Shown: positions 1 through 64,000 of the stretch, piece by piece
Numbering within the stretch: the first letter of the stretch is position 1
Layout of the letters: each line of letters opens with the position of its first letter
From: Chlorobiota bacterium
Lineage (GTDB): Bacteria; Bacteroidota; Ignavibacteria; Tepidaquicellales; OLB5
Direction of reading: 5' to 3'
Length of the DNA: 64,000 nt
Assembly (NCBI GenBank): GCA_022616535.1
Contig: JAKEEM010000051.1
Location: 1 to 64,000, forward strand
The notes under the pieces: generated by a model
What the model was told of the DNA's origin: nothing
What the model saw: only the letters and a program-made list of their open reading frames with translations
Databases searched by the model: none
Translations under genes and position numbers: made by a program

Positions 1-1934
1 ATTGCCGCATGCTCCCGCGATGAACCTTCGCCGTAATTATCCTCGCCAACTGCAACCCATGGAATATTTTTTGCCTTATATTCACGGGCAACATTGGGGA
101 CTTCATCATAGCTGCCTGTGAGCAGGTTTTTAACGGAGTTAGTTTTATCATTGAATGAATTAACCGCGCCGATAAACATATTGTTTGAAATATTATCAAG
201 GTGTCCGCGGAATTTGAGCCACGGTCCCGCCATTGAAATATGGTCGGTTGTGCATTTTCCCTTCACTTTAATCAGCACCCTCATATCCTTAAATTCTTTT
301 TCGAAATTTGGATGAACAAACGGGAAGAGTCTTTGCAGTCGTTTGCTGTTCGGGTCAATTTCAACCTGCACTTTAGAACCTTCTGTTGCCGGCTCAACGT
401 ATCCTTCATTCCCTTTTAAAAATCCTTTCGAAGGGAGTTCCTCGCCTTTCGGTTCATCCAGAGTAACAAGCTCGCCCATATCATTTACAAGCGTATCGGT
501 TAATGGATTAAACGTAAGCTTTCCGGCCAGTGCAAACGCCGTTACAATTTCCGGCGATGCGACAAATGCGTGTGTTGCGGCGTTTCCGTCATTGCGCTTT
601 GAGAAATTACGGTTATAAGAAGTAATGATTGAATTTTTCTCACCCTCTTTAACATCATGTCGCTTCCACTGTCCGATGCAGGGTCCGCAGGCATTTGCAA
701 GCACAAGCCCGCCGACTTTTTCGAATAACTCAAGCTGCCCGTCACGCTCGATTGTTGCGCGTATCTGCTCGGAACCCGGCGTAATTGTAAACTCTGACTT
801 TACCTTAAGCCCTTTTTCAATCGCCTGCTTTGCAACAGATGCCGCGCGTTCCATATCTTCGTATGATGAATTCGTGCAGCTTCCAATCAGTGCAACTTTT
901 AATTCCTCGGGATACTCTTTTTCCTTCACCGCATCCTTAAATTTTGAAACAGGCCAGGCGAGGTCGGGAGTAAACGGTCCGTTAATATACGGCTCAAGCT
1001 TACTTAAATCGATTTCTATAATTTCATCATAATATTTCTCGCTCCCCGCATCGGGTTTTAAATAATCTCCAAGCCCGCTTGCCAAATTGCCTATTTCTTC
1101 CCTGCCGGTTGCTTTAAGGTAGGTGAACATCCTTTCATCATAAGCGAAAATTGATGTTGTAGCTCCGATTTCCGCGCCCATATTGCAAATTGTTCCCTTG
1201 CCTGTGCATGAAATCGATTTTGCTCCCTCGCCGAAATACTCAACAATAGCACCCGTTCCGCCTTTAACTGTGAGAATACCGGAAACTTTTAAAATTACAT
1301 CTTTTGGCGAAGTCCACCCGCTCATTCTTCCGGTTAAGTGAACTCCGATGAGTTTAGGCCATTTGAGCTCCCAGGGCATGCCTGCCATTACATCGACCGC
1401 ATCAGCGCCACCTACTCCAATTGCCACCATACCGAGACCCCCTGCGTTTGGCGTGTGCGAGTCTGTTCCAATCATCATTCCCCCCGGAAAAGCGTAATTT
1501 TCCAAAACAACCTGGTGAATTATCCCGGCTCCCGGTTTCCAGAAACCAAGACCGTATTTATTAGACACGCTTGCGAGGAAATCATAAACCTCTTTGTTTT
1601 CGTCGAATGCTCTCAGCAAATCTTTTGCTGAGCCAACCTCCGCCTGAATCAAGTGGTCGCAGTGCACGGTTGAAGGCACTGTAACTCTGGGTATGCCGGC
1701 TGACATAAACTGAAGCAGCGCCATTTGCGCCGTTGCATCCTGCATTGCAACTCTGTCGGGAGCGAATTCAACAAAATCCTTCCCGCCTGAAAAGGGTTTT
1801 TCGGTTTTACTCCAAAGATGCGAATAAAGTACTTTCTCAGCATAAGTCATAGGGCGGTTTAGAACTTTCTTAGCTTCATCAACCTTGCCTTTAAATCCGG
1901 AATAAATCTTTTTAATTAAAACTAAGTCAAACAT
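1..1934 (-). CDS. acn: Aconitate hydratase, N-terminal part (3' end lies beyond the left edge)
   Basis: Absent from the ORF track because it is open at the edge. The reverse complement from 1934 reads [41 protein letters not shown]...[40 protein letters not shown], and further on [13 protein letters not shown] and [10 protein letters not shown] (aconitase Fe-S signatures). Confidence 0.93.
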
Positions 1935-1954
1935 TTTATAACCCTGTTATACGA

Positions 1955-2680
1955 TTAATTTGTAAAACTTATATTTTCTTCTTTCAGTAATTCCAATCCC
2001 TTAAACTTCAACAGAAGCTGAGCCACGGTTACGACATCTTTCATGCAGTAATTTTTAATTCTTTCCAAATCTTTCTCAATCCAGTATGTGCTCCACACAA
2101 CGCTTCCGTCAATATCATTCTTTGGTGATTCTATCCCGAACACTTCCGCAAGCAGGTTAAGCGATGTAAAGCTTTTATAATCGCCGAACTTCCACATATC
2201 CATCGTATCAAGCAGCTGAACCTCCCACGGTTTTTTGCCGGAGTTATTCAGCAGGTGCGGGATCTCGACACCGTTTACAAGGCATCTCCTCGCAATGTAA
2301 GGAAAGTCAAACTCCCTGCTGTTATGCCCGCAAAGCATATGCTCATCGGTGCTGAAGCTTTTATTCAGCGTTTCGCAAAACTCAGCTAAAATCTTTTTCT
2401 CATCATCGCCGTAAAAAGCTTTTACCTTGAATGATAAGCCGTCTCCGTTATCATAAAAATATCCTGCACAGATGCAAATAATTTTCCCGAATTCGGCGAA
2501 AATTCCAGCTCTTTGGTAAAGCCCTTCTGGGGAGAGCCCTTCCTTCAATTCCCTCTGCATTTTCTTTTTCCAAAGCTCTTTCCACGGCTCTGGAAGCTCA
2601 AAATAGCTCGCGTACTGCGGAACAGTCTCTATATCTATAACAAGAACGTTTTTTAAATTTATCCTCTCAAGCATAAACAC
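1955..2680 (-). CDS. Predicted PolB-like 3'-5' exonuclease (RNase H fold)
   Basis: DIETVP, GHNSREFDFPYIARR and YCMKDVVTVAQL match Exo I/II/III style DEDDy motifs. Confidence 0.8.
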   Translation of the reverse strand: MFMLERINLKNVLVIDIETVPQYASYFELPEPWKELWKKKMQRELKEGLSPEGLYQRAGIFAEFGKIICICAGYFYDNGDGLSFKVKAFYGDDEKKILAEFCETLNKSFSTDEHMLCGHNSREFDFPYIARRCLVNGVEIPHLLNNSGKKPWEVQLLDTMDMWKFGDYKSFTSLNLLAEVFGIESPKNDIDGSVVWSTYWIEKDLERIKNYCMKDVVTVAQLLLKFKGLELLKEENISFTN

Positions 2681-3031
2681 TCAAAAAGCGTTTTCAATAT
2701 GATTAATCTTCTCCTGCTTGCCGTTGAATGTTATTGCAATTACATCGAACCTTTTTTCGTAATCCGTATACTCATCGTGCTCAATCAAAAATCCTTCGGC
2801 TGATTTCAAAATCTGCTCCTGCTTCTGCTCTGTAACTGACTCCTCCGGTTCTCCGAAGAATTTGTTTTTTCTCGTTTTGACCTCCGCAAAAATCAGAATT
2901 TTCCTTTCGTCATCTTTAAAGATTAAGTCAATCTCCGCTCTATCGAATCGGAAATTCTGCTCAACCAGCTTAAACCCCTTTTTCTCAAAATGCTTTTTCG
3001 CAATTTCCTCACCGGTTTTGCCGAGATTCAA
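2681..3031 (-). CDS. YraN/UPF0102 family endonuclease-like protein
   Basis: GKTGEEIAKKHFEKKGFKLVEQNFR...EIDLIFKDD...FAEVKTRK; sits next to rnhB, as is common. Confidence 0.88.
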   Translation of the reverse strand: MNLGKTGEEIAKKHFEKKGFKLVEQNFRFDRAEIDLIFKDDERKILIFAEVKTRKNKFFGEPEESVTEQKQEQILKSAEGFLIEHDEYTDYEKRFDVIAITFNGKQEKINHIENAF

Positions 3032-3663
3032 AATAATTCTCCCTGCAGGACTTTAATATTAAACGAACGCCTGTGGATGCCCGTGTATCCGAACTCAAGC
3101 AGCTCATCAACATGCTTCTGCGTGCAGTAGCCCTTATGATGGGAAAAAGTAAAGTTGGGATAAAGATTTTCGTATTCAGTCATAATCCTGTCCCTTGTTA
3201 CCTTTGCAATTATAGACGCTGCCGCAACCGTAAAGCTTTTCTCGTCGGCTTTAATTAGGTTTTCAACCTTTGCCGAGCCGTTTTTATAAAAATTCCCGTC
3301 TGCAATTATCAATTCCGGCACCAAATTAAGCGTTGAAACCGCCTTATCCATCGCAGTTCTGGTCGCCTCAAGGATGTTAATCTCGTCAATTTCATTGTTG
3401 CACGATACCCCTATGCTGTATGAAAGCGCCGAGCTTATTATTTCCTCGTACAGCTCTTTCCTTTTGGCAGGCGGAACCTGTTTTGAGTCATACACCCCTT
3501 CAATATAAACGTCGTCGCTGAATATCACCGCAGCCGCCACAACGGGACCCGCAATCGGACCCCTGCCCGCCTCGTCGACGCCGCACAAAAGCCCGCCGTA
3601 CCTGCCTCTGATGCTGTTATCAAATCTTATAATAGAGTGAGTCCTTCGGGCTGTGTTCTTCAT
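3028..3663 (-). CDS. rnhB: Ribonuclease HII
   Basis: GVDEAGRGPIAGPVVAAAVI, YDSKQVPPAKRKELYEEI, SIIAKVTRDRIM. Confidence 0.95.
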   Translation of the reverse strand: MKNTARRTHSIIRFDNSIRGRYGGLLCGVDEAGRGPIAGPVVAAAVIFSDDVYIEGVYDSKQVPPAKRKELYEEIISSALSYSIGVSCNNEIDEINILEATRTAMDKAVSTLNLVPELIIADGNFYKNGSAKVENLIKADEKSFTVAAASIIAKVTRDRIMTEYENLYPNFTFSHHKGYCTQKHVDELLEFGYTGIHRRSFNIKVLQGELF

Positions 3664-3731
3664 TTACCTGTTTGAACGCCAAAATTACCAAATTAACTTT
3701 GAATTTAAAATTCTATAAACTATCTTAATAT

Positions 3732-4433
3732 ATGTTCCGAAGAACTTTAAACAGGGTTTTAGACGAAATCGTTAACTTCGTTTTACCGAACAGCTGCTTA
3801 TGCTGTGAGTCACCCATTGCTCCCGATGAACGTTTTATCTGCATGAACTGCTTCAAAAAGCTTGAAAAATTTGGCCTGCCCCACCCCTGGAAAGAGGAAT
3901 TTATTGCAAAAAGCGTTATCGATAACTCGCTCAGTGCATTTTGGTTCAGGGAAGGAACGGCAATTCAAACCTTGCTCCATTGTATGAAATATGAGAAAAT
4001 GAAATCCGTCGGCAGAATGCTGGGAAACCAAATCGGCAGGCAAATTGCAGAGCTGAACGGAATGACATTTGATTATGTTGTTCCCGTTCCCCTGCATAAA
4101 GCAAGAATCCGCGACCGGCAGTATAACCAAAGCGAGTTTATCGCAAAGGGAATGAGCGAGGTCCTTAACGCAAAAGTTTTAAATGATGCTCTAATCAGAA
4201 TACGTTACACTCAAACGCAGACTAAGCTTAACAAAGCCGAGAGAAAAGAAAATGTCAAAGGCGCATTTGAGGTAAATCAAAAGCATAAGGATAAAATCAC
4301 GGCTAAAAACATTATAGTAGTTGATGATGTGATTACAACCGGCGCAACTATACTTGAATGCGCGGAGGTGCTGAAAAAATCCGGCGCGGGAAAAATATGG
4401 GTTTGCTCAGCCGCTTATGCTGCATTGGATTAG
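3732..4433 (+). CDS. ComF family protein / phosphoribosyltransferase-like
   Basis: CLCCESPI...CMNCF N-terminal zinc motif; VVPVPLHKARIRDRQYNQSEFIAKG; IIVVDDVITTGATILE PRPP-binding motif. Confidence 0.92.
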   Translation: MFRRTLNRVLDEIVNFVLPNSCLCCESPIAPDERFICMNCFKKLEKFGLPHPWKEEFIAKSVIDNSLSAFWFREGTAIQTLLHCMKYEKMKSVGRMLGNQIGRQIAELNGMTFDYVVPVPLHKARIRDRQYNQSEFIAKGMSEVLNAKVLNDALIRIRYTQTQTKLNKAERKENVKGAFEVNQKHKDKITAKNIIVVDDVITTGATILECAEVLKKSGAGKIWVCSAAYAALD

Positions 4434-4820
4434 CTACTTTAAATAAATCATCTCCGCGTCGATTCTGTAGCCCTGAATGTTTGCGGTGTTTTCGTAGCCG
4501 AAAATTATACCGTATTTTATAAACGCCTTTACAATAACAGTTTTGCCGATAAAGCTGTTTACATCAAGCGAGGGCGCATTGGCAGTGAGGGGGTACTTAT
4601 AATTATCAGGCAGGACAAGCTCCCAGTCCCAGATTTTTTCATCGCCGAGCTTCGAGCTGTCGCGCGGCGGAACATACTCAATAATCTTCCCCTCAACAAA
4701 CGCATTTTGATTCTGGTGCGCCTCTAAATCCGTATATGAGCGGCAGGTATCAATCTCCTGCGCGCAGGCGCTTGATGTTATGAAAAGAAATGCGAAGATG
4801 AATGTTATGTGTTTGTGCAT
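4434..4820 (-). CDS. Hypothetical secreted protein
   Basis: Signal peptide MHKHITFIFAFLFITSSACAQ; no family recognised. Confidence 0.6.
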   Translation of the reverse strand: MHKHITFIFAFLFITSSACAQEIDTCRSYTDLEAHQNQNAFVEGKIIEYVPPRDSSKLGDEKIWDWELVLPDNYKYPLTANAPSLDVNSFIGKTVIVKAFIKYGIIFGYENTANIQGYRIDAEMIYLK

Positions 4821-4834
4821 GTGAATAATTTAAT

Positions 4835-6184
4835 TCAATCTATTAAACTCATTTCAATTTGTTTCTCTAGTTCAAGAACCCAATCTATCTCAATAATTCC
4901 ACCTCTTCCTTTTCTATCAAAACGCATATAACGATTCTTAATTTTATACCCCCATTTATTAATAAGTTTAAAACCATTTCTTCGGGCAATTTCGATAACA
5001 ATATTCGCAGTATCAAAATAGGTGCCGCTAACTTTACTATCGCCTATTATTACAATGTAGGGTGTACCTACTGTTAAACATTTTGACATCTCTTTAAAGT
5101 GTTTTTCCATTTCTAAAAAATACTTATATGTAATATAGGAGTGTTTGTGGCCATTCTTCTTATCACTATTAAAAACTATTTGTAATTTCTTGTCTAAACT
5201 TTCTATGCCAAACGGCGTATTAATTGGAGTATAATGTTTAAATTCGACCTTGGATAAATGTTTGTTACCGATATATTCTCTTTTTTTACCATTTTGTTTA
5301 TCTTGAGTTTGCATATCAAACAAATCGCCAACCCAAAATAATTCTGCCATTTGATTGTAAATATAATCTATGGATTTAATGTAGGGTGGAGAAGTAATAA
5401 CTAAATCAATATTATGACCTTCGAGCTTATCCAGAAGAAATACGTTGCTTGATGTACAAACCACTTTACTATGCAAATTAGGGTTTACAATATCTGTAAA
5501 TAACCTTATTCGATCAAAAAATAAAACTAGTTGTTGAAAAAACAGATTATTTACTTCTTCTGGCATTTTTAATTTTGTATGGGAAACATATGTTTTTTGT
5601 GACTCATTATCAGCATTTGATACTCGCCTGATAATGGATGAAAAACAAATAATCAAAAGATCTACAATGTCTTTAATTTCCTTTTCGCTTCCAAATCTTA
5701 CTTGTATCTGGTCAATCAAACCCCTAATTAAACTAAGTTTTCTAATAGCATCTTCAGTAAACCAATGTTTCAAATTTTCACATGCCGGTTTAAAATTACC
5801 ATTACGTTTTCTTTTTATATTTTTAATTAACCAATCACAAATTATATCTAATGTAGGGACATCGATCCTTGTTATCTTAACTTTTGAAATTAATACAGAT
5901 AAAGGGTCAACATCAAACCCTATAACATTGTGACCGGCCAAAATACCTTCCACGAGGGTTGTCCCTGAACCGCAAAATGGTTCTAAAATTGTTTTGTTTT
6001 CAAAACCATTTAAATACTTTGATATTGCCCATTTAGGCAAATGTGGAATAAATTTTGCGGGGTATTTATGGAATCCATGGGTAAAGGAAGTTACTTCTTT
6101 CGTTGAGATGTTTAATATCGAACCTTCTTCAACTTCAATAGGAATAGTTTCCTTAACATAAACAAATTCCGGCTTAACTTTCAT
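4835..6184 (-). CDS. DNA methyltransferase (N4-cytosine/N6-adenine type), R-M locus 1, second methylase
   Basis: ILEPFCGSGTTLVEGILAG (SAM-binding motif I), then VITSPPYIKSIDYIYNQ (catalytic motif IV, SPPY). Overlaps the upstream methylase by 4 bp. Confidence 0.88.
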   Translation of the reverse strand: MKVKPEFVYVKETIPIEVEEGSILNISTKEVTSFTHGFHKYPAKFIPHLPKWAISKYLNGFENKTILEPFCGSGTTLVEGILAGHNVIGFDVDPLSVLISKVKITRIDVPTLDIICDWLIKNIKRKRNGNFKPACENLKHWFTEDAIRKLSLIRGLIDQIQVRFGSEKEIKDIVDLLIICFSSIIRRVSNADNESQKTYVSHTKLKMPEEVNNLFFQQLVLFFDRIRLFTDIVNPNLHSKVVCTSSNVFLLDKLEGHNIDLVITSPPYIKSIDYIYNQMAELFWVGDLFDMQTQDKQNGKKREYIGNKHLSKVEFKHYTPINTPFGIESLDKKLQIVFNSDKKNGHKHSYITYKYFLEMEKHFKEMSKCLTVGTPYIVIIGDSKVSGTYFDTANIVIEIARRNGFKLINKWGYKIKNRYMRFDRKGRGGIIEIDWVLELEKQIEMSLID

Positions 6185-7614
6185 TTCTCTAGCAATATGA
6201 TACTTTCGCGTAAATATCTTTTCAGAAATTCTAAATTTTGTTTCTGTTGTGAACTTGTTGTTAAATGTCTAGTTATATATATACCTTTTACTTTAAACCC
6301 AATTTCTCTTGCTATATCTGAAATAAGTAAATCCGAAGGTACTATCACGCCAGAATACGCTGAATTACCCACCACAATCCCGACAATTCCGCCTTTTTTG
6401 GTTTGAATATAGGTCTTACTAAGTAAAATATTCATGTCATCAAAGTAACCTCTGATTACACTAGGTATTTTTTTGCTCCATAATTTAGCAACATCAAACA
6501 TTCCTATTAACTTCTCAAGGCTTTTATTCTTATAAAGAACAGTCTTATGATTTAATGAATTTGTATTTGACCTCAGTCCATTATTTCTTAATATACGAAA
6601 TTCTTCCTTATTCGAAACAAATCCTCCCAGCCATAAATCTATTTTATGAATTTCAAAATAATCGAAACAATTGCAATACGGCGGAGAAAAGAAAGTAAAG
6701 TTTATTTCATCTGTAAAGAAATCATCAAATTTTAAGCTATTCCCTTCAAATATACGTGGAATATAATTACTTGATCCATAGTTATTTTGCAGATCCGATA
6801 ACATCAGTTCCAATTGTTTTAGTAACGTTGATTTGACGAAATTGAATTTATCAATTGGATAGACTTTTTTTTCCCATATATCTTTTTTAATGTTAATATA
6901 ACCGTTCCGTGTCCTTTTTCTATTCTTGTATTTTATCCCATTACCTTCTTTCTTAATATTTGACACGCTCTCAATGATTGAAAGCCATGCAACAAAAAGG
7001 AAATTTCTTGCCTTTTCAAAATTTATATTTAGAATATAATTTTTAAATAAAATTAATGAGTTTAGAATATCGGAATTAAAAACCTTGGCTACTAATTCAA
7101 AATTTATGTTAATTTCTACTTCTTTATTCTTCAATAATTTTAACCTTTGAATTGCCTTCTTTATTTTTTTTATATCATCCATAGTGTAATGTGTATTTTC
7201 AACCCTTGCTACTAAAACAGAAATGGGGTTTACATCCATGCCAATTCCTTGTAGATCGCTTAAGCGCGCAGCGAGTAATGTTGTTCCGCTTCCACAAAAG
7301 GGGTCAAAAATGTTACCCTTAACATTGAATTCTTTTATAAAAGCATTCACTAACCTTAAGGAATAACCCTCTCTATAAGGGAACCACCTTTGAACGGGAA
7401 TACTATATGCATTTTGAAAATGTACTTGGCTTCGCAATGAGCTTGCATTGAACAAGACAAATTTTCGTTCTAAATCTTTATATATCTTTAATTGTTCATG
7501 TTGCTTACCGCTAACTTCTGGTTCAAATAAAGGGAAGACGTCTACTTGCTCGTTAACAAACGTAACCCTAAATTCATCAAAATACTCCCTATATGGCACT
7601 ATAGTCAATGACAT
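6181..7614 (-). CDS. DNA methyltransferase (N4-cytosine/N6-adenine type), R-M locus 1, first methylase
   Basis: NIFDPFCGSGTTLLAARL, then FFSPPYCNCFDYFE; motif order parallels the adjacent methylase. Confidence 0.85.
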   Translation of the reverse strand: MSLTIVPYREYFDEFRVTFVNEQVDVFPLFEPEVSGKQHEQLKIYKDLERKFVLFNASSLRSQVHFQNAYSIPVQRWFPYREGYSLRLVNAFIKEFNVKGNIFDPFCGSGTTLLAARLSDLQGIGMDVNPISVLVARVENTHYTMDDIKKIKKAIQRLKLLKNKEVEININFELVAKVFNSDILNSLILFKNYILNINFEKARNFLFVAWLSIIESVSNIKKEGNGIKYKNRKRTRNGYINIKKDIWEKKVYPIDKFNFVKSTLLKQLELMLSDLQNNYGSSNYIPRIFEGNSLKFDDFFTDEINFTFFSPPYCNCFDYFEIHKIDLWLGGFVSNKEEFRILRNNGLRSNTNSLNHKTVLYKNKSLEKLIGMFDVAKLWSKKIPSVIRGYFDDMNILLSKTYIQTKKGGIVGIVVGNSAYSGVIVPSDLLISDIAREIGFKVKGIYITRHLTTSSQQKQNLEFLKRYLRESIILLEK

Positions 7615-8889
7615 TTAATTTTTAAATTTAAAATTACGGTGATACCGGATAAATTCTGCGAGGGGCATCTTACTATCAATCCGACTCTTTATTACAATAC
7701 TATTACTTGAAAGAATTACAGTTTTTAAATTTTGATCTACAATCTCTGAGAATTTTGGAGAAGTTATTATTCTATGATCATCGGTTAAAGAAAAATAACC
7801 CTTATCAAACGCAATATGGCAGTGTCGACACAAACAAATTCCATTCAAAATATGAGTTCTATGAGGTGGAGCACCATCAGGCACATTATCAGGTTTAATA
7901 TGCGATGCTTCCACAAAAATTTGACCATTTACATCACAATTAGGTACAGCACAAATATAATTATATTTCTTTTTTATCCTAATTGCCCATGCAGCATTCC
8001 TCATCCTCCTTGTACTATTTGCAAATCTTAAATCTGTGCTTAATATATCTAATTCCGGTATCTGACTTTCTTCTTCTTCGGAAACAGCTTCCACTAAGGG
8101 AGCCGTATAAATTTCATCTGTGATTTGCTCCTCAATACTTTGTTGTTGTGTGATGTTTTCGAAAATTTCTTTTATAGATACCTTAAAAGGTGAGATTTCA
8201 ATTAAGGGATTATCTCTTATCGATTCCCAATCTGCATCGCTTAACAAAGTATTCGGTGTAAAATTTTTTATTTCTCTAACAAAATTTGGGTATTTGCTCG
8301 TATAAATTAGTCGATCATTTAATTCATTAAAAAGACCTGAATTAATCAGATCTCTTTTCCAGTATGATGCATCTCTTGCCACGCCTTCCTTTGTACCATC
8401 TACAAGAGCTGAGAATTCTGTTAAGGAAATTGAATTATCATTGTCAAGGTTATTCAATAAAAATTTTAATGGGATATCACCTTGAGCGGGATTTGTCGAA
8501 TATTGTGCATGAGAATCATTAAAAGCAAAAATCGCTAATGAAATCGAAAGGGTGAGCTCATAAATTTGTTGCGCTGCAATGTAATTACCAATAGTATATA
8601 GATCGTTCCATATCGAGCCCATTCGCGTCCATATAAGGGGGCACAAATTCCCTTCTTTAATAAATCCATATCTTATCATCGTGCGTATTTTGGTTTGCAT
8701 TGTTGAGGGTTGCACTCCAACGATTTCTGCAAATCTATATTGCATTGGATCAGTATACCTACTACCCGACCACCTCCATCCTGAATAATCAGGTTTTTGG
8801 CTTTCAATTACTAATTCTCTAACCGCAAGTAGCTCCTCTAAATTTGAGCTACTCCTAGAATGAAACCAATCACCATTTATTGAGGCCAT
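7615..8889 (-). CDS. HNH endonuclease, putative restriction enzyme of R-M locus 1
   Basis: CAVPNCDVNGQIFVEASHIKPDN...HRTHILNGICLCRHCHIAFDKGYFSLTDD (HNH); directly abuts the methylase start. Confidence 0.82.
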   Translation of the reverse strand: MASINGDWFHSRSSSNLEELLAVRELVIESQKPDYSGWRWSGSRYTDPMQYRFAEIVGVQPSTMQTKIRTMIRYGFIKEGNLCPLIWTRMGSIWNDLYTIGNYIAAQQIYELTLSISLAIFAFNDSHAQYSTNPAQGDIPLKFLLNNLDNDNSISLTEFSALVDGTKEGVARDASYWKRDLINSGLFNELNDRLIYTSKYPNFVREIKNFTPNTLLSDADWESIRDNPLIEISPFKVSIKEIFENITQQQSIEEQITDEIYTAPLVEAVSEEEESQIPELDILSTDLRFANSTRRMRNAAWAIRIKKKYNYICAVPNCDVNGQIFVEASHIKPDNVPDGAPPHRTHILNGICLCRHCHIAFDKGYFSLTDDHRIITSPKFSEIVDQNLKTVILSSNSIVIKSRIDSKMPLAEFIRYHRNFKFKN

Positions 8890-8953
8890 GATAACAATTT
8901 ATATCCAAAATTAAGCATTATTTTCTACCTACTCAATGCAACAAGTTTATTTT

Positions 8954-10417
8954 CTAATTTTTAATTTCTTTCACTTCCACCCCGCCTTTTTTATCTATAA
9001 TCACATACCCCAGCTCTCTTACTTTATTTCTTAATTCATCTGCCAGCTTAAAGTTCTTAGCCGCTTTCGCTTCTGCGCGCTTGTTTATAAGTTCCAAAAC
9101 CTCAGAGGGTATCCCCTGCTTTATTGGAGCATCTGGAATTTCAAACTCCGCCCAACTAATTTGTCCTCGTCTCGATTCATCAACAAATTTTTTAAGTTCC
9201 AAACCAAGCACACGGTCGAAATCATAAATCAGCTCAAGCTTGTTTTTGTCCGAAATGCCCGTGTTCCTTACAACTTCCCACGTCACCGCAAGCGCCTGCG
9301 GCATGTTGAGGTCATCGTTTACTGATTCCAGGAAATCCGATTTATATAAATTAACCCTGTCCTGCTCTCCTGATTTGCCCGGAGCATTTTCTTCCTTCAT
9401 CCTGATTATGTTTTGCTTCAGCCGGTTAAATGAATTCTTGGCTGAATCCAGCACGTCCCAGCTGAAAAGCAGTCTCTTGCGATAATGCGTGCCCAGGCAC
9501 ATATAGCGGTAATCAAGCGGCGAATAGCCCTTATCCGTTAAAGTCTTGAGACACAGAAACTCGCCCTTTGATTTGCTCATCTTTCCGTCATCTTCTTCAA
9601 GAAATGCCCCGTGGAGCCAGTAATGCGCAAAAGGCTTCCCCGTGCATGCCTCGGATTGCGCAATTTCGTTTGTGTGGTGAATAGGTATGTGGTCTATTCC
9701 CCCGCAGTGTATATCGAACGTATCGCCGAGAAATTTTCTGCTCATTGCCGAACACTCAATATGCCACCCGGGGAATCCAATCCCCCAGGGCGACTTCCAC
9801 TCCATCTGCCTTTTGGTATCCTTTGGCGAAAACTTCCACAGTGCAAAATCAGTCTTGTTGCGCTTCTCTGCGGAAAACTCAATCCTTTTGCCTTCCTCAA
9901 GCCCCTCCACATCGATTTGCGCCAGCTTGCCGTAATCACTCAGCTTGGACGTATCAAAGTAAACCCCGTCGCTTGTAATATAGGTAAATCCCTTGTCCTC
10001 AAGGCATTTAATCATATCAATCTGCTCTTTGATGTAATCCGTTGCTTTGGTATATTTTGTTGCCGGAATGATATTAAGCAGCTTTACATCGTCGATAAAG
10101 GCTTTTGTGTAGTAATCTGCAATTTCCCAAACGGATTTTCCCGTGCGCGCAGAACCTTTTTCCATTTTATCTTCGCCCTCGTCGGCATCCGATACCAAAT
10201 GCCCTACGTCTGTAATGTTCATAATATGGGTAACTTCGTAGCTATTATACATCAGTATGCGTTTTAAAAAATCCTCGAATAAATATGTTCGCATATTCCC
10301 TATATGCGGGTAATCGTAAACGGTCTGCCCACAGGTATACATTCCCGCTTTATGGGGAGCGATAGCCTCGAAGACCTGCTTTTGGCGGCCTAATGTGTTG
10401 AAAAACTGTAATTTCAT
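8954..10417 (-). CDS. cysS: Cysteinyl-tRNA synthetase
   Basis: MYTCGQTVYDYPHIGNMRTYLFEDFLKR, GWHIECSAMSRKFLG, CGGIDHIPIHHTNEIAQSEA, KMSKSKGEF. Confidence 0.97.
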   Translation of the reverse strand: MKLQFFNTLGRQKQVFEAIAPHKAGMYTCGQTVYDYPHIGNMRTYLFEDFLKRILMYNSYEVTHIMNITDVGHLVSDADEGEDKMEKGSARTGKSVWEIADYYTKAFIDDVKLLNIIPATKYTKATDYIKEQIDMIKCLEDKGFTYITSDGVYFDTSKLSDYGKLAQIDVEGLEEGKRIEFSAEKRNKTDFALWKFSPKDTKRQMEWKSPWGIGFPGWHIECSAMSRKFLGDTFDIHCGGIDHIPIHHTNEIAQSEACTGKPFAHYWLHGAFLEEDDGKMSKSKGEFLCLKTLTDKGYSPLDYRYMCLGTHYRKRLLFSWDVLDSAKNSFNRLKQNIIRMKEENAPGKSGEQDRVNLYKSDFLESVNDDLNMPQALAVTWEVVRNTGISDKNKLELIYDFDRVLGLELKKFVDESRRGQISWAEFEIPDAPIKQGIPSEVLELINKRAEAKAAKNFKLADELRNKVRELGYVIIDKKGGVEVKEIKN

Positions 10418-10424
10418 TTAAAGG

Positions 10425-10898
10425 TTACTTTCCGTAATTTATCTCAAATGTGCCGTCGGTAAAATATTTTTCGTCGGCATATTTGCTTGCGGTCCCGCTT
10501 TCCGATGCAACAAATCCAAACTCACCGTAAACTCTTCCCCCTTCATTGTATCTCACATTCAAAAACCCTGCCTTTGTCACAAATTTTGCAAAGCTGTTGA
10601 AGTTTACGTAGCGAAGTACAACACCGGGGCTGCTTCCGTAAAAATCAAAGATGCCTGTCTTTATCTCGGAAGGACCGCTGATGTAATTCCACGCAAGCTT
10701 GACTTCGTAATTTTTATCGCCTGCGCTTACTTCATACGAATAGGGATTTAACTCGGCGAACAAATCGCCTGTGTACTGCACGCCGTTTATCTTAACGCTT
10801 AGGGTTCCAACTTTGTTTGGCGGAGCCGTGATTCCAAAAGCCGCGCCTGAGAGTGTAACCAGAAAACAAAAGATTAAAAACCCTGGTTTTTGCTTCAT
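10425..10898 (-). CDS. Hypothetical secreted protein
   Basis: N-terminal signal peptide; no recognised domain. Confidence 0.6.
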   Translation of the reverse strand: MKQKPGFLIFCFLVTLSGAAFGITAPPNKVGTLSVKINGVQYTGDLFAELNPYSYEVSAGDKNYEVKLAWNYISGPSEIKTGIFDFYGSSPGVVLRYVNFNSFAKFVTKAGFLNVRYNEGGRVYGEFGFVASESGTASKYADEKYFTDGTFEINYGK

Positions 10899-11154
10899 GT
10901 AGTATTCCCCTTTTTAAGTTAAAAGAACTATGCTGCTTATTTACAAAAATAACTTTATTTATTTAATTGGCAAAGAGTTTTAAGAAAAAAATAGAAAACT
11001 CTAAAAGCTGCTGAAACGTCCTTTGGGTTTGTGCCTTGGTTGTAATTAAAAATGTTACACAACTTTCATTGATTACGCTATGTTATTTCAGGGCTTACGT
11101 AAATATTTTTGTATGATACAAATTTTTAACCGTTACCAGAAAGAAAAAAATCAA

Positions 11155-11547
11155 ATGAAAAAAAAGCTTGCAGCCCTGCTGCAATTAGGATTAGCATTAT
11201 TTATCTTCAGCTGCTCCGATAATTTTTCCCCTTTGGAACCATCCATTACAACCGACCGTCCGGCACCAATCGTCAATTTCATGGTCTGGCAGACCTATTA
11301 CTGGCCCGGCGACCCCTTCCAGGAAGAAGGATATTATGTGAACCTGCTGACCAATTCTTTTGGCCAGTTTCAAACCGGTGATTCTGTTTGGATTGTCGGA
11401 AACGGAAGGGATACCCTGTATCATGTAAATTTTTCAATTGAGTATAACTCGAATGCTAATTTTTGCATAGATGAAGTCCAGTGCTTTCAGGGAACAGGCA
11501 ATGAGTTAATAAACCTAAACTGCGGCAGTACACATAGTATCTATTAG
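11155..11547 (+). CDS. Hypothetical lipoprotein
   Basis: Start re-assigned from 11080 to the internal MKKKLAALLQLGLALFIFSCSD lipoprotein signal peptide. Confidence 0.55.
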   Translation: MKKKLAALLQLGLALFIFSCSDNFSPLEPSITTDRPAPIVNFMVWQTYYWPGDPFQEEGYYVNLLTNSFGQFQTGDSVWIVGNGRDTLYHVNFSIEYNSNANFCIDEVQCFQGTGNELINLNCGSTHSIY

Positions 11548-11618
11548 ACGCATATAAAAATCATATAAAGCCCTAAGGCATATCATTTTTACTTTGCCGG
11601 CTCATTCTTCTAAAAAAA

Positions 11619-11692
11619 TGTCATTCTGAACTTGTTTCAGAATCTCATAAAAAAATCAAATGAACGACCTTGAAACAAGTTCAGGGTGACAA
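11619..11692. repeat. Long imperfect inverted repeat, GTCATTCTGAACTTGTTTCA ... TGAAACAAGTTCAGGGTGAC
   Basis: 20-bp arms with two mismatches, between convergent genes. Confidence 0.8.
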
Positions 11693-11717
11693 ATCGAGGG
11701 GTGGTGAAATATGACAC

Positions 11718-13703
11718 TTACGATAAATACCCAACTGCCTGTTCCACCTGCTCATGGGTTCCCATAAGGATAATAACATCTCCTTCTTTTAGCTTTAAAT
11801 CCGCGGCGGGATTTGAAAAATGTTCTTTATCTCTCACAACTGAAATTATCGTAGCCCCGGTTTTTGCTCTTATATCCAGCTCTGCGATGCTTTTGCTTTC
11901 AGCGGAGCATTTACGGCTGATTGTAAATGAATCGATACTTATTTCCTCGTGTATTACACTGTGAATTCTATCGGTAAGCTTTCTCTCCTCGCGTTTATTT
12001 CGTATCTCGGCATATCTCTGCTTGTGAAGCTCGTTAATTTCCCTGCTGATTGATTCCTTTGAAAATCCGTATGACATCATCACGCGGGCAAGGATTTCTA
12101 TCGAAGTCTCATACTCCTCCGCAAAAACCATATCGGCTCCAAGCTCATACAGGCGGTCGATTTCCGAAACATATTTCGTTCTTGCTATAATATAAATCGT
12201 TGGATTCAAATCCCTTGCAATTGCCACGGCACGGTCAATTACAAGCGGGTCGCTGATTGCAAATGTTATGACTTTGGCAGTTTTTATCCCCGCCTCAGTT
12301 AAAATACCTTCTCTTGTTGCGTCTCCGTAAACTACATTCTCGCCCCTTTCTGCTGCCTCGGTAACAGTATCGGGATTCAGCTCGATTATTGAATAGCGAA
12401 TCCTTCTCTTTTTTAAAACTCTGGCTAGATTCTTCCCGTTCAGTCCGTAGCCGACAATAATCACATGATTTTCAAGCAAAAGCTTTTCTTCTCCCGAATC
12501 AGCAACTCCCTCTTTTGCGGCAAGTCTTGCAAGGGGTCTGAACATCCTTCCTTCTTCGAATCTCCGTGCCGCGCGGGGTGAAAGCTTAAAAGCAAATGGA
12601 GTGAAAATCATTGTCAGTATCGATGAAGATAAAAACGCCTGAAAAATCTCGTTTGAAATAAGCTCATACTGCAGTCCAAGCTTTGCGAGAATGAATGAGA
12701 ATTCGCCAACCTGCGCAAGCCCCATTGCCGATATTACGGCAACCCTGATGGGATACTTCAATGCCGCAACCAGAACATAAATAATAAGCGATTTGAGCAG
12801 AAATATTCCGAGTCCCAGTGATAATACCATGGGAATATTTTGCAAAACATAGCTTAAATCCATAAGCATTCCAATCGAGATAAAAAACACGCTGTAAAAA
12901 GTTTCCTTAAATGGAAGTATATCGGCAATTACCTGGTGGCTGTAACGTGATTCGGAAATTATAAGCCCTGCAATAAACGCTCCTAAGGCAAGGGAAAGCC
13001 CCATTGAGTTTGTTAAAAACGCCATCCCCAGACAAAGAAAAAGCGAGGCGATTATAAATATTTCCTTCAGCCGCGTTTTGACAATTACATTTAACAGATA
13101 GGGCATCATCTTTCTTGCAGTGAAAAATATTACGTTTATTGCAATGAATGCAATTGCTACTCTTGTCAGAACTGTATAGATATCCATATCTCCTCTTAGA
13201 GCTAAAATGGGTATGAGAATAACTATCGGCACTACGCACAGGTCCTGAAAGAGCAAAATACCAAGCTCAATTTTTCCCTGCGGGGAGTCAATCTGCCTTC
13301 TTTCCTGAAGCAGTTTTAAAACAATCGCTGTACTGCTAAGCGAGACAAGGAAGCCGAAAAATATGGCGGTTGCAAAGGAAAACTCGAGCAAAACGGAAAT
13401 TGCCGTAACCGCTGTAATGGTTAAAATGACCTGCCCGCCGCCTCCGACTGCGATAAGTTTTTTTATTCGGTTAAGCTTTTTGATGGAAAACTCAATGCCG
13501 ATAATAAACATCATCAGCACAACGCCTATTTCGGCGAGAATTTCTATGTCATGCGTGTTTTTAATCAGGCCAGTTGTATAAGGTCCGATTGCAAGTCCCG
13601 TTAGCAGAAACCCGACGACCGAAGGTATTTTAAGCTTGCCGGAGATTACAATAATTACAATCGCCGAAAGCAGAATAATTACTATGTCCTGAAGTATATG
13701 CAA
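11718..13703 (-). CDS. KefB/CPA2-type cation:proton antiporter with TrkA-N and TrkA-C domains
   Basis: Multi-TM N-terminus (VVGFLLTGLAIGP, SSTAIVLKLLQERRQIDSPQG), HVIIVGYGLNGKNLARVLKKRRI (NAD-binding), C-terminal TrkA-C-like segment. Confidence 0.93.
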   Translation of the reverse strand: MHILQDIVIILLSAIVIIVISGKLKIPSVVGFLLTGLAIGPYTTGLIKNTHDIEILAEIGVVLMMFIIGIEFSIKKLNRIKKLIAVGGGGQVILTITAVTAISVLLEFSFATAIFFGFLVSLSSTAIVLKLLQERRQIDSPQGKIELGILLFQDLCVVPIVILIPILALRGDMDIYTVLTRVAIAFIAINVIFFTARKMMPYLLNVIVKTRLKEIFIIASLFLCLGMAFLTNSMGLSLALGAFIAGLIISESRYSHQVIADILPFKETFYSVFFISIGMLMDLSYVLQNIPMVLSLGLGIFLLKSLIIYVLVAALKYPIRVAVISAMGLAQVGEFSFILAKLGLQYELISNEIFQAFLSSSILTMIFTPFAFKLSPRAARRFEEGRMFRPLARLAAKEGVADSGEEKLLLENHVIIVGYGLNGKNLARVLKKRRIRYSIIELNPDTVTEAAERGENVVYGDATREGILTEAGIKTAKVITFAISDPLVIDRAVAIARDLNPTIYIIARTKYVSEIDRLYELGADMVFAEEYETSIEILARVMMSYGFSKESISREINELHKQRYAEIRNKREERKLTDRIHSVIHEEISIDSFTISRKCSAESKSIAELDIRAKTGATIISVVRDKEHFSNPAADLKLKEGDVIILMGTHEQVEQAVGYLS

Positions 13704-13726
13704 GTTATAAAACAGAAAAGATTAAA

Positions 13727-13751
13727 GTAGCGTTCGCTCTCAGAGCGAACA
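13727..13751 (+). repeat. REP-like hairpin (family A): GTAGCGTTCGCTCTCAGAGCGAACA
   Basis: Matches copies at 23253, 48420 and 48936 (reverse). Confidence 0.85.
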
Positions 13752-13764
13752 AATCCACCCGGTA

Positions 13765-13787
13765 CGACAGGCATTCCTGCCTGTCGG
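13765..13787. repeat. Short palindromic repeat CGACAGGCATTCCTGCCTGTCGG
   Basis: Near-perfect inverted repeat next to the RAYT stop codon. Confidence 0.7.
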
Positions 13788-14252
13788 TTAATATTTTAGA
13801 GCCTCTTCGTTAAGATACCAGCCGTGATAGTTTTCAGTATCTTCTGTGAAACCGCTTTTAATTGGATTATTAAACATATATGCAAGTTTTTCCATAAACT
13901 CATCGTAATCTCTGACTATTCTATCATATGATTCTTCAAGCCATATAGAACCACTGGTGTTTCTTAATTGGTTAATTTGATGTGCTGTAACACCTTTTAT
14001 TCCTTTCATTATTCTGCTTAGAGAATAACTCTCATTTGGCTTCAGCAACAAATGCACATGGGTAGGCATAACAATAACCGCATAAAGAATATAAAACTTG
14101 TTATCGCCCCCTTTGATATGCTCTAACAGTAATTTCTGTTCCTTAATTGATAACTTAATGGCTAAACAAGTAAATGTGACGAAATAAACAGAACCTTCCA
14201 AAGTCCAGTGAGGTAAATGCCTTCGAAATATTTTTAATTCATTTCCCTTCAT
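13788..14252 (-). mobile_element. REP-associated tyrosine transposase (RAYT, IS200-like Y1 transposase)
   Basis: WTLEGSVYFVTFTC, VMPTHVHLLL (HUH motif), SYDRIVRDYDEF (catalytic Tyr), MFNNPIKSGF. Confidence 0.88.
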
Positions 14253-14282
14253 ATTTTTCAGAATAACCGCGTAATAACCAAA

Positions 14283-15974
14283 CTATGGCCCTATCAGCTC
14301 TTTTGCGCTTTTAATGCTTGCATCGGTAACCTTCTCGCCGCTTAAAAGCTTTGCAACCTCGATAACTTTCTCGTTTTTATCAAGCGGGCGGATTTTCGTA
14401 ATTGTTGAATCGCCCTCGGTCTCTTTTTCAACAAGCAGGTGTTCATCGGCAAGAGCAGCTATCTGGGCTAAATGAGTTATTGCAATTACCTGCCGGTATT
14501 CGGAAAGCTTTTTCATAACCCTGCCCACCTTCTGCGCTATGCGCCCGCTTATGCCGATATCAATTTCGTCAAACACCAGCATGTTGACCTTATCGGCATC
14601 GGCAAGAACAGTTTTAACCGCAAGCATAATTCGCGATACCTCGCCGCCCGAGGGAGTCTTTCTGAGCGAGGAAAATGCGTCGCCTTTGTTAATTTTAACC
14701 ATAAACTCAACATCGTCAGTCCCGCTTGGACCTAAGGATTCAACCAGGGTAAGCGCCACTTTAAACTCCGCATTTTCAAACCCAACTTCATTCAGTATTT
14801 TCACTATATCCTGTGCCAGAGTCTTTGATTTTTCCTTCCTGATTTTTGATATTTCCCCTGCTTTTTTAAAAAGGCTTTCTTTTGCTTGTTTGATTTCATT
14901 TTCAAGCTTTGCAATTTTCTCATCAAAGTTATCTACTAAAGCGAGGTCACTTTCCAGCTTTTCTTTCAGCTTTATCGCTTCATCAAGCGAACCGCCGTAT
15001 TTTTTCTTAATGAACTGCAACTTGTAAAGCCGCTCGCGGATTTGTTCAATCTGCCCGGGGTCAAAGCTCAAATTCTCAATTAAGCGCTGAACCTGCCTGC
15101 TTGCTTCGTTTATAGCTGTTGATGTCGTCTCGATTTCGTTAAGTATTTTCCGGAATTCGGAGTTGTATTCTGCTGTTTTAGCAAGCTCTTTTTCCGTAAT
15201 TTTTAATCTTTCGCTTATTGAGCCTGAGTCCTCGTATAAATTCAAATACGCTGCAGTTAGCCCCTGCCGTATGCTTTCTATATTCTCCCCTGTTTTAAGT
15301 TCGTTTTCAAGCTCGTCATCTTCACCTGGGGCGGGATTTACCTCCTTAATTTCCTTCAGCTGAAACTCTAGGAAATTTCTTTTACTGTCCAGTTCTTCCT
15401 TTTTTTGTTTAATATTTTCATACTCACTCGTTTTATTCAACAAATTAACATATTCCTGTTTATAATTATCCAGCTTTTCTATAAATTTCTTCCCTTCTGT
15501 TTTGCATAAATATGAATCCAAAAGCTCAATATGCACTTCCTTTTTAAGCAGTGACTGGTGTTCGTTCTGCGAATGTATGTCCACCATTACATCGCCAAGC
15601 GAAGCAAGAACACTTGTCGGGACAGGGCTGTCGTTAACGAAATTTCTGCTGTATCCTTTTGAGTATAATTCCCTTCTTATTATCAAATTATCGCCAATTG
15701 AATCGATTTCATTATCGTTAAGTATTTTATTAATTACATCCTTACTGTCTTCTGAAATCTTAACAATTCCCTCAATGAACATCTTTTCCCTGTTGCTGCT
15801 GATGATGGAGTAATCCGCTCTTTCGCCCATAAGCAGCGAAAGCGCATTAATTAAAATGGATTTGCCCGCTCCGGTCTCGCCCGTAATTATATTAAAGCGC
15901 GGGGAGAAATCTATCTCAATATTTTTTAAAAGCAGATAATTTTTTATTATAAGTTTTTCTAACATAATTTTCAA
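14283..15974 (-). CDS. recN: DNA repair protein RecN
   Basis: MLEKLIIKNYLLLKNIEIDFSPRFNIITGETGAGKSILINALSLLMGERAD, VDIHSQNEHQSLL, LVFDEIDIGISGRIAQKVG. Confidence 0.96.
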   Translation of the reverse strand: MKIMLEKLIIKNYLLLKNIEIDFSPRFNIITGETGAGKSILINALSLLMGERADYSIISSNREKMFIEGIVKISEDSKDVINKILNDNEIDSIGDNLIIRRELYSKGYSRNFVNDSPVPTSVLASLGDVMVDIHSQNEHQSLLKKEVHIELLDSYLCKTEGKKFIEKLDNYKQEYVNLLNKTSEYENIKQKKEELDSKRNFLEFQLKEIKEVNPAPGEDDELENELKTGENIESIRQGLTAAYLNLYEDSGSISERLKITEKELAKTAEYNSEFRKILNEIETTSTAINEASRQVQRLIENLSFDPGQIEQIRERLYKLQFIKKKYGGSLDEAIKLKEKLESDLALVDNFDEKIAKLENEIKQAKESLFKKAGEISKIRKEKSKTLAQDIVKILNEVGFENAEFKVALTLVESLGPSGTDDVEFMVKINKGDAFSSLRKTPSGGEVSRIMLAVKTVLADADKVNMLVFDEIDIGISGRIAQKVGRVMKKLSEYRQVIAITHLAQIAALADEHLLVEKETEGDSTITKIRPLDKNEKVIEVAKLLSGEKVTDASIKSAKELIGP

Positions 15975-16163
15975 GCATGCGTTACTATACTTATTCTTTA
16001 TTATATAAATAAAATTGCAGCAGTAGTAGTTCTGTTTATAAATGTAAAATTAAACAGAATTATTCATATTTAGAATATAAATAGGAATAATAAACTATAT
16101 TCTTGTTGAAGCACATGTTGAAAAGCAGAAGACTTATTAACATACTTTCTCATGCAAACGGGT

Positions 16164-16200
16164 GAAAAATAAAAAGCCGTCCTTTTTATGTGGACAGCTT
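16164..16200 (-). terminator. Putative intrinsic terminator downstream of dnaA
   Basis: On the minus strand: AAGCTGTCC-ACATAAAA-AGGACGGCTT followed by a T-rich tract. Confidence 0.65.
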
Positions 16201-16227
16201 GCGGGTTATAAATTATTATCAACAAAT

Positions 16228-17736
16228 TTATGTTAACAGCATCTCTTTGATTTGCTCGAGTTTATCCGTGAAACTGGAATCATTGTTAATAGAATCCTCA
16301 ATACACCGGCAGGCGTGAATTACCGTGGCGTGGTTTCTTCCCCCAAAATGCGCTCCGATTGTCTGCAAAGATGAGGACGTAAGCTCTTTGGAAAGATACA
16401 TTGCCGTATGCCTTGCCTGAACTATTTCCTGCTGCTTGGTTTTCAGCCTCAGCAGCGACTCGTCGATATTAAAAAACTTCGCAACCGCAGAAATTATAGA
16501 GCTTATATCAATATTATGCTTTCTGTTTTTAATCCCCCCGAATTTCAGCACGCTTCTTTTTGCCATGTCCAGATTTATCGGGCTGCGTGTAATCTCAGCG
16601 TCAAATATAAGACTTTTCAGGCAGCCCTCAAGGGAGCGGATGTTATCCTTAATGTTAAGCGCAATGAACTCAAGAACTTCATAGGGAACCGGAAACCCTT
16701 CTTTTTCGCACTTTTTATTTAAAATGGCAATCCTTGTTTCCAAATCCGGCGCCTGTATGTCTACCGTTAGCCCCCACTGAAAGCGGGTTATAAGGCGCTC
16801 TTCAAGCCCTTCGAGCTGGTGAGGGGGTTTATCGCACGAAAGCACGATTTGCTTTTTCAGCTGGTAAAGCGAATTAAATATCTGGAAGAATGAATCCTGT
16901 GTGCTTTCCTTGCCCTCTAAGAACTGGACATCATCGACAATAAGCAAATCCAGTGATTTATAGAATTTTTCAAATTCATGAGCCCGGTTCATTCTTATGC
17001 TCTGCACGAAGCTTGTTGTAAACTCGGGTCCGGAAATATACATAATCTTCATCGGCGGATTTTCAGCTTTAACGTGATTGCCGATTGCCTGCATTAAGTG
17101 AGTTTTGCCGAGACCCACGCCGCCGTAGAGCATCATTGGGTTATACTGCGCTCCGGGCCTGCTTGAAATTGAAATTGCCGCCGCAGTAGCAAACTCGTTG
17201 TTTTTTCCCTTAACGAAGTTTTCGAAAGTGTACTCGGAATTTAAAATACATTTGGGGGAATAAGAGCTTTCATTGCCGGAACTTGGGTAACCGAACTCAT
17301 CTGCGTTTACAGTTCGCGGCAAATTTTGCGAAGGCTGCTCAGCCGGTTTATCAAAAAACGACGGCTCAGTATTGTAAACAGAGCTATCTGAAGAAGAACC
17401 TGCCGAAGTATCGATTTCATATATAATTTTGCCTCCATCGCCGAGTATAGCTTTAATTGCTTTTGAAACGACATCACCGAAGCGGGAGACTATCATCTCA
17501 TAATAATCCTGGCTTGGGACCACAATTAAAAGTGAGTTATTCTCAAGTGATTTTGCCTTAATCGGCTTAAACCACGTATTAAACTTAAGCTCGGACACAC
17601 CCTGCCTGAAAATTTCCATAAACTTTACCCACGTTTCAACGGCCATTTGCTGAGCAGGCAGCTTTTCCCCGACACTATCTGATGAAGAACTCTCTTTGCC
17701 CGGCAAACTCTCTTCCTGAAAATCGAATCCGTTCAA
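16228..17736 (-). CDS. dnaA: Chromosomal replication initiator protein DnaA
   Basis: NPMMLYGGVGLGKTHLMQAIGNHV, LLIVDDVQFLEGKESTQDSFFQIFN, GGRNHATVIHACRCIED. Confidence 0.98.
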   Translation of the reverse strand: MNGFDFQEESLPGKESSSSDSVGEKLPAQQMAVETWVKFMEIFRQGVSELKFNTWFKPIKAKSLENNSLLIVVPSQDYYEMIVSRFGDVVSKAIKAILGDGGKIIYEIDTSAGSSSDSSVYNTEPSFFDKPAEQPSQNLPRTVNADEFGYPSSGNESSYSPKCILNSEYTFENFVKGKNNEFATAAAISISSRPGAQYNPMMLYGGVGLGKTHLMQAIGNHVKAENPPMKIMYISGPEFTTSFVQSIRMNRAHEFEKFYKSLDLLIVDDVQFLEGKESTQDSFFQIFNSLYQLKKQIVLSCDKPPHQLEGLEERLITRFQWGLTVDIQAPDLETRIAILNKKCEKEGFPVPYEVLEFIALNIKDNIRSLEGCLKSLIFDAEITRSPINLDMAKRSVLKFGGIKNRKHNIDISSIISAVAKFFNIDESLLRLKTKQQEIVQARHTAMYLSKELTSSSLQTIGAHFGGRNHATVIHACRCIEDSINNDSSFTDKLEQIKEMLLT

Positions 17737-18180
17737 TTTATGTTAAGTTTATATTTTAAATAAAGAAAGATTGTTAGTTTAAGATTAAGTTTAAGTATAT
17801 GACTATAACTACACAAAATAATTTTAAATCACAAAGTAATTAACAACCAAATCAAATAATAAACCCTTGTATTTTAATGCTTTGATAACGTCTTCAGAGG
17901 GTTATTAACATATAATTGTTAATAACTTTTTTGGAGCAGCACTCAACCACATTTATTGAAGGTGACAGATTTGAACAACATAGGTTAAGCTTTCAACATT
18001 TATTCACAATCTGTTAACATGAAAATTCAGCGACTCGCCTTGCATAATAATTAAAAAAAAAAATTATGTCAACTTTTTATGTTAAAATACTGCTACTACG
18101 TTAACGCAAATTTAACAATTATCCGATGTTTACAAAAATTTCCGTAACTTTCTTTTGGTATGCCTGCCAAAACTTTTGTC
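17737..18180. other. Putative chromosomal origin (oriC): AT-rich, DnaA-box-like motifs
   Basis: Intergenic region upstream of dnaA. TTATTCACA at 18000-18008; GTTATTAACA-TATAAT-TGTTAATAAC inverted pair at 17901-17926; A/T-rich tract around 18041-18085; genes to the left mostly minus, mnmE-mnmG-rsmG to the right plus. Confidence 0.65.
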
Positions 18181-18203
18181 ATTTTTTGATATAAGCTCGC
18201 AGC

Positions 18204-18300
18204 CATCCCCTCTCCCAATTGGAGACCCGCCTTTCCACGACTCCTGCGAGTCGTTGACTAGTGGAGCAACAGACAGAGGGAAACGAGGGTGAGGTTATCG
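18204..18300. repeat. Dispersed repeat (family B) copy with nested palindrome
   Basis: CATCCCCTCTCC...GAGGGTGAGGTTA containing ACGACTCCTGCGAGTCGT; similar to 18486-18529 and 55851-55910. Confidence 0.7.
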
Positions 18301-18485
18301 CCTAACGTATGGAAGCTCCTGTTTCAAAAAAACTAATTTAATATCTTAATTTAATGTCTTCAAAGCTAAATGTAAATGAATTTTAATTGTCCTGAACCCC
18401 AATCTGCATTTTAATGAAAAGTTTTAGGGTAATAGCTTTAAATTCCTTAATTAATCCACATCAGCTATAGACATCGACCGCTTAA

Positions 18486-18529
18486 CATCCCCTCTCCTCA
18501 TAGGAGAGGGGAACGAGGGGTGAGGTTAA
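18486..18529. repeat. Dispersed repeat (family B) copy
   Basis: CATCCCCTCTCCTCATAGGAGAGGGGAACGAGGGGTGAGGTTAA. Confidence 0.75.
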
Positions 18530-18554
18530 ATAGCGGAGCCCGGAAACCTACTCG

Positions 18555-19232
18555 TCAAAAATTGCCTTTAATCAGCCCTTCGCTGTTTTGAATTATATCC
18601 TTTACTTCAAGAATATTTTTTGAATAGCCGTTTAACGCACAGTTAATCATAGCTATGCCGACTTCTTTTAAAGTGCAGGTAAACTTTGGCATTACGAGCT
18701 TCATAAACGGGTAAGATATTTGCCAGCCCCAATATGCTTTTAAAATTCTTCTCTGCCCTTTCGTAGGCTTCAAATATCCCGGGCGGAACATATAGGCATT
18801 TTTTCCGAAAATCTCCGATAAGCGGTTTTCTGTTTTCCCTTTGACTCTCGCCCACATATATTTCCCTTTTTCTGAGCTGTCAGTGCCGTAGCCGGAGATG
18901 TAAAAAAATTTAGCTTTGGGATTTTGTTTTTTAAATGTTTCGGCAAAATTAACAGTCAGCCCGTAAGTTATTTTATAATACTCGTCCTCACTCTTGCCAA
19001 TTGACGAAACTCCCGCACAGAAGAAACAAGTGTCATAGCCAGCCAGCTTATCTTCAATAGCTGAAAGGTCCGCAAAATCTTTAGTCAAAGATTCCGTGAG
19101 TTTGGGGTGATTTCTTCCGCTTGAGTGTCTGCCTATAACAAGAACTTTCTCAACCTCCGGGTGGGCAAGACACACGAGCAGCACTCCCTCGCCCACCATT
19201 CCTGTAGCGCCGGTTAGGATTATTTTAAGCAT
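18555..19232 (-). CDS. NAD(P)-binding Rossmann/epimerase-like protein
   Basis: MLKIILTGATGMVGEGVLLVCLAHPEVEKVLVIGR; YISGYGTDSSEKGK. Confidence 0.8.
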   Translation of the reverse strand: MLKIILTGATGMVGEGVLLVCLAHPEVEKVLVIGRHSSGRNHPKLTESLTKDFADLSAIEDKLAGYDTCFFCAGVSSIGKSEDEYYKITYGLTVNFAETFKKQNPKAKFFYISGYGTDSSEKGKYMWARVKGKTENRLSEIFGKNAYMFRPGYLKPTKGQRRILKAYWGWQISYPFMKLVMPKFTCTLKEVGIAMINCALNGYSKNILEVKDIIQNSEGLIKGNF

Positions 19233-19370
19233 AAGTTAGTTTGAATAACTCAATATAACATTTTGCAAGAAATTGATTTTAGCAAAAATTTTGACATTAT
19301 ATTATTAATAAATGCAAAGATGTTCGCCTGCCTGCAGGAAAGAACGTCCTAAAAAAATAAATAATAAAGC

Positions 19371-19392
19371 GGGGTGTTCAGTTAAACACCCC
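19371..19392. repeat. Hairpin repeat GGGGTGTTCAGTTAAACACCCC
   Basis: Perfect 8-bp stem. Confidence 0.7.
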
Positions 19393-19585
19393 TACAGGAG
19401 TATTTTTAATATAACCGGAACAGTGGCGAGGACAAGTTTATTATTTGTAATTGATTATTTGATATTTATTTGACATTTGTCATTCGGAATTTGTCATTTC
19501 TTTTTATTCATTGTTCACCCGAACAAATTTAGGTATCTTTGCCAACCCCTGACCCCGAGGACTCGGGGGAAGGGTCTCGGTTTTT

Positions 19586-20950
19586 ATGCCATACGATAAC
19601 AAAACCATATTCGCCCCGATATCAGCCGTAGGCGAGTCCGGAATCACCGTTTTCAGGATTTCCGGGCCGGAGATGTTTTCTATTATAAGTGACGTATTTT
19701 CAACAAGTAATGAGAGGTTTTCCAGGGTTGACTTCCAAAATTTTGCGACCCACACCTCGCACCACGGCTGGCTTTGGGATTCAGGTGAGCTTGTTGATGA
19801 AGTCATATTAACAATATTCCGCGCGCCTAATTCATACACCGGCGAAGATGTCACGGAGATTTCCTCGCACGGCGGCTCATATATTTACAGAAAAATTTGC
19901 TCGTTATTTATTAAGCAGGGAATAGACTATGCAGAGCCGGGTGAGTTTTCCAAACGCGCATATCTAAACGGCAAAATGGACCTTGCTCAGGCAGAAGCGG
20001 TGGCTGAACTGATTAAAGCAAAAACGGAAGAATCAAACAAGCTCGCGCTTAAGCAGCTTACGGGTGAGTTTTCAAAAAAAATAAATGAGCTTCGGGCAGA
20101 TTTGATTAATTACTGCTCACTGCTTGAGCTTGAGCTTGATTTTTCCGAGGAGGGGATTGACCTTGTTTCAAAAAACGAACTGCTTTCAAAAATTGATGGA
20201 ATTATTGAAAAATTCAATAAATTAACAAAATCTTATGAAAGCGGCAAAATTATACAAAATGGTGTCAATTTGGCAATCGTAGGTAAGCCAAATGTTGGTA
20301 AATCAACAATTTTCAATTATTTATTGAAAGAAAATAGAGCTATTGTAAGTGATATCCCCGGAACAACCCGTGATTACCTCCAGGAGCCGCTAATTATGGA
20401 AGGAATTCAATTCAACGTTATTGACACAGCGGGAATACGTAAGTCCGGAGATATAATTGAGGAAGAGGGTGTCAGGCGTTCCATCCAGAAAATTGACGAA
20501 TCGGATATAGTTTTAGAAATTGAGGATTTAACGGATTTGAAGTCCAGTGGCGCTGAGCTAGTCAATGATGTTGATACATCCAAAATTATAAAGATTTACA
20601 ACAAACTTGATTTATCAAGAAACGGAAAAATGGACGGTCTTTGTGTATCAGCTAAAACGGGAGCTAAAATGGGTGAATTGCAGAAAATAATTGTAAAAAA
20701 GGCAAAATCTTTAATGAAATCTGACCAAAGCTCCGATTTGATTATAACAAACCAAAGGCACAGGGATTGTTTGTTGAAATCATGTGAATTTCTTGTGAAC
20801 GCAAAAGAACAAATAAAACAGGGGGGTGGTAATGAATTGATTTCGTTTGAGATAAGAGCTGCAATGGATTCACTTTCTGAGATAATCGGCAAAACATCAA
20901 ATGTTGATATCTTGAATAATATCTTTTCTAAGTTTTGTATAGGGAAATAA
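19586..20950 (+). CDS. mnmE: tRNA modification GTPase MnmE (TrmE/ThdF)
   Basis: TIFAPISAVGESGITVFRISGP, LDLAQAEAVAELIKAKTEES, GKPNVGKSTIFNYLL, DIPGTTRDYLQE, C-terminal FCIGK. Confidence 0.97.
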   Translation: MPYDNKTIFAPISAVGESGITVFRISGPEMFSIISDVFSTSNERFSRVDFQNFATHTSHHGWLWDSGELVDEVILTIFRAPNSYTGEDVTEISSHGGSYIYRKICSLFIKQGIDYAEPGEFSKRAYLNGKMDLAQAEAVAELIKAKTEESNKLALKQLTGEFSKKINELRADLINYCSLLELELDFSEEGIDLVSKNELLSKIDGIIEKFNKLTKSYESGKIIQNGVNLAIVGKPNVGKSTIFNYLLKENRAIVSDIPGTTRDYLQEPLIMEGIQFNVIDTAGIRKSGDIIEEEGVRRSIQKIDESDIVLEIEDLTDLKSSGAELVNDVDTSKIIKIYNKLDLSRNGKMDGLCVSAKTGAKMGELQKIIVKKAKSLMKSDQSSDLIITNQRHRDCLLKSCEFLVNAKEQIKQGGGNELISFEIRAAMDSLSEIIGKTSNVDILNNIFSKFCIGK

Positions 20951-21321
20951 CGTCAATTCAGAACCCGCCTAAGGAGGGTGCTTGCCTGCAGAAGGCAGGA
21001 AAGAATTCCATAACTACATCGATTAGCTTAGCAAACGATAGCAAAATAACCAATTTTACTATACCTTTGAACCATTTGAGACAAATAAGAAAATTGACTT
21101 TAATTTTCTTAAATTTTTAAGCATTTTTGTGTTTTGTATCACTACCTTCTGAAAATGTCGCACATGTGATTGTAAATTTCTTCAAATTTTGAGGTTTTTT
21201 TTAGAGAAAGTTCGTATCCCTTTCAGAAGGTATTGAGACAAAAAATGGTCCGAAATGGGTATAAATTCAACAAAAATAGCAAATGTTTCACGTGAAAACA
21301 TACACAAACTAAACGGGGCAA

Positions 21322-23211
21322 TTGAGACAAAACTTGCCTAAATATTATGATATAATAGTAATCGGCGGAGGACATGCTGGTATTGAAGCAGCATGGACTG
21401 CTTCCCGAATGGGACTTTCCGTTGGCATGGTTACAATGGATTTGGATGCTATTGGCAGAATGTCCTGCAACCCGGCGATTGGTGGGTCTGCTAAAGGGCA
21501 TTTGGTTAAGGAAATCGATTCACTCGGAGGTGCTATGGGAAGAATTGCTGATGAAACCGGAATTCAGTTTAGAATGCTTAACCGCTCCAAAGGTCCCGCA
21601 ATATGGTCACCCCGCTGCCAAAACGACAGGGAACTATATTCAAAAGTTGCAAAAGAATATATTCTAAATTGTCCAAATGTGGAATTGATTCAGGATACTG
21701 TTGAAGAGCTAATTACTGAAAATAAAAAAGTGAGAGGTATTTTTACCTCCCTCGGACGTAAAATAGATTGCAACGCTGTCATTATTACAAGCGGCACTTT
21801 TTTAAATGCAGTCATGCATACAGGCCGCAGGCAAACAGAGGGGGGCAGGTTCGGCGAGAAATCCGCAAAGGGTCTTTCGAATTACCTGCTTAAAAACGGT
21901 TTAGTAACAGGCAGGCTAAAAACCGGAACTCCGCCCAGACTGGCTCTTAATACAATTGATTTTTCGAGCTGCGAAGAGCAGCCCGGAGATGAAAACCCAG
22001 CCCCGTTTTCTGTTTTTTCAAACGGTAATTTTCCGAAATTAAAACAAATATCATGCTATTTAACATACACAAATAAGGACACGCATGAGATTCTGCGGAC
22101 CGGATTTGATGATTCACCTATGTTTACAGGGAGAATTAAAGGTATCGGTCCACGCTACTGCCCTTCCATCGAGGATAAAATTTTCCGCTTTGCAGATAAG
22201 CCGCGCCACCAGATATTCCTTGAGCCGGAGGGACTTAATACAGACATTGTTTACATGAACGGCTTTTCATCAAGCCTGCCTGCAAATATACAGAAACAGG
22301 CGCTTAAAACTGTGCCCGGACTAGAAAACGCTAAAATGCTGCGAGCCGGCTATGCGGTTGAATATGATTTCCTGCCCACCCACCAAACAAAGCTCACGCT
22401 TGAAACCAGGCTGATTGAAGGGCTTTATGTTGCGGGACAAATCAACGGCACATCTGGTTACGAAGAGGCAGCAGCGCAGGGTCTGGTAGCGGGTATAAAT
22501 GCTGCATTAAAGATTCAGGACAAAGAGCCGTTTATACTCAAAAGAAATGAAGCATATATTGGTGTATTAATCGATGATTTAATCAATAAAACCCCCGATG
22601 AGCCGTATAGAATTTTCACTTCCTGTGCTGAATACCGGCTTATTTTAAGGCAGGATAACGCGGATGAACGCTTGATGAAATACGGCAGCAAATTCGGCTT
22701 AATTCCGGATGATATTTATAAAGATGTAGTTGAAAGGCAGGAACTTGTAAAAGAAGCAATCGGGTACTTTAAATCCACTTATGTTTCTCCCTCTGATGTT
22801 AATTCATACCTTAGTTCTGTCGGCTCACAGGAGCTAAAGCAATCGGATTCACTTTCACAGCTCATTAAGCGAAACGAAACAAAACTTCAGGATTTTCTTG
22901 AAACAGATTATTTTAACGAAAATATGCTTGTTGATGAATTGAAATCGAACATTGATGCTATGAACGAGATTGAAATTGAATTAAGATACGAGGGCTATAT
23001 TCAAAGGCAAATTGAGCAGGCAGAAAGCTTTAACCAGGTTGAAGGGATTGAAATACCGGAGGATTTTGATTTCGGCAAAATCAAATCGCTATCGACCGAA
23101 GGCAGGGAAAAGCTAAGTAAAGTCCGCCCGCGTTCAATAGGACAAGCTTCAAGAATTGCAGGGGTTTCACCCGCCGATGTTTCCATTTTAACGGTTTACA
23201 TCAAAGGATAG
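21322..23211 (+). CDS. mnmG: tRNA uridine 5-carboxymethylaminomethyl modification enzyme MnmG (GidA)
   Basis: [77 protein letters not shown]. Confidence 0.97.
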
Positions 23212-23252
23212 TTACAATAAACAATAAACAATTAGCAATAGGTAATAGAGTT

Positions 23253-23277
23253 GTAGCGTCCGTTCGCCGAACGGACA
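23253..23277 (+). repeat. REP-like hairpin (family A): GTAGCGTCCGTTCGCCGAACGGACA
   Basis: Same family as 13727, 48420 and 48936. Confidence 0.85.
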
Positions 23278-23302
23278 TTTACCATGCTGTGTATTTCAAT
23301 TA

Positions 23303-23908
23303 ATGAATAAACCAGATAATTGGCAGGCAATCTTAAAGGAAAAACAGTTCAATGACCTTCTGATTGAATGGAATAAGAAAATTAACCTTGTTTCACGCAA
23401 AAAACCCGACGTTTTTGATTTAATTGAAGATAGTAAGCTTTTCTTTGAGGCGATTAATTTCACCCCCGGAAATAAAATCCTTGACTTAGGCACAGGCGGA
23501 GGATTTCCCGGGATTGTTATTGCACTCCACCACCCCGAAGCCGAGCTTACGCTTATTGATTCAATCCAAAAGAAAATAAATGTTGTATCCGATATTGTTA
23601 AGCAAATGGAGCTGCAAAATGTAAATGTAATTTGCGCAAGAGCGGAGGAAATTTCACAATCACCAGAGCATAAAAGTATATATGATTATGTCGTCGCCCG
23701 CTCGGTAACAGTGCTGCAGGATTTGGCAAAATGGTCAAAAGAGCTGTTAAAACCTTCAGGCAAGCTGGTGGCAGTTAAGGGAGGCGATATAAAAGGTGAG
23801 CTCAGCAAAACAAAAAGATTAAGTTTTGTTAAAAATGTCAGGAGAATAGAGAAAAATGAAAGAACAATAATAATTGTTGAACTAGCTAACTATCGAAAAA
23901 CTGGATAA
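23303..23908 (+). CDS. rsmG: 16S rRNA (guanine527-N7)-methyltransferase RsmG
   Basis: EWNKKINLVSRKKPDVFDLIEDS, ILDLGTGGGFPGIVIAL, VVARSVTVLQDLAKW; follows mnmG. Confidence 0.94.
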   Translation: MNKPDNWQAILKEKQFNDLLIEWNKKINLVSRKKPDVFDLIEDSKLFFEAINFTPGNKILDLGTGGGFPGIVIALHHPEAELTLIDSIQKKINVVSDIVKQMELQNVNVICARAEEISQSPEHKSIYDYVVARSVTVLQDLAKWSKELLKPSGKLVAVKGGDIKGELSKTKRLSFVKNVRRIEKNERTIIIVELANYRKTG

Positions 23909-24404
23909 GATTTCCGTCGGGATCAGCAATCAAAAAAGTCCTCTGTCCGGAAACCTCGTCGGTTACGACTTTGCCCCAAAAACTAACGCCAAGCAATTCA
24001 AGCTGTTTAATCCAGACGTCAAACTCCATGACTACAAACCCAAACTTATAATATCCAAGCAATTCCGTTCCTTTCTGATGGTCCTTCAAACATTCCTGCG
24101 GACTGAGCATTAGCTTAAGCTCTACAAGCTCAATCATAATCCCGCTCCCTGTTAATACCGCCTGTTTGAATCCCCGCTCTTCGGAATCAACCCTGTTCCT
24201 TTGTACAAGTCCAAGCGTTTTTTTATACCATGCAATCGAGCTATCAATGTTTTTTACTGTAATAGCTGTAAAATTAGGTTTTAACTGGATGGTACCAGAT
24301 TCAGATTTCGTAAAAGCATCCTGAGTGAAAGCTTGTAAGTTAAGGAGCGTAGAAAGTAATAAAAAAAGTATTTGAGGACATTTGAAATCTCTGTTTGTTT
24401 TCAT
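23886..24404 (-). CDS. VOC/glyoxalase-fold protein with signal peptide
   Basis: NFTAITVKNIDSSIAWYKKTLGLV ... FLIADPDGNLIQFF. Confidence 0.8.
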   Translation of the reverse strand: MKTNRDFKCPQILFLLLSTLLNLQAFTQDAFTKSESGTIQLKPNFTAITVKNIDSSIAWYKKTLGLVQRNRVDSEERGFKQAVLTGSGIMIELVELKLMLSPQECLKDHQKGTELLGYYKFGFVVMEFDVWIKQLELLGVSFWGKVVTDEVSGQRTFLIADPDGNLIQFFDS

Positions 24405-24576
24405 AAAATCTAAATTAAAGGGATAGGGTTTTTAAATCAAGAGGGAAAGAGAGACTTATTTATGGCGGTACATTTCCGAATTCGTTACCTCTTAAGTAGT
24501 TCTGCAAACTTCAATTGAATTTAAAAGTTTATTGCTATAATTTAATAAATTCTTGAATTATTAAATTCAAACGGTA

Positions 24577-25224
24577 ATGTCTGAAAACATAGAAAAGATG
24601 AAATCACGCGCTTTAAAAATCATCAATATTCTTGAAAATGAATACCCCGATGCCAAATGTCATTTGAACTATGACAATCCCTTTCAATTGCTGGTGTCAA
24701 CAATACTCGCCGCCCAATGCACAGATGAAAGGGTAAACGCTGTTATGGGTCCGATGTATAAGAAGTACAAAATCCCGGGTGATTTCCTCAAGGTTAAACC
24801 TGAACAGCTTGAAAAAGAGCTAAGCTCAATAAACTTCTACAGGAATAAAACAAAAAGTGTTATCAACTGCTCCAAAGCGCTTGTAGAAAAACATAACGGC
24901 AAAGTTCCCCGAACTATGGACGAACTAACTGCACTGGCAGGAGTAGGCAGAAAGACGGCAAACGTAGTGCTTGGCAATTGTTTCGGTGTGCCTGCTATTA
25001 TGACAGATACTCATTTAAACCGAGTCACACAGAGGCTTGGACTTGTAGATACGGATGTCCCGGATAAAATTGAAGCCGAGCTGAAGCAAATCATTCCCGA
25101 AAACAAACAGGTTAAGTTTTCACACGTAATAGGAGAGCATGGGCGACAAATCTGTAAAGCTAGAAAACCACTATGCGATGATTGTGCTATTAATTCATAC
25201 TGTCCGAGCAAGGGGAAGGTTTAG
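24577..25224 (+). CDS. nth: Endonuclease III
   Basis: LLVSTILAAQCTDERVN, LAGVGRKTANVVLGNCFGVPAIMTDTHLNRVTQRLGL, C-terminal Cys cluster CKARKPLCDDCAINSYC. Confidence 0.96.
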   Translation: MSENIEKMKSRALKIINILENEYPDAKCHLNYDNPFQLLVSTILAAQCTDERVNAVMGPMYKKYKIPGDFLKVKPEQLEKELSSINFYRNKTKSVINCSKALVEKHNGKVPRTMDELTALAGVGRKTANVVLGNCFGVPAIMTDTHLNRVTQRLGLVDTDVPDKIEAELKQIIPENKQVKFSHVIGEHGRQICKARKPLCDDCAINSYCPSKGKV

Positions 25225-25253
25225 TTTTTGGTATTATGAAATTAATAGAAACC

Positions 25254-25637
25254 TTAAAGCTTAAATGCTTTTGTGCATGGGTCGCAGTCAAACTTAAGCT
25301 CCTTGCCCAGGCATCTCCATTTTCCGCTTCGCTTTACATGCACATACGCCAAATCAACCGGCTGGCTAATTGTCCGACCGTCGGAAGTCGTTCCAGTTAT
25401 GTAAATCTCATAATATGAGGGGTCGTCGGCTTTTTTGTAGCTTATGCGTTCAACGTTTACTTTGATTTTCGGGTCATTATCACAGCAGGCACACCAGATA
25501 ACAACCCGGCTGATGTCTTCATCCTCAAAATAAGAGACTGTCTTTTCCGCCTGTTCTTTGGTTATCCATGCTAACTGGTCAGAATACGAGGTATTGATTG
25601 CAAAAACTAAAAATGCCATTAAAAGAACTTTCTTCAT
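25254..25637 (-). CDS. Hypothetical secreted protein
   Basis: Signal peptide; VIWCACCDNDPKIKV Cys motif. Confidence 0.55.
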   Translation of the reverse strand: MKKVLLMAFLVFAINTSYSDQLAWITKEQAEKTVSYFEDEDISRVVIWCACCDNDPKIKVNVERISYKKADDPSYYEIYITGTTSDGRTISQPVDLAYVHVKRSGKWRCLGKELKFDCDPCTKAFKL

Positions 25638-25656
25638 TTTGTTCTAGAATTAATTT

Positions 25657-26415
25657 TTATGAAAATGCAGTAAAAAACGGGTTATTTAACCTTTCCTCCA
25701 TTTGTCTTTGGTAAAACTCTTTTTTGTCGGGCACGTTTTCCATTAAATAGCCGTAGTATTTTTTCCAGTATTCCTTCATTGCATTTTTATCGGTTCTTGA
25801 CCTCAATTTCTCTGAAAAAGCATGTTCTTCAGCTAAGTGATTTATTACATAATATTCGAGCACCCTCACCCTGTCATCCGGCTGGTAGGTGTTAACGGAA
25901 CCGCAGCTGTCACACTTTATATTGATTGCCATAAATGAATAAACGTTAATCGGAAGTTCGCCTGCACACTGGGTGCATTTGTGCATTTTCTTTTCGTCTA
26001 TGTGTTTTTTTACGTTTTCAAGAATTTTCCTCGCAGCCTTTGCGTAAACAGAAATGTTGTATTTTTCGTATTCGATTTCCACCCAATATTTAAACTCAGC
26101 TGCCTTTATTCTCTGTGCAGAAATATCATTTCCCGATGCACTGATTTTTTTCATCTCGGCTTCCATTTTGTCCCATCCGGCATCGGCTTTTTCCGAAAGC
26201 TGTGTTACGGTTTGATTCTTTAAACCGTTCGTAATATTATGAATAATCACGGTATCATACTGGATGTTGTTAATTACATCATTTAAAGGTCCCTCGGATT
26301 GCTGGAGGACTTCATAATACCGTGCTTCGAGTTTTTTTAAATACTCGCCCCACCTTGCAACAAGCGCCTGAAATTCAGGTGATGTTATATCTGCTGATTT
26401 ACCGAATAATCCCGT
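25657..26415 (-). CDS. Uncharacterised zinc-ribbon protein; N-terminus extended relative to the ORF track, possible ACG start
   Basis: CTQCAGELPINVYSFMAINIKCDSCGS. The frame stays open upstream of the track's GTG start and reads (T)GLFGKSADITSPEFQALVARWGEYLKKLEARYYEVLQQSEGPLNDVINNIQYDTV. Confidence 0.5.
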   Translation of the reverse strand, partial: TGLFGKSADITSPEFQALVARWGEYLKKLEARYYEVLQQSEGPLNDVINNIQYDTVIIHNITNGLKNQTVTQLSEKADAGWDKMEAEMKKISASGNDISAQRIKAAEFKYWVEIEYEKYNISVYAKAARKILENVKKHIDEKKMHKCTQCAGELPINVYSFMAINIKCDSCGSVNTYQPDDRVRVLEYYVINHLAEEHAFSEKLRSRTDKNAMKEYWKKYYGYLMENVPDKKEFYQRQMEERLNNPFFTAFS

Positions 26416-26446
26416 AGATTAATGCCCCATAGATGGATATTTTTAA

Positions 26447-26953
26447 TTATACCCGTTCAAATAATTTGCTTCCGCAGAAAAGGCAATTATCGTACTGCAT
26501 TTCCTCTAGGCGAGGCGCTCCGCAGTTTTTGCATTTGTAGGTGCTTTGCTTTTCGCCTTTGAGTCCCTGTGAATATTTTGCTGTGCCTGTCGAAGCGTTT
26601 TTGAAAATATCGCCAAGTCCCGAAAACGGCTTAATCTTCTGATAGTACTCAAGCACCTTAGTTTCTATATCAAATCCGTTTATCGCCGATTGCAGCGGCT
26701 GATTTCCGCCTGCTTGTGCTGAATATTTTCCGATAATTGCCTCGTAAACGCGCCTCAGTTCGATTGGAAAAGCGCCTCGAACTATTTTCATTTCGGAGTT
26801 AAGGAGCTTTTCCTTCATTTCCTGTGAAAGCCCTTCTGATCCGTATGAATCCATTACGCCTTTCCATTTTGCATCGCCGCCTTTTTCCGCGTGGTAGGCG
26901 GACTGGAATGCCTGCTCAATTTCGGAATTAAAATTCATTACTGTGTCATCCAT
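26447..26953 (-). CDS. Uncharacterised protein with C-terminal zinc ribbon
   Basis: YKCKNCGAPRLEEMQYDNCLFCGSKLF at the C-terminus. Confidence 0.6.
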   Translation of the reverse strand: MDDTVMNFNSEIEQAFQSAYHAEKGGDAKWKGVMDSYGSEGLSQEMKEKLLNSEMKIVRGAFPIELRRVYEAIIGKYSAQAGGNQPLQSAINGFDIETKVLEYYQKIKPFSGLGDIFKNASTGTAKYSQGLKGEKQSTYKCKNCGAPRLEEMQYDNCLFCGSKLFERV

Positions 26954-26958
26954 TGTAT

Positions 26959-27474
26959 TTAAAACTCAAGGTCACTGTGTGAATCTGTTTTCATGCTTTC
27001 GTATTTTTTCTGGTACTCGTTCATTAACGTTTGCATTTTAGCTGCAAGTGAGAAATCCGACATCATTTTACCGCTCCAGTATGAGCTGACGTTTGAATAA
27101 TCGGCAACAGTCATTCCGAAATCATTCAGCACGTCCTGCGCGTCTCGTCCCTGCTTACCAAGTACATCCTGCGCAACCATTGCCTCAACATATTTTTCAA
27201 AGGGGATTGAATCAGCCGTAATCCCGGCACCGCTGCCAAGATTGCCGGTTGCGGATTGGTTAAATGCTGCGGAATACTTTGTTGCAATTGTAAATGATGT
27301 GTCGTTGCTCATCCTTGTAAGCCATTCATTGTTAACCCTGTCCCATTTGGGAGCGTCTATTCCCAGCTGTTTGATAACATCATCTTTTGTGCCGCCGGAG
27401 GCGAGCTTTGCGTTTGCCTGAGCCCATTGGTCAAGCGTAATGCCTTCTACAGGTTCTAAAAGTGGATTTGCCAT
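26959..27474 (-). CDS. Uncharacterised cytoplasmic protein, first gene of a three-gene operon
   Basis: Only 5 bp upstream of the next gene on the same strand; no family recognised. Confidence 0.6.
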   Translation of the reverse strand: MANPLLEPVEGITLDQWAQANAKLASGGTKDDVIKQLGIDAPKWDRVNNEWLTRMSNDTSFTIATKYSAAFNQSATGNLGSGAGITADSIPFEKYVEAMVAQDVLGKQGRDAQDVLNDFGMTVADYSNVSSYWSGKMMSDFSLAAKMQTLMNEYQKKYESMKTDSHSDLEF

Positions 27475-27524
27475 AACTTTATTAGTTTAATTAAGAATTT
27501 ATAAATAAATTAATGATTTGTTTT

Positions 27525-28091
27525 TTACCGAGCGGTTAGTTCTTTCGGTTTCAGAAAAACCCTGTATATGAAATACACAAGAACTATTACCGTAAAGATA
27601 CCCATTAAAATAGGTAAAACAATAGTCAAAATTGACATCATAATTGACGCTAAATGCTCAAAAGTCGCAATAATCCAGTTAGCCCAGCCGGCGGTGAATA
27701 AGCTTGACTTAAGCCGCGCCATGCTTGCACCGGTTTTAATCACAGCAGCGCTCCCGCCGCCGACTATTATCCCAAGCGTCCATTGAATCATAGGTGGTAA
27801 TTCTGCGAAGAATGTTACCGATAGAAGTGTTCCAGCAAGTGTAGCAAGGGGAATTGCAATTGTGTCGAGCGCATTATCAAGCCAGGGAATGTAGTAAGTG
27901 CCTATTTCGATAATTGTGGCCGAAAGGAACACTGCAAACGCAGGCCAGCTTCCCATCCATTCAAAACCGCTGGAAAGTTTAACCCAGCCGAGAAGCGAGC
28001 CAATGTTTGTTACAAGTAGCGGCACAAATACTCTGAACCCGCAGCTTGCTGCAAGTCCCAAACCCAAGCATATTCCGATTGCTAAATCCAT
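27525..28091 (-). CDS. DUF4126-like membrane protein
   Basis: GLAASCGFRVFVPLLVTNIGSLLGW; five or so TM segments. Confidence 0.75.
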   Translation of the reverse strand: MDLAIGICLGLGLAASCGFRVFVPLLVTNIGSLLGWVKLSSGFEWMGSWPAFAVFLSATIIEIGTYYIPWLDNALDTIAIPLATLAGTLLSVTFFAELPPMIQWTLGIIVGGGSAAVIKTGASMARLKSSLFTAGWANWIIATFEHLASIMMSILTIVLPILMGIFTVIVLVYFIYRVFLKPKELTAR

Positions 28092-28186
28092 TTACACAAG
28101 ATACATTTGAGTACACCGAAATTTTCCATTTTTGAACTGGGAAATTATGCACAATTTACACAAATGTATCAGCAAAGTAAACCTAT

Positions 28187-28693
28187 TTGAAAGAACTCAG
28201 CAATATCGACTTTTCCAAAATCACCTTTGTATTAATGGATTGCGACGGTGTCTTAACCGACGGCTCACTTCTATACTTTCCTTCCGGCGAAGTCATAAAG
28301 GTCTTCCATGCCCATGATGGCTACGGCATTGAAAGAGGGCGCCAGCACGGCTTGAAGTTTGCAATCATCAGCGGAAAAAGCGCAGAGGTTAACCGGTTGC
28401 GTGCCAAAAGGCTCAAAATTGAGGAGCTTTACGAGGGCTCTATTGACAAGGTTTCCGCAGCAGAGGAGATCAAAGCCAAATACGGCTTAACGGATGATAA
28501 CCTGTGCTTTATAGGCGATGACGTTTTCGATTTGCCCCTGCTCAGGAAAGTTGCCTTCTCCTGCGCACCGCCCGAAGCTGTGGAGGAAGTCAGAAACGAG
28601 GTCCACTACATCACCAAAACCCGCGCCGGCAGAGGGTGCGTGCGGGAGGTGATTGACTTGATATTGAAAGAGCAGAAAAAGCTTGAACCATGA
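28187..28693 (+). CDS. kdsC: KdsC-type HAD phosphatase (3-deoxy-D-manno-octulosonate-8-phosphatase family)
   Basis: FVLMDCDGVLTDGSLLY, FAIISGKSAEVNRLRAKRL, CFIGDDVFDLPLLRKVAFSCAPPEAVEEVRNEVHYITKTRAGRGCVREVIDLIL. Confidence 0.88.
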   Translation: MKELSNIDFSKITFVLMDCDGVLTDGSLLYFPSGEVIKVFHAHDGYGIERGRQHGLKFAIISGKSAEVNRLRAKRLKIEELYEGSIDKVSAAEEIKAKYGLTDDNLCFIGDDVFDLPLLRKVAFSCAPPEAVEEVRNEVHYITKTRAGRGCVREVIDLILKEQKKLEP

Positions 28694-28715
28694 TTTTCCC
28701 GATTTACGGTTCAGA

Positions 28716-29642
28716 CTACCCCGCGAACTTTGTAATCACCAGCGATATCGAGAGCAGCATACCGAACATTAATGTCAGTTGGGCGGTCATTGCGTCAAGC
28801 ATTGCGATTTTACCCGTGTCCTCAATCCTTACGCCCTTAATCATGTTCATATTCTTCAGCGCAACGGGAAGACTCAAAAACACCAGAAGCGACCAGAGCG
28901 ATAACACATCAAATAGAACAAGCACTACAACCGTCAGGTAGGCGCCAATAATCAGAAACAGATACTCGCCCTTTGCAAATCCCCCGCCGAAAATCGTTGC
29001 AAGCGTCTTGATGTTCGCCTTGCGGTCGTGGATGATATCGCGCAGGTTGTTTGCCTGAAGTATGCCTGTGATTAAGAGTCCAAGCGGTATGGATGCGTAA
29101 ACCGTAGTCCAGTCAAAAGTGCCGGTTAGGGCGAAAAACGTGCCTGCAACTATAGCGGGACCGTACATAAGGAATATGATAATATCGCCGAGCGCGTGGT
29201 ATTTAAAGCTGAACGGCTTTGCGGTGTAGAAATATCCGCCGATGATTCCGATTATGCCGAGCAGAAGGATTATAAGCCCGTGTTCAAGTATTATGGGGAT
29301 TGAAACAACAATTGCGAGCGCAAACAGCGTGAATCCGAAGCGGAGCATTTGCTTTGGCTCCAGAAGCTTTTGGACAAGCACGCGCGAGCCGCCCATTGTT
29401 TCCTCGCGGTCGACGCCCCGGTTGAAGTCGTCGTAATCGGTTGTAACGTTTGATGCTGCGTGCAGAAGCAGAAGCGACACCACTATAAATGGCATCAGCC
29501 ACCAGCTGACTCCGGTACCCATCAGCAGGGCAAGCATTGCGCCCAGCAGACAGGGTATCATAGATGCGGGGAACGAGAATGTCCGTACTGCCTGAATGTA
29601 AGCGGCGGATTTGGATGCAGAAGCATTTTGAGCCGAGTTCAT
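28716..29642 (-). CDS. UbiA-family prenyltransferase (MenA-like)
   Basis: NVTTDYDDFNRGVDREETMGGSRVL; NNLRDIIHDRKANIKTLATIFG. Confidence 0.88.
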   Translation of the reverse strand: MNSAQNASASKSAAYIQAVRTFSFPASMIPCLLGAMLALLMGTGVSWWLMPFIVVSLLLLHAASNVTTDYDDFNRGVDREETMGGSRVLVQKLLEPKQMLRFGFTLFALAIVVSIPIILEHGLIILLLGIIGIIGGYFYTAKPFSFKYHALGDIIIFLMYGPAIVAGTFFALTGTFDWTTVYASIPLGLLITGILQANNLRDIIHDRKANIKTLATIFGGGFAKGEYLFLIIGAYLTVVVLVLFDVLSLWSLLVFLSLPVALKNMNMIKGVRIEDTGKIAMLDAMTAQLTLMFGMLLSISLVITKFAG

Positions 29643-29722
29643 ATACGTTTATCCTTCCTTGATTTTTGAGTTATGACGCAAAAATAGTGAATATTTGATA
29701 AAAGGTAAATTCATATGTGCAG

Positions 29723-29834
29723 ACCCTCTCCCGCCTGCTGCGGGCAGGCTGTATCTCCCCCTTACTAAGGGGGAGACGGTTTCTCGTCCCCTCCTTAGCA
29801 AGGATTGATATCCGCCAGCTAGCGGACGGGGCGG
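29723..29834. repeat. Mosaic of nested hairpin repeats
   Basis: GCCTGCTGCGGGCAGGC, CTCCCCCTTACTAAGGGGGAG (29755-29775) and CCGCCAGCTAGCGGACGGGGCGG in succession. Confidence 0.75.
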
Positions 29835-30049
29835 CCTCAAAACTCCTCCGTTTTCGGCAAAAAAGGATAGGGCAAAATGGCAGTTGCAAAATTTCGCCGT
29901 ATTGAGCAAAAAACAACACGGCAGAAAAAAAACCATATTGCAAATCCGGCATTATGTAAAGTTGGTAATTTAGAAACCTTATTTTTATCTCATTTTCGCT
30001 GTGTTGATATTTTGACATTTTGTCCATTTTTAATTCTTGCGATGCAGGG

Positions 30050-30066
30050 GCGACCCGCCGGGTCGC
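30050..30066. repeat. Hairpin repeat GCGACCCGCCGGGTCGC
   Basis: Near-perfect palindrome; related CGACCCTTCGGGTCG at 33830-33844. Confidence 0.7.
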
Positions 30067-30251
30067 ACCCTACAGCTTACAGGTGCAAACTACGTGAGAT
30101 AAGCTGAAAAAATATCCTTTTGATTAATATTTTAGCAGGGCTATATTTTACAACATTTTAGAACAGAACACCTACCTCACGGGGTAAATATAACACTATT
30201 AAAATTGTTTATCAAGGGAATTTTTGTCCTTGTAAGAATTACAAAAATTAT

Positions 30252-31505
30252 TTAGCTTTTTGTGAAACCAAAAACCTCTTTCAATATATCTTGATTATAT
30301 TTCTGCATTTTATTGACTAAACTTCCTTCATAAAGGGCGGTGCGGCCATTTTTTGCTGTTATCCTGCTTTTTCCGTCAATATCATCTAGATGAATTTCTA
30401 ATGGTGTTGCAGACAATACCATATTCTTATTATCATTTTTAGTTTTCTCCGCATGCTTATCTTTTTTTAAATATATCAAGTTTTGCCAGTTATCAATAAG
30501 CTTGAACTCAACTTTATTTCTTGCAGATGAAAAAGGAACAACATGGTCAAGCTCAAAAATTAAGCTTCTTCTAATTTTATCCGAAATTCTATGCTTTTTA
30601 AAATATTCGCGCTTAGCACCCAGACTCCGTTTCTTAATCAGTTTGTCACTAAAGATTCCGTAAGTACCTGTGTTAAGTCTTAAACTATTTTCAGTTATGT
30701 CAAAATAAACTGTGTTTTTAAGTAAAGTAAATATTTGTTGAATTTCGTTTTTCCAGTTACCAAAATCCCTTCGTATTGTTTTGTTGCCCTTAAAATTTGA
30801 AGGATTACAATATTGTCTTATTAATTCTATTGCTTTTTCTCGTTGCCACCGCTCCAACTCGCGGAATGAATCAATAAGCGAGATTTTTTTCTTATTAGTT
30901 CCTGGTCGGTCATCCGACAGAATAAGCATAAATTCAAATATTCCAATCCGATCCTTTTTATAATTGCTATAATAAATTGTTTCCGCCCATTGTGTAATTG
31001 CATCTCCAAACAATTTATCAATAGCATCAGTAAAGATTTTATGTCGTTCAATAATAGATGTGTCTTTTAAAAAAATTAAAGATTTATCTGTTAATTTTGC
31101 ATAATGAACCACGCCTCGTTTATTTGGAGGAATCAATTGTTGTTTTATATTAAAACGATTCAAAAGACCCATTCTGTGAAAATCTACAAAGAAATTCTTT
31201 TTTAATGAATTTATGGTTCCTAAGTCAGCAGAATCCTTAACTGATTTAACTATTTGATAGTATTCATTACAGTCAGGGTTATAAATACCTTTATCATCGC
31301 CCAAAGGGATACGGAACATTTTATCTCCAACAATTTTATATATACCTTTTAATATATTGCTCAATCTATCCAAATCGTATCTATTATGTTGAGTTATGTG
31401 ACGACCTCTATAATCCTTATCTTGAATTCTTTCTACAATGTAATTCAAAAAAAGATTACTGTGTTTTATAGAGATAATTTCTCTTAAAATTTCTTTAGGA
31501 TTCAT
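30252..31505 (-). CDS. HNH-motif protein, putative restriction endonuclease of R-M locus 2
   Basis: LIFELDHVVPFSSARNKVEFKLIDNWQNLIYLKKDKHAEKTKNDN (HNH); overlaps the upstream methylase by 11 bp. Confidence 0.75.
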   Translation of the reverse strand: MNPKEILREIISIKHSNLFLNYIVERIQDKDYRGRHITQHNRYDLDRLSNILKGIYKIVGDKMFRIPLGDDKGIYNPDCNEYYQIVKSVKDSADLGTINSLKKNFFVDFHRMGLLNRFNIKQQLIPPNKRGVVHYAKLTDKSLIFLKDTSIIERHKIFTDAIDKLFGDAITQWAETIYYSNYKKDRIGIFEFMLILSDDRPGTNKKKISLIDSFRELERWQREKAIELIRQYCNPSNFKGNKTIRRDFGNWKNEIQQIFTLLKNTVYFDITENSLRLNTGTYGIFSDKLIKKRSLGAKREYFKKHRISDKIRRSLIFELDHVVPFSSARNKVEFKLIDNWQNLIYLKKDKHAEKTKNDNKNMVLSATPLEIHLDDIDGKSRITAKNGRTALYEGSLVNKMQKYNQDILKEVFGFTKS

Positions 31506-32295
31506 AGTTATTAAGGGTTTTTTTTATATTTTGTTTTGCTAGCTCTACATATTTCGGATTAGAATCACAACACAAGAATTTCCTACCTAATTTCAATGCG
31601 GCTTGAGCCGTCGTTCCGCTTCCAGCAAAGCAATCGAGGACAATATCGCCTTCATTACTACTGGCTAAAATTATTCTTTCTATCATTTCCAATGGCTTTG
31701 GAGTTAAGTGAGGCATTTTAGGTGTTTTCCCATTGATTTTATTTTTATGCCTTGCACTGGTAATATGCCAGACCTCTCCACATAGTTTTCCTTCGGGGTT
31801 AGGATACCAACGTTTTCCATTTTTTAAAATACCTTTTATTTCCGCGTGTTTTATCCTGCTGGTGGATTCATAAGGCAAACGTACAGCATTATAATTAAAA
31901 GTATGGTTATTATTTTTTGTAAAAAATAAGATGGTTTCTTGGCCGTTGCTGTAGCGTCTTTTTGCTCCACCTAATCCATCTCTTTTATCCCATGTTATCC
32001 AGTTTTGGAAATTTAAACCTTTCTCTTTCAAATACAACATAATATAAGCGGAGTTATGTGGAGTGTTAAAAATATATAAACTCCCGTTGTCTTTCAATTT
32101 GGGAATTAATGTATCAACCCAACGAAATGTGAACTTGAAAAATTGGTCTGGACTATCAAATGTGTCCCAATCTGCTTTATTCAAATTATATGGAGGGTCT
32201 AAAATGGCAAGATGGATACTGTTGTCTTGAACCTGATTCAAAAAATCAAAACAATCAGCTTGATAGATTTGATTTAATTCGAGCATGGTGTTCAA
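31495..32295 (-). CDS. Site-specific DNA methyltransferase, DPPY type, R-M locus 2
   Basis: LAILDPPYNLNKADWDTFDS early, IVLDCFAGSGTTAQAALKLG late (beta-class motif order). Confidence 0.93.
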   Translation of the reverse strand: MNTMLELNQIYQADCFDFLNQVQDNSIHLAILDPPYNLNKADWDTFDSPDQFFKFTFRWVDTLIPKLKDNGSLYIFNTPHNSAYIMLYLKEKGLNFQNWITWDKRDGLGGAKRRYSNGQETILFFTKNNNHTFNYNAVRLPYESTSRIKHAEIKGILKNGKRWYPNPEGKLCGEVWHITSARHKNKINGKTPKMPHLTPKPLEMIERIILASSNEGDIVLDCFAGSGTTAQAALKLGRKFLCCDSNPKYVELAKQNIKKTLNNYES

Positions 32296-33131
32296 AACAA
32301 ACTGTCACTCAACTTTGTGCTGATAACTTTTTCATAGCTTTTAGAAATTTCATAACCAACGTAATTACGCTTTAATTCTTTTGCGACTTTAAGGGTTGTT
32401 CCAGAACCAGCGAATGGATCCAAAACATTATCATCGACATAAGTATATAATTTAATACATCGGCGCACGATTTCCTCAGGCATAATTGCTGAATGCTCGC
32501 CAAATGCAATGTCATTTTTGCCAGGAATTGGAATGTTCCATATTTGCTTAGTAAACTCAACCCATTCTTTTTCTGTCAATTTACTTTTCTCTTTTAATTC
32601 AATTGGAAGGTTATTTTCAGATACACCATCTTTCACGTAAACAGATATGAACTCTATTGTATTTTGTGCATAAAAGTTTCTAGGGTAAGGATAACTACCA
32701 AACATTAACCTTTTGCTAGGATTAGTCCTATTCCAAATATAAATATCAAGTAAGAATAAATTTGTTCCTTTTAAAATTGAATGTTGAATATCACTATTAA
32801 TGTCAAAAATATGCCTGTTATAATGTGTGTTTAGAACTTTTTTTAGCATTGGCATTAAGGGAGAATTTATCACCAGTTTACCATTTGGTTTTAATACTCG
32901 TTCACACTCTTTCCATATAATTAACATTTCTTCAATGTATCTATCATAATCATGAATATCGCCAATTTGTCCATTTATTTTATCAGTCCTTTTGTTTTTT
33001 TGGTAACCGTCCAAAGAATAATCTTTTATATTAAAATAAGGAGGACTAGTGACTATCAAATGTATTGAGTTTGAAGGTAATTCTGTCATTTCCCTTGCGT
33101 CTTTGTAATATACTTTGTTCAGAAAGTCCAT
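32292..33131 (-). CDS. Site-specific DNA methyltransferase, SPPY type, R-M locus 2
   Basis: LIVTSPPYFNIKDYSLDGYQ early, VLDPFAGSGTTLKVAKELKRNYVGYEIS late (beta-class motif order). Confidence 0.93.
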   Translation of the reverse strand: MDFLNKVYYKDAREMTELPSNSIHLIVTSPPYFNIKDYSLDGYQKNKRTDKINGQIGDIHDYDRYIEEMLIIWKECERVLKPNGKLVINSPLMPMLKKVLNTHYNRHIFDINSDIQHSILKGTNLFLLDIYIWNRTNPSKRLMFGSYPYPRNFYAQNTIEFISVYVKDGVSENNLPIELKEKSKLTEKEWVEFTKQIWNIPIPGKNDIAFGEHSAIMPEEIVRRCIKLYTYVDDNVLDPFAGSGTTLKVAKELKRNYVGYEISKSYEKVISTKLSDSLF

Positions 33132-33461
33132 TTTATCATGTAAACTTTTTTAATTGGCTTAACGCATAAGGTCTTATAATATGAATTTTGTTCTAAAATA
33201 ATTACCCTAAGTTAGTACGATAGTCATTTTACCCAATTAGGTTTGTTAACTGCTATTTTAAAATGTTCAAGAATAAATCCTTACGAAAATATTGATTTTT
33301 GTATGATTTTGCAATAACAAACCCATTTTTTTAATCCTAATTACAAAATTAAGTTAATAAAGAGGCTTAGGGGTATCATTCAGTGATACTAATTACATTT
33401 CCTTTTAGTTTTCACAGAGTCTCTCCAGCGCTGAGTGAGGAATTTGCGATGTTGGAACTCT

Positions 33462-33713
33462 TTACCTTCTGTTTCTTTTATTTCCGCTGCCTTTTTTGTT
33501 CCGGTTCTGTTTCTTTAAATATTTTTTATCCTTCGTACAGCTTTTATCGCGCTTTTTAATGCGGTCCCGCTTTTTTTGCTGTATTTTTTTCTTTTGCTGA
33601 ATCTGCTCATTGCCCTTTTTCGGGGGGTTTTTGTCCTGTGAATAAGCTGTTGTTATTACTGCGGATGAGGTTAGCAGAGCCAAAACGAGCATTTTTGCTA
33701 TTAATGACTTCAT
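33462..33713 (-). CDS. Small secreted Lys/Arg/Gln-rich protein
   Basis: Signal peptide MKSLIAKMLVLALLTSSAVITTAYS followed by a highly basic low-complexity tail. Confidence 0.5.
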   Translation of the reverse strand: MKSLIAKMLVLALLTSSAVITTAYSQDKNPPKKGNEQIQQKKKIQQKKRDRIKKRDKSCTKDKKYLKKQNRNKKGSGNKRNRR

Positions 33714-33733
33714 TTTTTTTGGTCTCCGTTTTT

Positions 33734-33765
33734 ACCCGGTGAGATAGTCAGTTATCTCACGGGGT
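33734..33765. repeat. Hairpin ACCCGGTGAGATA-GTCAGT-TATCTCACGGGGT
   Basis: 13-bp arms with one mismatch, 20 bp upstream of the small basic ORF; half-element TCACGGGGT also near 30177-30185. Confidence 0.7.
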
Positions 33766-33858
33766 TAATTTACTTTACAAAAATTAGACAAGGAAATGAG
33801 GGAAAAGGTTTAATGAAACGGTTGTCTACGACCCTTCGGGTCGATAGACCCATAGGGC

Positions 33859-33907
33859 AGGTTGAAAGTTTCAGGTTGCAGGTTTCAGGTTACAAGTTGC
33901 AGGTTAT
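33859..33907. repeat. Degenerate 7-bp tandem repeat, 7 units (AGGTTNC)
   Basis: AGGTTGA AAGTTTC AGGTTGC AGGTTTC AGGTTAC AAGTTGC AGGTTAT. Confidence 0.85.
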
Positions 33908-33982
33908 AATTAAGGTTCAATATGAGATTCACTCCGTAGCCCTTGCGGGTGCTTCCCCCGAGAACTGGGGGTCAATTAAAAA

Positions 33983-35233
33983 CTACACCAGCTTAATTTT
34001 GGTAATTTCGGGGGGACAGTTGATGCGGATTGGAAGTCCCACGGTTCCAATCCCGCGCGATACATACATATTTGATTTTCCGATTTTGTAAAGTCCTTCG
34101 ATATACTTGCTCACAGTAGCGGCGAATGAGAGATTGAAGTTTCCGAATTTTATGGGGACAACCTGTCCCCCGTGCGTATGACCCGCGAGTACAAGGTCGA
34201 TTTCTTTTTGGGCAAGCGCGTCGAATCCGTACGGCTTGTGGCAGAGAAGAACTTTCGGAGCGTTGTTAAAATTCGGGTCGTTTTGTTTTAAATTATTTTC
34301 AACGCTCTCATAATACTTAATAACTTCAGGCATATAGGCGCCTGCGCCGCGAGTATCATCAACTCCAATAATATATAAATCTTTTCCCTTGATTGTAATT
34401 TTCTTTGCATCGTTTCTGAGCAGCGTAACAGGTGATTCGTTAATGATTCCCTTTGCAACGTATTCCACGTCCTGGAAGAAGTCATGATTGCCGAGCGAGC
34501 CGTAAACACCGTATTTTGCCTTCATGTCACGGAAAGCTTTTGCAAGCGGGTGAATGTCCCTTACATCGAAGTTCACAAAATCACCCGGTATGCAGATTAT
34601 GTCCGAGTTCATCTCGTTTACAATCTCCGCATATTCCCTCATATCATTTTCATCCATGTACTGTCCCGCGTGTATATCACAAATCAAAGTAATTGTAGTT
34701 CCCTTAAGCTCTTCAGGCAGGTTAGCGATTTTAATATCCTTGTGCTCGATTCGGTATGCATCGTGGCGAATCATTCCGTAAGCGGCGCCGCCGAATGCGT
34801 ATGTGCTTACTCCCATTGTAACGTAGCGGACAAATTTTCTGCGTGATAAATCGACTCGTTTTATTGCTTTATGCTCTTTCCACTCGCCAATTTTTTTCCT
34901 TAGCGGTTTGATGAGCTTTGCAATCCAAACAGGAATCTTGAACGGAAGCTTAATGAGCTTCCCGATTAACAGCCAAAGGGAAATGAAAAACGTTGCCGCC
35001 ATCCAAATGTAAAAAGGGTAGACTCCCGCGTATTTAAACCACAGAGGCGGGGCGAAATTTCTCCCCCACGTTAGGTTAATTACAATAAATGATACATTAA
35101 ACAGCACAAAGGGAACCAAAGCCCACCACCTGTGCGAGGGCTTATAAATTCTTGTAGTCTTTAAGTAATTGATAAATGTGAAATAAACAAGAAGTTGTAA
35201 GCCAATAATAATTAACGGTAATAATCTCCACAT
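33983..35233 (-). CDS. Membrane-anchored metallophosphoesterase
   Basis: N-terminal TM segments; LICDIHAGQYMDEND, IPGDFVNFD, GSLGNHDFF, LAGHTHGGQVVP. Confidence 0.93.
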   Translation of the reverse strand: MWRLLPLIIIGLQLLVYFTFINYLKTTRIYKPSHRWWALVPFVLFNVSFIVINLTWGRNFAPPLWFKYAGVYPFYIWMAATFFISLWLLIGKLIKLPFKIPVWIAKLIKPLRKKIGEWKEHKAIKRVDLSRRKFVRYVTMGVSTYAFGGAAYGMIRHDAYRIEHKDIKIANLPEELKGTTITLICDIHAGQYMDENDMREYAEIVNEMNSDIICIPGDFVNFDVRDIHPLAKAFRDMKAKYGVYGSLGNHDFFQDVEYVAKGIINESPVTLLRNDAKKITIKGKDLYIIGVDDTRGAGAYMPEVIKYYESVENNLKQNDPNFNNAPKVLLCHKPYGFDALAQKEIDLVLAGHTHGGQVVPIKFGNFNLSFAATVSKYIEGLYKIGKSNMYVSRGIGTVGLPIRINCPPEITKIKLV

Positions 35234-35384
35234 AATATATTGATAACTGTTTCTATCCTTTAAAACGTTTCAAACAATTTTCTGATTTTTTTAATAATTG
35301 TAAATTCAAATCGCCTTACCAATTCCGGCACATTTTCTTAATTACCTTTTTGTGCTCTTATTTTATTAATATTATAGACTTATA

Positions 35385-36155
35385 GTGAATACTTTAAATC
35401 GAATAAAGAGCCAATACAAGCAGGTAAACAGAGTTTATTATTTGGATGAATCCAAGCCGGATTTCGAAGATATTTACATAAAGCTTAGAAGCGCCGAGGG
35501 CAGAGTGTACAGCGACTCAGAGGTGAAGCCGCTTCCTGATATCAGTCCAAACCATAAACATTATAAAGAATGGCAGGTTAGAAAGAAATCATCAGAAATG
35601 CTCGTTGATTACATCAGGCAGAAAGAAAATCATAAAAGTATTCTGGATTTGGGTTCGGGAAACGGATGGCTTACACATAAGCTTGGTGAAATAAATCAAT
35701 TCGAAGTCATTGGAATGGATGTAAATATTACTGAGCTTGAACAGGCGGCTAGGGTCTTTAACGATAAACCTAACTTAGCCTTTGTATGCGGGGATATTTT
35801 TAAACTTGAACTGAAATTCGATTACATTATTCTTGCAAGCGTAATTGCGTATTTTAATGATTTGAAGAAATTGATTTCCGCACTGCTTAACAACTTAAAC
35901 AGCGGGGGAGAGATTCACATAATAGATAGTCCTTTTTACAATGATACTGCAAAAGCAAAACGTAATTCAGAAATTTATTACAATCAAATCGGTTTTCCGG
36001 AAATGGCGAAACATTATAATCACCACAGCTTGGATGCATTAAAAGAGTTCAATTACTCAATATTGTATAACCCAAACTCAGCTTTAAACAAATTTAAACG
36101 ATTTTTTAAACCCTCTCTTTTACCGTTTTATTGGGTGAGGGTAGAGGGGTTTTAG
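35385..36155 (+). CDS. Class I SAM-dependent methyltransferase
   Basis: SILDLGSGNGWLTHKLGEINQFEVIGMDVNITELEQA; FDYIILASVIAYFNDLKKLISALLNNLNSGGEIHIID. Start codon is GTG. Confidence 0.8.
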   Translation: MNTLNRIKSQYKQVNRVYYLDESKPDFEDIYIKLRSAEGRVYSDSEVKPLPDISPNHKHYKEWQVRKKSSEMLVDYIRQKENHKSILDLGSGNGWLTHKLGEINQFEVIGMDVNITELEQAARVFNDKPNLAFVCGDIFKLELKFDYIILASVIAYFNDLKKLISALLNNLNSGGEIHIIDSPFYNDTAKAKRNSEIYYNQIGFPEMAKHYNHHSLDALKEFNYSILYNPNSALNKFKRFFKPSLLPFYWVRVEGF

Positions 36156-37350
36156 TTTTTGATACGGTGATAAGCAATGTTGTAATTATTAAAATTGCTC
36201 CGTAAAGTCTGGGATATGCCAAAAGATATATTGGGAAGTCCGAAAATTGAAGTGCCCTGAAGTTTATAGATGTAGCAAGTAAAATAACTCCCGAAATGAA
36301 AAAAATTTGCTCAGATTTAAGACTTTTACGATTTTCGTAAATTAGCTTTGCTACAAGGTATATTAATGGTAAATAAAGTACATTGCTGTAATCTTCGGCT
36401 ATTGGAGCAAATAATACGTTTAGAGCAATAGATACTGCAAATAATGCAATAATATTTTTTTTATATAATCCTTTAGAAATAAAATAAACAGCTACTAACC
36501 CTGAGATTTGAACTGTATAATAAATATATGTCTGTGGTATATTTAATAAAGAGTGCGGATTTTTGAATTCATTAAAAACCATCAGGTGGCTTAAAAAGCT
36601 GATTATGGTTTGATACGCGGTATTTGAAGCATCCTCATTTAAGCCAAACATAGAGAAAATTCTCGTATAAAAAAGAATCCAGCTATCAATATGTATTAAG
36701 GGAAGCGTAACCAAAATTATCACTAAAGTGATAAACACAACTGCAAAAAACTCCTTGTATTTTTTAGAAAGTAAAAGAGCCAGCAAAGGGATAATTCCGT
36801 AGCCCCGGTATAAAAGTATAAAGGCAATTGAAACCGAAGCAAGCCATAGATTATTTTTCTTTAATCCGTAAATTGCAGCTGAGAAAAACAACAGCATTAC
36901 TGAGTAAGACTGTCCCAAAAGGGAATTGTAATATAGCGGATAGAAAAGAAATGTTATGCTTATTAAAACCAGTCCAAGGCTGCTTTTATAGTTTATTTCG
37001 AAAGCGGTAAAAAGTGCAGCTATAGATAAAAAGACAGCTATTACTGAAATACCAACCCATGCCATTTTTGCGGGTGTTGGTTCCATCCACGCAATTGGCA
37101 AGAGTGAAAATGAACTTGTTGGAGTATTGGGAAGGTCCTTTATGTTATTAAAACCGTATTCATTAATTTTCTGATTGAAATAGGTAGTATCGTATGCTTT
37201 TTCAATTGTACCCTCGGTTAACAGCAGGCGTGAAAGGGTGTAATGCGAAGCAAATCCGTTTGTCAGTTTTGTTGATTTAACAGCAGAGTAAGTAAGAAAT
37301 AATACAGCGGATAGAATTGATATAATAATTAAAATTCTGCGGATTAACAT
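36106..37350 (-). CDS. Multi-TM protein, probable GT87/DUF2029-like glycosyltransferase
   Basis: Hydrophobic, multiple TM segments; NSLLGQSYSVMLLFFSAAIYGLKKNNLWLASVSIA resembles the GT87 G-Q-N/S segment. Confidence 0.6.
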   Translation of the reverse strand: MLIRRILIIISILSAVLFLTYSAVKSTKLTNGFASHYTLSRLLLTEGTIEKAYDTTYFNQKINEYGFNNIKDLPNTPTSSFSLLPIAWMEPTPAKMAWVGISVIAVFLSIAALFTAFEINYKSSLGLVLISITFLFYPLYYNSLLGQSYSVMLLFFSAAIYGLKKNNLWLASVSIAFILLYRGYGIIPLLALLLSKKYKEFFAVVFITLVIILVTLPLIHIDSWILFYTRIFSMFGLNEDASNTAYQTIISFLSHLMVFNEFKNPHSLLNIPQTYIYYTVQISGLVAVYFISKGLYKKNIIALFAVSIALNVLFAPIAEDYSNVLYLPLIYLVAKLIYENRKSLKSEQIFFISGVILLATSINFRALQFSDFPIYLLAYPRLYGAILIITTLLITVSKTKTPLPSPNKTVKERV

Positions 37351-37375
37351 TAATTCAAATTTATATAATATACAT

Positions 37376-37406
37376 AAATAAAAAACCCCGAAATTAATCG
37401 GGGTTA
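37376..37406 (-). terminator. Intrinsic terminator
   Basis: Minus strand AACCCCGATTAATTTCGGGGTTTTTTATT. Confidence 0.8.
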
Positions 37407-37432
37407 AATAAATGTAGATCTGAGTTACAATT

Positions 37433-38095
37433 TTACCGGAAACCTATGCCAAGTATAAACTCAAATGTTTTATTTCTAAAAGATTGACCATATTCAAAAG
37501 TATATAGGTCCCCGTTATATTTGAAGTCATGTATCGGGCTGGAGTGCATTTCATAATCATATTTAAATTCAAATGATATGGTGATTTTCTGCGATAATGT
37601 TTTTTGAATACCTGCTCCAACATCAAGTGAAATAGTGTTTGTCCTCACATTTTTGAAAATGCCATTAAATATATCTTCTTTTCGCGCTATAAGCCAGTTC
37701 ATAGAAGTTCCCAAAAGAAGGTATCCAGTAATGAATTTAGCGGTAAGCTTTGGCTTACCCAACAATGATATTGAAAAATATGTTAAGGAAGGGCTTACAT
37801 TACCATAGTTCTCAAAATATGTGGAGAAAAATGTAGTGAACCCTTTTTGTGTTATTCTTGGTTCAATCAATAAGTTGAAATAATTACTATTAATAACACT
37901 CGCGAAAATGCCGATATTATATCCTAAACGATTTTCTGAATTGTCGATAGGGTAGCTATCTTCATCTGTCTCTATATATGAACTTTGATATGCAGAATTT
38001 AGCCCAACTTTAACACCATACTCATTAATTATTTGAGAGTTGATGCTAAACAACGTATTTAAAAGAAATAAAAAAATAAATACTTTCATTATCAT
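37433..38095 (-). CDS. Outer-membrane beta-barrel (PorT-like) protein
   Basis: Signal peptide, GVKVGLNSAYQS, repeated amphipathic strands, C-terminal FEFILGIGFR. Confidence 0.65.
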   Translation of the reverse strand: MIMKVFIFLFLLNTLFSINSQIINEYGVKVGLNSAYQSSYIETDEDSYPIDNSENRLGYNIGIFASVINSNYFNLLIEPRITQKGFTTFFSTYFENYGNVSPSLTYFSISLLGKPKLTAKFITGYLLLGTSMNWLIARKEDIFNGIFKNVRTNTISLDVGAGIQKTLSQKITISFEFKYDYEMHSSPIHDFKYNGDLYTFEYGQSFRNKTFEFILGIGFR

Positions 38096-38102
38096 TTTAC
38101 AA

Positions 38103-40328
38103 TTATTTTAACAATACCATTTTCTTTGAGTCTACAAAATTACCTGCTTCAATTTTGTAGACATAAACACCCGTAGAAACATTTGAACCTTGATTATTTG
38201 TTCCATCCCACGTCACGAATTTATAACCTGCATCTTGATATTCATTTACAAGTGTTTTAATAACTCTGCCCAAAATATCATAAATTGTAATTTTCACATA
38301 TGTATTTTCTTTCAGTGCATATCGCATTAATGTTGATGGATTAAACGGATTGGGGTAATTTTGTAATAAAGAAAATTCCAATGGTTTATTATTTGATTCG
38401 AGCATTTTGCCATCACTTAAATAAGTAGAAGAGTTTTTAAAAGGAATCGATGTAAAATCATAATTTGTTATTGGATTATCCATTGTTACTATTTTAGCAG
38501 TAAAAGTTGCATTTTGCAATACTGTAAAGGGGGGTGTTAAGATAACAGAATTTCCCGCTTCAAAAGTTATATTACCAATAACTTCAATCAAACTTCCATT
38601 GCAAGAGGCTTGTAAATCATTAGTAGCTTGAAATGTATAGGTACCCATATATTGCGCGGGTCCATTTAGACATAGGTTTTGAGGGTAAACATTTCTGACA
38701 CATGCATTTACGTCTAAGACACCGTATCCAACTTCATAGTTCCAAGTTCCGAATTGATGGTATTCATTGTAATTATAACCACCGAATTTATTTGTATGGG
38801 TTAAAAGAATAGTTTCATATTGTGCTCTCGTTAAGTCTGGATTAATAGCTGCCATTAACGCAATAGCACCACACACTAAAGGCGCAGCAAAAGAAGTGCC
38901 GTCCGGTCCATAATCAAAAGTATAATTCCCAGGAAAACTACAATTGAATGAACTTCTAACATCAGTTGTAAACATGTGCCAAGATGGAGCAACTAAATCT
39001 AATCCTGCACCATAATTCGCTGAAGGCCACTTTTTTTGTTCGCTATGAGGAATTATTCCAGTTACGTAAAGGTATGTGCCACCTACTGCGATTGTATACT
39101 GGGAACTGGCAGGATACCATATATTATTAGAACCCTCATTTCCACTACAAAAAACCATGGAAGTTCCTTTGCCTCCTCTCATATTGTTTCTAAGATTCTG
39201 GAGTACACTTTCAACATTGGAGGTTTGTTGAATTCTCCAACTACAATTTATGGCAACAACATTCGTGTTTAAGTAATTATTAATCAAATATTGCTCAGCC
39301 CTTACTAAATCAGATTCTTTCAGATGTTGATTATGAGGGTAATTTAAATCAACACTTATTATTCTTATTGGTAAAAATTTAGTATTAAAGCCTATTGAAG
39401 CAATTCCATTACCATTATTTGATAAAGCACCTAAAACTCCAGCCACTCTTGTTCCATGAGTTTCATAACAATTAGCAACAACATTATAATTGTTATCAAT
39501 AGCATTATACTGTCCTAAATACTTACCAGTGAACTCAGGGTGCGGTAAATCAAAGCCCATATCAAGTATTGCTACGATTACATATTGTGAACCCTGTGTT
39601 ATATACCACGCATAGGGAACTCTGGCGGCTTCACACCGCTTTAAATACCATTGCTTTCCCCAATAATATTGATCATTTGGTTCAAAGTAAGGATCATCTA
39701 AGCAATCAGATTCGGCATCCAATATTTCACCTGTTCCAAAAGGTTCATCAATTTCTAGTATATTGTCGAAATTTGGATGTGCGAATTCAACTAACTCACT
39801 TTCGTATAATTGGTTCGCAACGTCAATAACGTTGTATTCGTAGTTAATGCTGATTAAATATTTTTCAGCATAGCCGACATTAAATATCTCCTCAACATTA
39901 GGATTATATTCTATAAGTTCCTGTATTATATCTTCAATAGATATACCATTTTTGGGAAGACAAATTAAGGTGTTGTCAGTTAATACATAATTACTTGCAC
40001 CTCTGTAAAGAACAGGATAATAGGAAATAACTCCTTCAAACCTACTTAAAAGATTATATAATTCTTTGTTTTTAGTTTTGACCTTAAATACAGAATTTTC
40101 GATTTGTTGAATTTCAGAATCTTCGAATATTGCATTGAAGTTTCTATTGATTGTAGAATTGTTTAGCTTAATATTGAATTCAGAGTAATCTGGTTGTAAG
40201 GTTAACTTTTCGTTGTAGTAATAATAAAAATAATTTTTTTCTGCTTTTAAAGTTAAAACAAAAAAAAATAATGTAACAATAGAAAGTGAAATTTTTAAAT
40301 AGTACATAGCTACCTCACTTTTCCTCAT
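38103..40328 (-). CDS. Secreted subtilisin-family (S8) serine protease with T9SS-type C-terminal sorting domain
   Basis: VIVAILDMGFDLPHPEF (Asp), ETHGTRVAGVLGA (His), PDGTSFAAPLVCGAIALM (Ser), FSLLQNYPNPFNPSTLMRYAL...VSTGVYVYKIEAGNFVDSKKMVLLK. Confidence 0.93.
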   Translation of the reverse strand: MRKSEVAMYYLKISLSIVTLFFFVLTLKAEKNYFYYYYNEKLTLQPDYSEFNIKLNNSTINRNFNAIFEDSEIQQIENSVFKVKTKNKELYNLLSRFEGVISYYPVLYRGASNYVLTDNTLICLPKNGISIEDIIQELIEYNPNVEEIFNVGYAEKYLISINYEYNVIDVANQLYESELVEFAHPNFDNILEIDEPFGTGEILDAESDCLDDPYFEPNDQYYWGKQWYLKRCEAARVPYAWYITQGSQYVIVAILDMGFDLPHPEFTGKYLGQYNAIDNNYNVVANCYETHGTRVAGVLGALSNNGNGIASIGFNTKFLPIRIISVDLNYPHNQHLKESDLVRAEQYLINNYLNTNVVAINCSWRIQQTSNVESVLQNLRNNMRGGKGTSMVFCSGNEGSNNIWYPASSQYTIAVGGTYLYVTGIIPHSEQKKWPSANYGAGLDLVAPSWHMFTTDVRSSFNCSFPGNYTFDYGPDGTSFAAPLVCGAIALMAAINPDLTRAQYETILLTHTNKFGGYNYNEYHQFGTWNYEVGYGVLDVNACVRNVYPQNLCLNGPAQYMGTYTFQATNDLQASCNGSLIEVIGNITFEAGNSVILTPPFTVLQNATFTAKIVTMDNPITNYDFTSIPFKNSSTYLSDGKMLESNNKPLEFSLLQNYPNPFNPSTLMRYALKENTYVKITIYDILGRVIKTLVNEYQDAGYKFVTWDGTNNQGSNVSTGVYVYKIEAGNFVDSKKMVLLK

Positions 40329-41229
40329 TAATTTTTTCTTTTAAGTTTTCAATATCTTTTTGCAGTTCAATAATATATAATGTTAGTTCTTCAATTTTTT
40401 GTAACAATTTTGCTGTCATATCGCCAAGCTCAACTCCATTTTCGGTTACTTCCTTTTCGCTTGGAATTTCGGGTAAATGACCATTTTCTTTGATATAATT
40501 TTCAACTTCTTCAAGCGTTCTTAAATTATATTCAGATTTAAATACAAAATCTGACCAGTTACTTTCTACTTTAATTTCTTTTGCTCTTATTTTACCGTTT
40601 ACAGAAAGCTTGTAAGTTGAACTTGGTGATTCTGTTCCTATTCCGACACTGCCATTATTATGAACTACCATTGTTGCTGTACTACCAATTAAGTTAGTAG
40701 CGGCGTCAGTAAAAAATCTAATAGGTGCGTTATATGTAACAAACCTCATATGGTATCCATTTCTTTGTGAGTATAAACCCAAATCGCTTGTGCCTGTTAC
40801 GGCTGTGGGATTTAATTGGTCCATATCTTGAATAACACCGTTTCTAACACATAATTTATCTCCAACGTCCAGTCTTTGTATTGGCGCAATACTTCCTGTA
40901 TTAATTCCCACTCTTTCTGCCCCAAGAATCATATGAAGAGGATTACCTCCCCCAGGATTATAAGTAGAAATATGAACATAATCCCAATTTGAACCTGTTA
41001 TAACACCCATAGTTAATCTTTTGCCGCTATTGCTTGGGTTTAATATAGTCATACCTCCGTTTAATGTTAATTTATCATAAGTTGTAGATGTCCCAATTCC
41101 AACATTTCCTGAGTTTGTGTTGTAAATATCATTGCCGTTTTGCTCCCACCATTGTTGTAATTGTGAATGTAAAGAAAGTTGGGAAAAAACCAGAAAAAAA
41201 AGAATTAAGGTGAAATTAAGTCGTTTCAT
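40315..41229 (-). CDS. Tail-fibre-domain-like secreted protein
   Basis: NSGNVGIGTSTTYDKLTLNG, NNGSVGIGTESPSSTYKLSVNGKIRAKEIKVE...YNLRTLEEVENYIKENGHLPEIPSEKEV, C-terminal coiled coil. Confidence 0.8.
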   Translation of the reverse strand: MKRLNFTLILFFLVFSQLSLHSQLQQWWEQNGNDIYNTNSGNVGIGTSTTYDKLTLNGGMTILNPSNSGKRLTMGVITGSNWDYVHISTYNPGGGNPLHMILGAERVGINTGSIAPIQRLDVGDKLCVRNGVIQDMDQLNPTAVTGTSDLGLYSQRNGYHMRFVTYNAPIRFFTDAATNLIGSTATMVVHNNGSVGIGTESPSSTYKLSVNGKIRAKEIKVESNWSDFVFKSEYNLRTLEEVENYIKENGHLPEIPSEKEVTENGVELGDMTAKLLQKIEELTLYIIELQKDIENLKEKINEEK

Positions 41230-41523
41230 TTTGAATCTCCTTTCAAAATAAATTATTAATTAAGGAGCAGAAATAGTCTGCTTCTAAGGCGATGGCCTAA
41301 AAAAAATTTTATTTACTTATTAATAAAGTCGAGGGGCGATTGTCAAAAAATAAACTAAGGTGTTCATTTAATCATTGCTTTTTCAAATATAATTGTCAAA
41401 AGATGTAAAGTCAACGATTCATAGTTGTAATTAATAAAAATACCTGCTTTATATTAACCAAAAAGTTTATTGGCACTAATCACTTCATTATATTTATTAA
41501 CTCTTAATTGTATTATTGACTTT

Positions 41524-42573
41524 ATGACTCAAACGCAAAACAAAAGCAGGGATAAAAATTACCCTCCATCAAAAGTGCTTGTTATCAGATTTCACGCTAT
41601 CGGCGATATCGCCGCATCACTCCCCGCCTTTAACGGATTCAGAGAGTTTTTTCCTAATTCACAAATTGATTTTCTGACGAGCGATTATTGCGAGGGTCTG
41701 CCAATTGCATCGGAAATATTTGACAATGTTTACGCCCTGGAAATGTATTATCCCGCTGTTGAATCTTCAAACCCCCTAAAAAAATTGTATCTCAAATTAA
41801 AAATAAAATCAAATGCAATCAGACTTGTACTTGAGCTAAAGAAAAACTCTTATGATTTAATTATCGACCTTCAGAATAACACAACGAGCGGAATTTTTAA
41901 GAAAGTAATTAACCCACCATATTACAGTGAATTCGACCGATACTCGCCCAAACCGCATTCAACCAGAGCGCTTGAAACATTTCAAAAAGCAGGATTTGGT
42001 GAAATCAAACCTGATTTTAATATTAAAATTAAGGAAGAGCTAATCACCCGGGCAAGGCAAATCTTAGCCGAAAACGGATGGTATAGAAATAAAAAGCTTG
42101 TTGTCTTAAATCCCGCCGGACTGTGGATTACACGAAACTGGGAGCTTGAAAATTATGTGAAGCTTGGCAAGCTCTTGGTTAAGAAAAATGACTCGCAATT
42201 AATAGTAATAGGCGACTTAAGGATAAAGGAAAAAGCTGAGGAGCTTAAGCGCTCTCTTGGCGGTGATATGATAAACCTTACACAAAAAACTTCTCTTTGC
42301 GAAGCGTTTGCAGCACTTAAATTCTGTTCGCTTGTCATCAGTGAAGATTCAGCACTTGCCCATATGGCATGGGCTCTGGGTGTTCAAACGATTTTAATGC
42401 TCGGCTCTACAAGAAGCGACTGGACCTGCCATGAGGGGAGGCATATTATATGCCTCAATTCATCTGATTTGGAGTGCGGTAACTGTATGCAGCCCCTCTG
42501 CAAATACGGCGATGTCCATTGTCTTACCCGTTATACGCCCGAATTCATTTACGAAAAAGCCTTACTTTTTTAG
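41524..42573 (+). CDS. Glycosyltransferase family 9 (heptosyltransferase-like)
   Basis: KVLVIRFHAIGDIAASLPAFNGFREFFPNSQIDFLT; SEDSALAHMAWALGVQTILMLGST. Start moved to internal MTQTQN. Confidence 0.88.
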   Translation: MTQTQNKSRDKNYPPSKVLVIRFHAIGDIAASLPAFNGFREFFPNSQIDFLTSDYCEGLPIASEIFDNVYALEMYYPAVESSNPLKKLYLKLKIKSNAIRLVLELKKNSYDLIIDLQNNTTSGIFKKVINPPYYSEFDRYSPKPHSTRALETFQKAGFGEIKPDFNIKIKEELITRARQILAENGWYRNKKLVVLNPAGLWITRNWELENYVKLGKLLVKKNDSQLIVIGDLRIKEKAEELKRSLGGDMINLTQKTSLCEAFAALKFCSLVISEDSALAHMAWALGVQTILMLGSTRSDWTCHEGRHIICLNSSDLECGNCMQPLCKYGDVHCLTRYTPEFIYEKALLF

Positions 42574-43683
42574 AGAATAATAAAGTCTTGCAAACCCCTT
42601 AACTGAGCTGCTTAAAGAAAACCTTTCACTTAGGTTTCTGTAATCAACAGCCGGATTTTCCATCACATACAAAATCTTCTTTGCAAGACCCTCATAGTCA
42701 TGCGGCTTAACGATGTGAGGTGTTATTTCAGCAGCTACTCCGACATCGGTTGATACAACAGGAAGTCCGCAAAAAGCCGCCTCAAGCACTGCCATATTCT
42801 GCGATTCATACAATGAGCTTAATACAAAAATATCTGACTGGTGTAATGCATCGGGAATTTTTTCATATTCAATATACCCGTTAAGCTTTACGTTTTCTTT
42901 CAAATCCATTTCATCCGCTATTTTTTGAAGCGAGCTATCCACATTCTTACCGTAACATTCAAGCAAAACATTTGGGTATTTTTCCTTAACAATCTTCAAT
43001 GCCTTAAATAAATCGATGTGCGCCTTAACGGCAAACGCTGTTGAAATGTTAATAAGCTTAATCGTGCCGTCACTGCTTTTTTGTGCGGGGAAGAATACTT
43101 TTTCATCAACCCCAAAGGGAATTTTGACGGTTTTAACGTGAAATTCATAAGCAAAGTACTGCTTTATTTTGTAAGTAATGTAATCCGAGCCTGTTACAAT
43201 AACTTTTGCCTGCTTAAAAGTGCGGTTAACGAATTTTTTTTGCCAGAATTTAAGCCGTGAGCCGTATTTGATTTCGGGAATTTCACCAAGCTCGCCCCCG
43301 CCTATGCTCGTTGCAAGCGGTACATCATACTTTTTGCTTAAGAGCGAAGCAATGTAGCCCGATTCACCTGACCAAATTGAATGAATAACGTCGAATTTAA
43401 TTCTTGTGTGTTCCTTTTTAAATTTCTGCATGCATTTCATAAATGCTTTAAGCTTTTCAATCTTTGGCACACGCGTAGTTTTCTCTCCTTTATCCCTGCA
43501 TAAAAAAACATTTGCATTGTAGAAGCTGAAATCGCTGTTCCTGATTGGATAATAAAGGGCAAAAATGTTGAGGTCAATTTTTCCCGTTAATGAGAGTTCT
43601 TTGGCTAGATTGTGCAAAAACGCTGCTCCGTTATAATCTTGTTCATTTTCAACAAATCCCGTTGTAATCCACGCAACACGCAT
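42562..43683 (-). CDS. Glycosyltransferase family 4
   Basis: HSIWSGESGYIASLLSKKYDVPLATSIGGGELGEI; SDIFVLSSLYESQNMAVLEAAFCGLPVVSTDVGVAAEI. Confidence 0.92.
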   Translation of the reverse strand: MRVAWITTGFVENEQDYNGAAFLHNLAKELSLTGKIDLNIFALYYPIRNSDFSFYNANVFLCRDKGEKTTRVPKIEKLKAFMKCMQKFKKEHTRIKFDVIHSIWSGESGYIASLLSKKYDVPLATSIGGGELGEIPEIKYGSRLKFWQKKFVNRTFKQAKVIVTGSDYITYKIKQYFAYEFHVKTVKIPFGVDEKVFFPAQKSSDGTIKLINISTAFAVKAHIDLFKALKIVKEKYPNVLLECYGKNVDSSLQKIADEMDLKENVKLNGYIEYEKIPDALHQSDIFVLSSLYESQNMAVLEAAFCGLPVVSTDVGVAAEITPHIVKPHDYEGLAKKILYVMENPAVDYRNLSERFSLSSSVKGFARLYYSLKK

Positions 43684-43684
43684 A

Positions 43685-44491
43685 TTAATGACTTTTGTTC
43701 ATTATAATTATGAAATGGTCGCCAAGCCGGTTAAAAGGGAACAGTCCTTTAGTCAATTCATCGATTTTCATAAGAATTTTTGTAATGAGTTTTAATCCCT
43801 TGTAAAATCCCGTCAGATAGGGCGGGGGTGTGAAACATCCGTGCGAGTAGATTTTTTCCGTTTTAAAGCCCCCTTTGAAAAACCGTGCGAATTGTTTGGG
43901 AGTAAAATAAAATGTTCTTACCTTGCCTCCGTTTAGATTTGCATCAATTCCTTTTTTACCCAAACGCCTGAATGCAGTCTTTGGCTTTAGCTTGAGAAGG
44001 TAAAAAAATATTTCCCACAGGCAATACTTGTTTATAACTGCTGCAATAATTTTTCCCCCGGGTTTTAATTTTGCGTATAAATCTTTCGAGAGTTTTGAGA
44101 AATCATTTATACAGTTCAATCCTCCGAAATTGGAAATAACGCCGTCGAAATTATCTTCTTGAATTTCCCTGATTTCATCAAATGATTTCACAGCATATTT
44201 TATTTCACTTTTAAGTCCGTTTGATTGAATTTTTGCCTCAAGTATTTCAAGCATTTTGGGTGAAATGTCTGTGGCATAGACTTTAATTCCGTTCTTCGCT
44301 AAAAAAACTGCATCGATTCCTGTTCCCGAGTTCAGCTCAAGAAGTCTGTTGCCTTTTCTGAAATTATCGAGGTAAATTCCGTAAACAACCGAGCGCATCC
44401 ATTGGAGAACCGGATTTTTAAAATCGTCCTCATCAAATCCTGCGGCTGTGTTGTCAAACGCCTCTTTTGTTTTTTGCAGGAAATCTATCAT
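43685..44491 (-). CDS. Class I SAM-dependent methyltransferase
   Basis: NRLLELNSGTGIDAVFLAKNGIKVYATDISPKMLEIL; KLKPGGKIIAAVI. Confidence 0.88.
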   Translation of the reverse strand: MIDFLQKTKEAFDNTAAGFDEDDFKNPVLQWMRSVVYGIYLDNFRKGNRLLELNSGTGIDAVFLAKNGIKVYATDISPKMLEILEAKIQSNGLKSEIKYAVKSFDEIREIQEDNFDGVISNFGGLNCINDFSKLSKDLYAKLKPGGKIIAAVINKYCLWEIFFYLLKLKPKTAFRRLGKKGIDANLNGGKVRTFYFTPKQFARFFKGGFKTEKIYSHGCFTPPPYLTGFYKGLKLITKILMKIDELTKGLFPFNRLGDHFIIIMNKSH

Positions 44492-44533
44492 GTTTATTTG
44501 CTTAATATTCCATTTTAATAGCTAATATAAAAT

Positions 44534-44562
44534 GAAAAAAGCCCGTTTCAAAACGAGCTTCT
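44534..44562 (-). terminator. Putative intrinsic terminator
   Basis: Minus strand AAGCTCGTTTTGAAACGGGCTTTTTTC. Confidence 0.7.
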
Positions 44563-44593
44563 TTAAAAATATAAAATTTTACCTTTGAGTTTA

Positions 44594-45070
44594 TTACCTG
44601 TCTCTTTCCGGATTCTGGTGGTATAAAATAAGCGCAAAGTGCCCCGTCGATTCACCCGCTTTAAACTCATCCACCGTAACGGTAAACTCATACTGCTCGA
44701 AATCCTGCGGGTCAAGCCGAAGCTGGGGCTTATCGGCGGAGTATTCATCTACTAAAAGCCAATTGCCTGTAGGATTATCCTTTTTGTAAACGGTGAGCTT
44801 TATTTTGTTGATTCTTCTGTCGCCAAGTACGATAACATCATAATCAAATGAAGGGTCAAGATACCTCCAAAGCGATTTCTTCCCCTGGTTAACAAGCAGG
44901 TCAAAGGTCATATTCACCACTTCCATATTTTTCTGGTCCTCAAGCTCAACCACTTTCTTGGTAGCAGTTTCCAGTATATCCTGCATTGTTGTGGCTGACT
45001 GCGAGTTTATGCTGTAAGTTGAAATGAGCAAAAGTGAAATAGTTAAGGTTAAAAGTGCCGATATTTTCAT
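44594..45070 (-). CDS. Hypothetical secreted protein
   Basis: Signal peptide; no family recognised. Confidence 0.6.
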   Translation of the reverse strand: MKISALLTLTISLLLISTYSINSQSATTMQDILETATKKVVELEDQKNMEVVNMTFDLLVNQGKKSLWRYLDPSFDYDVIVLGDRRINKIKLTVYKKDNPTGNWLLVDEYSADKPQLRLDPQDFEQYEFTVTVDEFKAGESTGHFALILYHQNPERDR

Positions 45071-45315
45071 ATTTTATCCTTTATTGTTTTATTAAGCGTT
45101 TTAAGTTTTATAGACGAAAATTGGGAAAATGTTTCAATAAAAATATACACCCTTGTAAAATAGACTTTAATTATTTTATTTTCAATGAAATCACTTTATA
45201 TTGCTTTTAAGAGTTTTCTAATTCTGAACTTAGCGTCTGCCTGCTGCCTAGCTGGCTTTAGACTGCAGGCAGATAAAAAATGCGGGCTCAGAGTTCAAAT
45301 TAATCGCGAAATTCT

Positions 45316-45777
45316 ATGGATAACTTAAAATACATTAAAAAACTGCTTAAAGACCATTTTAACGGTGAGCCGTGGATTGACGTTAATATATCAGGTGCTG
45401 TGAAAAATGTCTCAGCCTCAGAGGCGGCGGAAAAAACACAAGGGCTCAATTCAATATGGCAGATTGCAAACCATATGATATCTTGGCGCCTGGCGCTTCT
45501 TGCCAGGCTGAAGGATAAACCGGTAAACGTTCCCGATAACAATTTTATCGAAGAACTTAATGATACCTCTGAAAAAGCGTGGGCGGATACAATAAAGAAG
45601 TTTGAAAGCTCGCAGGAGGATATTTTGTCGTTTCTGGAAAACTCCGGTGATTCAATGCTTGAAAAAGTCTCACCCTCAAGCGGCTACTCTTATTATGAGC
45701 TTGCAGTATCAATTATGCTGCATGACACTTATCACCTGGGGCAAATTGTGCTGATAAAAAAACTACTATCTAAATAG
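45316..45777 (+). CDS. DinB-like family protein
   Basis: SIWQIANHMISWRLALLARL ... HDTYHLGQIVLIKKL (His metal ligands). Confidence 0.85.
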   Translation: MDNLKYIKKLLKDHFNGEPWIDVNISGAVKNVSASEAAEKTQGLNSIWQIANHMISWRLALLARLKDKPVNVPDNNFIEELNDTSEKAWADTIKKFESSQEDILSFLENSGDSMLEKVSPSSGYSYYELAVSIMLHDTYHLGQIVLIKKLLSK

Positions 45778-45778
45778 A

Positions 45779-46369
45779 ATGCCTGAGCCGAACAATATAA
45801 AATTTTTTAAGTCACAGGGAGAGCTTAGGAAGTGGTTTCTAAAAAATCACAATAAGCTTCAGGAGCAATGGCTCGGTATCTATAAAAAGGGCTCAGGCAA
45901 GCCAAGCGTAACTTATGATGAAGCTGTAAACGAAGCTCTTTGCTTCGGGTGGATTGACGGTATCGCAAAAGGAATCGACAGCGAAAAATACTGCCAGCGT
46001 TTTACTCCGCGTAAAGCCAAGAGTGTTTGGAGCGCAGTGAATATTAAGAAAGTTAAGACTCTTATAAAAAGCGGAAAGATGATGCCCGCAGGATTGAAGG
46101 CGTTTAACGAACGGGATAAGAGTTTAACCAACCAGTATTCATTTGAACAGGAAAAGATTAAACTGTCCGCCAAGCTTGAAAAGAAATTCAAACGAAACAA
46201 AAAAGCCTGGGTGAATTTTAACCGAATGCCCCCCGGCTACAGGCGGACCGCAGCGTGGCTTGTAATAAGCGCAAAACAGGAAGCAACGCGCCTGCGCCGG
46301 CTTGAGGAATTAATTAAAGACTCCGAAGCGGGAAGAAAAATAAAACAGCTGAGAAGGGCTGGGGAGTGA
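45779..46369 (+). CDS. YdeI/OmpD-associated family protein
   Basis: SQGELRKWFLKNHNKLQEQWLGIYKKGSGKPSVTYDEAVNEALCFGWIDGIAKGIDSEKYCQRFTPRKAKSVWSAVN. Confidence 0.88.
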   Translation: MPEPNNIKFFKSQGELRKWFLKNHNKLQEQWLGIYKKGSGKPSVTYDEAVNEALCFGWIDGIAKGIDSEKYCQRFTPRKAKSVWSAVNIKKVKTLIKSGKMMPAGLKAFNERDKSLTNQYSFEQEKIKLSAKLEKKFKRNKKAWVNFNRMPPGYRRTAAWLVISAKQEATRLRRLEELIKDSEAGRKIKQLRRAGE

Positions 46370-46370
46370 A

Positions 46371-46864
46371 ATGAGGAAAATATTGGTAATCTTGATATTA
46401 TTAACCCTATACTCATGCAATAAAGCACTTTATGTTCAAAATGAAATTAATCCCAATGAATATGAAGTAATTGCAGCAGCTTTAAATGAACTTAATATGC
46501 CACCTTCTTTAGATGAAAATGTACAAATTGATATTATTTTAGATTCAACTTTTTTTGTTGAACCAAAACCTTGGTTGATAGATAGACACAGAGTGAAATA
46601 TTCTGAAGAAGATTACTTGATTCAAAATTTAATTCAACAAAGAAAGATATTTTGTCTTATACCAAAAGACAAAATAAAATCGACTTAGGTATTCCTCTAA
46701 TGACAACTCAGCTTTCCAAGCCATTTGTAGATGAAAAATATGGTAGGGCTATTATATTTGTTAGATATTCAAGTTCGGATTGGTCGAACAATCGATTTAT
46801 ATGGTTAAAAATGGATGACGAGAAATGGAAAATTTATGATGACTTAAATACGGACGAACATTAG
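46371..46864 (+). pseudogene. Hypothetical lipoprotein-like gene, apparently split by a -1 frameshift (ORFs 46371-46688 and 46652-46864)
   Basis: Two consecutive ORFs in frames 0 and -1 join at an 11-bp perfect inverted repeat, TATTTTGTCTT-ATACCAA-AAGACAAAATA (46648-46676). Confidence 0.55.
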
Positions 46865-46909
46865 TGTTTTTAATGTAATTAGTGGCTAAGGGTTTTCACT
46901 ATTTTGCTT

Positions 46910-48397
46910 CTAGATTCCCGCTTTCGCGGGAATGACAACGTTAGAGTTCCTTGTAATACTTTCCGTTCTCTCCTGTCTTTTCAGCTTTATTCCGTACCAC
47001 ATCCAGCCAAGCAGATAAAACGGCAGCTTCCATAATGATTTGAATCTTTTAAGGGGTTCACTCAAAAGCTGGCGTGAGCGGAACTGCTTATGCACAAATT
47101 TGTGCAGTATCCTGTAATATTCGGTTGAATACTCCCCGTCGAACATCATTTCAAAATCATCCGAAACCTCCCAGTTCTGTTTTGTTTTCATCTGCGCAGC
47201 GACTCTTTCATAAAACTTTGTTCCCGGAAGCGGGTAAGAAACGGAGATACCGATATCATCGGGCATTAGTTCGTTTACTAAGCGGATGGTCTGCTTAATC
47301 TCCTCCAGCGTTTCCTCGGTGTAGCCAAACTGCAGGAAGAAGCAGGTTTTAATCCCGTGCTTCTTAAGCAAGTGGGTTGATTCGTGTATCTGCTCAATAG
47401 TAGTGCCCTTATCCATCGCGTCAAGAATCTTCTGCGAGCCTGATTCAGCGCCCATCCAAACGGACTCACAACCTGAATTTGCAAGATGCGTGATGTTATC
47501 TTCCTTTAATAATAAATCAGCCCGGGATAAACATTTAAAAGGCACTTTCACGTTTTCTTTGTTCACAGTTTCGCTGAACGAAGCGGTCCATCCCGGCTTT
47601 AAGCCGAAAATATCGTCGCAGAACCAGATATGGTCGGGTGAGTATTTTTCCTTGAGCATTTTCATCTCATTTACAATATACTCAGGCGAATGTGAATTAT
47701 AAACCTGCCCGTAAATCGGTTTGGCGCACCAGTTGCAGTGGAACGGGCATCCGCGCGTGGTCACAAGGTTCATCGAAAAATACCCGTGATGCTTGAGCCA
47801 AAGTTGCCTGTATCGTTCAACATCAATTAAGCTCCAGTCGGGATAGGGAAGTGTGTCAAGCTCTTTTAAAACCTTTCTGGAAGCGGTTCTGACGATATTA
47901 CCGTTTTCTATGTAAGCGAGTCCATAAATTTGGGTTAGGGATTGCTTCGTCACTTCGTTCCTCGCAATTGTGCCAATTAATTCACCTAGGGTGATTTCGC
48001 CTTCCCCGCAAATAACATAATCTGCGCTGCGGTTAAAATATTTTTCAATGTGGTCGGCTGAATCAGACCCGGAGACTATTACCTTGCAGCCGTGCTCTTT
48101 TGCAATTTCGCTCATCCTGAATGCCGCCTCGCGCATTCTGCTAAGGCACATTTTGGTGAGGTAGTTAAACACATCATCATATATAACCATTACCTGCGGG
48201 TTGTGCCTCGAAAGCTCTGCTTTTAAATCCTCTTCGGAGTCAGCAAGCATTGTATCGAACAAAGCTGTTTCATATCCCTTGCTTTTAATATATGCCGCAG
48301 CGTAGAGAGTTCCGAGCGGGGCGTATAGGTTCATCGCACGGTATTCCTTCGGGTCGTGCTTCAGAAAATATGAATTTGCAAACAGTACGTCAGCCAT
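46910..48397 (-). CDS. B12-binding-domain radical SAM protein
   Basis: N-terminal cobalamin-binding-like segment; TTRGCPFHCNWCAKPIYG (CxxxCxxC); VWMGAESGSQKILDAMDKGTTIEQI. Confidence 0.92.
   Translation of the reverse strand: MADVLFANSYFLKHDPKEYRAMNLYAPLGTLYAAAYIKSKGYETALFDTMLADSEEDLKAELSRHNPQVMVIYDDVFNYLTKMCLSRMREAAFRMSEIAKEHGCKVIVSGSDSADHIEKYFNRSADYVICGEGEITLGELIGTIARNEVTKQSLTQIYGLAYIENGNIVRTASRKVLKELDTLPYPDWSLIDVERYRQLWLKHHGYFSMNLVTTRGCPFHCNWCAKPIYGQVYNSHSPEYIVNEMKMLKEKYSPDHIWFCDDIFGLKPGWTASFSETVNKENVKVPFKCLSRADLLLKEDNITHLANSGCESVWMGAESGSQKILDAMDKGTTIEQIHESTHLLKKHGIKTCFFLQFGYTEETLEEIKQTIRLVNELMPDDIGISVSYPLPGTKFYERVAAQMKTKQNWEVSDDFEMMFDGEYSTEYYRILHKFVHKQFRSRQLLSEPLKRFKSLWKLPFYLLGWMWYGIKLKRQERTESITRNSNVVIPAKAGI
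46914..46933. repeat. Palindromic repeat ATTCCCGCTTTCGCGGGAAT
   Basis: 8-bp perfect arms; encodes the C-terminal VIPAKAGI of the radical SAM ORF. Confidence 0.85.
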
Positions 48398-48398
48398 T
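48372..48398. repeat. 27-bp direct repeat, copy 1
   Basis: GAATTTGCAAACAGTACGTCAGCCATT, identical to 48974-49000. Confidence 0.9.
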
Positions 48399-48419
48399 TT
48401 TTAAAAAGATTATTAACCT

Positions 48420-48444
48420 GTAACGTCCGTTCTCCGAACGGACA
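48420..48444 (+). repeat. REP-like hairpin (family A): GTAACGTCCGTTCTCCGAACGGACA
   Basis: Adjacent to the RAYT stop codon. Confidence 0.88.
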
Positions 48445-48446
48445 TT

Positions 48447-48908
48447 TTAATCAATCAATCTGCTGAATGGATACTCCGTCCACTTATTAACCAATCCCCG
48501 CCTGACAGGATTATTTAAAATGTATTCTGCAATCTTAGTCAAAGATTCATCAGTCCTTACAACATGGTCATAATAGTTTTTTTGCCAAACATGCGGTATA
48601 TTAAATTTCTCCTTGGCAATTTTCGTTATATATCTTTTAAAGGAACTTATCCAAACCGACAAACTTTTCTTATAGTTTTCGTTAAGTGATAACAAAATAT
48701 GAATGTGGTTCGGCTTAATACAATAACAATACATCGTAACTTCTCCAAGCATAATTCTATAATCTATGGTATTTACTATAAATATAGCAAACTCAGTATT
48801 TTTAAAATAAGATTTATTTTCATTTGTGCAAATGGTAATGAAATAAGCATAACCGTCCCTGTAATCAAAATTCTTTAATCTTATGCTTTTTCTTTTAAAC
48901 GCCTTCAT
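48447..48908 (-). mobile_element. REP-associated tyrosine transposase (RAYT)
   Basis: YRDGYAYFITICTNENK, IKPNHIHILLSL (HUH), NYYDHVVRTDESL (Tyr), YILNNPVRRGLV. Confidence 0.92.
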
Positions 48909-48935
48909 TTTGTAAAATTAATGTAAACCTGTATT

Positions 48936-48960
48936 TGTTCGTTCGGAGAACGAACGCTAC
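48936..48960 (-). repeat. REP-like hairpin (family A), inverted orientation
   Basis: Reverse complement GTAGCGTTCGTTCTCCGAACGAACA; lies upstream of the RAYT. Confidence 0.88.
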
Positions 48961-48973
48961 GGATTTGTATGGA

Positions 48974-49000
48974 GAATTTGCAAACAGTACGTCAGCCATT
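48974..49000. repeat. 27-bp direct repeat, copy 2
   Basis: Identical to 48372-48398; contains the radical SAM start codon and first codons. Confidence 0.9.
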
Positions 49001-49059
49001 ATATTTGAGACGTGAGACGTCAAACGAACGTTTCACTTTTCAGTTTTGCGTTTCTCGTT

Positions 49060-49983
49060 TTACGTTTCACGTAGATTAAACTCTTTCAGCTTTGAGTCAT
49101 ATTCTGTTAAAATCTTTTTCTGCATGTTATTGGGGTGGGTTTTTGAAACATTTTCGGTTGACCTGAACATATGCTCCCTTTCTTTTTTATCAATGTGAGG
49201 GTATTTTTTATTCCAGTGCTTAATTGTCAGTTTCATAAAATATTTATTAAGCCTATCACCGATTTTTCCCATAAAAAATAATTCAAAGACTTTTTGTAAA
49301 CTGTTCGAGCGGTTATTCACCCTGCACCCCGCTTCGTGAAGTCTCAGGTCGCATAATAAGTAATTGGGAAAATAATCATTTATCCACGCGTTGGTTTTTA
49401 TAAACCTGACAGCTAAATCAGAGTTATAAACAGGCTTTATGGTTGCAATCTCCGTAGCTGTAAAAATATTTTTTTCCTCTATTTCAAGATGATTTTCAGT
49501 AATGAAATAGTTAATGCAGAAATATTTATAGCTGTTCAGCAGAAATACTTTTTTGAAAAGCATAAGCAGAGTTCTTGCTATCCACAGCCTTCCTTCGGAG
49601 GCAATTACCATAAAGTCCAAATCGCTCGAAGGGTCAGAGCTGTTTTTGGAAAGACTGCCGGTCACCATAACCGCTCTAACGAACGGAAAGCGTTTTATAA
49701 GATGAGTTACAATAGCAGCCCTGCTCCACATTTTTTTTGAATAGTCTTCTTTATATATTCTTTTATTTATATTTTCAGCATATGGCTTTATGTAATAATA
49801 ACCTTCCTTTTCGGCAAATCGGCAGGACTCGTCTCCGCTGAACTGCTTCAGCAGTGACCCAATGGTTTCCTTCGGTATTGAGTTTTTGGGCAGGAAAGTA
49901 AATATCTCCTCATCTTTTAACGGATGAGAAAATATATCATAATACAAAAGCGTTTTCAGAATGTTCTTCTTTAAAATTTCCAT
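49060..49983 (-). CDS. Nucleotidyltransferase-domain protein
   Basis: AVMVTGSLSKNSSDPSSDLDFMVIAS (GS-x-D-x-D motif). Confidence 0.75.
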   Translation of the reverse strand: MEILKKNILKTLLYYDIFSHPLKDEEIFTFLPKNSIPKETIGSLLKQFSGDESCRFAEKEGYYYIKPYAENINKRIYKEDYSKKMWSRAAIVTHLIKRFPFVRAVMVTGSLSKNSSDPSSDLDFMVIASEGRLWIARTLLMLFKKVFLLNSYKYFCINYFITENHLEIEEKNIFTATEIATIKPVYNSDLAVRFIKTNAWINDYFPNYLLCDLRLHEAGCRVNNRSNSLQKVFELFFMGKIGDRLNKYFMKLTIKHWNKKYPHIDKKEREHMFRSTENVSKTHPNNMQKKILTEYDSKLKEFNLRET

Positions 49984-50160
49984 CGTATGGCGGGAATTTC
50001 TGCATAAAATTTTATTAATTCAATATTGATATAAATCCTTTTAGTAGCTGATATATACTATTCAATAACGTTATTTGTATGGTATACAAAACAATAAGAG
50101 TATCAATAAGGATTCGCGAAAAATAGAAAGATTATAAAAATTCCATATTTACTTTCAGGT

Positions 50161-50814
50161 CTACTTCGTGTAATAGGGTATATTCTTCCCCAAAATTAAG
50201 TCACGCTTACCGATTAATATGCCATCGGAATTCATTGTGAGGGAAATTATACCCGAACCGCACCGGTTTTGAATTCTTTTACGGTAACTTTCATTAACAA
50301 GCGGGTCGTCTTCGAAAACGAATTCATCTATCCAGTATTCGTTTTTTTCGGGCTCTTTTATAACAGGGTGAATGTGCGCAGGGTCGCTCCCGTTTGGATA
50401 AGGCGCCGGCTTTAAAGTGTAAAACTTGTATTCTCCCATATCGTTTGTCTTAATCCATCCCTTGATATATCCGTGCCTTAAGCCCCAGCCGGATTCACCT
50501 CCCTTTTTTGAGTAATAGCCCTTCTGGTCAGTGTGATAAATGTATAAAATCACACCCGGGGCGGGAGTAACACCGTCTGATTTGTAAATTACTCCGCTTA
50601 TTTCAAGCTTTGGTCCTGATTCGCTGAAGTCAGGCAAAGTATCAATCCAGTTAAGCTCCTCAAGCGGTATTGGACTTTCATAAACCGCTTCGCACCCCTC
50701 GCACATTCCACCTACATTTTGTTTGGGGAAGGAATCCGTTTTATTCTTATCCTGCGAGCAGGATATATTTGTGAACAGAAGCAGAATTGATGTTAATCGA
50801 TAAAGTATATTCAT
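50161..50814 (-). CDS. Intradiol ring-cleavage dioxygenase-like lipoprotein
   Basis: Lipoprotein signal ISCSQ; GVIYKSDGVTPAPGVILYIYHTDQKGYYSKKG...GWIKTNDMGEYKFYTLKPAPYPNGSDPAHIHPVIK. Confidence 0.8.
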   Translation of the reverse strand: MNILYRLTSILLLFTNISCSQDKNKTDSFPKQNVGGMCEGCEAVYESPIPLEELNWIDTLPDFSESGPKLEISGVIYKSDGVTPAPGVILYIYHTDQKGYYSKKGGESGWGLRHGYIKGWIKTNDMGEYKFYTLKPAPYPNGSDPAHIHPVIKEPEKNEYWIDEFVFEDDPLVNESYRKRIQNRCGSGIISLTMNSDGILIGKRDLILGKNIPYYTK

Positions 50815-50906
50815 GTGAATTTTTATAAATGCTAAAGCCTGTTTTAAAGAATAACATTCTATAGAAAAACAGGCTCGTAGCTCTTACGGAGGTAAGTATT
50901 TATATT

Positions 50907-52712
50907 TTATTTGTTTTCGTCTTTTTCAGATTCTTTTTCCTTTTGTTCTTCTTCCAGTTCTTTCTCCTTTTCTTTTTCCTTTTCAAGCTTTCTCTGCTCT
51001 TTCTCTAATTTACGCTGCTCTTTTTCAATCTCTCTTTGTTCTTTTTCAATTTTTCTTTGTTCTTTTTCAATTTCCTGTTTTTCTTTTTCTATTTCCCTTT
51101 GGACACCTTCCATCTCGCGCTTGAGTTCCTCGTTAACCCGCTCGAGCTCTTCCTTAACCTTTTGCATCTCTCTTTTGAATTCCTCGTTATCGAACTCGAT
51201 TTCGTTGTGCATTTCATTCAAATCGCGCTCGAGCTCTTCCATTTCCTCCGGTGTCGGGGCATACTGAAAATCATGCAGTATAATAGTATCCTTGCCTTCG
51301 GGAGTATAGTAATAGTACTTCCAGTTCTTTTTTATGTTCTTGTCCCAGTTCTTCTCCCAGTTTTTCTGCCACTCCTTATCCCAGTTTTCAAGGTCAAGGT
51401 TCTTCATCTGCTCTTCGACTTTTTGCATGTTTTCTTCTATGTTTTTGTGAACCTCTATCATAATTTTATCAACCCATTCGTTAAGGTTCTCAAGCTTTTT
51501 AAGCTTCGGAATGCTGTCGGTCGGAATACTTTCCGGCGGGGGGCAGAAATTAGCGACCTTTTCATAAACCTTTGTTTTATACTCATCGTCAACCCTCGGA
51601 ATAATGTTCACTAGCGTAACAGCGTCGTTTTTATTTGCATTCTTCAGTATTACGTTCACGCACTGCGCTCCGCAGTTTCCGAAATCAAACTCCATCAGTG
51701 CCTTCTTAAGCTCGGGTGCTGAATCTTCCCTGAACGGTGTACCGGGCCCGACATCTTTTTTGGTTACGCAGTATTTTCCTTCCGGAACAATTGATTCTCT
51801 CCCGCTTGCCGATTCGAGTGCAACCATACCTGAACGCACGTAAAGCAGGCCGTCTCCGTTTTTATCCATGCTGAACTTGTATGAGCATCCGAGGTCAACA
51901 GCGGTAACGTTCCCTGCATCGACGTAAAAAGAGCGAGGTGAAGCAATTATGCTAGCGTCTATTGAGCCGTAATCAAGCTCAATCCGGTGTTCGCCTTCGG
52001 TGCTCTTTACAAGCTTTACCTTTGTGTTGGGTTCCATTATTACGCTGCCGAGATTTGCTACATAAAGCTCCGCCCTGGAAGAATCGTCAGTAACTATATA
52101 GCCGCCTATTCCGAGGCTGTCGTATGCCTTCATTACAAGGTTGTTAATCATCGGGTTTCCTTTAATTGGAACAACTTTCCAGTGCGGTGAAGCTACATCA
52201 ACTATTCCGTCGGTGATTACAGTATCAGAGCCGCGTTTTAAAAACTGAGTAACTCCGAATATTACAAATGCAAGAACAAGAACTGCTGCAATGCCTGAGA
52301 TATAATATCGGAACGAGCCCCACCCGCCCGTTTTGGTTTGCTTAGCAGTCTCATCTTTTGAAGTGTAGGGAATATATTCGTCTTCAAGCCCGCTCATATT
52401 ATAAATGTGCGTATCGCCTGCAGGCTTAACGGAGCTTATTTTGAATTCAATCTTATTCCACATCTCCGTCTTCTTTCCTTTCGAGGGCATATTTGCGTCA
52501 CCATGCCTTTCGGCAGGCAGGCGCGAAAGCAATGCCGCCTTCTCGAGGATTACAACCGTATCTTCAAGGTATTTTTTGCACTCGGTGCAGCCGGCGATGT
52601 GGCTGTTCATTATATTTCTGTCCTCAGTGGAAATCATTCCGTCGAGGTAATCATCAATAAGCAGCTGGATTTCTTCGCAGCTTTTGTTCGTATTGGTGTT
52701 TTGTGTTTTCAT
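50907..52712 (-). CDS. Zf-HC2-type anti-sigma factor with FecR-like domain and long charged C-terminal helix
   Basis: CEEIQLLIDDYLDGMISTEDRNIMNSHIAGCTECKKYL; TM YYISGIAAVLVLAFVIFGVTQFL; FecR-like segment; E/K/R-rich C-terminus. Confidence 0.85.
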   Translation of the reverse strand: MKTQNTNTNKSCEEIQLLIDDYLDGMISTEDRNIMNSHIAGCTECKKYLEDTVVILEKAALLSRLPAERHGDANMPSKGKKTEMWNKIEFKISSVKPAGDTHIYNMSGLEDEYIPYTSKDETAKQTKTGGWGSFRYYISGIAAVLVLAFVIFGVTQFLKRGSDTVITDGIVDVASPHWKVVPIKGNPMINNLVMKAYDSLGIGGYIVTDDSSRAELYVANLGSVIMEPNTKVKLVKSTEGEHRIELDYGSIDASIIASPRSFYVDAGNVTAVDLGCSYKFSMDKNGDGLLYVRSGMVALESASGRESIVPEGKYCVTKKDVGPGTPFREDSAPELKKALMEFDFGNCGAQCVNVILKNANKNDAVTLVNIIPRVDDEYKTKVYEKVANFCPPPESIPTDSIPKLKKLENLNEWVDKIMIEVHKNIEENMQKVEEQMKNLDLENWDKEWQKNWEKNWDKNIKKNWKYYYYTPEGKDTIILHDFQYAPTPEEMEELERDLNEMHNEIEFDNEEFKREMQKVKEELERVNEELKREMEGVQREIEKEKQEIEKEQRKIEKEQREIEKEQRKLEKEQRKLEKEKEKEKELEEEQKEKESEKDENK

Positions 52713-53290
52713 TTCATTAGCTCCTCTCTGAGCATTTTTCTTGCCCTGTGCAAGTGGGCTTTTGAAGTGCCGACCTCAATGTTCATCATTTCCGAAACCT
52801 CATGGTGTTTATATCCTTCGATATCATGCAGCACAAAAGCCATCCTCGCCTGTTGAGGCAGTTTTTTAAGCGCCCGTTCGATATCGATTCCCGAATCATA
52901 ATGATGCTTTGATTTATGAACAGGATTTTCACGGTTCATTATTTCGTTTAGTTCCGAGATTCTCTCGGAAAATCTTTTTTCTGAGCGTTTCATCATTAAA
53001 AACTGGTTCACTGCAATCGAATGAAGCCAGCTTGAAAACTTGCTTTCAAACTGGAATGTGTTCAGCTTTTCCCATGCCCTGATGAACACTTCCTGCGTAA
53101 GCTCTTCGGCCGTGTCTGTGTTCTGCGATATCCTTAAGCATACTGCATAAATGCGTGAAACATTGTTATTATACAGCTCCTTAAATGCGTGGGAATTCCC
53201 CGCCGCCGCCTGGCGGACAAGCTCAAATTCCCTATCCGGACTTGTCGTAACCAGCTCCAGAGCTCCCCCTTCAGCTAAATTAGACCGCAT
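52709..53290 (-). CDS. ECF RNA polymerase sigma factor
   Basis: FKELYNNNVSRIYAVCLRISQNTDTAEELTQEVFIRAWEKL; LHDIEGYKHHEVSEMMNIEVGTSKAHLHRARKMLREEL. Confidence 0.95.
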   Translation of the reverse strand: MRSNLAEGGALELVTTSPDREFELVRQAAAGNSHAFKELYNNNVSRIYAVCLRISQNTDTAEELTQEVFIRAWEKLNTFQFESKFSSWLHSIAVNQFLMMKRSEKRFSERISELNEIMNRENPVHKSKHHYDSGIDIERALKKLPQQARMAFVLHDIEGYKHHEVSEMMNIEVGTSKAHLHRARKMLREELMK

Positions 53291-53427
53291 ATTTTCTCCT
53301 AAATTACATAATTATGATGCTTTTTAACAGGAAAGGGTTTAGTTGGTTTTAGTAAATAAATTGCTATTTTTATTGAAAATAACGTTAATAATTTACACAA
53401 TTGAAAATGAATACCCTTTATGCAAGC

Positions 53428-54789
53428 TCAAATTCCCCCGATTAAATCATATTCCTTTGCTTTGGTAATTTTGACTTCGGCAAAGTCACCGATGCGGATA
53501 TAATTTGACAACCCCCTTTTATTGCTCCGCGCTTCGCTGGTCCACCTTTGATAAGGGGAAGTTGCTGCATCAACATAAACCTCATTATCAACTTCGGGCG
53601 AGTCATATTCCGTTCTGCCGATGAAATAATCGCCTTCCTTGCGGTCAAAAAGTACACGCAGAGTTTTCCCGATGAGCGACTTATTATGCTCAAGCGAAAT
53701 CTTTTTCTGGAGCTTCATAATTTCATTGGCACGCTTTTGCTTAATTTTTTGGGGAACGTCATCACTTAAATTGTAAGCGTGAGTGTTTTCTTCATGCGAG
53801 TAAGTAAACACACCAAGCCGCTCGAATTTTGAATCTTCAACCCAGCGTTTTAATTCATCAAAATGCTCATCTGTTTCGCCGGGGTATCCGCAAATCAAAG
53901 TTGTGCGGATTGCAATTCCCGGGACTTTTTCCCTTATTGTGTTTATCAAATCTATTGTCCGCTCCCTTGTCGTTCCGCGGCGCATTGATTTCAGAATATC
54001 GTCATTAATATGCTGAAGAGGCATATCAAGGTATTTGCAGATTTTGGGTTCTTCTCTCATCACTTCAAGCACATCTAATGGAAATCCCTGCGGGAATGCA
54101 TAATGCAAACGCAGCCACTCTATTCCGTCAACCTCGCAGAGCTTTTTCAGCAGCTCACTGAGAACACGTTTTTTGTAAATGTCCATTCCGTAATAAGTTA
54201 AATCCTGCGCAATGAGAATCAGCTCCTTAACTCCCTGCCTTGCCAGTGACTTTGCTTGCTTAATAAGTTCCTCCACCGGAATCGAAATATGTCCGCCTCT
54301 CATTATCGGAATCGCGCAGAACGAACACGGCCTGTCGCATCCTTCGGATACCTTGAAATATGCATAGTGCAGTGGAGTTGTTAATAATCTTTCGCCAATT
54401 AACTCGTGTTTGTAATCTGCGTTCAGAGTTTTTAGCAGCCGCGGCAAATCCCTTGTGCCGAAGTATTCATCGACATTTGGGATTTCCTTCTCAAGCTCCG
54501 GTTTGTACCTTTCACTCAGGCATCCTGTAACGTAGACTTTCTCAACAAGCCCTTTTTGCTTTGCATCAGCCCACTGAAGTATAGTGTTAATCGATTCCTG
54601 CTTGGCGTTATCGATAAATCCGCACGTGTTGATAATTACAACCGGCGCGCCTGCGGAATCATCCTCATGCGAAACAATGAAATCATTTGCGCGCAGCTGT
54701 CCCATAAGCACTTCGGAGTCGTAAATGTTCTTCGAGCAGCCGAGAGTAATTAAATTAACCCTGTTATTTTTTATTGTTTTTGTTTTCAA
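53428..54789 (-). CDS. rimO: Ribosomal protein S12 methylthiotransferase RimO
   Basis: NLITLGCSKNIYDSEVLMGQL, KVSEGCDRPCSFCAIPIMRGGHISIPVEELI, TRAM-like C-terminus. Confidence 0.95.
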   Translation of the reverse strand: MKTKTIKNNRVNLITLGCSKNIYDSEVLMGQLRANDFIVSHEDDSAGAPVVIINTCGFIDNAKQESINTILQWADAKQKGLVEKVYVTGCLSERYKPELEKEIPNVDEYFGTRDLPRLLKTLNADYKHELIGERLLTTPLHYAYFKVSEGCDRPCSFCAIPIMRGGHISIPVEELIKQAKSLARQGVKELILIAQDLTYYGMDIYKKRVLSELLKKLCEVDGIEWLRLHYAFPQGFPLDVLEVMREEPKICKYLDMPLQHINDDILKSMRRGTTRERTIDLINTIREKVPGIAIRTTLICGYPGETDEHFDELKRWVEDSKFERLGVFTYSHEENTHAYNLSDDVPQKIKQKRANEIMKLQKKISLEHNKSLIGKTLRVLFDRKEGDYFIGRTEYDSPEVDNEVYVDAATSPYQRWTSEARSNKRGLSNYIRIGDFAEVKITKAKEYDLIGGI

Positions 54790-54869
54790 TTGTCTGAACC
54801 GTGATTCGCCTTATGATAAAAAACATTATTGAGTCAATGTTCTTGCATATTTACCTTTATCCCTCCAAT

Positions 54870-54982
54870 TGTCATTCCGCACTTGATGCGGAATCCATCG
54901 AAAAATGCATGAATAGATGGCTCCGCGCTGCGCTGAGCCTGCTTTGACTTCGTCGCTACTTTGTGGTCGCAGGAATGACAAT
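54870..54982. repeat. Composite inverted repeat TTGTCATTCC...GGAATGACAA
   Basis: 10-bp perfect terminal arms enclosing CCGCACTTGATGCGG and other internal hairpins. Confidence 0.75.
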
Positions 54983-55097
54983 CAGAGCGGGAAAATAAAC
55001 CACTAACCTAATTAAGGTTCAGACAAATATAAGGAATTTAATTGTGCTTATATCGGTTATTTTTAATAAATTTGTATTTACACTAAATATAATAACT

Positions 55098-55841
55098 ATG
55101 CCAATTACAATATATCCGTTTGAGCAGCAGGAACCGGGTGGATTTAACGACGGCGAAATCCTCGAAAACCGCCCGATAGTTATGTCGCACAACCCCGCGC
55201 ACCTTTTGCCGTATTCAAATTTATTTTACTGGGCGCACGCATGGTCAGATAATGGCAGCACCATAGGTGAACATCCGCATAAGGCATTTGAAATTATGAC
55301 ATTTATTCTTAAAGGCACAATCGAGCATTACGATACAAAAAACAGGAAATGGATTCCGTTAAACGCGGGTGATGCACAGCTCATAAGGGCGGGAAGCGGC
55401 ATAAGCCATTCGGAAAAGCTCAACGCCGGCTCGCACGTGTTCCAGATTTGGTTTGACCCCGACGTTAGGAAAACTATGTCCGAACCCGCAAGTTATAATG
55501 ATTATTCATCGAATGATTTTCCCGTTGCAAGCGTAAACGGATTTACTGTTAAGACTTTTGTCGGTCCGGATGCACCCGTTGAAATGGAATCACCCGGTAT
55601 AAAAGCAGTTGAAATATCCTTTAAGGAAGGTCCGCATAAGCTCAGCCTGAGCAAAGACAAAATAAGCTCATTGTATTTAATCGAAGGTGAAATTAAAACG
55701 GGTGATAAGCTGATAAAGGCAAATGACTTTGCAGTTATTAAAGATGAGGACTCACTTGAATTTGAATCAAACCAAGAAGGAAAATTGTTTTTAATTGAGT
55801 CACCCGTAAAGCTTGAGTATAAAACATATGCAGAATTTTAA
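55098..55841 (+). CDS. Pirin family protein
   Basis: FYWAHAWSDNGSTIGEHPHKAFEIMTFILKGTIEHYDTKNRKWIPLNAGDAQLIRAGSGISHSEKL; start moved to MPITIY. Confidence 0.9.
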   Translation: MPITIYPFEQQEPGGFNDGEILENRPIVMSHNPAHLLPYSNLFYWAHAWSDNGSTIGEHPHKAFEIMTFILKGTIEHYDTKNRKWIPLNAGDAQLIRAGSGISHSEKLNAGSHVFQIWFDPDVRKTMSEPASYNDYSSNDFPVASVNGFTVKTFVGPDAPVEMESPGIKAVEISFKEGPHKLSLSKDKISSLYLIEGEIKTGDKLIKANDFAVIKDEDSLEFESNQEGKLFLIESPVKLEYKTYAEF

Positions 55842-55850
55842 TTATACACC

Positions 55851-55910
55851 TTACCCCTTCCCCTCTCCTGATAGGAGTGGGTGTCCGTGAGAACGGGGTG
55901 AGGTTACATT
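55851..55910. repeat. Dispersed repeat (family B) copy
   Basis: TTACCCCTTCCCCTCTCCTGATAGGAG...GAACGGGGTGAGGTTACATT. Confidence 0.7.
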
Positions 55911-55933
55911 AATAATTTTACAGATAACACGCA

Positions 55934-56533
55934 ATGAAAACAAATTATTTCTTTTTAATGGGATTATTATATAGTATTTTAATATTTTTGGGCTGCAAGC
56001 AAATTAAAACAAGACCTGAAAATACAATGGCTTCGGAGAAGAATTCAATTTACGAATACATTCAGTCCAATCCATCGGCAAAAATAAAATCGATTGACGG
56101 TGCGGAAGTCGATTTCAGCCAGTATAAAGGGAAAAAGGTTTTAATCGTTAACGTCGCGTCTGAATGCGGCTACACGCCCCAGTATGAGGATTTGCAGAAA
56201 CTGTATGAGGCAAATAAGGATAAGCTCGTTATACTCGGTTTTCCCGCAAATAACTTTGGGGGTCAGGAACCCGGAACTAACGAGGAAATAAAATCCTTCT
56301 GCCAGAAGAACTACGGCGTAACTTTTCCGATGTTTGAAAAAATTTCCGTTACCGGTGACGAGCAGCACCCCCTCTACAAATGGCTCACAAATTCTGAGCT
56401 AAACGGCTGGAACAGCCAGGCACCTGTATGGAATTTCTGCAAATACTTAATTGATGAAACCGGCGGGCTTGTGAAATATTATTCCATGAAGGTAAAACCC
56501 TTTGATGAAGAGATTACGTCTCAGTTAAAGTAA
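55934..56533 (+). CDS. Glutathione peroxidase-family lipoprotein (Cys type)
   Basis: GKKVLIVNVASECGYTPQYEDLQKLY, GFPANNFGGQEPGTNEEIKSFC, WNFCKYLID. Confidence 0.93.
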   Translation: MKTNYFFLMGLLYSILIFLGCKQIKTRPENTMASEKNSIYEYIQSNPSAKIKSIDGAEVDFSQYKGKKVLIVNVASECGYTPQYEDLQKLYEANKDKLVILGFPANNFGGQEPGTNEEIKSFCQKNYGVTFPMFEKISVTGDEQHPLYKWLTNSELNGWNSQAPVWNFCKYLIDETGGLVKYYSMKVKPFDEEITSQLK

Positions 56534-56720
56534 CTATCTGAACCATGATTTTCATGATTATATGATTATCATGATAAATCCGTCAAGGCAATCCTTTAAT
56601 CCTTTGTGTCAAAGTTCAGAGGTCTTAAATTTATCTCCACCCCAACCTAATTAAATACCTGAAATTTTAATGATTTATATTGCTCTTTTTTTAACTTCTC
56701 AAAATCCTCTTGATTTTAAT

Positions 56721-56736
56721 TTTAGGTATACCTAAA
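56721..56736. promoter_or_regulatory. Putative DtxR/MntR-family operator
   Basis: Perfect 16-bp palindrome TTTAGGTATACCTAAA, 36 bp upstream of the DtxR-family regulator. Confidence 0.7.
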
Positions 56737-56772
56737 TTTGTAATGAGATTAACCTAATTCTTTTATTTAAGT

Positions 56773-57423
56773 ATGCCATCACAGTCCATAGAAGATTATT
56801 TAAAAAACATTTATCACATTCAGGAAGAAGGCGGCAAAGCAAACACGGGTAATCTTGCTTCGATTCTTTCGGTTTCACCCGCTTCTGTAAGCGAGATGGT
56901 TACAAAGCTATCGAAGCAGGGATGGATTGAAAACGAGCCTTACCACGGCTTTAAGCTTACAGGCGAGGGCGAAAAAATTTCTATTGCTTTGATACGCAAG
57001 CACCGTTTGCTTGAAGTTTTTTTGTACCAGAACATGAATTACCAGTGGGATGAAGTCCATGCCGAAGCAGAGCGTATTGAACACGTGGTATCCGATAAAT
57101 TTATCGATAAGCTTGATGAATATCTCGGATACCCGAAGTTTGACCCGCACGGCGACCCGATTCCGGACAAGAACGGGAAAATTCCACCGACACATTACAA
57201 ATTATTAAACAGTGCTGCACCGGAAAAAGATTATACAATTGCAAAGGTTAACGATTCGTCAAGGGAAATATTAAAGTATCTTTCCAAAATCGGGTTAAAG
57301 CTTAATTCAAAAATTCACTTAAGCGAAAAAATTGAATTCGACGGCTCGGTGTTAATTACTCTGAGCGGGAAGAAACATCTCTTAAGCCAGAAAATGTCGG
57401 AAAATATTTTTGTTGTTGACTGA
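56773..57423 (+). CDS. DtxR/MntR-family metal-dependent transcriptional regulator
   Basis: MPSQSIEDYLKNIYHIQEEGGKANTGNLASILSVSPASVSEMVTKLSKQGWIENEPYHGFKLT; HAEAERIEHVVSDKFIDKLDEYLGYPKFDPHGDPIP. Confidence 0.95.
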   Translation: MPSQSIEDYLKNIYHIQEEGGKANTGNLASILSVSPASVSEMVTKLSKQGWIENEPYHGFKLTGEGEKISIALIRKHRLLEVFLYQNMNYQWDEVHAEAERIEHVVSDKFIDKLDEYLGYPKFDPHGDPIPDKNGKIPPTHYKLLNSAAPEKDYTIAKVNDSSREILKYLSKIGLKLNSKIHLSEKIEFDGSVLITLSGKKHLLSQKMSENIFVVD

Positions 57424-57444
57424 TTATTAAAATTTAATTGCTGA

Positions 57445-57492
57445 GAACCAAATGAAAAGTAAGAACCAAATGAAAAGTAAGAACCAAATGAA
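57445..57492. repeat. 18-bp tandem repeat (about 2.7 copies) GAACCAAATGAAAAGTAA
   Basis: Two full copies at 57445-57462 and 57463-57480, partial copy from 57481; spans three in-frame ATGs. Confidence 0.9.
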
Positions 57493-58393
57493 GAAAATTT
57501 TGTTAATGCTCCTGATTTATGTTTTTGCCCTTTCATTAATGAGCTGCGGCGGGAAGCAGAGTGCAGACACAAAAAAAACGGATAAAATCATAACCGTTTC
57601 TACGATTACAATCATAAACGATGTTGTAAAAAATATCGGCGGCGATAAGGTGGAAACCAGAAGCATCTGCGGTGTGGGTATCGACCCGCATACATACAAG
57701 GCAAAGCCCAATGACCCAAGAACTGTCTCCGAATCCGATGTGGTTTTCATCAACGGGTTCGGGCTTGAGCACTGGATTGAAGAAATGGTGCGAAATGCAG
57801 GCGGCAATAAGAAAGTCGTTACCGTTACCGAAGGCATAACTCCTATGACCGATGAAAAGGGCTTCGGGGACCCCGACCCGCACGCGTGGTTCAACGTTCA
57901 GTATGTTAAAACTTATGCAAATAATATTGCAAAGACGCTTATTGAAATGGATAAGAAAAACGAATCTTATTACAAGGAAAATCTTGAAAGCTATTTGAAA
58001 AAGCTCGATTCGCTTGACAATTGGGTCAAAGCCGGAATCCAGAAAATTCCCGAGCAAAAACGTGTGCTGATTACTTCTCACGATGCCTTCCGTTATTTCG
58101 GCAAGGCGTACGGACTCGAAGTAAGGGGTTTGCAGGGCATTTCAACAGAAGCTAAAGCGCAGACCGAAGACGTGAAAAATCTTGTTGACTTGATAAAGGA
58201 AAGAAAGCTAAGCTCCGTATTTATCGAAACAAGCGTTAACCCCAAGCTGCTTGAGGAGATTTCCAAGGAAACCGGCGCCAGAGTCGGCGGCACATTGTAT
58301 TCGGACTCCGTAGGCGATGAGGGGACTTTCGAAGGGACTTATATAGGAGCGGTAACGCACAATGTTAATACGATTGTAAATGCACTGAAATAA
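57452..58393 (+). CDS. Metal ABC transporter substrate-binding lipoprotein (ZnuA/MntA/TroA family)
   Basis: VSTITIINDVVKNIGGDKVETRSICGVGIDPHTYKAKPND, DPHAWFNVQYVKTYANNIAKTL, TSHDAFRYFGKAYGLEVRGLQGISTEA. Functional start may be 57488 (MKKILLMLLIYVFALSLMSCGG). Confidence 0.94.
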   Translation: MKSKNQMKSKNQMKKILLMLLIYVFALSLMSCGGKQSADTKKTDKIITVSTITIINDVVKNIGGDKVETRSICGVGIDPHTYKAKPNDPRTVSESDVVFINGFGLEHWIEEMVRNAGGNKKVVTVTEGITPMTDEKGFGDPDPHAWFNVQYVKTYANNIAKTLIEMDKKNESYYKENLESYLKKLDSLDNWVKAGIQKIPEQKRVLITSHDAFRYFGKAYGLEVRGLQGISTEAKAQTEDVKNLVDLIKERKLSSVFIETSVNPKLLEEISKETGARVGGTLYSDSVGDEGTFEGTYIGAVTHNVNTIVNALK

Positions 58394-58408
58394 CTTGTAT
58401 TAAATAAT

Positions 58409-59644
58409 ATGAGCAAAAAATACATTTATAATTATCTTGTAATATTTTCCCTGTCGCTTGCTCTTGTGGCGGTCTTTCATTCATGTGATTTCTTTTTGAC
58501 CCCGCCTGTAGCTGATGATGAAACACTTGACGGCCCGATTGAAGGTCTTACAAGCGACCAGCTTCGGATGTTCTTCCTCGGTGATGAACAGTTTAACAAA
58601 GTTTTTTCCTTTAATGAAGGGCTTGGACCGATTTTTAACAATACCGCATGCGGAAGCTGCCACGTTGATGACGGGAAAAGTCATCCTTCTGCAAATCTGA
58701 AGAGATTCCAGAAAAATTTAGGTAATGGAACCTATGACCCGCTCACAGAACTCGGCGGCTTACAGCTTCAGGATAAGTCTATCCCAGGCTATCCTGCTGA
58801 GACCATTCCGCCTGAGGCAAACGCAATTTCCGTGCGAAGCGGACCTATCGTAGTTGGACTTGGCTTGATAGAAGCCATTTCTGATTCAACAATACTTGCG
58901 TATGCCGACCCCAACGACCAGAACAATGATGGAATTTCAGGTAAGCCGCAGCTAATAAGCGCACCTTCTTTTTTAAACCTTCCTCCGGGACCTTACGGCG
59001 GTAAATACCTTGGGAGATTTGGAAGGAAAGCGGGGGCAATAAATCTGCTTCAGCAAACAGTTGAAGCTTATCATCAGGATATTGGAATAACTACTGATTT
59101 AATCCCCTCTGAAAATTACAATCCGTTAGCGGGCGGCTATATTGATCCGGTCCCAGACCCCGAAGTTACATCAAATACAGTTCAGTTCGTAGTCTTTTAT
59201 CTGAAAACTTTGAAACCTCCAATAAGAAGAATGCAAAATGACCTCAAAGTAATAGCCGGAAATACCAAGTTTAACGAAATTGGCTGCAACAGATGCCACG
59301 TTCCTTCAATGCAGACCGGTTACAGCCCCATAAACGCTTTAAGCTATAAGCAGGTGAATTTATACTCCGATATGCTGCTCCACGATATGGGGGATGAGTT
59401 AGCTGACAATTTTATCGAAGGCAAAGCAAATGAAAGAGAATGGAGAACAACTCCGCTATGGGGACTCGGAATCATCCATAATGCAACAGGAGGAATGCCT
59501 TTTTACATGCACGATGGCAGAACCTCTGACCTGATTGAAGCAATACGGCTGCACGGCGGTGAAGCCGAAGCCATAAAACAGGCGTTCATGAACCTGGGTG
59601 AAACGGACAGGCAGAATGTAATTGCATTTTTAAAGTCACTATGA
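58409..59644 (+). CDS. Di-heme oxidoreductase (DUF1111/putative peroxidase family) lipoprotein
   Basis: Two CxxCH motifs: NNTACGSCHVDDGKSHP and NEIGCNRCHVPSMQTG; TPLWGLGIIHNATGGMPFYMHDGRTSDLIEAIRLHGGEAEAIKQAF. Confidence 0.92.
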   Translation: MSKKYIYNYLVIFSLSLALVAVFHSCDFFLTPPVADDETLDGPIEGLTSDQLRMFFLGDEQFNKVFSFNEGLGPIFNNTACGSCHVDDGKSHPSANLKRFQKNLGNGTYDPLTELGGLQLQDKSIPGYPAETIPPEANAISVRSGPIVVGLGLIEAISDSTILAYADPNDQNNDGISGKPQLISAPSFLNLPPGPYGGKYLGRFGRKAGAINLLQQTVEAYHQDIGITTDLIPSENYNPLAGGYIDPVPDPEVTSNTVQFVVFYLKTLKPPIRRMQNDLKVIAGNTKFNEIGCNRCHVPSMQTGYSPINALSYKQVNLYSDMLLHDMGDELADNFIEGKANEREWRTTPLWGLGIIHNATGGMPFYMHDGRTSDLIEAIRLHGGEAEAIKQAFMNLGETDRQNVIAFLKSL

Positions 59645-60084
59645 ATATCTCACGAAAAGATTTCTTAAAGAAAACAACACTCCTATCAGGCGGATTAATT
59701 CTACTCCCTGTGATTGGGAATTTATCGGGGTGTTCTGCCAGCGCGGAATCAACGAAGGTTACTGTTTCGCCGGAGGGAATTATTAAATACAATATCGCCG
59801 GCACGCTTAAAAACCCGGGTGACGGTGAATTGCTGGAGTTAGAGAAAACCGATTCGAAGATATTGCTGATTAAAAAGCAGGGAAACAGCTTCACGGCGCT
59901 GAACTCTGTTTGCACTCATAAGGGGTGCGAGCTGGTTAAGAAAAGGGATTTTCTTGATTGCCCATGCCACGGCTCGGAATTTGATTTCAGCGGAAAAGTG
60001 ATAAAAGGTCCCGCTAGCGAGCCGCTGCAGAGCTTTAAAACTGAGTTCGACGGCAAAAATACAGTAACAATTTTCCTAAAGTAA
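59641..60084 (+). CDS. Rieske [2Fe-2S] protein
   Basis: CTHKGCELVKKRDFLDCPCHGSEFDFSGKVIKGPASEPLQSF. Confidence 0.92.
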   Translation: MNISRKDFLKKTTLLSGGLILLPVIGNLSGCSASAESTKVTVSPEGIIKYNIAGTLKNPGDGELLELEKTDSKILLIKKQGNSFTALNSVCTHKGCELVKKRDFLDCPCHGSEFDFSGKVIKGPASEPLQSFKTEFDGKNTVTIFLK

Positions 60085-60092
60085 GTTTACAT

Positions 60093-61256
60093 ATGAAAAA
60101 AATAATTATAATACTTATAATTCAATGGATTGTATTTCAGTCTTTATACTCACAGTCTAAAGACACAGCAAAAGTTACTGACCCATTATATCAAAAACCT
60201 TTTCTGCTTAAGTTCGGCAACCTGCAGCTTGGCGGATATACTGATATGAGCTATGAGTTTGAAAGGGAAAACGGCATCACGGAAGAAGCTACATTCAAAG
60301 CCAACAGGTTTAATATTTTTGTTTACTCAAGATTTTTCAACAGGGCAACAATATTCGGGGAAATAGAATTTGAAGAAGGAGCGGAGGAAATTGCACTAGA
60401 AATAGCGCAGCTTGATTTTGAATTAACCGAAGCATTGAACCTGCGCGCCGGAATTTTACTGCCGCCGCTCGGCAGGTTTAACGTAAACCATGATTCACCC
60501 AAAAATGATTTCACGCGAAGACCGCTTGTTTCGACAGAAATTATTCCATCAACTCTCTCGGAAGTCGGCGGCGGGTTATTCGGAAATGTTTATGCGGGGA
60601 GAATGAGATTCGCTTACAATATGTATTTAACTAACGGATTTACTGACGGAATAATTTTGAATGGGCAGGGAGGTACAAGCTTCCAGGCGGGCAAACCTTC
60701 GCTCGGCGAAGATAATAATACAGCGCCCTCATACACCGGCAGGATTGGATTTATCCCTGTTCCGGGAATTGAGGCAGGGCTTTCATTCCATACAGGTGCG
60801 TATAATACGTATTCGGTTGAAGGCGTGGACATAGATGAAAAAAGAAATGAGTTAATCTTAGCGGCTGACTGGGATTTTTCCAGAAGCTTTAAATTCGGTA
60901 CTCTCAGGTTAAGCGGTGAATTTGCTTACGCAAAGATTGATATACCTGAAAACCTTGCAAGCATTTATGCAGGAAAACAGCAGGGATATTATGTAGACCT
61001 GGCATATGATTTCCTCAAGGGTTTTGTAAAAATTCTGCCAAAGTCTTACTTTACTTTTGCTCTCCGGTATGATGAAATTCATTTAAACAAAGATATCGAT
61101 GGAGATTTGACAAGGCAGTTCTCGCTTGGCTTAAACTTCAGGCCGTTTGAGGATTCGGTATTCAGGATTAATTATTCAAGAGGATGGTCTTACGACAGAA
61201 TAAATAACTTAACGCATACTGCTTTGATGACAGCTTCAATTGCAACTTATTTTTAG
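60093..61256 (+). CDS. Outer-membrane beta-barrel/porin-like protein
   Basis: Signal peptide; LQLGGYTDMSYEFERENG, repeated beta strands, FALRYDEIHLNKD, C-terminal aromatic. Confidence 0.75.
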   Translation: MKKIIIILIIQWIVFQSLYSQSKDTAKVTDPLYQKPFLLKFGNLQLGGYTDMSYEFERENGITEEATFKANRFNIFVYSRFFNRATIFGEIEFEEGAEEIALEIAQLDFELTEALNLRAGILLPPLGRFNVNHDSPKNDFTRRPLVSTEIIPSTLSEVGGGLFGNVYAGRMRFAYNMYLTNGFTDGIILNGQGGTSFQAGKPSLGEDNNTAPSYTGRIGFIPVPGIEAGLSFHTGAYNTYSVEGVDIDEKRNELILAADWDFSRSFKFGTLRLSGEFAYAKIDIPENLASIYAGKQQGYYVDLAYDFLKGFVKILPKSYFTFALRYDEIHLNKDIDGDLTRQFSLGLNFRPFEDSVFRINYSRGWSYDRINNLTHTALMTASIATYF

Positions 61257-61272
61257 TCAAGCATATTTAAAA

Positions 61273-62019
61273 ATGAACGTAATTTCAGTAAAAAACTTAA
61301 CTGTATCTTATCACAAAAAACCTGCTATCAAAGGCATTAATCTTGAAATTGATTCCGGAAGTGTGATTGGAATTGTCGGTCCCAACGGTGCGGGTAAATC
61401 AACACTGCTGAAGGGAATATTGGGACTGCTTCCGTTCGATAGCGGCGAGATTAAAATTTTCGGTAAGGATATCGATAAATCACGCAAACGCATTTCATAC
61501 ATCCCCCAGCGTGAGCAGTTTGACTGGGATTTCCCGATTAATGTGCATGATGTTGTGATGATGGGACGCTACGCACACCTGCCAATGATTGGCTTTCCAA
61601 AGGCAAAGGACAGGGAAATCGTGGACCAGGCACTGCAGAAGGTCGAAATGCTGAAATATGCCTCGAGGCAGATTAGAAACTTATCCGGCGGGCAGCAGCA
61701 GAGAATTTTCCTCGCGCGCTCGCTTGCGCAAGAGAGTGATATCTATTTTCTTGATGAGCCCTTTGTGGGAGTCGATGCGAAAACCGAGAAAGCAATTTTT
61801 AACCTTATGAAGGAGCTGAAAGACGAGGGCAAAACTATTCTTGTCGTTCACCATGATTTGGGAAAAGTGCTTGAATATTTCGATAAGCTGATACTGATTA
61901 ACCAGACGCTTATTGCTTACGGAAATACAAAAGATGTTTTTACTGCCGAAATGATAAACAAAACCTACGGCGGCAGGCTGACGATACTGCAAAGAACGGA
62001 AGAGCTTGTTGGTCAATAA
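61273..62019 (+). CDS. Metal ABC transporter ATP-binding protein
   Basis: GIVGPNGAGKSTLLKGILGLL, ISYIPQREQFDWDFPINVHDVVMMGRY, NLSGGQQQRIFLARSLAQESDIYFLDEPFVGVD. Confidence 0.96.
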   Translation: MNVISVKNLTVSYHKKPAIKGINLEIDSGSVIGIVGPNGAGKSTLLKGILGLLPFDSGEIKIFGKDIDKSRKRISYIPQREQFDWDFPINVHDVVMMGRYAHLPMIGFPKAKDREIVDQALQKVEMLKYASRQIRNLSGGQQQRIFLARSLAQESDIYFLDEPFVGVDAKTEKAIFNLMKELKDEGKTILVVHHDLGKVLEYFDKLILINQTLIAYGNTKDVFTAEMINKTYGGRLTILQRTEELVGQ

Positions 62020-63290
62020 TGGAAGTAATTTATAAATACATAATAGAGCCGGTTCAATACGAATTCATCCAGCGGGCACTGGTTGCATCGATTACAATTG
62101 GCATAAGCTGCGGATTAATCGGCACTTACATAATGCTCCGCAGGATGTCATTAATCGGTGATGCGCTAGCTCACGCTGTTTTGCCCGGCGTTGTAATAAG
62201 TTTTATGATTGCCGGCAAGGGCGAGCTGAGTCTTTTTATAGGGGCGGTTATTGCAGGTATTGTTACATCGCTTTTAATCGGATTTGTAAATCGCAACTCA
62301 AAGATTAAGGAAGACACGTCAATAGGTATTATCTTTACGGGAGCTTTTGCGCTCGGCGTGCTGCTTGTTTCGCAGTTAAAGCAGGTGCATATTGATTTAT
62401 CTTCATACCTCTTCGGTGATGTGCTCGGTGTTTCGACAGGCGATATAATACTATCGATGATTATAATGTTTGTAATTCTAACTTGCATAATTTTGTTTTA
62501 CAAACAGCTTCTGCTGACCTCGTTTGACCCGACTATGGCTATGACAATCGGAATTTCAGTAACGATTGTCCACTATCTTTTAATGTCGCTCCTTTCGATG
62601 TCGATAGTTGCCGGCTTGCAGTCCGTTGGTGTTGTGCTTCTGGTTGCAATGTTAATCACACCCCCCGCAACGGCATATTTGCTAACAACAAGCTTAAAGA
62701 AAATTCTGGTGCTTTCGTCGGTTCTCGGAGTTGCTGCATCGGTTATCGGATTATATATGTCTTACCATTTCAATTTTTCCTCCGGTGCATCGATTGTCCT
62801 GGTTGCGGTATTCTTCTTTATGCTGGCATTTGTTTTTTCCCCTAAGGAAGGGCTTCTCACCAGGTTCTTAAGGCGACGGGAAGCTTCAAAAGCCGTTATA
62901 ATGGAGGATATTATAAAGCTTGCATATAAATTCCAGACAGTCCTGGCAAAAGAAGAGCTCGTCGAAAAAATTTCAGGCGAGCTTGGCTTCAGAGCATCGA
63001 AAATCGAATCCTTAATCAGCCGGCTGGTTGAGGTGGGACTCGTTTCTTCTTCGGACGGGAAATATGAGCTTTCCGAAACCGGAAAAAAGGAAGCGCTAAG
63101 GTTAATCCGTATTCACCGCCTGTGGGAAACCTATATTACAAAGGAAAAAGTTACTGATATCGAGCACATTCACCCCGAGGCGGAAAAAATCGAGCACCTT
63201 CTCACCGAAGAGCTTGCCGACGAGCTTGACGAGGAGCTTGGCTTCCCCGAAAAAGACCCTCACGGCTCCGATATACCTAGGAAAAAATAA
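62019..63290 (+). CDS. Metal ABC transporter permease (ABC-3 family) fused to a C-terminal DtxR-like domain
   Basis: GLIGTYIMLRRMSLIGDALAHAVLPGVVISFM permease; C-terminus EALRLIRIHRLWETYITKEKVTDIEHIHPEAEKIEHLLTEELADELDEELGFPEKDPHGSDIPRKK. Confidence 0.95.
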   Translation: MEVIYKYIIEPVQYEFIQRALVASITIGISCGLIGTYIMLRRMSLIGDALAHAVLPGVVISFMIAGKGELSLFIGAVIAGIVTSLLIGFVNRNSKIKEDTSIGIIFTGAFALGVLLVSQLKQVHIDLSSYLFGDVLGVSTGDIILSMIIMFVILTCIILFYKQLLLTSFDPTMAMTIGISVTIVHYLLMSLLSMSIVAGLQSVGVVLLVAMLITPPATAYLLTTSLKKILVLSSVLGVAASVIGLYMSYHFNFSSGASIVLVAVFFFMLAFVFSPKEGLLTRFLRRREASKAVIMEDIIKLAYKFQTVLAKEELVEKISGELGFRASKIESLISRLVEVGLVSSSDGKYELSETGKKEALRLIRIHRLWETYITKEKVTDIEHIHPEAEKIEHLLTEELADELDEELGFPEKDPHGSDIPRKK

Positions 63291-63291
63291 C

Positions 63292-64000
63292 TTACCAAAC
63301 CTTAAATGTATTTACCACATTAATATTTGTGTTATACGCCGTAATCATGTAATTGTAGTTATTCACCACATCGTCATATAGGCGGTTGAACTCATTTACA
63401 TTGTTTGCGTTCGGCGCTTCATCGAAAAACTTCTTCCCCGCATCCAAAAAATTACCTGTCATTTTCGCAAAATAATCCTCGTAGCTGTATTTCATATACT
63501 TGGTTTTATCGGTGAACTCCGCACTTAAAACCGTATTCTTATCTTCTTTATAAGTTTTTTCAAATTCTTCAAAGCTTTTTTTGGATGCGCTTAAATCGCC
63601 TTTAAATTCTACCGCATTAAAATTATCGTAAAACTCCTCCGCCGCATCAAGCGTGCTTTCGTATGCATTCATAAGTATTGCAATTGATTTCTCGTCCGGG
63701 TTGGAAATCGTATTAGGGTCGCGGATTTCTCTTTTCGGCTTGTATTTTTTAATTGCGGCGGCAAACTTGTCAAAAGCGGATTTATATTTCTCGTAATCGC
63801 TTTTCATCTCCTCATCATAAGGCACGGTTTTGGATAAATCTTTTTTGAACTCGCCCTTGCTGTAATAATCCGATACTTTGCTTGCCGTGCCGTGATAATC
63901 CTCGAGAACCTTCAGCAGCTTTACAAGCTCGCCTTCGATTTCATTTTTCATTTCGCTTGCCGCGCTCAGCTTCGAAAGCTCACCCCCGTCATAATATGAG
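63292..64000 (-). CDS. DUF3829-like helical protein (N-terminus beyond the right edge)
   Basis: Frame stays open from the track's Met at 63951 to the window edge (SYYDGGELSKLSAASEMKNEIEGELVKLL...). Confidence 0.6.
   Translation of the reverse strand, partial: SYYDGGELSKLSAASEMKNEIEGELVKLLKVLEDYHGTASKVSDYYSKGEFKKDLSKTVPYDEEMKSDYEKYKSAFDKFAAAIKKYKPKREIRDPNTISNPDEKSIAILMNAYESTLDAAEEFYDNFNAVEFKGDLSASKKSFEEFEKTYKEDKNTVLSAEFTDKTKYMKYSYEDYFAKMTGNFLDAGKKFFDEAPNANNVNEFNRLYDDVVNNYNYMITAYNTNINVVNTFKVW

Follow-up and report, generated by a model that had tools for sequence, protein, structure and literature searches.

The described systems closest to the present locus are the RAYT (TnpA-REP) units, or REPtrons, such as that of E. 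coli, whose TnpA-REP structure is PDB 4er8. The orthologues of rayt genes retain their position and outpace their neighbours in evolution (PMC2817692), and a 2021 paper on RAYT genes stated 'No evidence of tnpAREP mobility' (PMC8266576). Proposals of novel RAYT loci and of horizontal acquisition also exist (PMC3686654). The IS200/IS605 single-strand transposons are also related, and their enzymes make no larger target duplications (PMC2817692). In homology-facilitated illegitimate recombination, one end is joined by homology and the other end illegitimately (PMC3240628).

The locus analysed here was compared with these systems. It carries a canonical RAYT gene placed between two inverted REPs; the difference from the units of the cited RAYT papers is that the unit as a whole lies between 27-bp duplicates of the gene start of its radical SAM neighbour. 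The features are given below in coordinates of the window, which is the whole 64-kb stretch of DNA that was analysed.

46910..48397, minus strand: B12-binding/radical SAM gene of the BchE/HpnJ-like superfamily, reaching no NCBIfam equivalog cut-off
48372..48398, minus strand: inner copy of the 27-bp direct repeat, covering the intact radical SAM gene from -1 to +26
48399..48419, minus strand: 21-bp A+T-rich leader from the downstream REP to the radical SAM start
48420..48443, plus strand: REP downstream of the RAYT (GTAACGTCCGTTCTCCGAACGGAC)
48447..48908, minus strand: RAYT (TnpA-REP), 153 aa, with HIH motif (H68 and H70 invariant)
48895..48999, minus strand: 34-codon ORF that begins in the outer gene-start copy, reads across the REP and stops within the first RAYT codons; probably incidental
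48937..48960, minus strand: inverted REP upstream of the RAYT (GTAGCGTTCGTTCTCCGAACGAAC)
48961..48973, minus strand: 13-bp spacer (TCCATACAAATCC) from the outer repeat copy to the REP head
48974..49000, minus strand: outer repeat copy (27 bp), with its ATG 60 bp past the nucleotidyltransferase stop, a spacing as at empty sites
49060..49983, minus strand: upstream nucleotidyltransferase-like gene, which adjoins the radical SAM gene in the relatives examined

The assignment of the unit to the RAYT class was supported at the level of both protein and DNA. The protein scored 98.4 bits against NF047646 (REP_Tyr_transpos, equivalog cut-off 80) and matched the E. coli TnpA-REP chain 4er8 with an E value of 1e-7 in phmmer. 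The HUH histidines H68 and H70 were invariant in seven aligned family members, and the NP(L/V)(R/K)xG motif downstream of the HUH is present as NNPVRRG. The gene is single and is flanked by two inverted REPs with a head of the GT(A/G)G type; both fold as 8-bp hairpins behind the head, which is GTAA in one and GTAG in the other. The two inverted GTAR-headed REPs, the fast evolution of the protein and a position common to relatives are all shared with known RAYT units. The 17-nt REP core gave six matches genome-wide with up to two mismatches, indicating a small REP population. The Y1_Tnp domain and HUH chemistry are shared with IS200/IS605 transposons; unlike those insertion sequences, multiple near-identical copies are absent, and the 27-bp repeat is a further difference if it dates from insertion. 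The genome holds four other RAYT-like genes, and the nearest paralogue is only 55% identical, so that no fresh donor copy exists in the genome. A second, distant RAYT-like gene lies at 13824-14210 of the window, and palindromic repeats were seen on its downstream side only.

The direct repeat GAATTTGCAAACAGTACGTCAGCCATT has exactly two occurrences in the window, at 48372-48398 and 48974-49000, identical at 27/27 positions. No chance copy is expected even when three mismatches are allowed (100 shuffles). In the whole genome, the outer region matched the inner repeat copy and one unrelated REP, and nothing more. The coordinates and identity given in the original prediction were thus reproduced, as was its arrangement of one REP, the RAYT and an inverted REP between the copies. 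The inner copy leaves the radical SAM ORF complete, as had been claimed. The statement that the upstream copy reads straight into the REP held in that the 34-codon ORF crosses the REP, with the added detail of the 13-bp spacer before it. The repeat copies therefore do not abut the REPs, the gaps being 13 bp on the outer side (48961-48973) and 21 bp on the inner side (48399-48419). The upstream copy translates as MADVLFANSPYKSVAFVLRTNKYRFTLILQNEGV followed by a stop, which falls within the first RAYT codons. The possibility that the outer copy serves a leader peptide was considered and set aside; the relatives carry no outer gene-start copy to open one. A remnant of a duplicated radical SAM gene was also rejected, since the interval from the nucleotidyltransferase to the RAYT showed no likeness to the radical SAM gene outside the 27 bp, and a second gene start was found there in no relative.

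The same junction was compared in 14 relatives of the same family or order having a full-length radical SAM orthologue, the genus itself being represented by one genome. The nucleotidyltransferase adjoins the radical SAM gene in 13/13 relatives whose contig extends that far. Nine relatives have no RAYT at this junction and only a single gene start; a RAYT-less relative with both copies was not among them. In seven of these nine the gene start lies 44-135 bp past the nucleotidyltransferase stop, while G001 and G029 have overlapping genes. The outer ATG of the present locus, at 60 bp, is in accordance with most empty sites. The remaining five relatives (G002, G003, G004, G009 and G012) have a RAYT-REP unit immediately before the radical SAM gene, in matching orientation and with RAYTs 54-59% identical to the present one. 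The first REP of filled relatives comes within a few tens of bases of the nucleotidyltransferase stop. A repeat of the 27-bp type was seen in none of these five, of which G002 has a contig that begins inside the RAYT and leaves its upstream side unread. The locus thus resembles a mosaic of an empty allele to the left and a filled one to the right, with 27 bp of gene start common to both, as would be left by an insertion with duplication or by an unequal join of empty and filled alleles. Judged from these comparisons, the junction would be either an old RAYT position with losses or one that has received RAYTs more than once.

The age of the repeat was estimated from the divergence of the neighbouring gene. 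The radical SAM gene shows only 30-45% agreement with the relatives at its fourfold-degenerate sites, which is near saturation, and the 27/27 identity bounds the neutral divergence of the repeat copies to less than about 0.11 per site. As the non-coding copy is still identical at every position, the repeat must have arisen long after this lineage split from those relatives. It is most likely young and private to this lineage, which is represented by one genome.

The original prediction had called for a search for similar duplications at other RAYT copies. A survey for direct repeats between the flanks took in about 109 RAYT loci, about 70 from the family and 39 from the sister family. Sequence of a neighbour was duplicated across the RAYT unit at five of these, in several RAYT subgroups, as listed below.

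This locus: 27 bp, 100% identical, radical SAM gene start
G017: 43 bp, 100% identical, terminator
G015: 61 bp, 90% identical, dinB tail and the initial bases of the following gene
G005: 109 bp, 89% identical, between pyrB and ssb
G006: 116 bp, 92% identical, rsfS tail and a REP

Four more bracketed units were thus obtained, against about 104/109 loci where repeats of this kind are absent, one of them the 55% paralogue of this genome. One of the four likewise sits just inside a downstream gene start. The RAYT is absent at readable equivalent sites of relatives for G005, G006 and G017, while G015 has no relative in the comparison. The distance from repeat to REP ranges from about 0 to 88 bp; it is about 88/13 bp in G017, compared with 13/21 bp here, and at G005 the bracket comes almost up to the REP head on either side. 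Around other RAYTs the repeats are mostly REP/BIME arrays rather than neighbour sequence, and a 17/28-bp repeat around one RAYT (L003) was discarded, being the REP hairpin itself in two copies. The control ORFs showed four non-hairpin repeats in 346, one of them comparable. The difference between 5/109 RAYT loci and 1/346 controls gave a Fisher p of about 0.004 (0.04 with all four control repeats counted), for a criterion set post hoc and control ORFs mainly from three genomes; the enrichment of brackets at RAYT loci is suggestive only.

Two further arrangements were observed during the survey. In G006 (C1, near 96-98 kb; L056 and L248), a 171-aa ORF beside a RAYT is likewise flanked by the same REP in inverted copies, as though the REPs carried this predicted ORF as a second cargo gene. 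In G012 (C69; L071), a 54-bp copy of the RAYT's own 3' end together with a REP lies upstream of the RAYT, and is perhaps the remnant of a second unit.

The reading considered somewhat more probable than its converse is that the RAYT unit was inserted into an empty allele with duplication of 27 bp, through joins of the recombination or repair type; we infer both the direction of the event and the mechanism of the joins. The REP-RAYT-REP segment would have entered the empty nucleotidyltransferase-radical SAM junction in this lineage, 26 bp inside the radical SAM gene. The 27 bp of target would have been duplicated at entry, so that the inner copy restores the gene; such a duplication also accounts for the survival of a gene when a unit lands within its start. 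The joins may have been made by template switching, or by illegitimate joining of an incoming RAYT-bearing copy of the locus to the empty allele, and probably not by a fixed cut of the Y1 enzyme. Homology-facilitated illegitimate recombination would give such an empty-left and filled-right mosaic with the overlap duplicated, and joining of this kind appears to fit best. Unlike the case of PMC3240628, the present one is read from a static sequence, with a putative donor allele and transfer route.

The earlier claim of an insertion inside the gene with a 27-bp duplication is favoured by the nine empty relatives, the 60-bp spacing and the four similar units, and is weakened by the five filled relatives without the repeat and by the many loci without brackets. 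A target-site duplication defined by the transposase is unlikely, because lengths of 27-116 bp and a variable distance from repeat to REP argue against a fixed duplication by the Y1 enzyme. The ends, given this variable distance, do not seem to be set by REP recognition, which suggests that the joins at bracketed RAYT units are not defined by the REPs. Transposons with a fixed-length duplication abutting their ends differ in both respects. Two points stand against the insertion reading. A near-identical donor copy is absent from the genome, and the filled relatives together with a syntenic RAYT clade suggest that the unit has long resided here, which would make the young repeat later than the unit.

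This second point leads to the first alternative, a less likely one that keeps some weight, in which the RAYT unit is an old, vertically inherited resident and local templated copying later placed the gene start a second time, beyond the unit, to give the 27-bp repeat. Such copying could proceed by replication slippage or template switch around the REP hairpins. The five relatives that have the unit at this junction in the same orientation, but lack the repeat, are in accordance with it. In the larger tree, the six syntenic RAYTs formed one clade with support of 88/84, and the identities of 54-59% for the RAYT compared with about 76% for the radical SAM protein agree with the behaviour of positionally conserved rayt orthologues (PMC2817692). 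It leaves to be explained the 60-bp leader before the outer copy, which matches the spacing of empty sites, as well as the similar brackets found where relatives are empty. The phylogeny also gives it limited help; with a smaller RAYT set the syntenic grouping was unresolved, pairing with the in-genome paralogue was not rejected (AU p 0.107), orthology of this RAYT with the others was neither backed nor rejected by AU tests, and resolution of the radical SAM tree was poor.

True transposition catalysed by the RAYT, leaving long and variable target duplications, is improbable. The five units with brackets of 27-116 bp in several RAYT subgroups and the close fit of the G005 bracket to its REP heads would be expected from it. 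It would be an outcome of Y1/HUH chemistry not known from IS200/IS605, which insert without larger duplications (PMC2817692), and it conflicts with the reported lack of mobility (PMC8266576). The ragged ends relative to the REPs here and in G017, the unbracketed state of most units and the failure to find a recent donor copy in the genome also speak against it.

Mixture of strains or faulty assembly in a metagenome-assembled genome, joining empty and filled alleles through a shared 27-mer, is very improbable. The genomes of the family are largely MAGs, and a k-mer of 27 would be plausible, but the junction sequences to either side of each copy are not something that a de Bruijn assembler makes up, and the other brackets, of 43-116 bp with three diverged by about 10%, are not k-mer echoes.

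The brackets of 27-116 bp at lineage-specific RAYT sites are datable marks of arrival and bear on how RAYT genes reach their loci. Duplications of such length and variability around RAYT units are novel with respect to the cited RAYT literature and unexpected for this class of enzyme. The wider proposal, that REP-RAYT-REP units of this order are mobile as units and duplicate tens to about a hundred bases of target on insertion, is doubtful at present. If true, it would represent a Y1/HUH-linked route of insertion that leaves long duplications of variable length, contrary to the view that RAYT genes are immobile.

The neighbouring radical SAM gene showed two minor features. The end of its ORF (...NVVIPAKAGI, window 46910-46975) is encoded by a palindrome of the GCTTTCGCGGGAAT type, also seen at L202, and the final residues of the ORF are probably repeat-derived. 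The radical SAM protein matches of G005 and G009 (L025 and L032) each contain one in-frame stop, reflecting either assembly error or decay.
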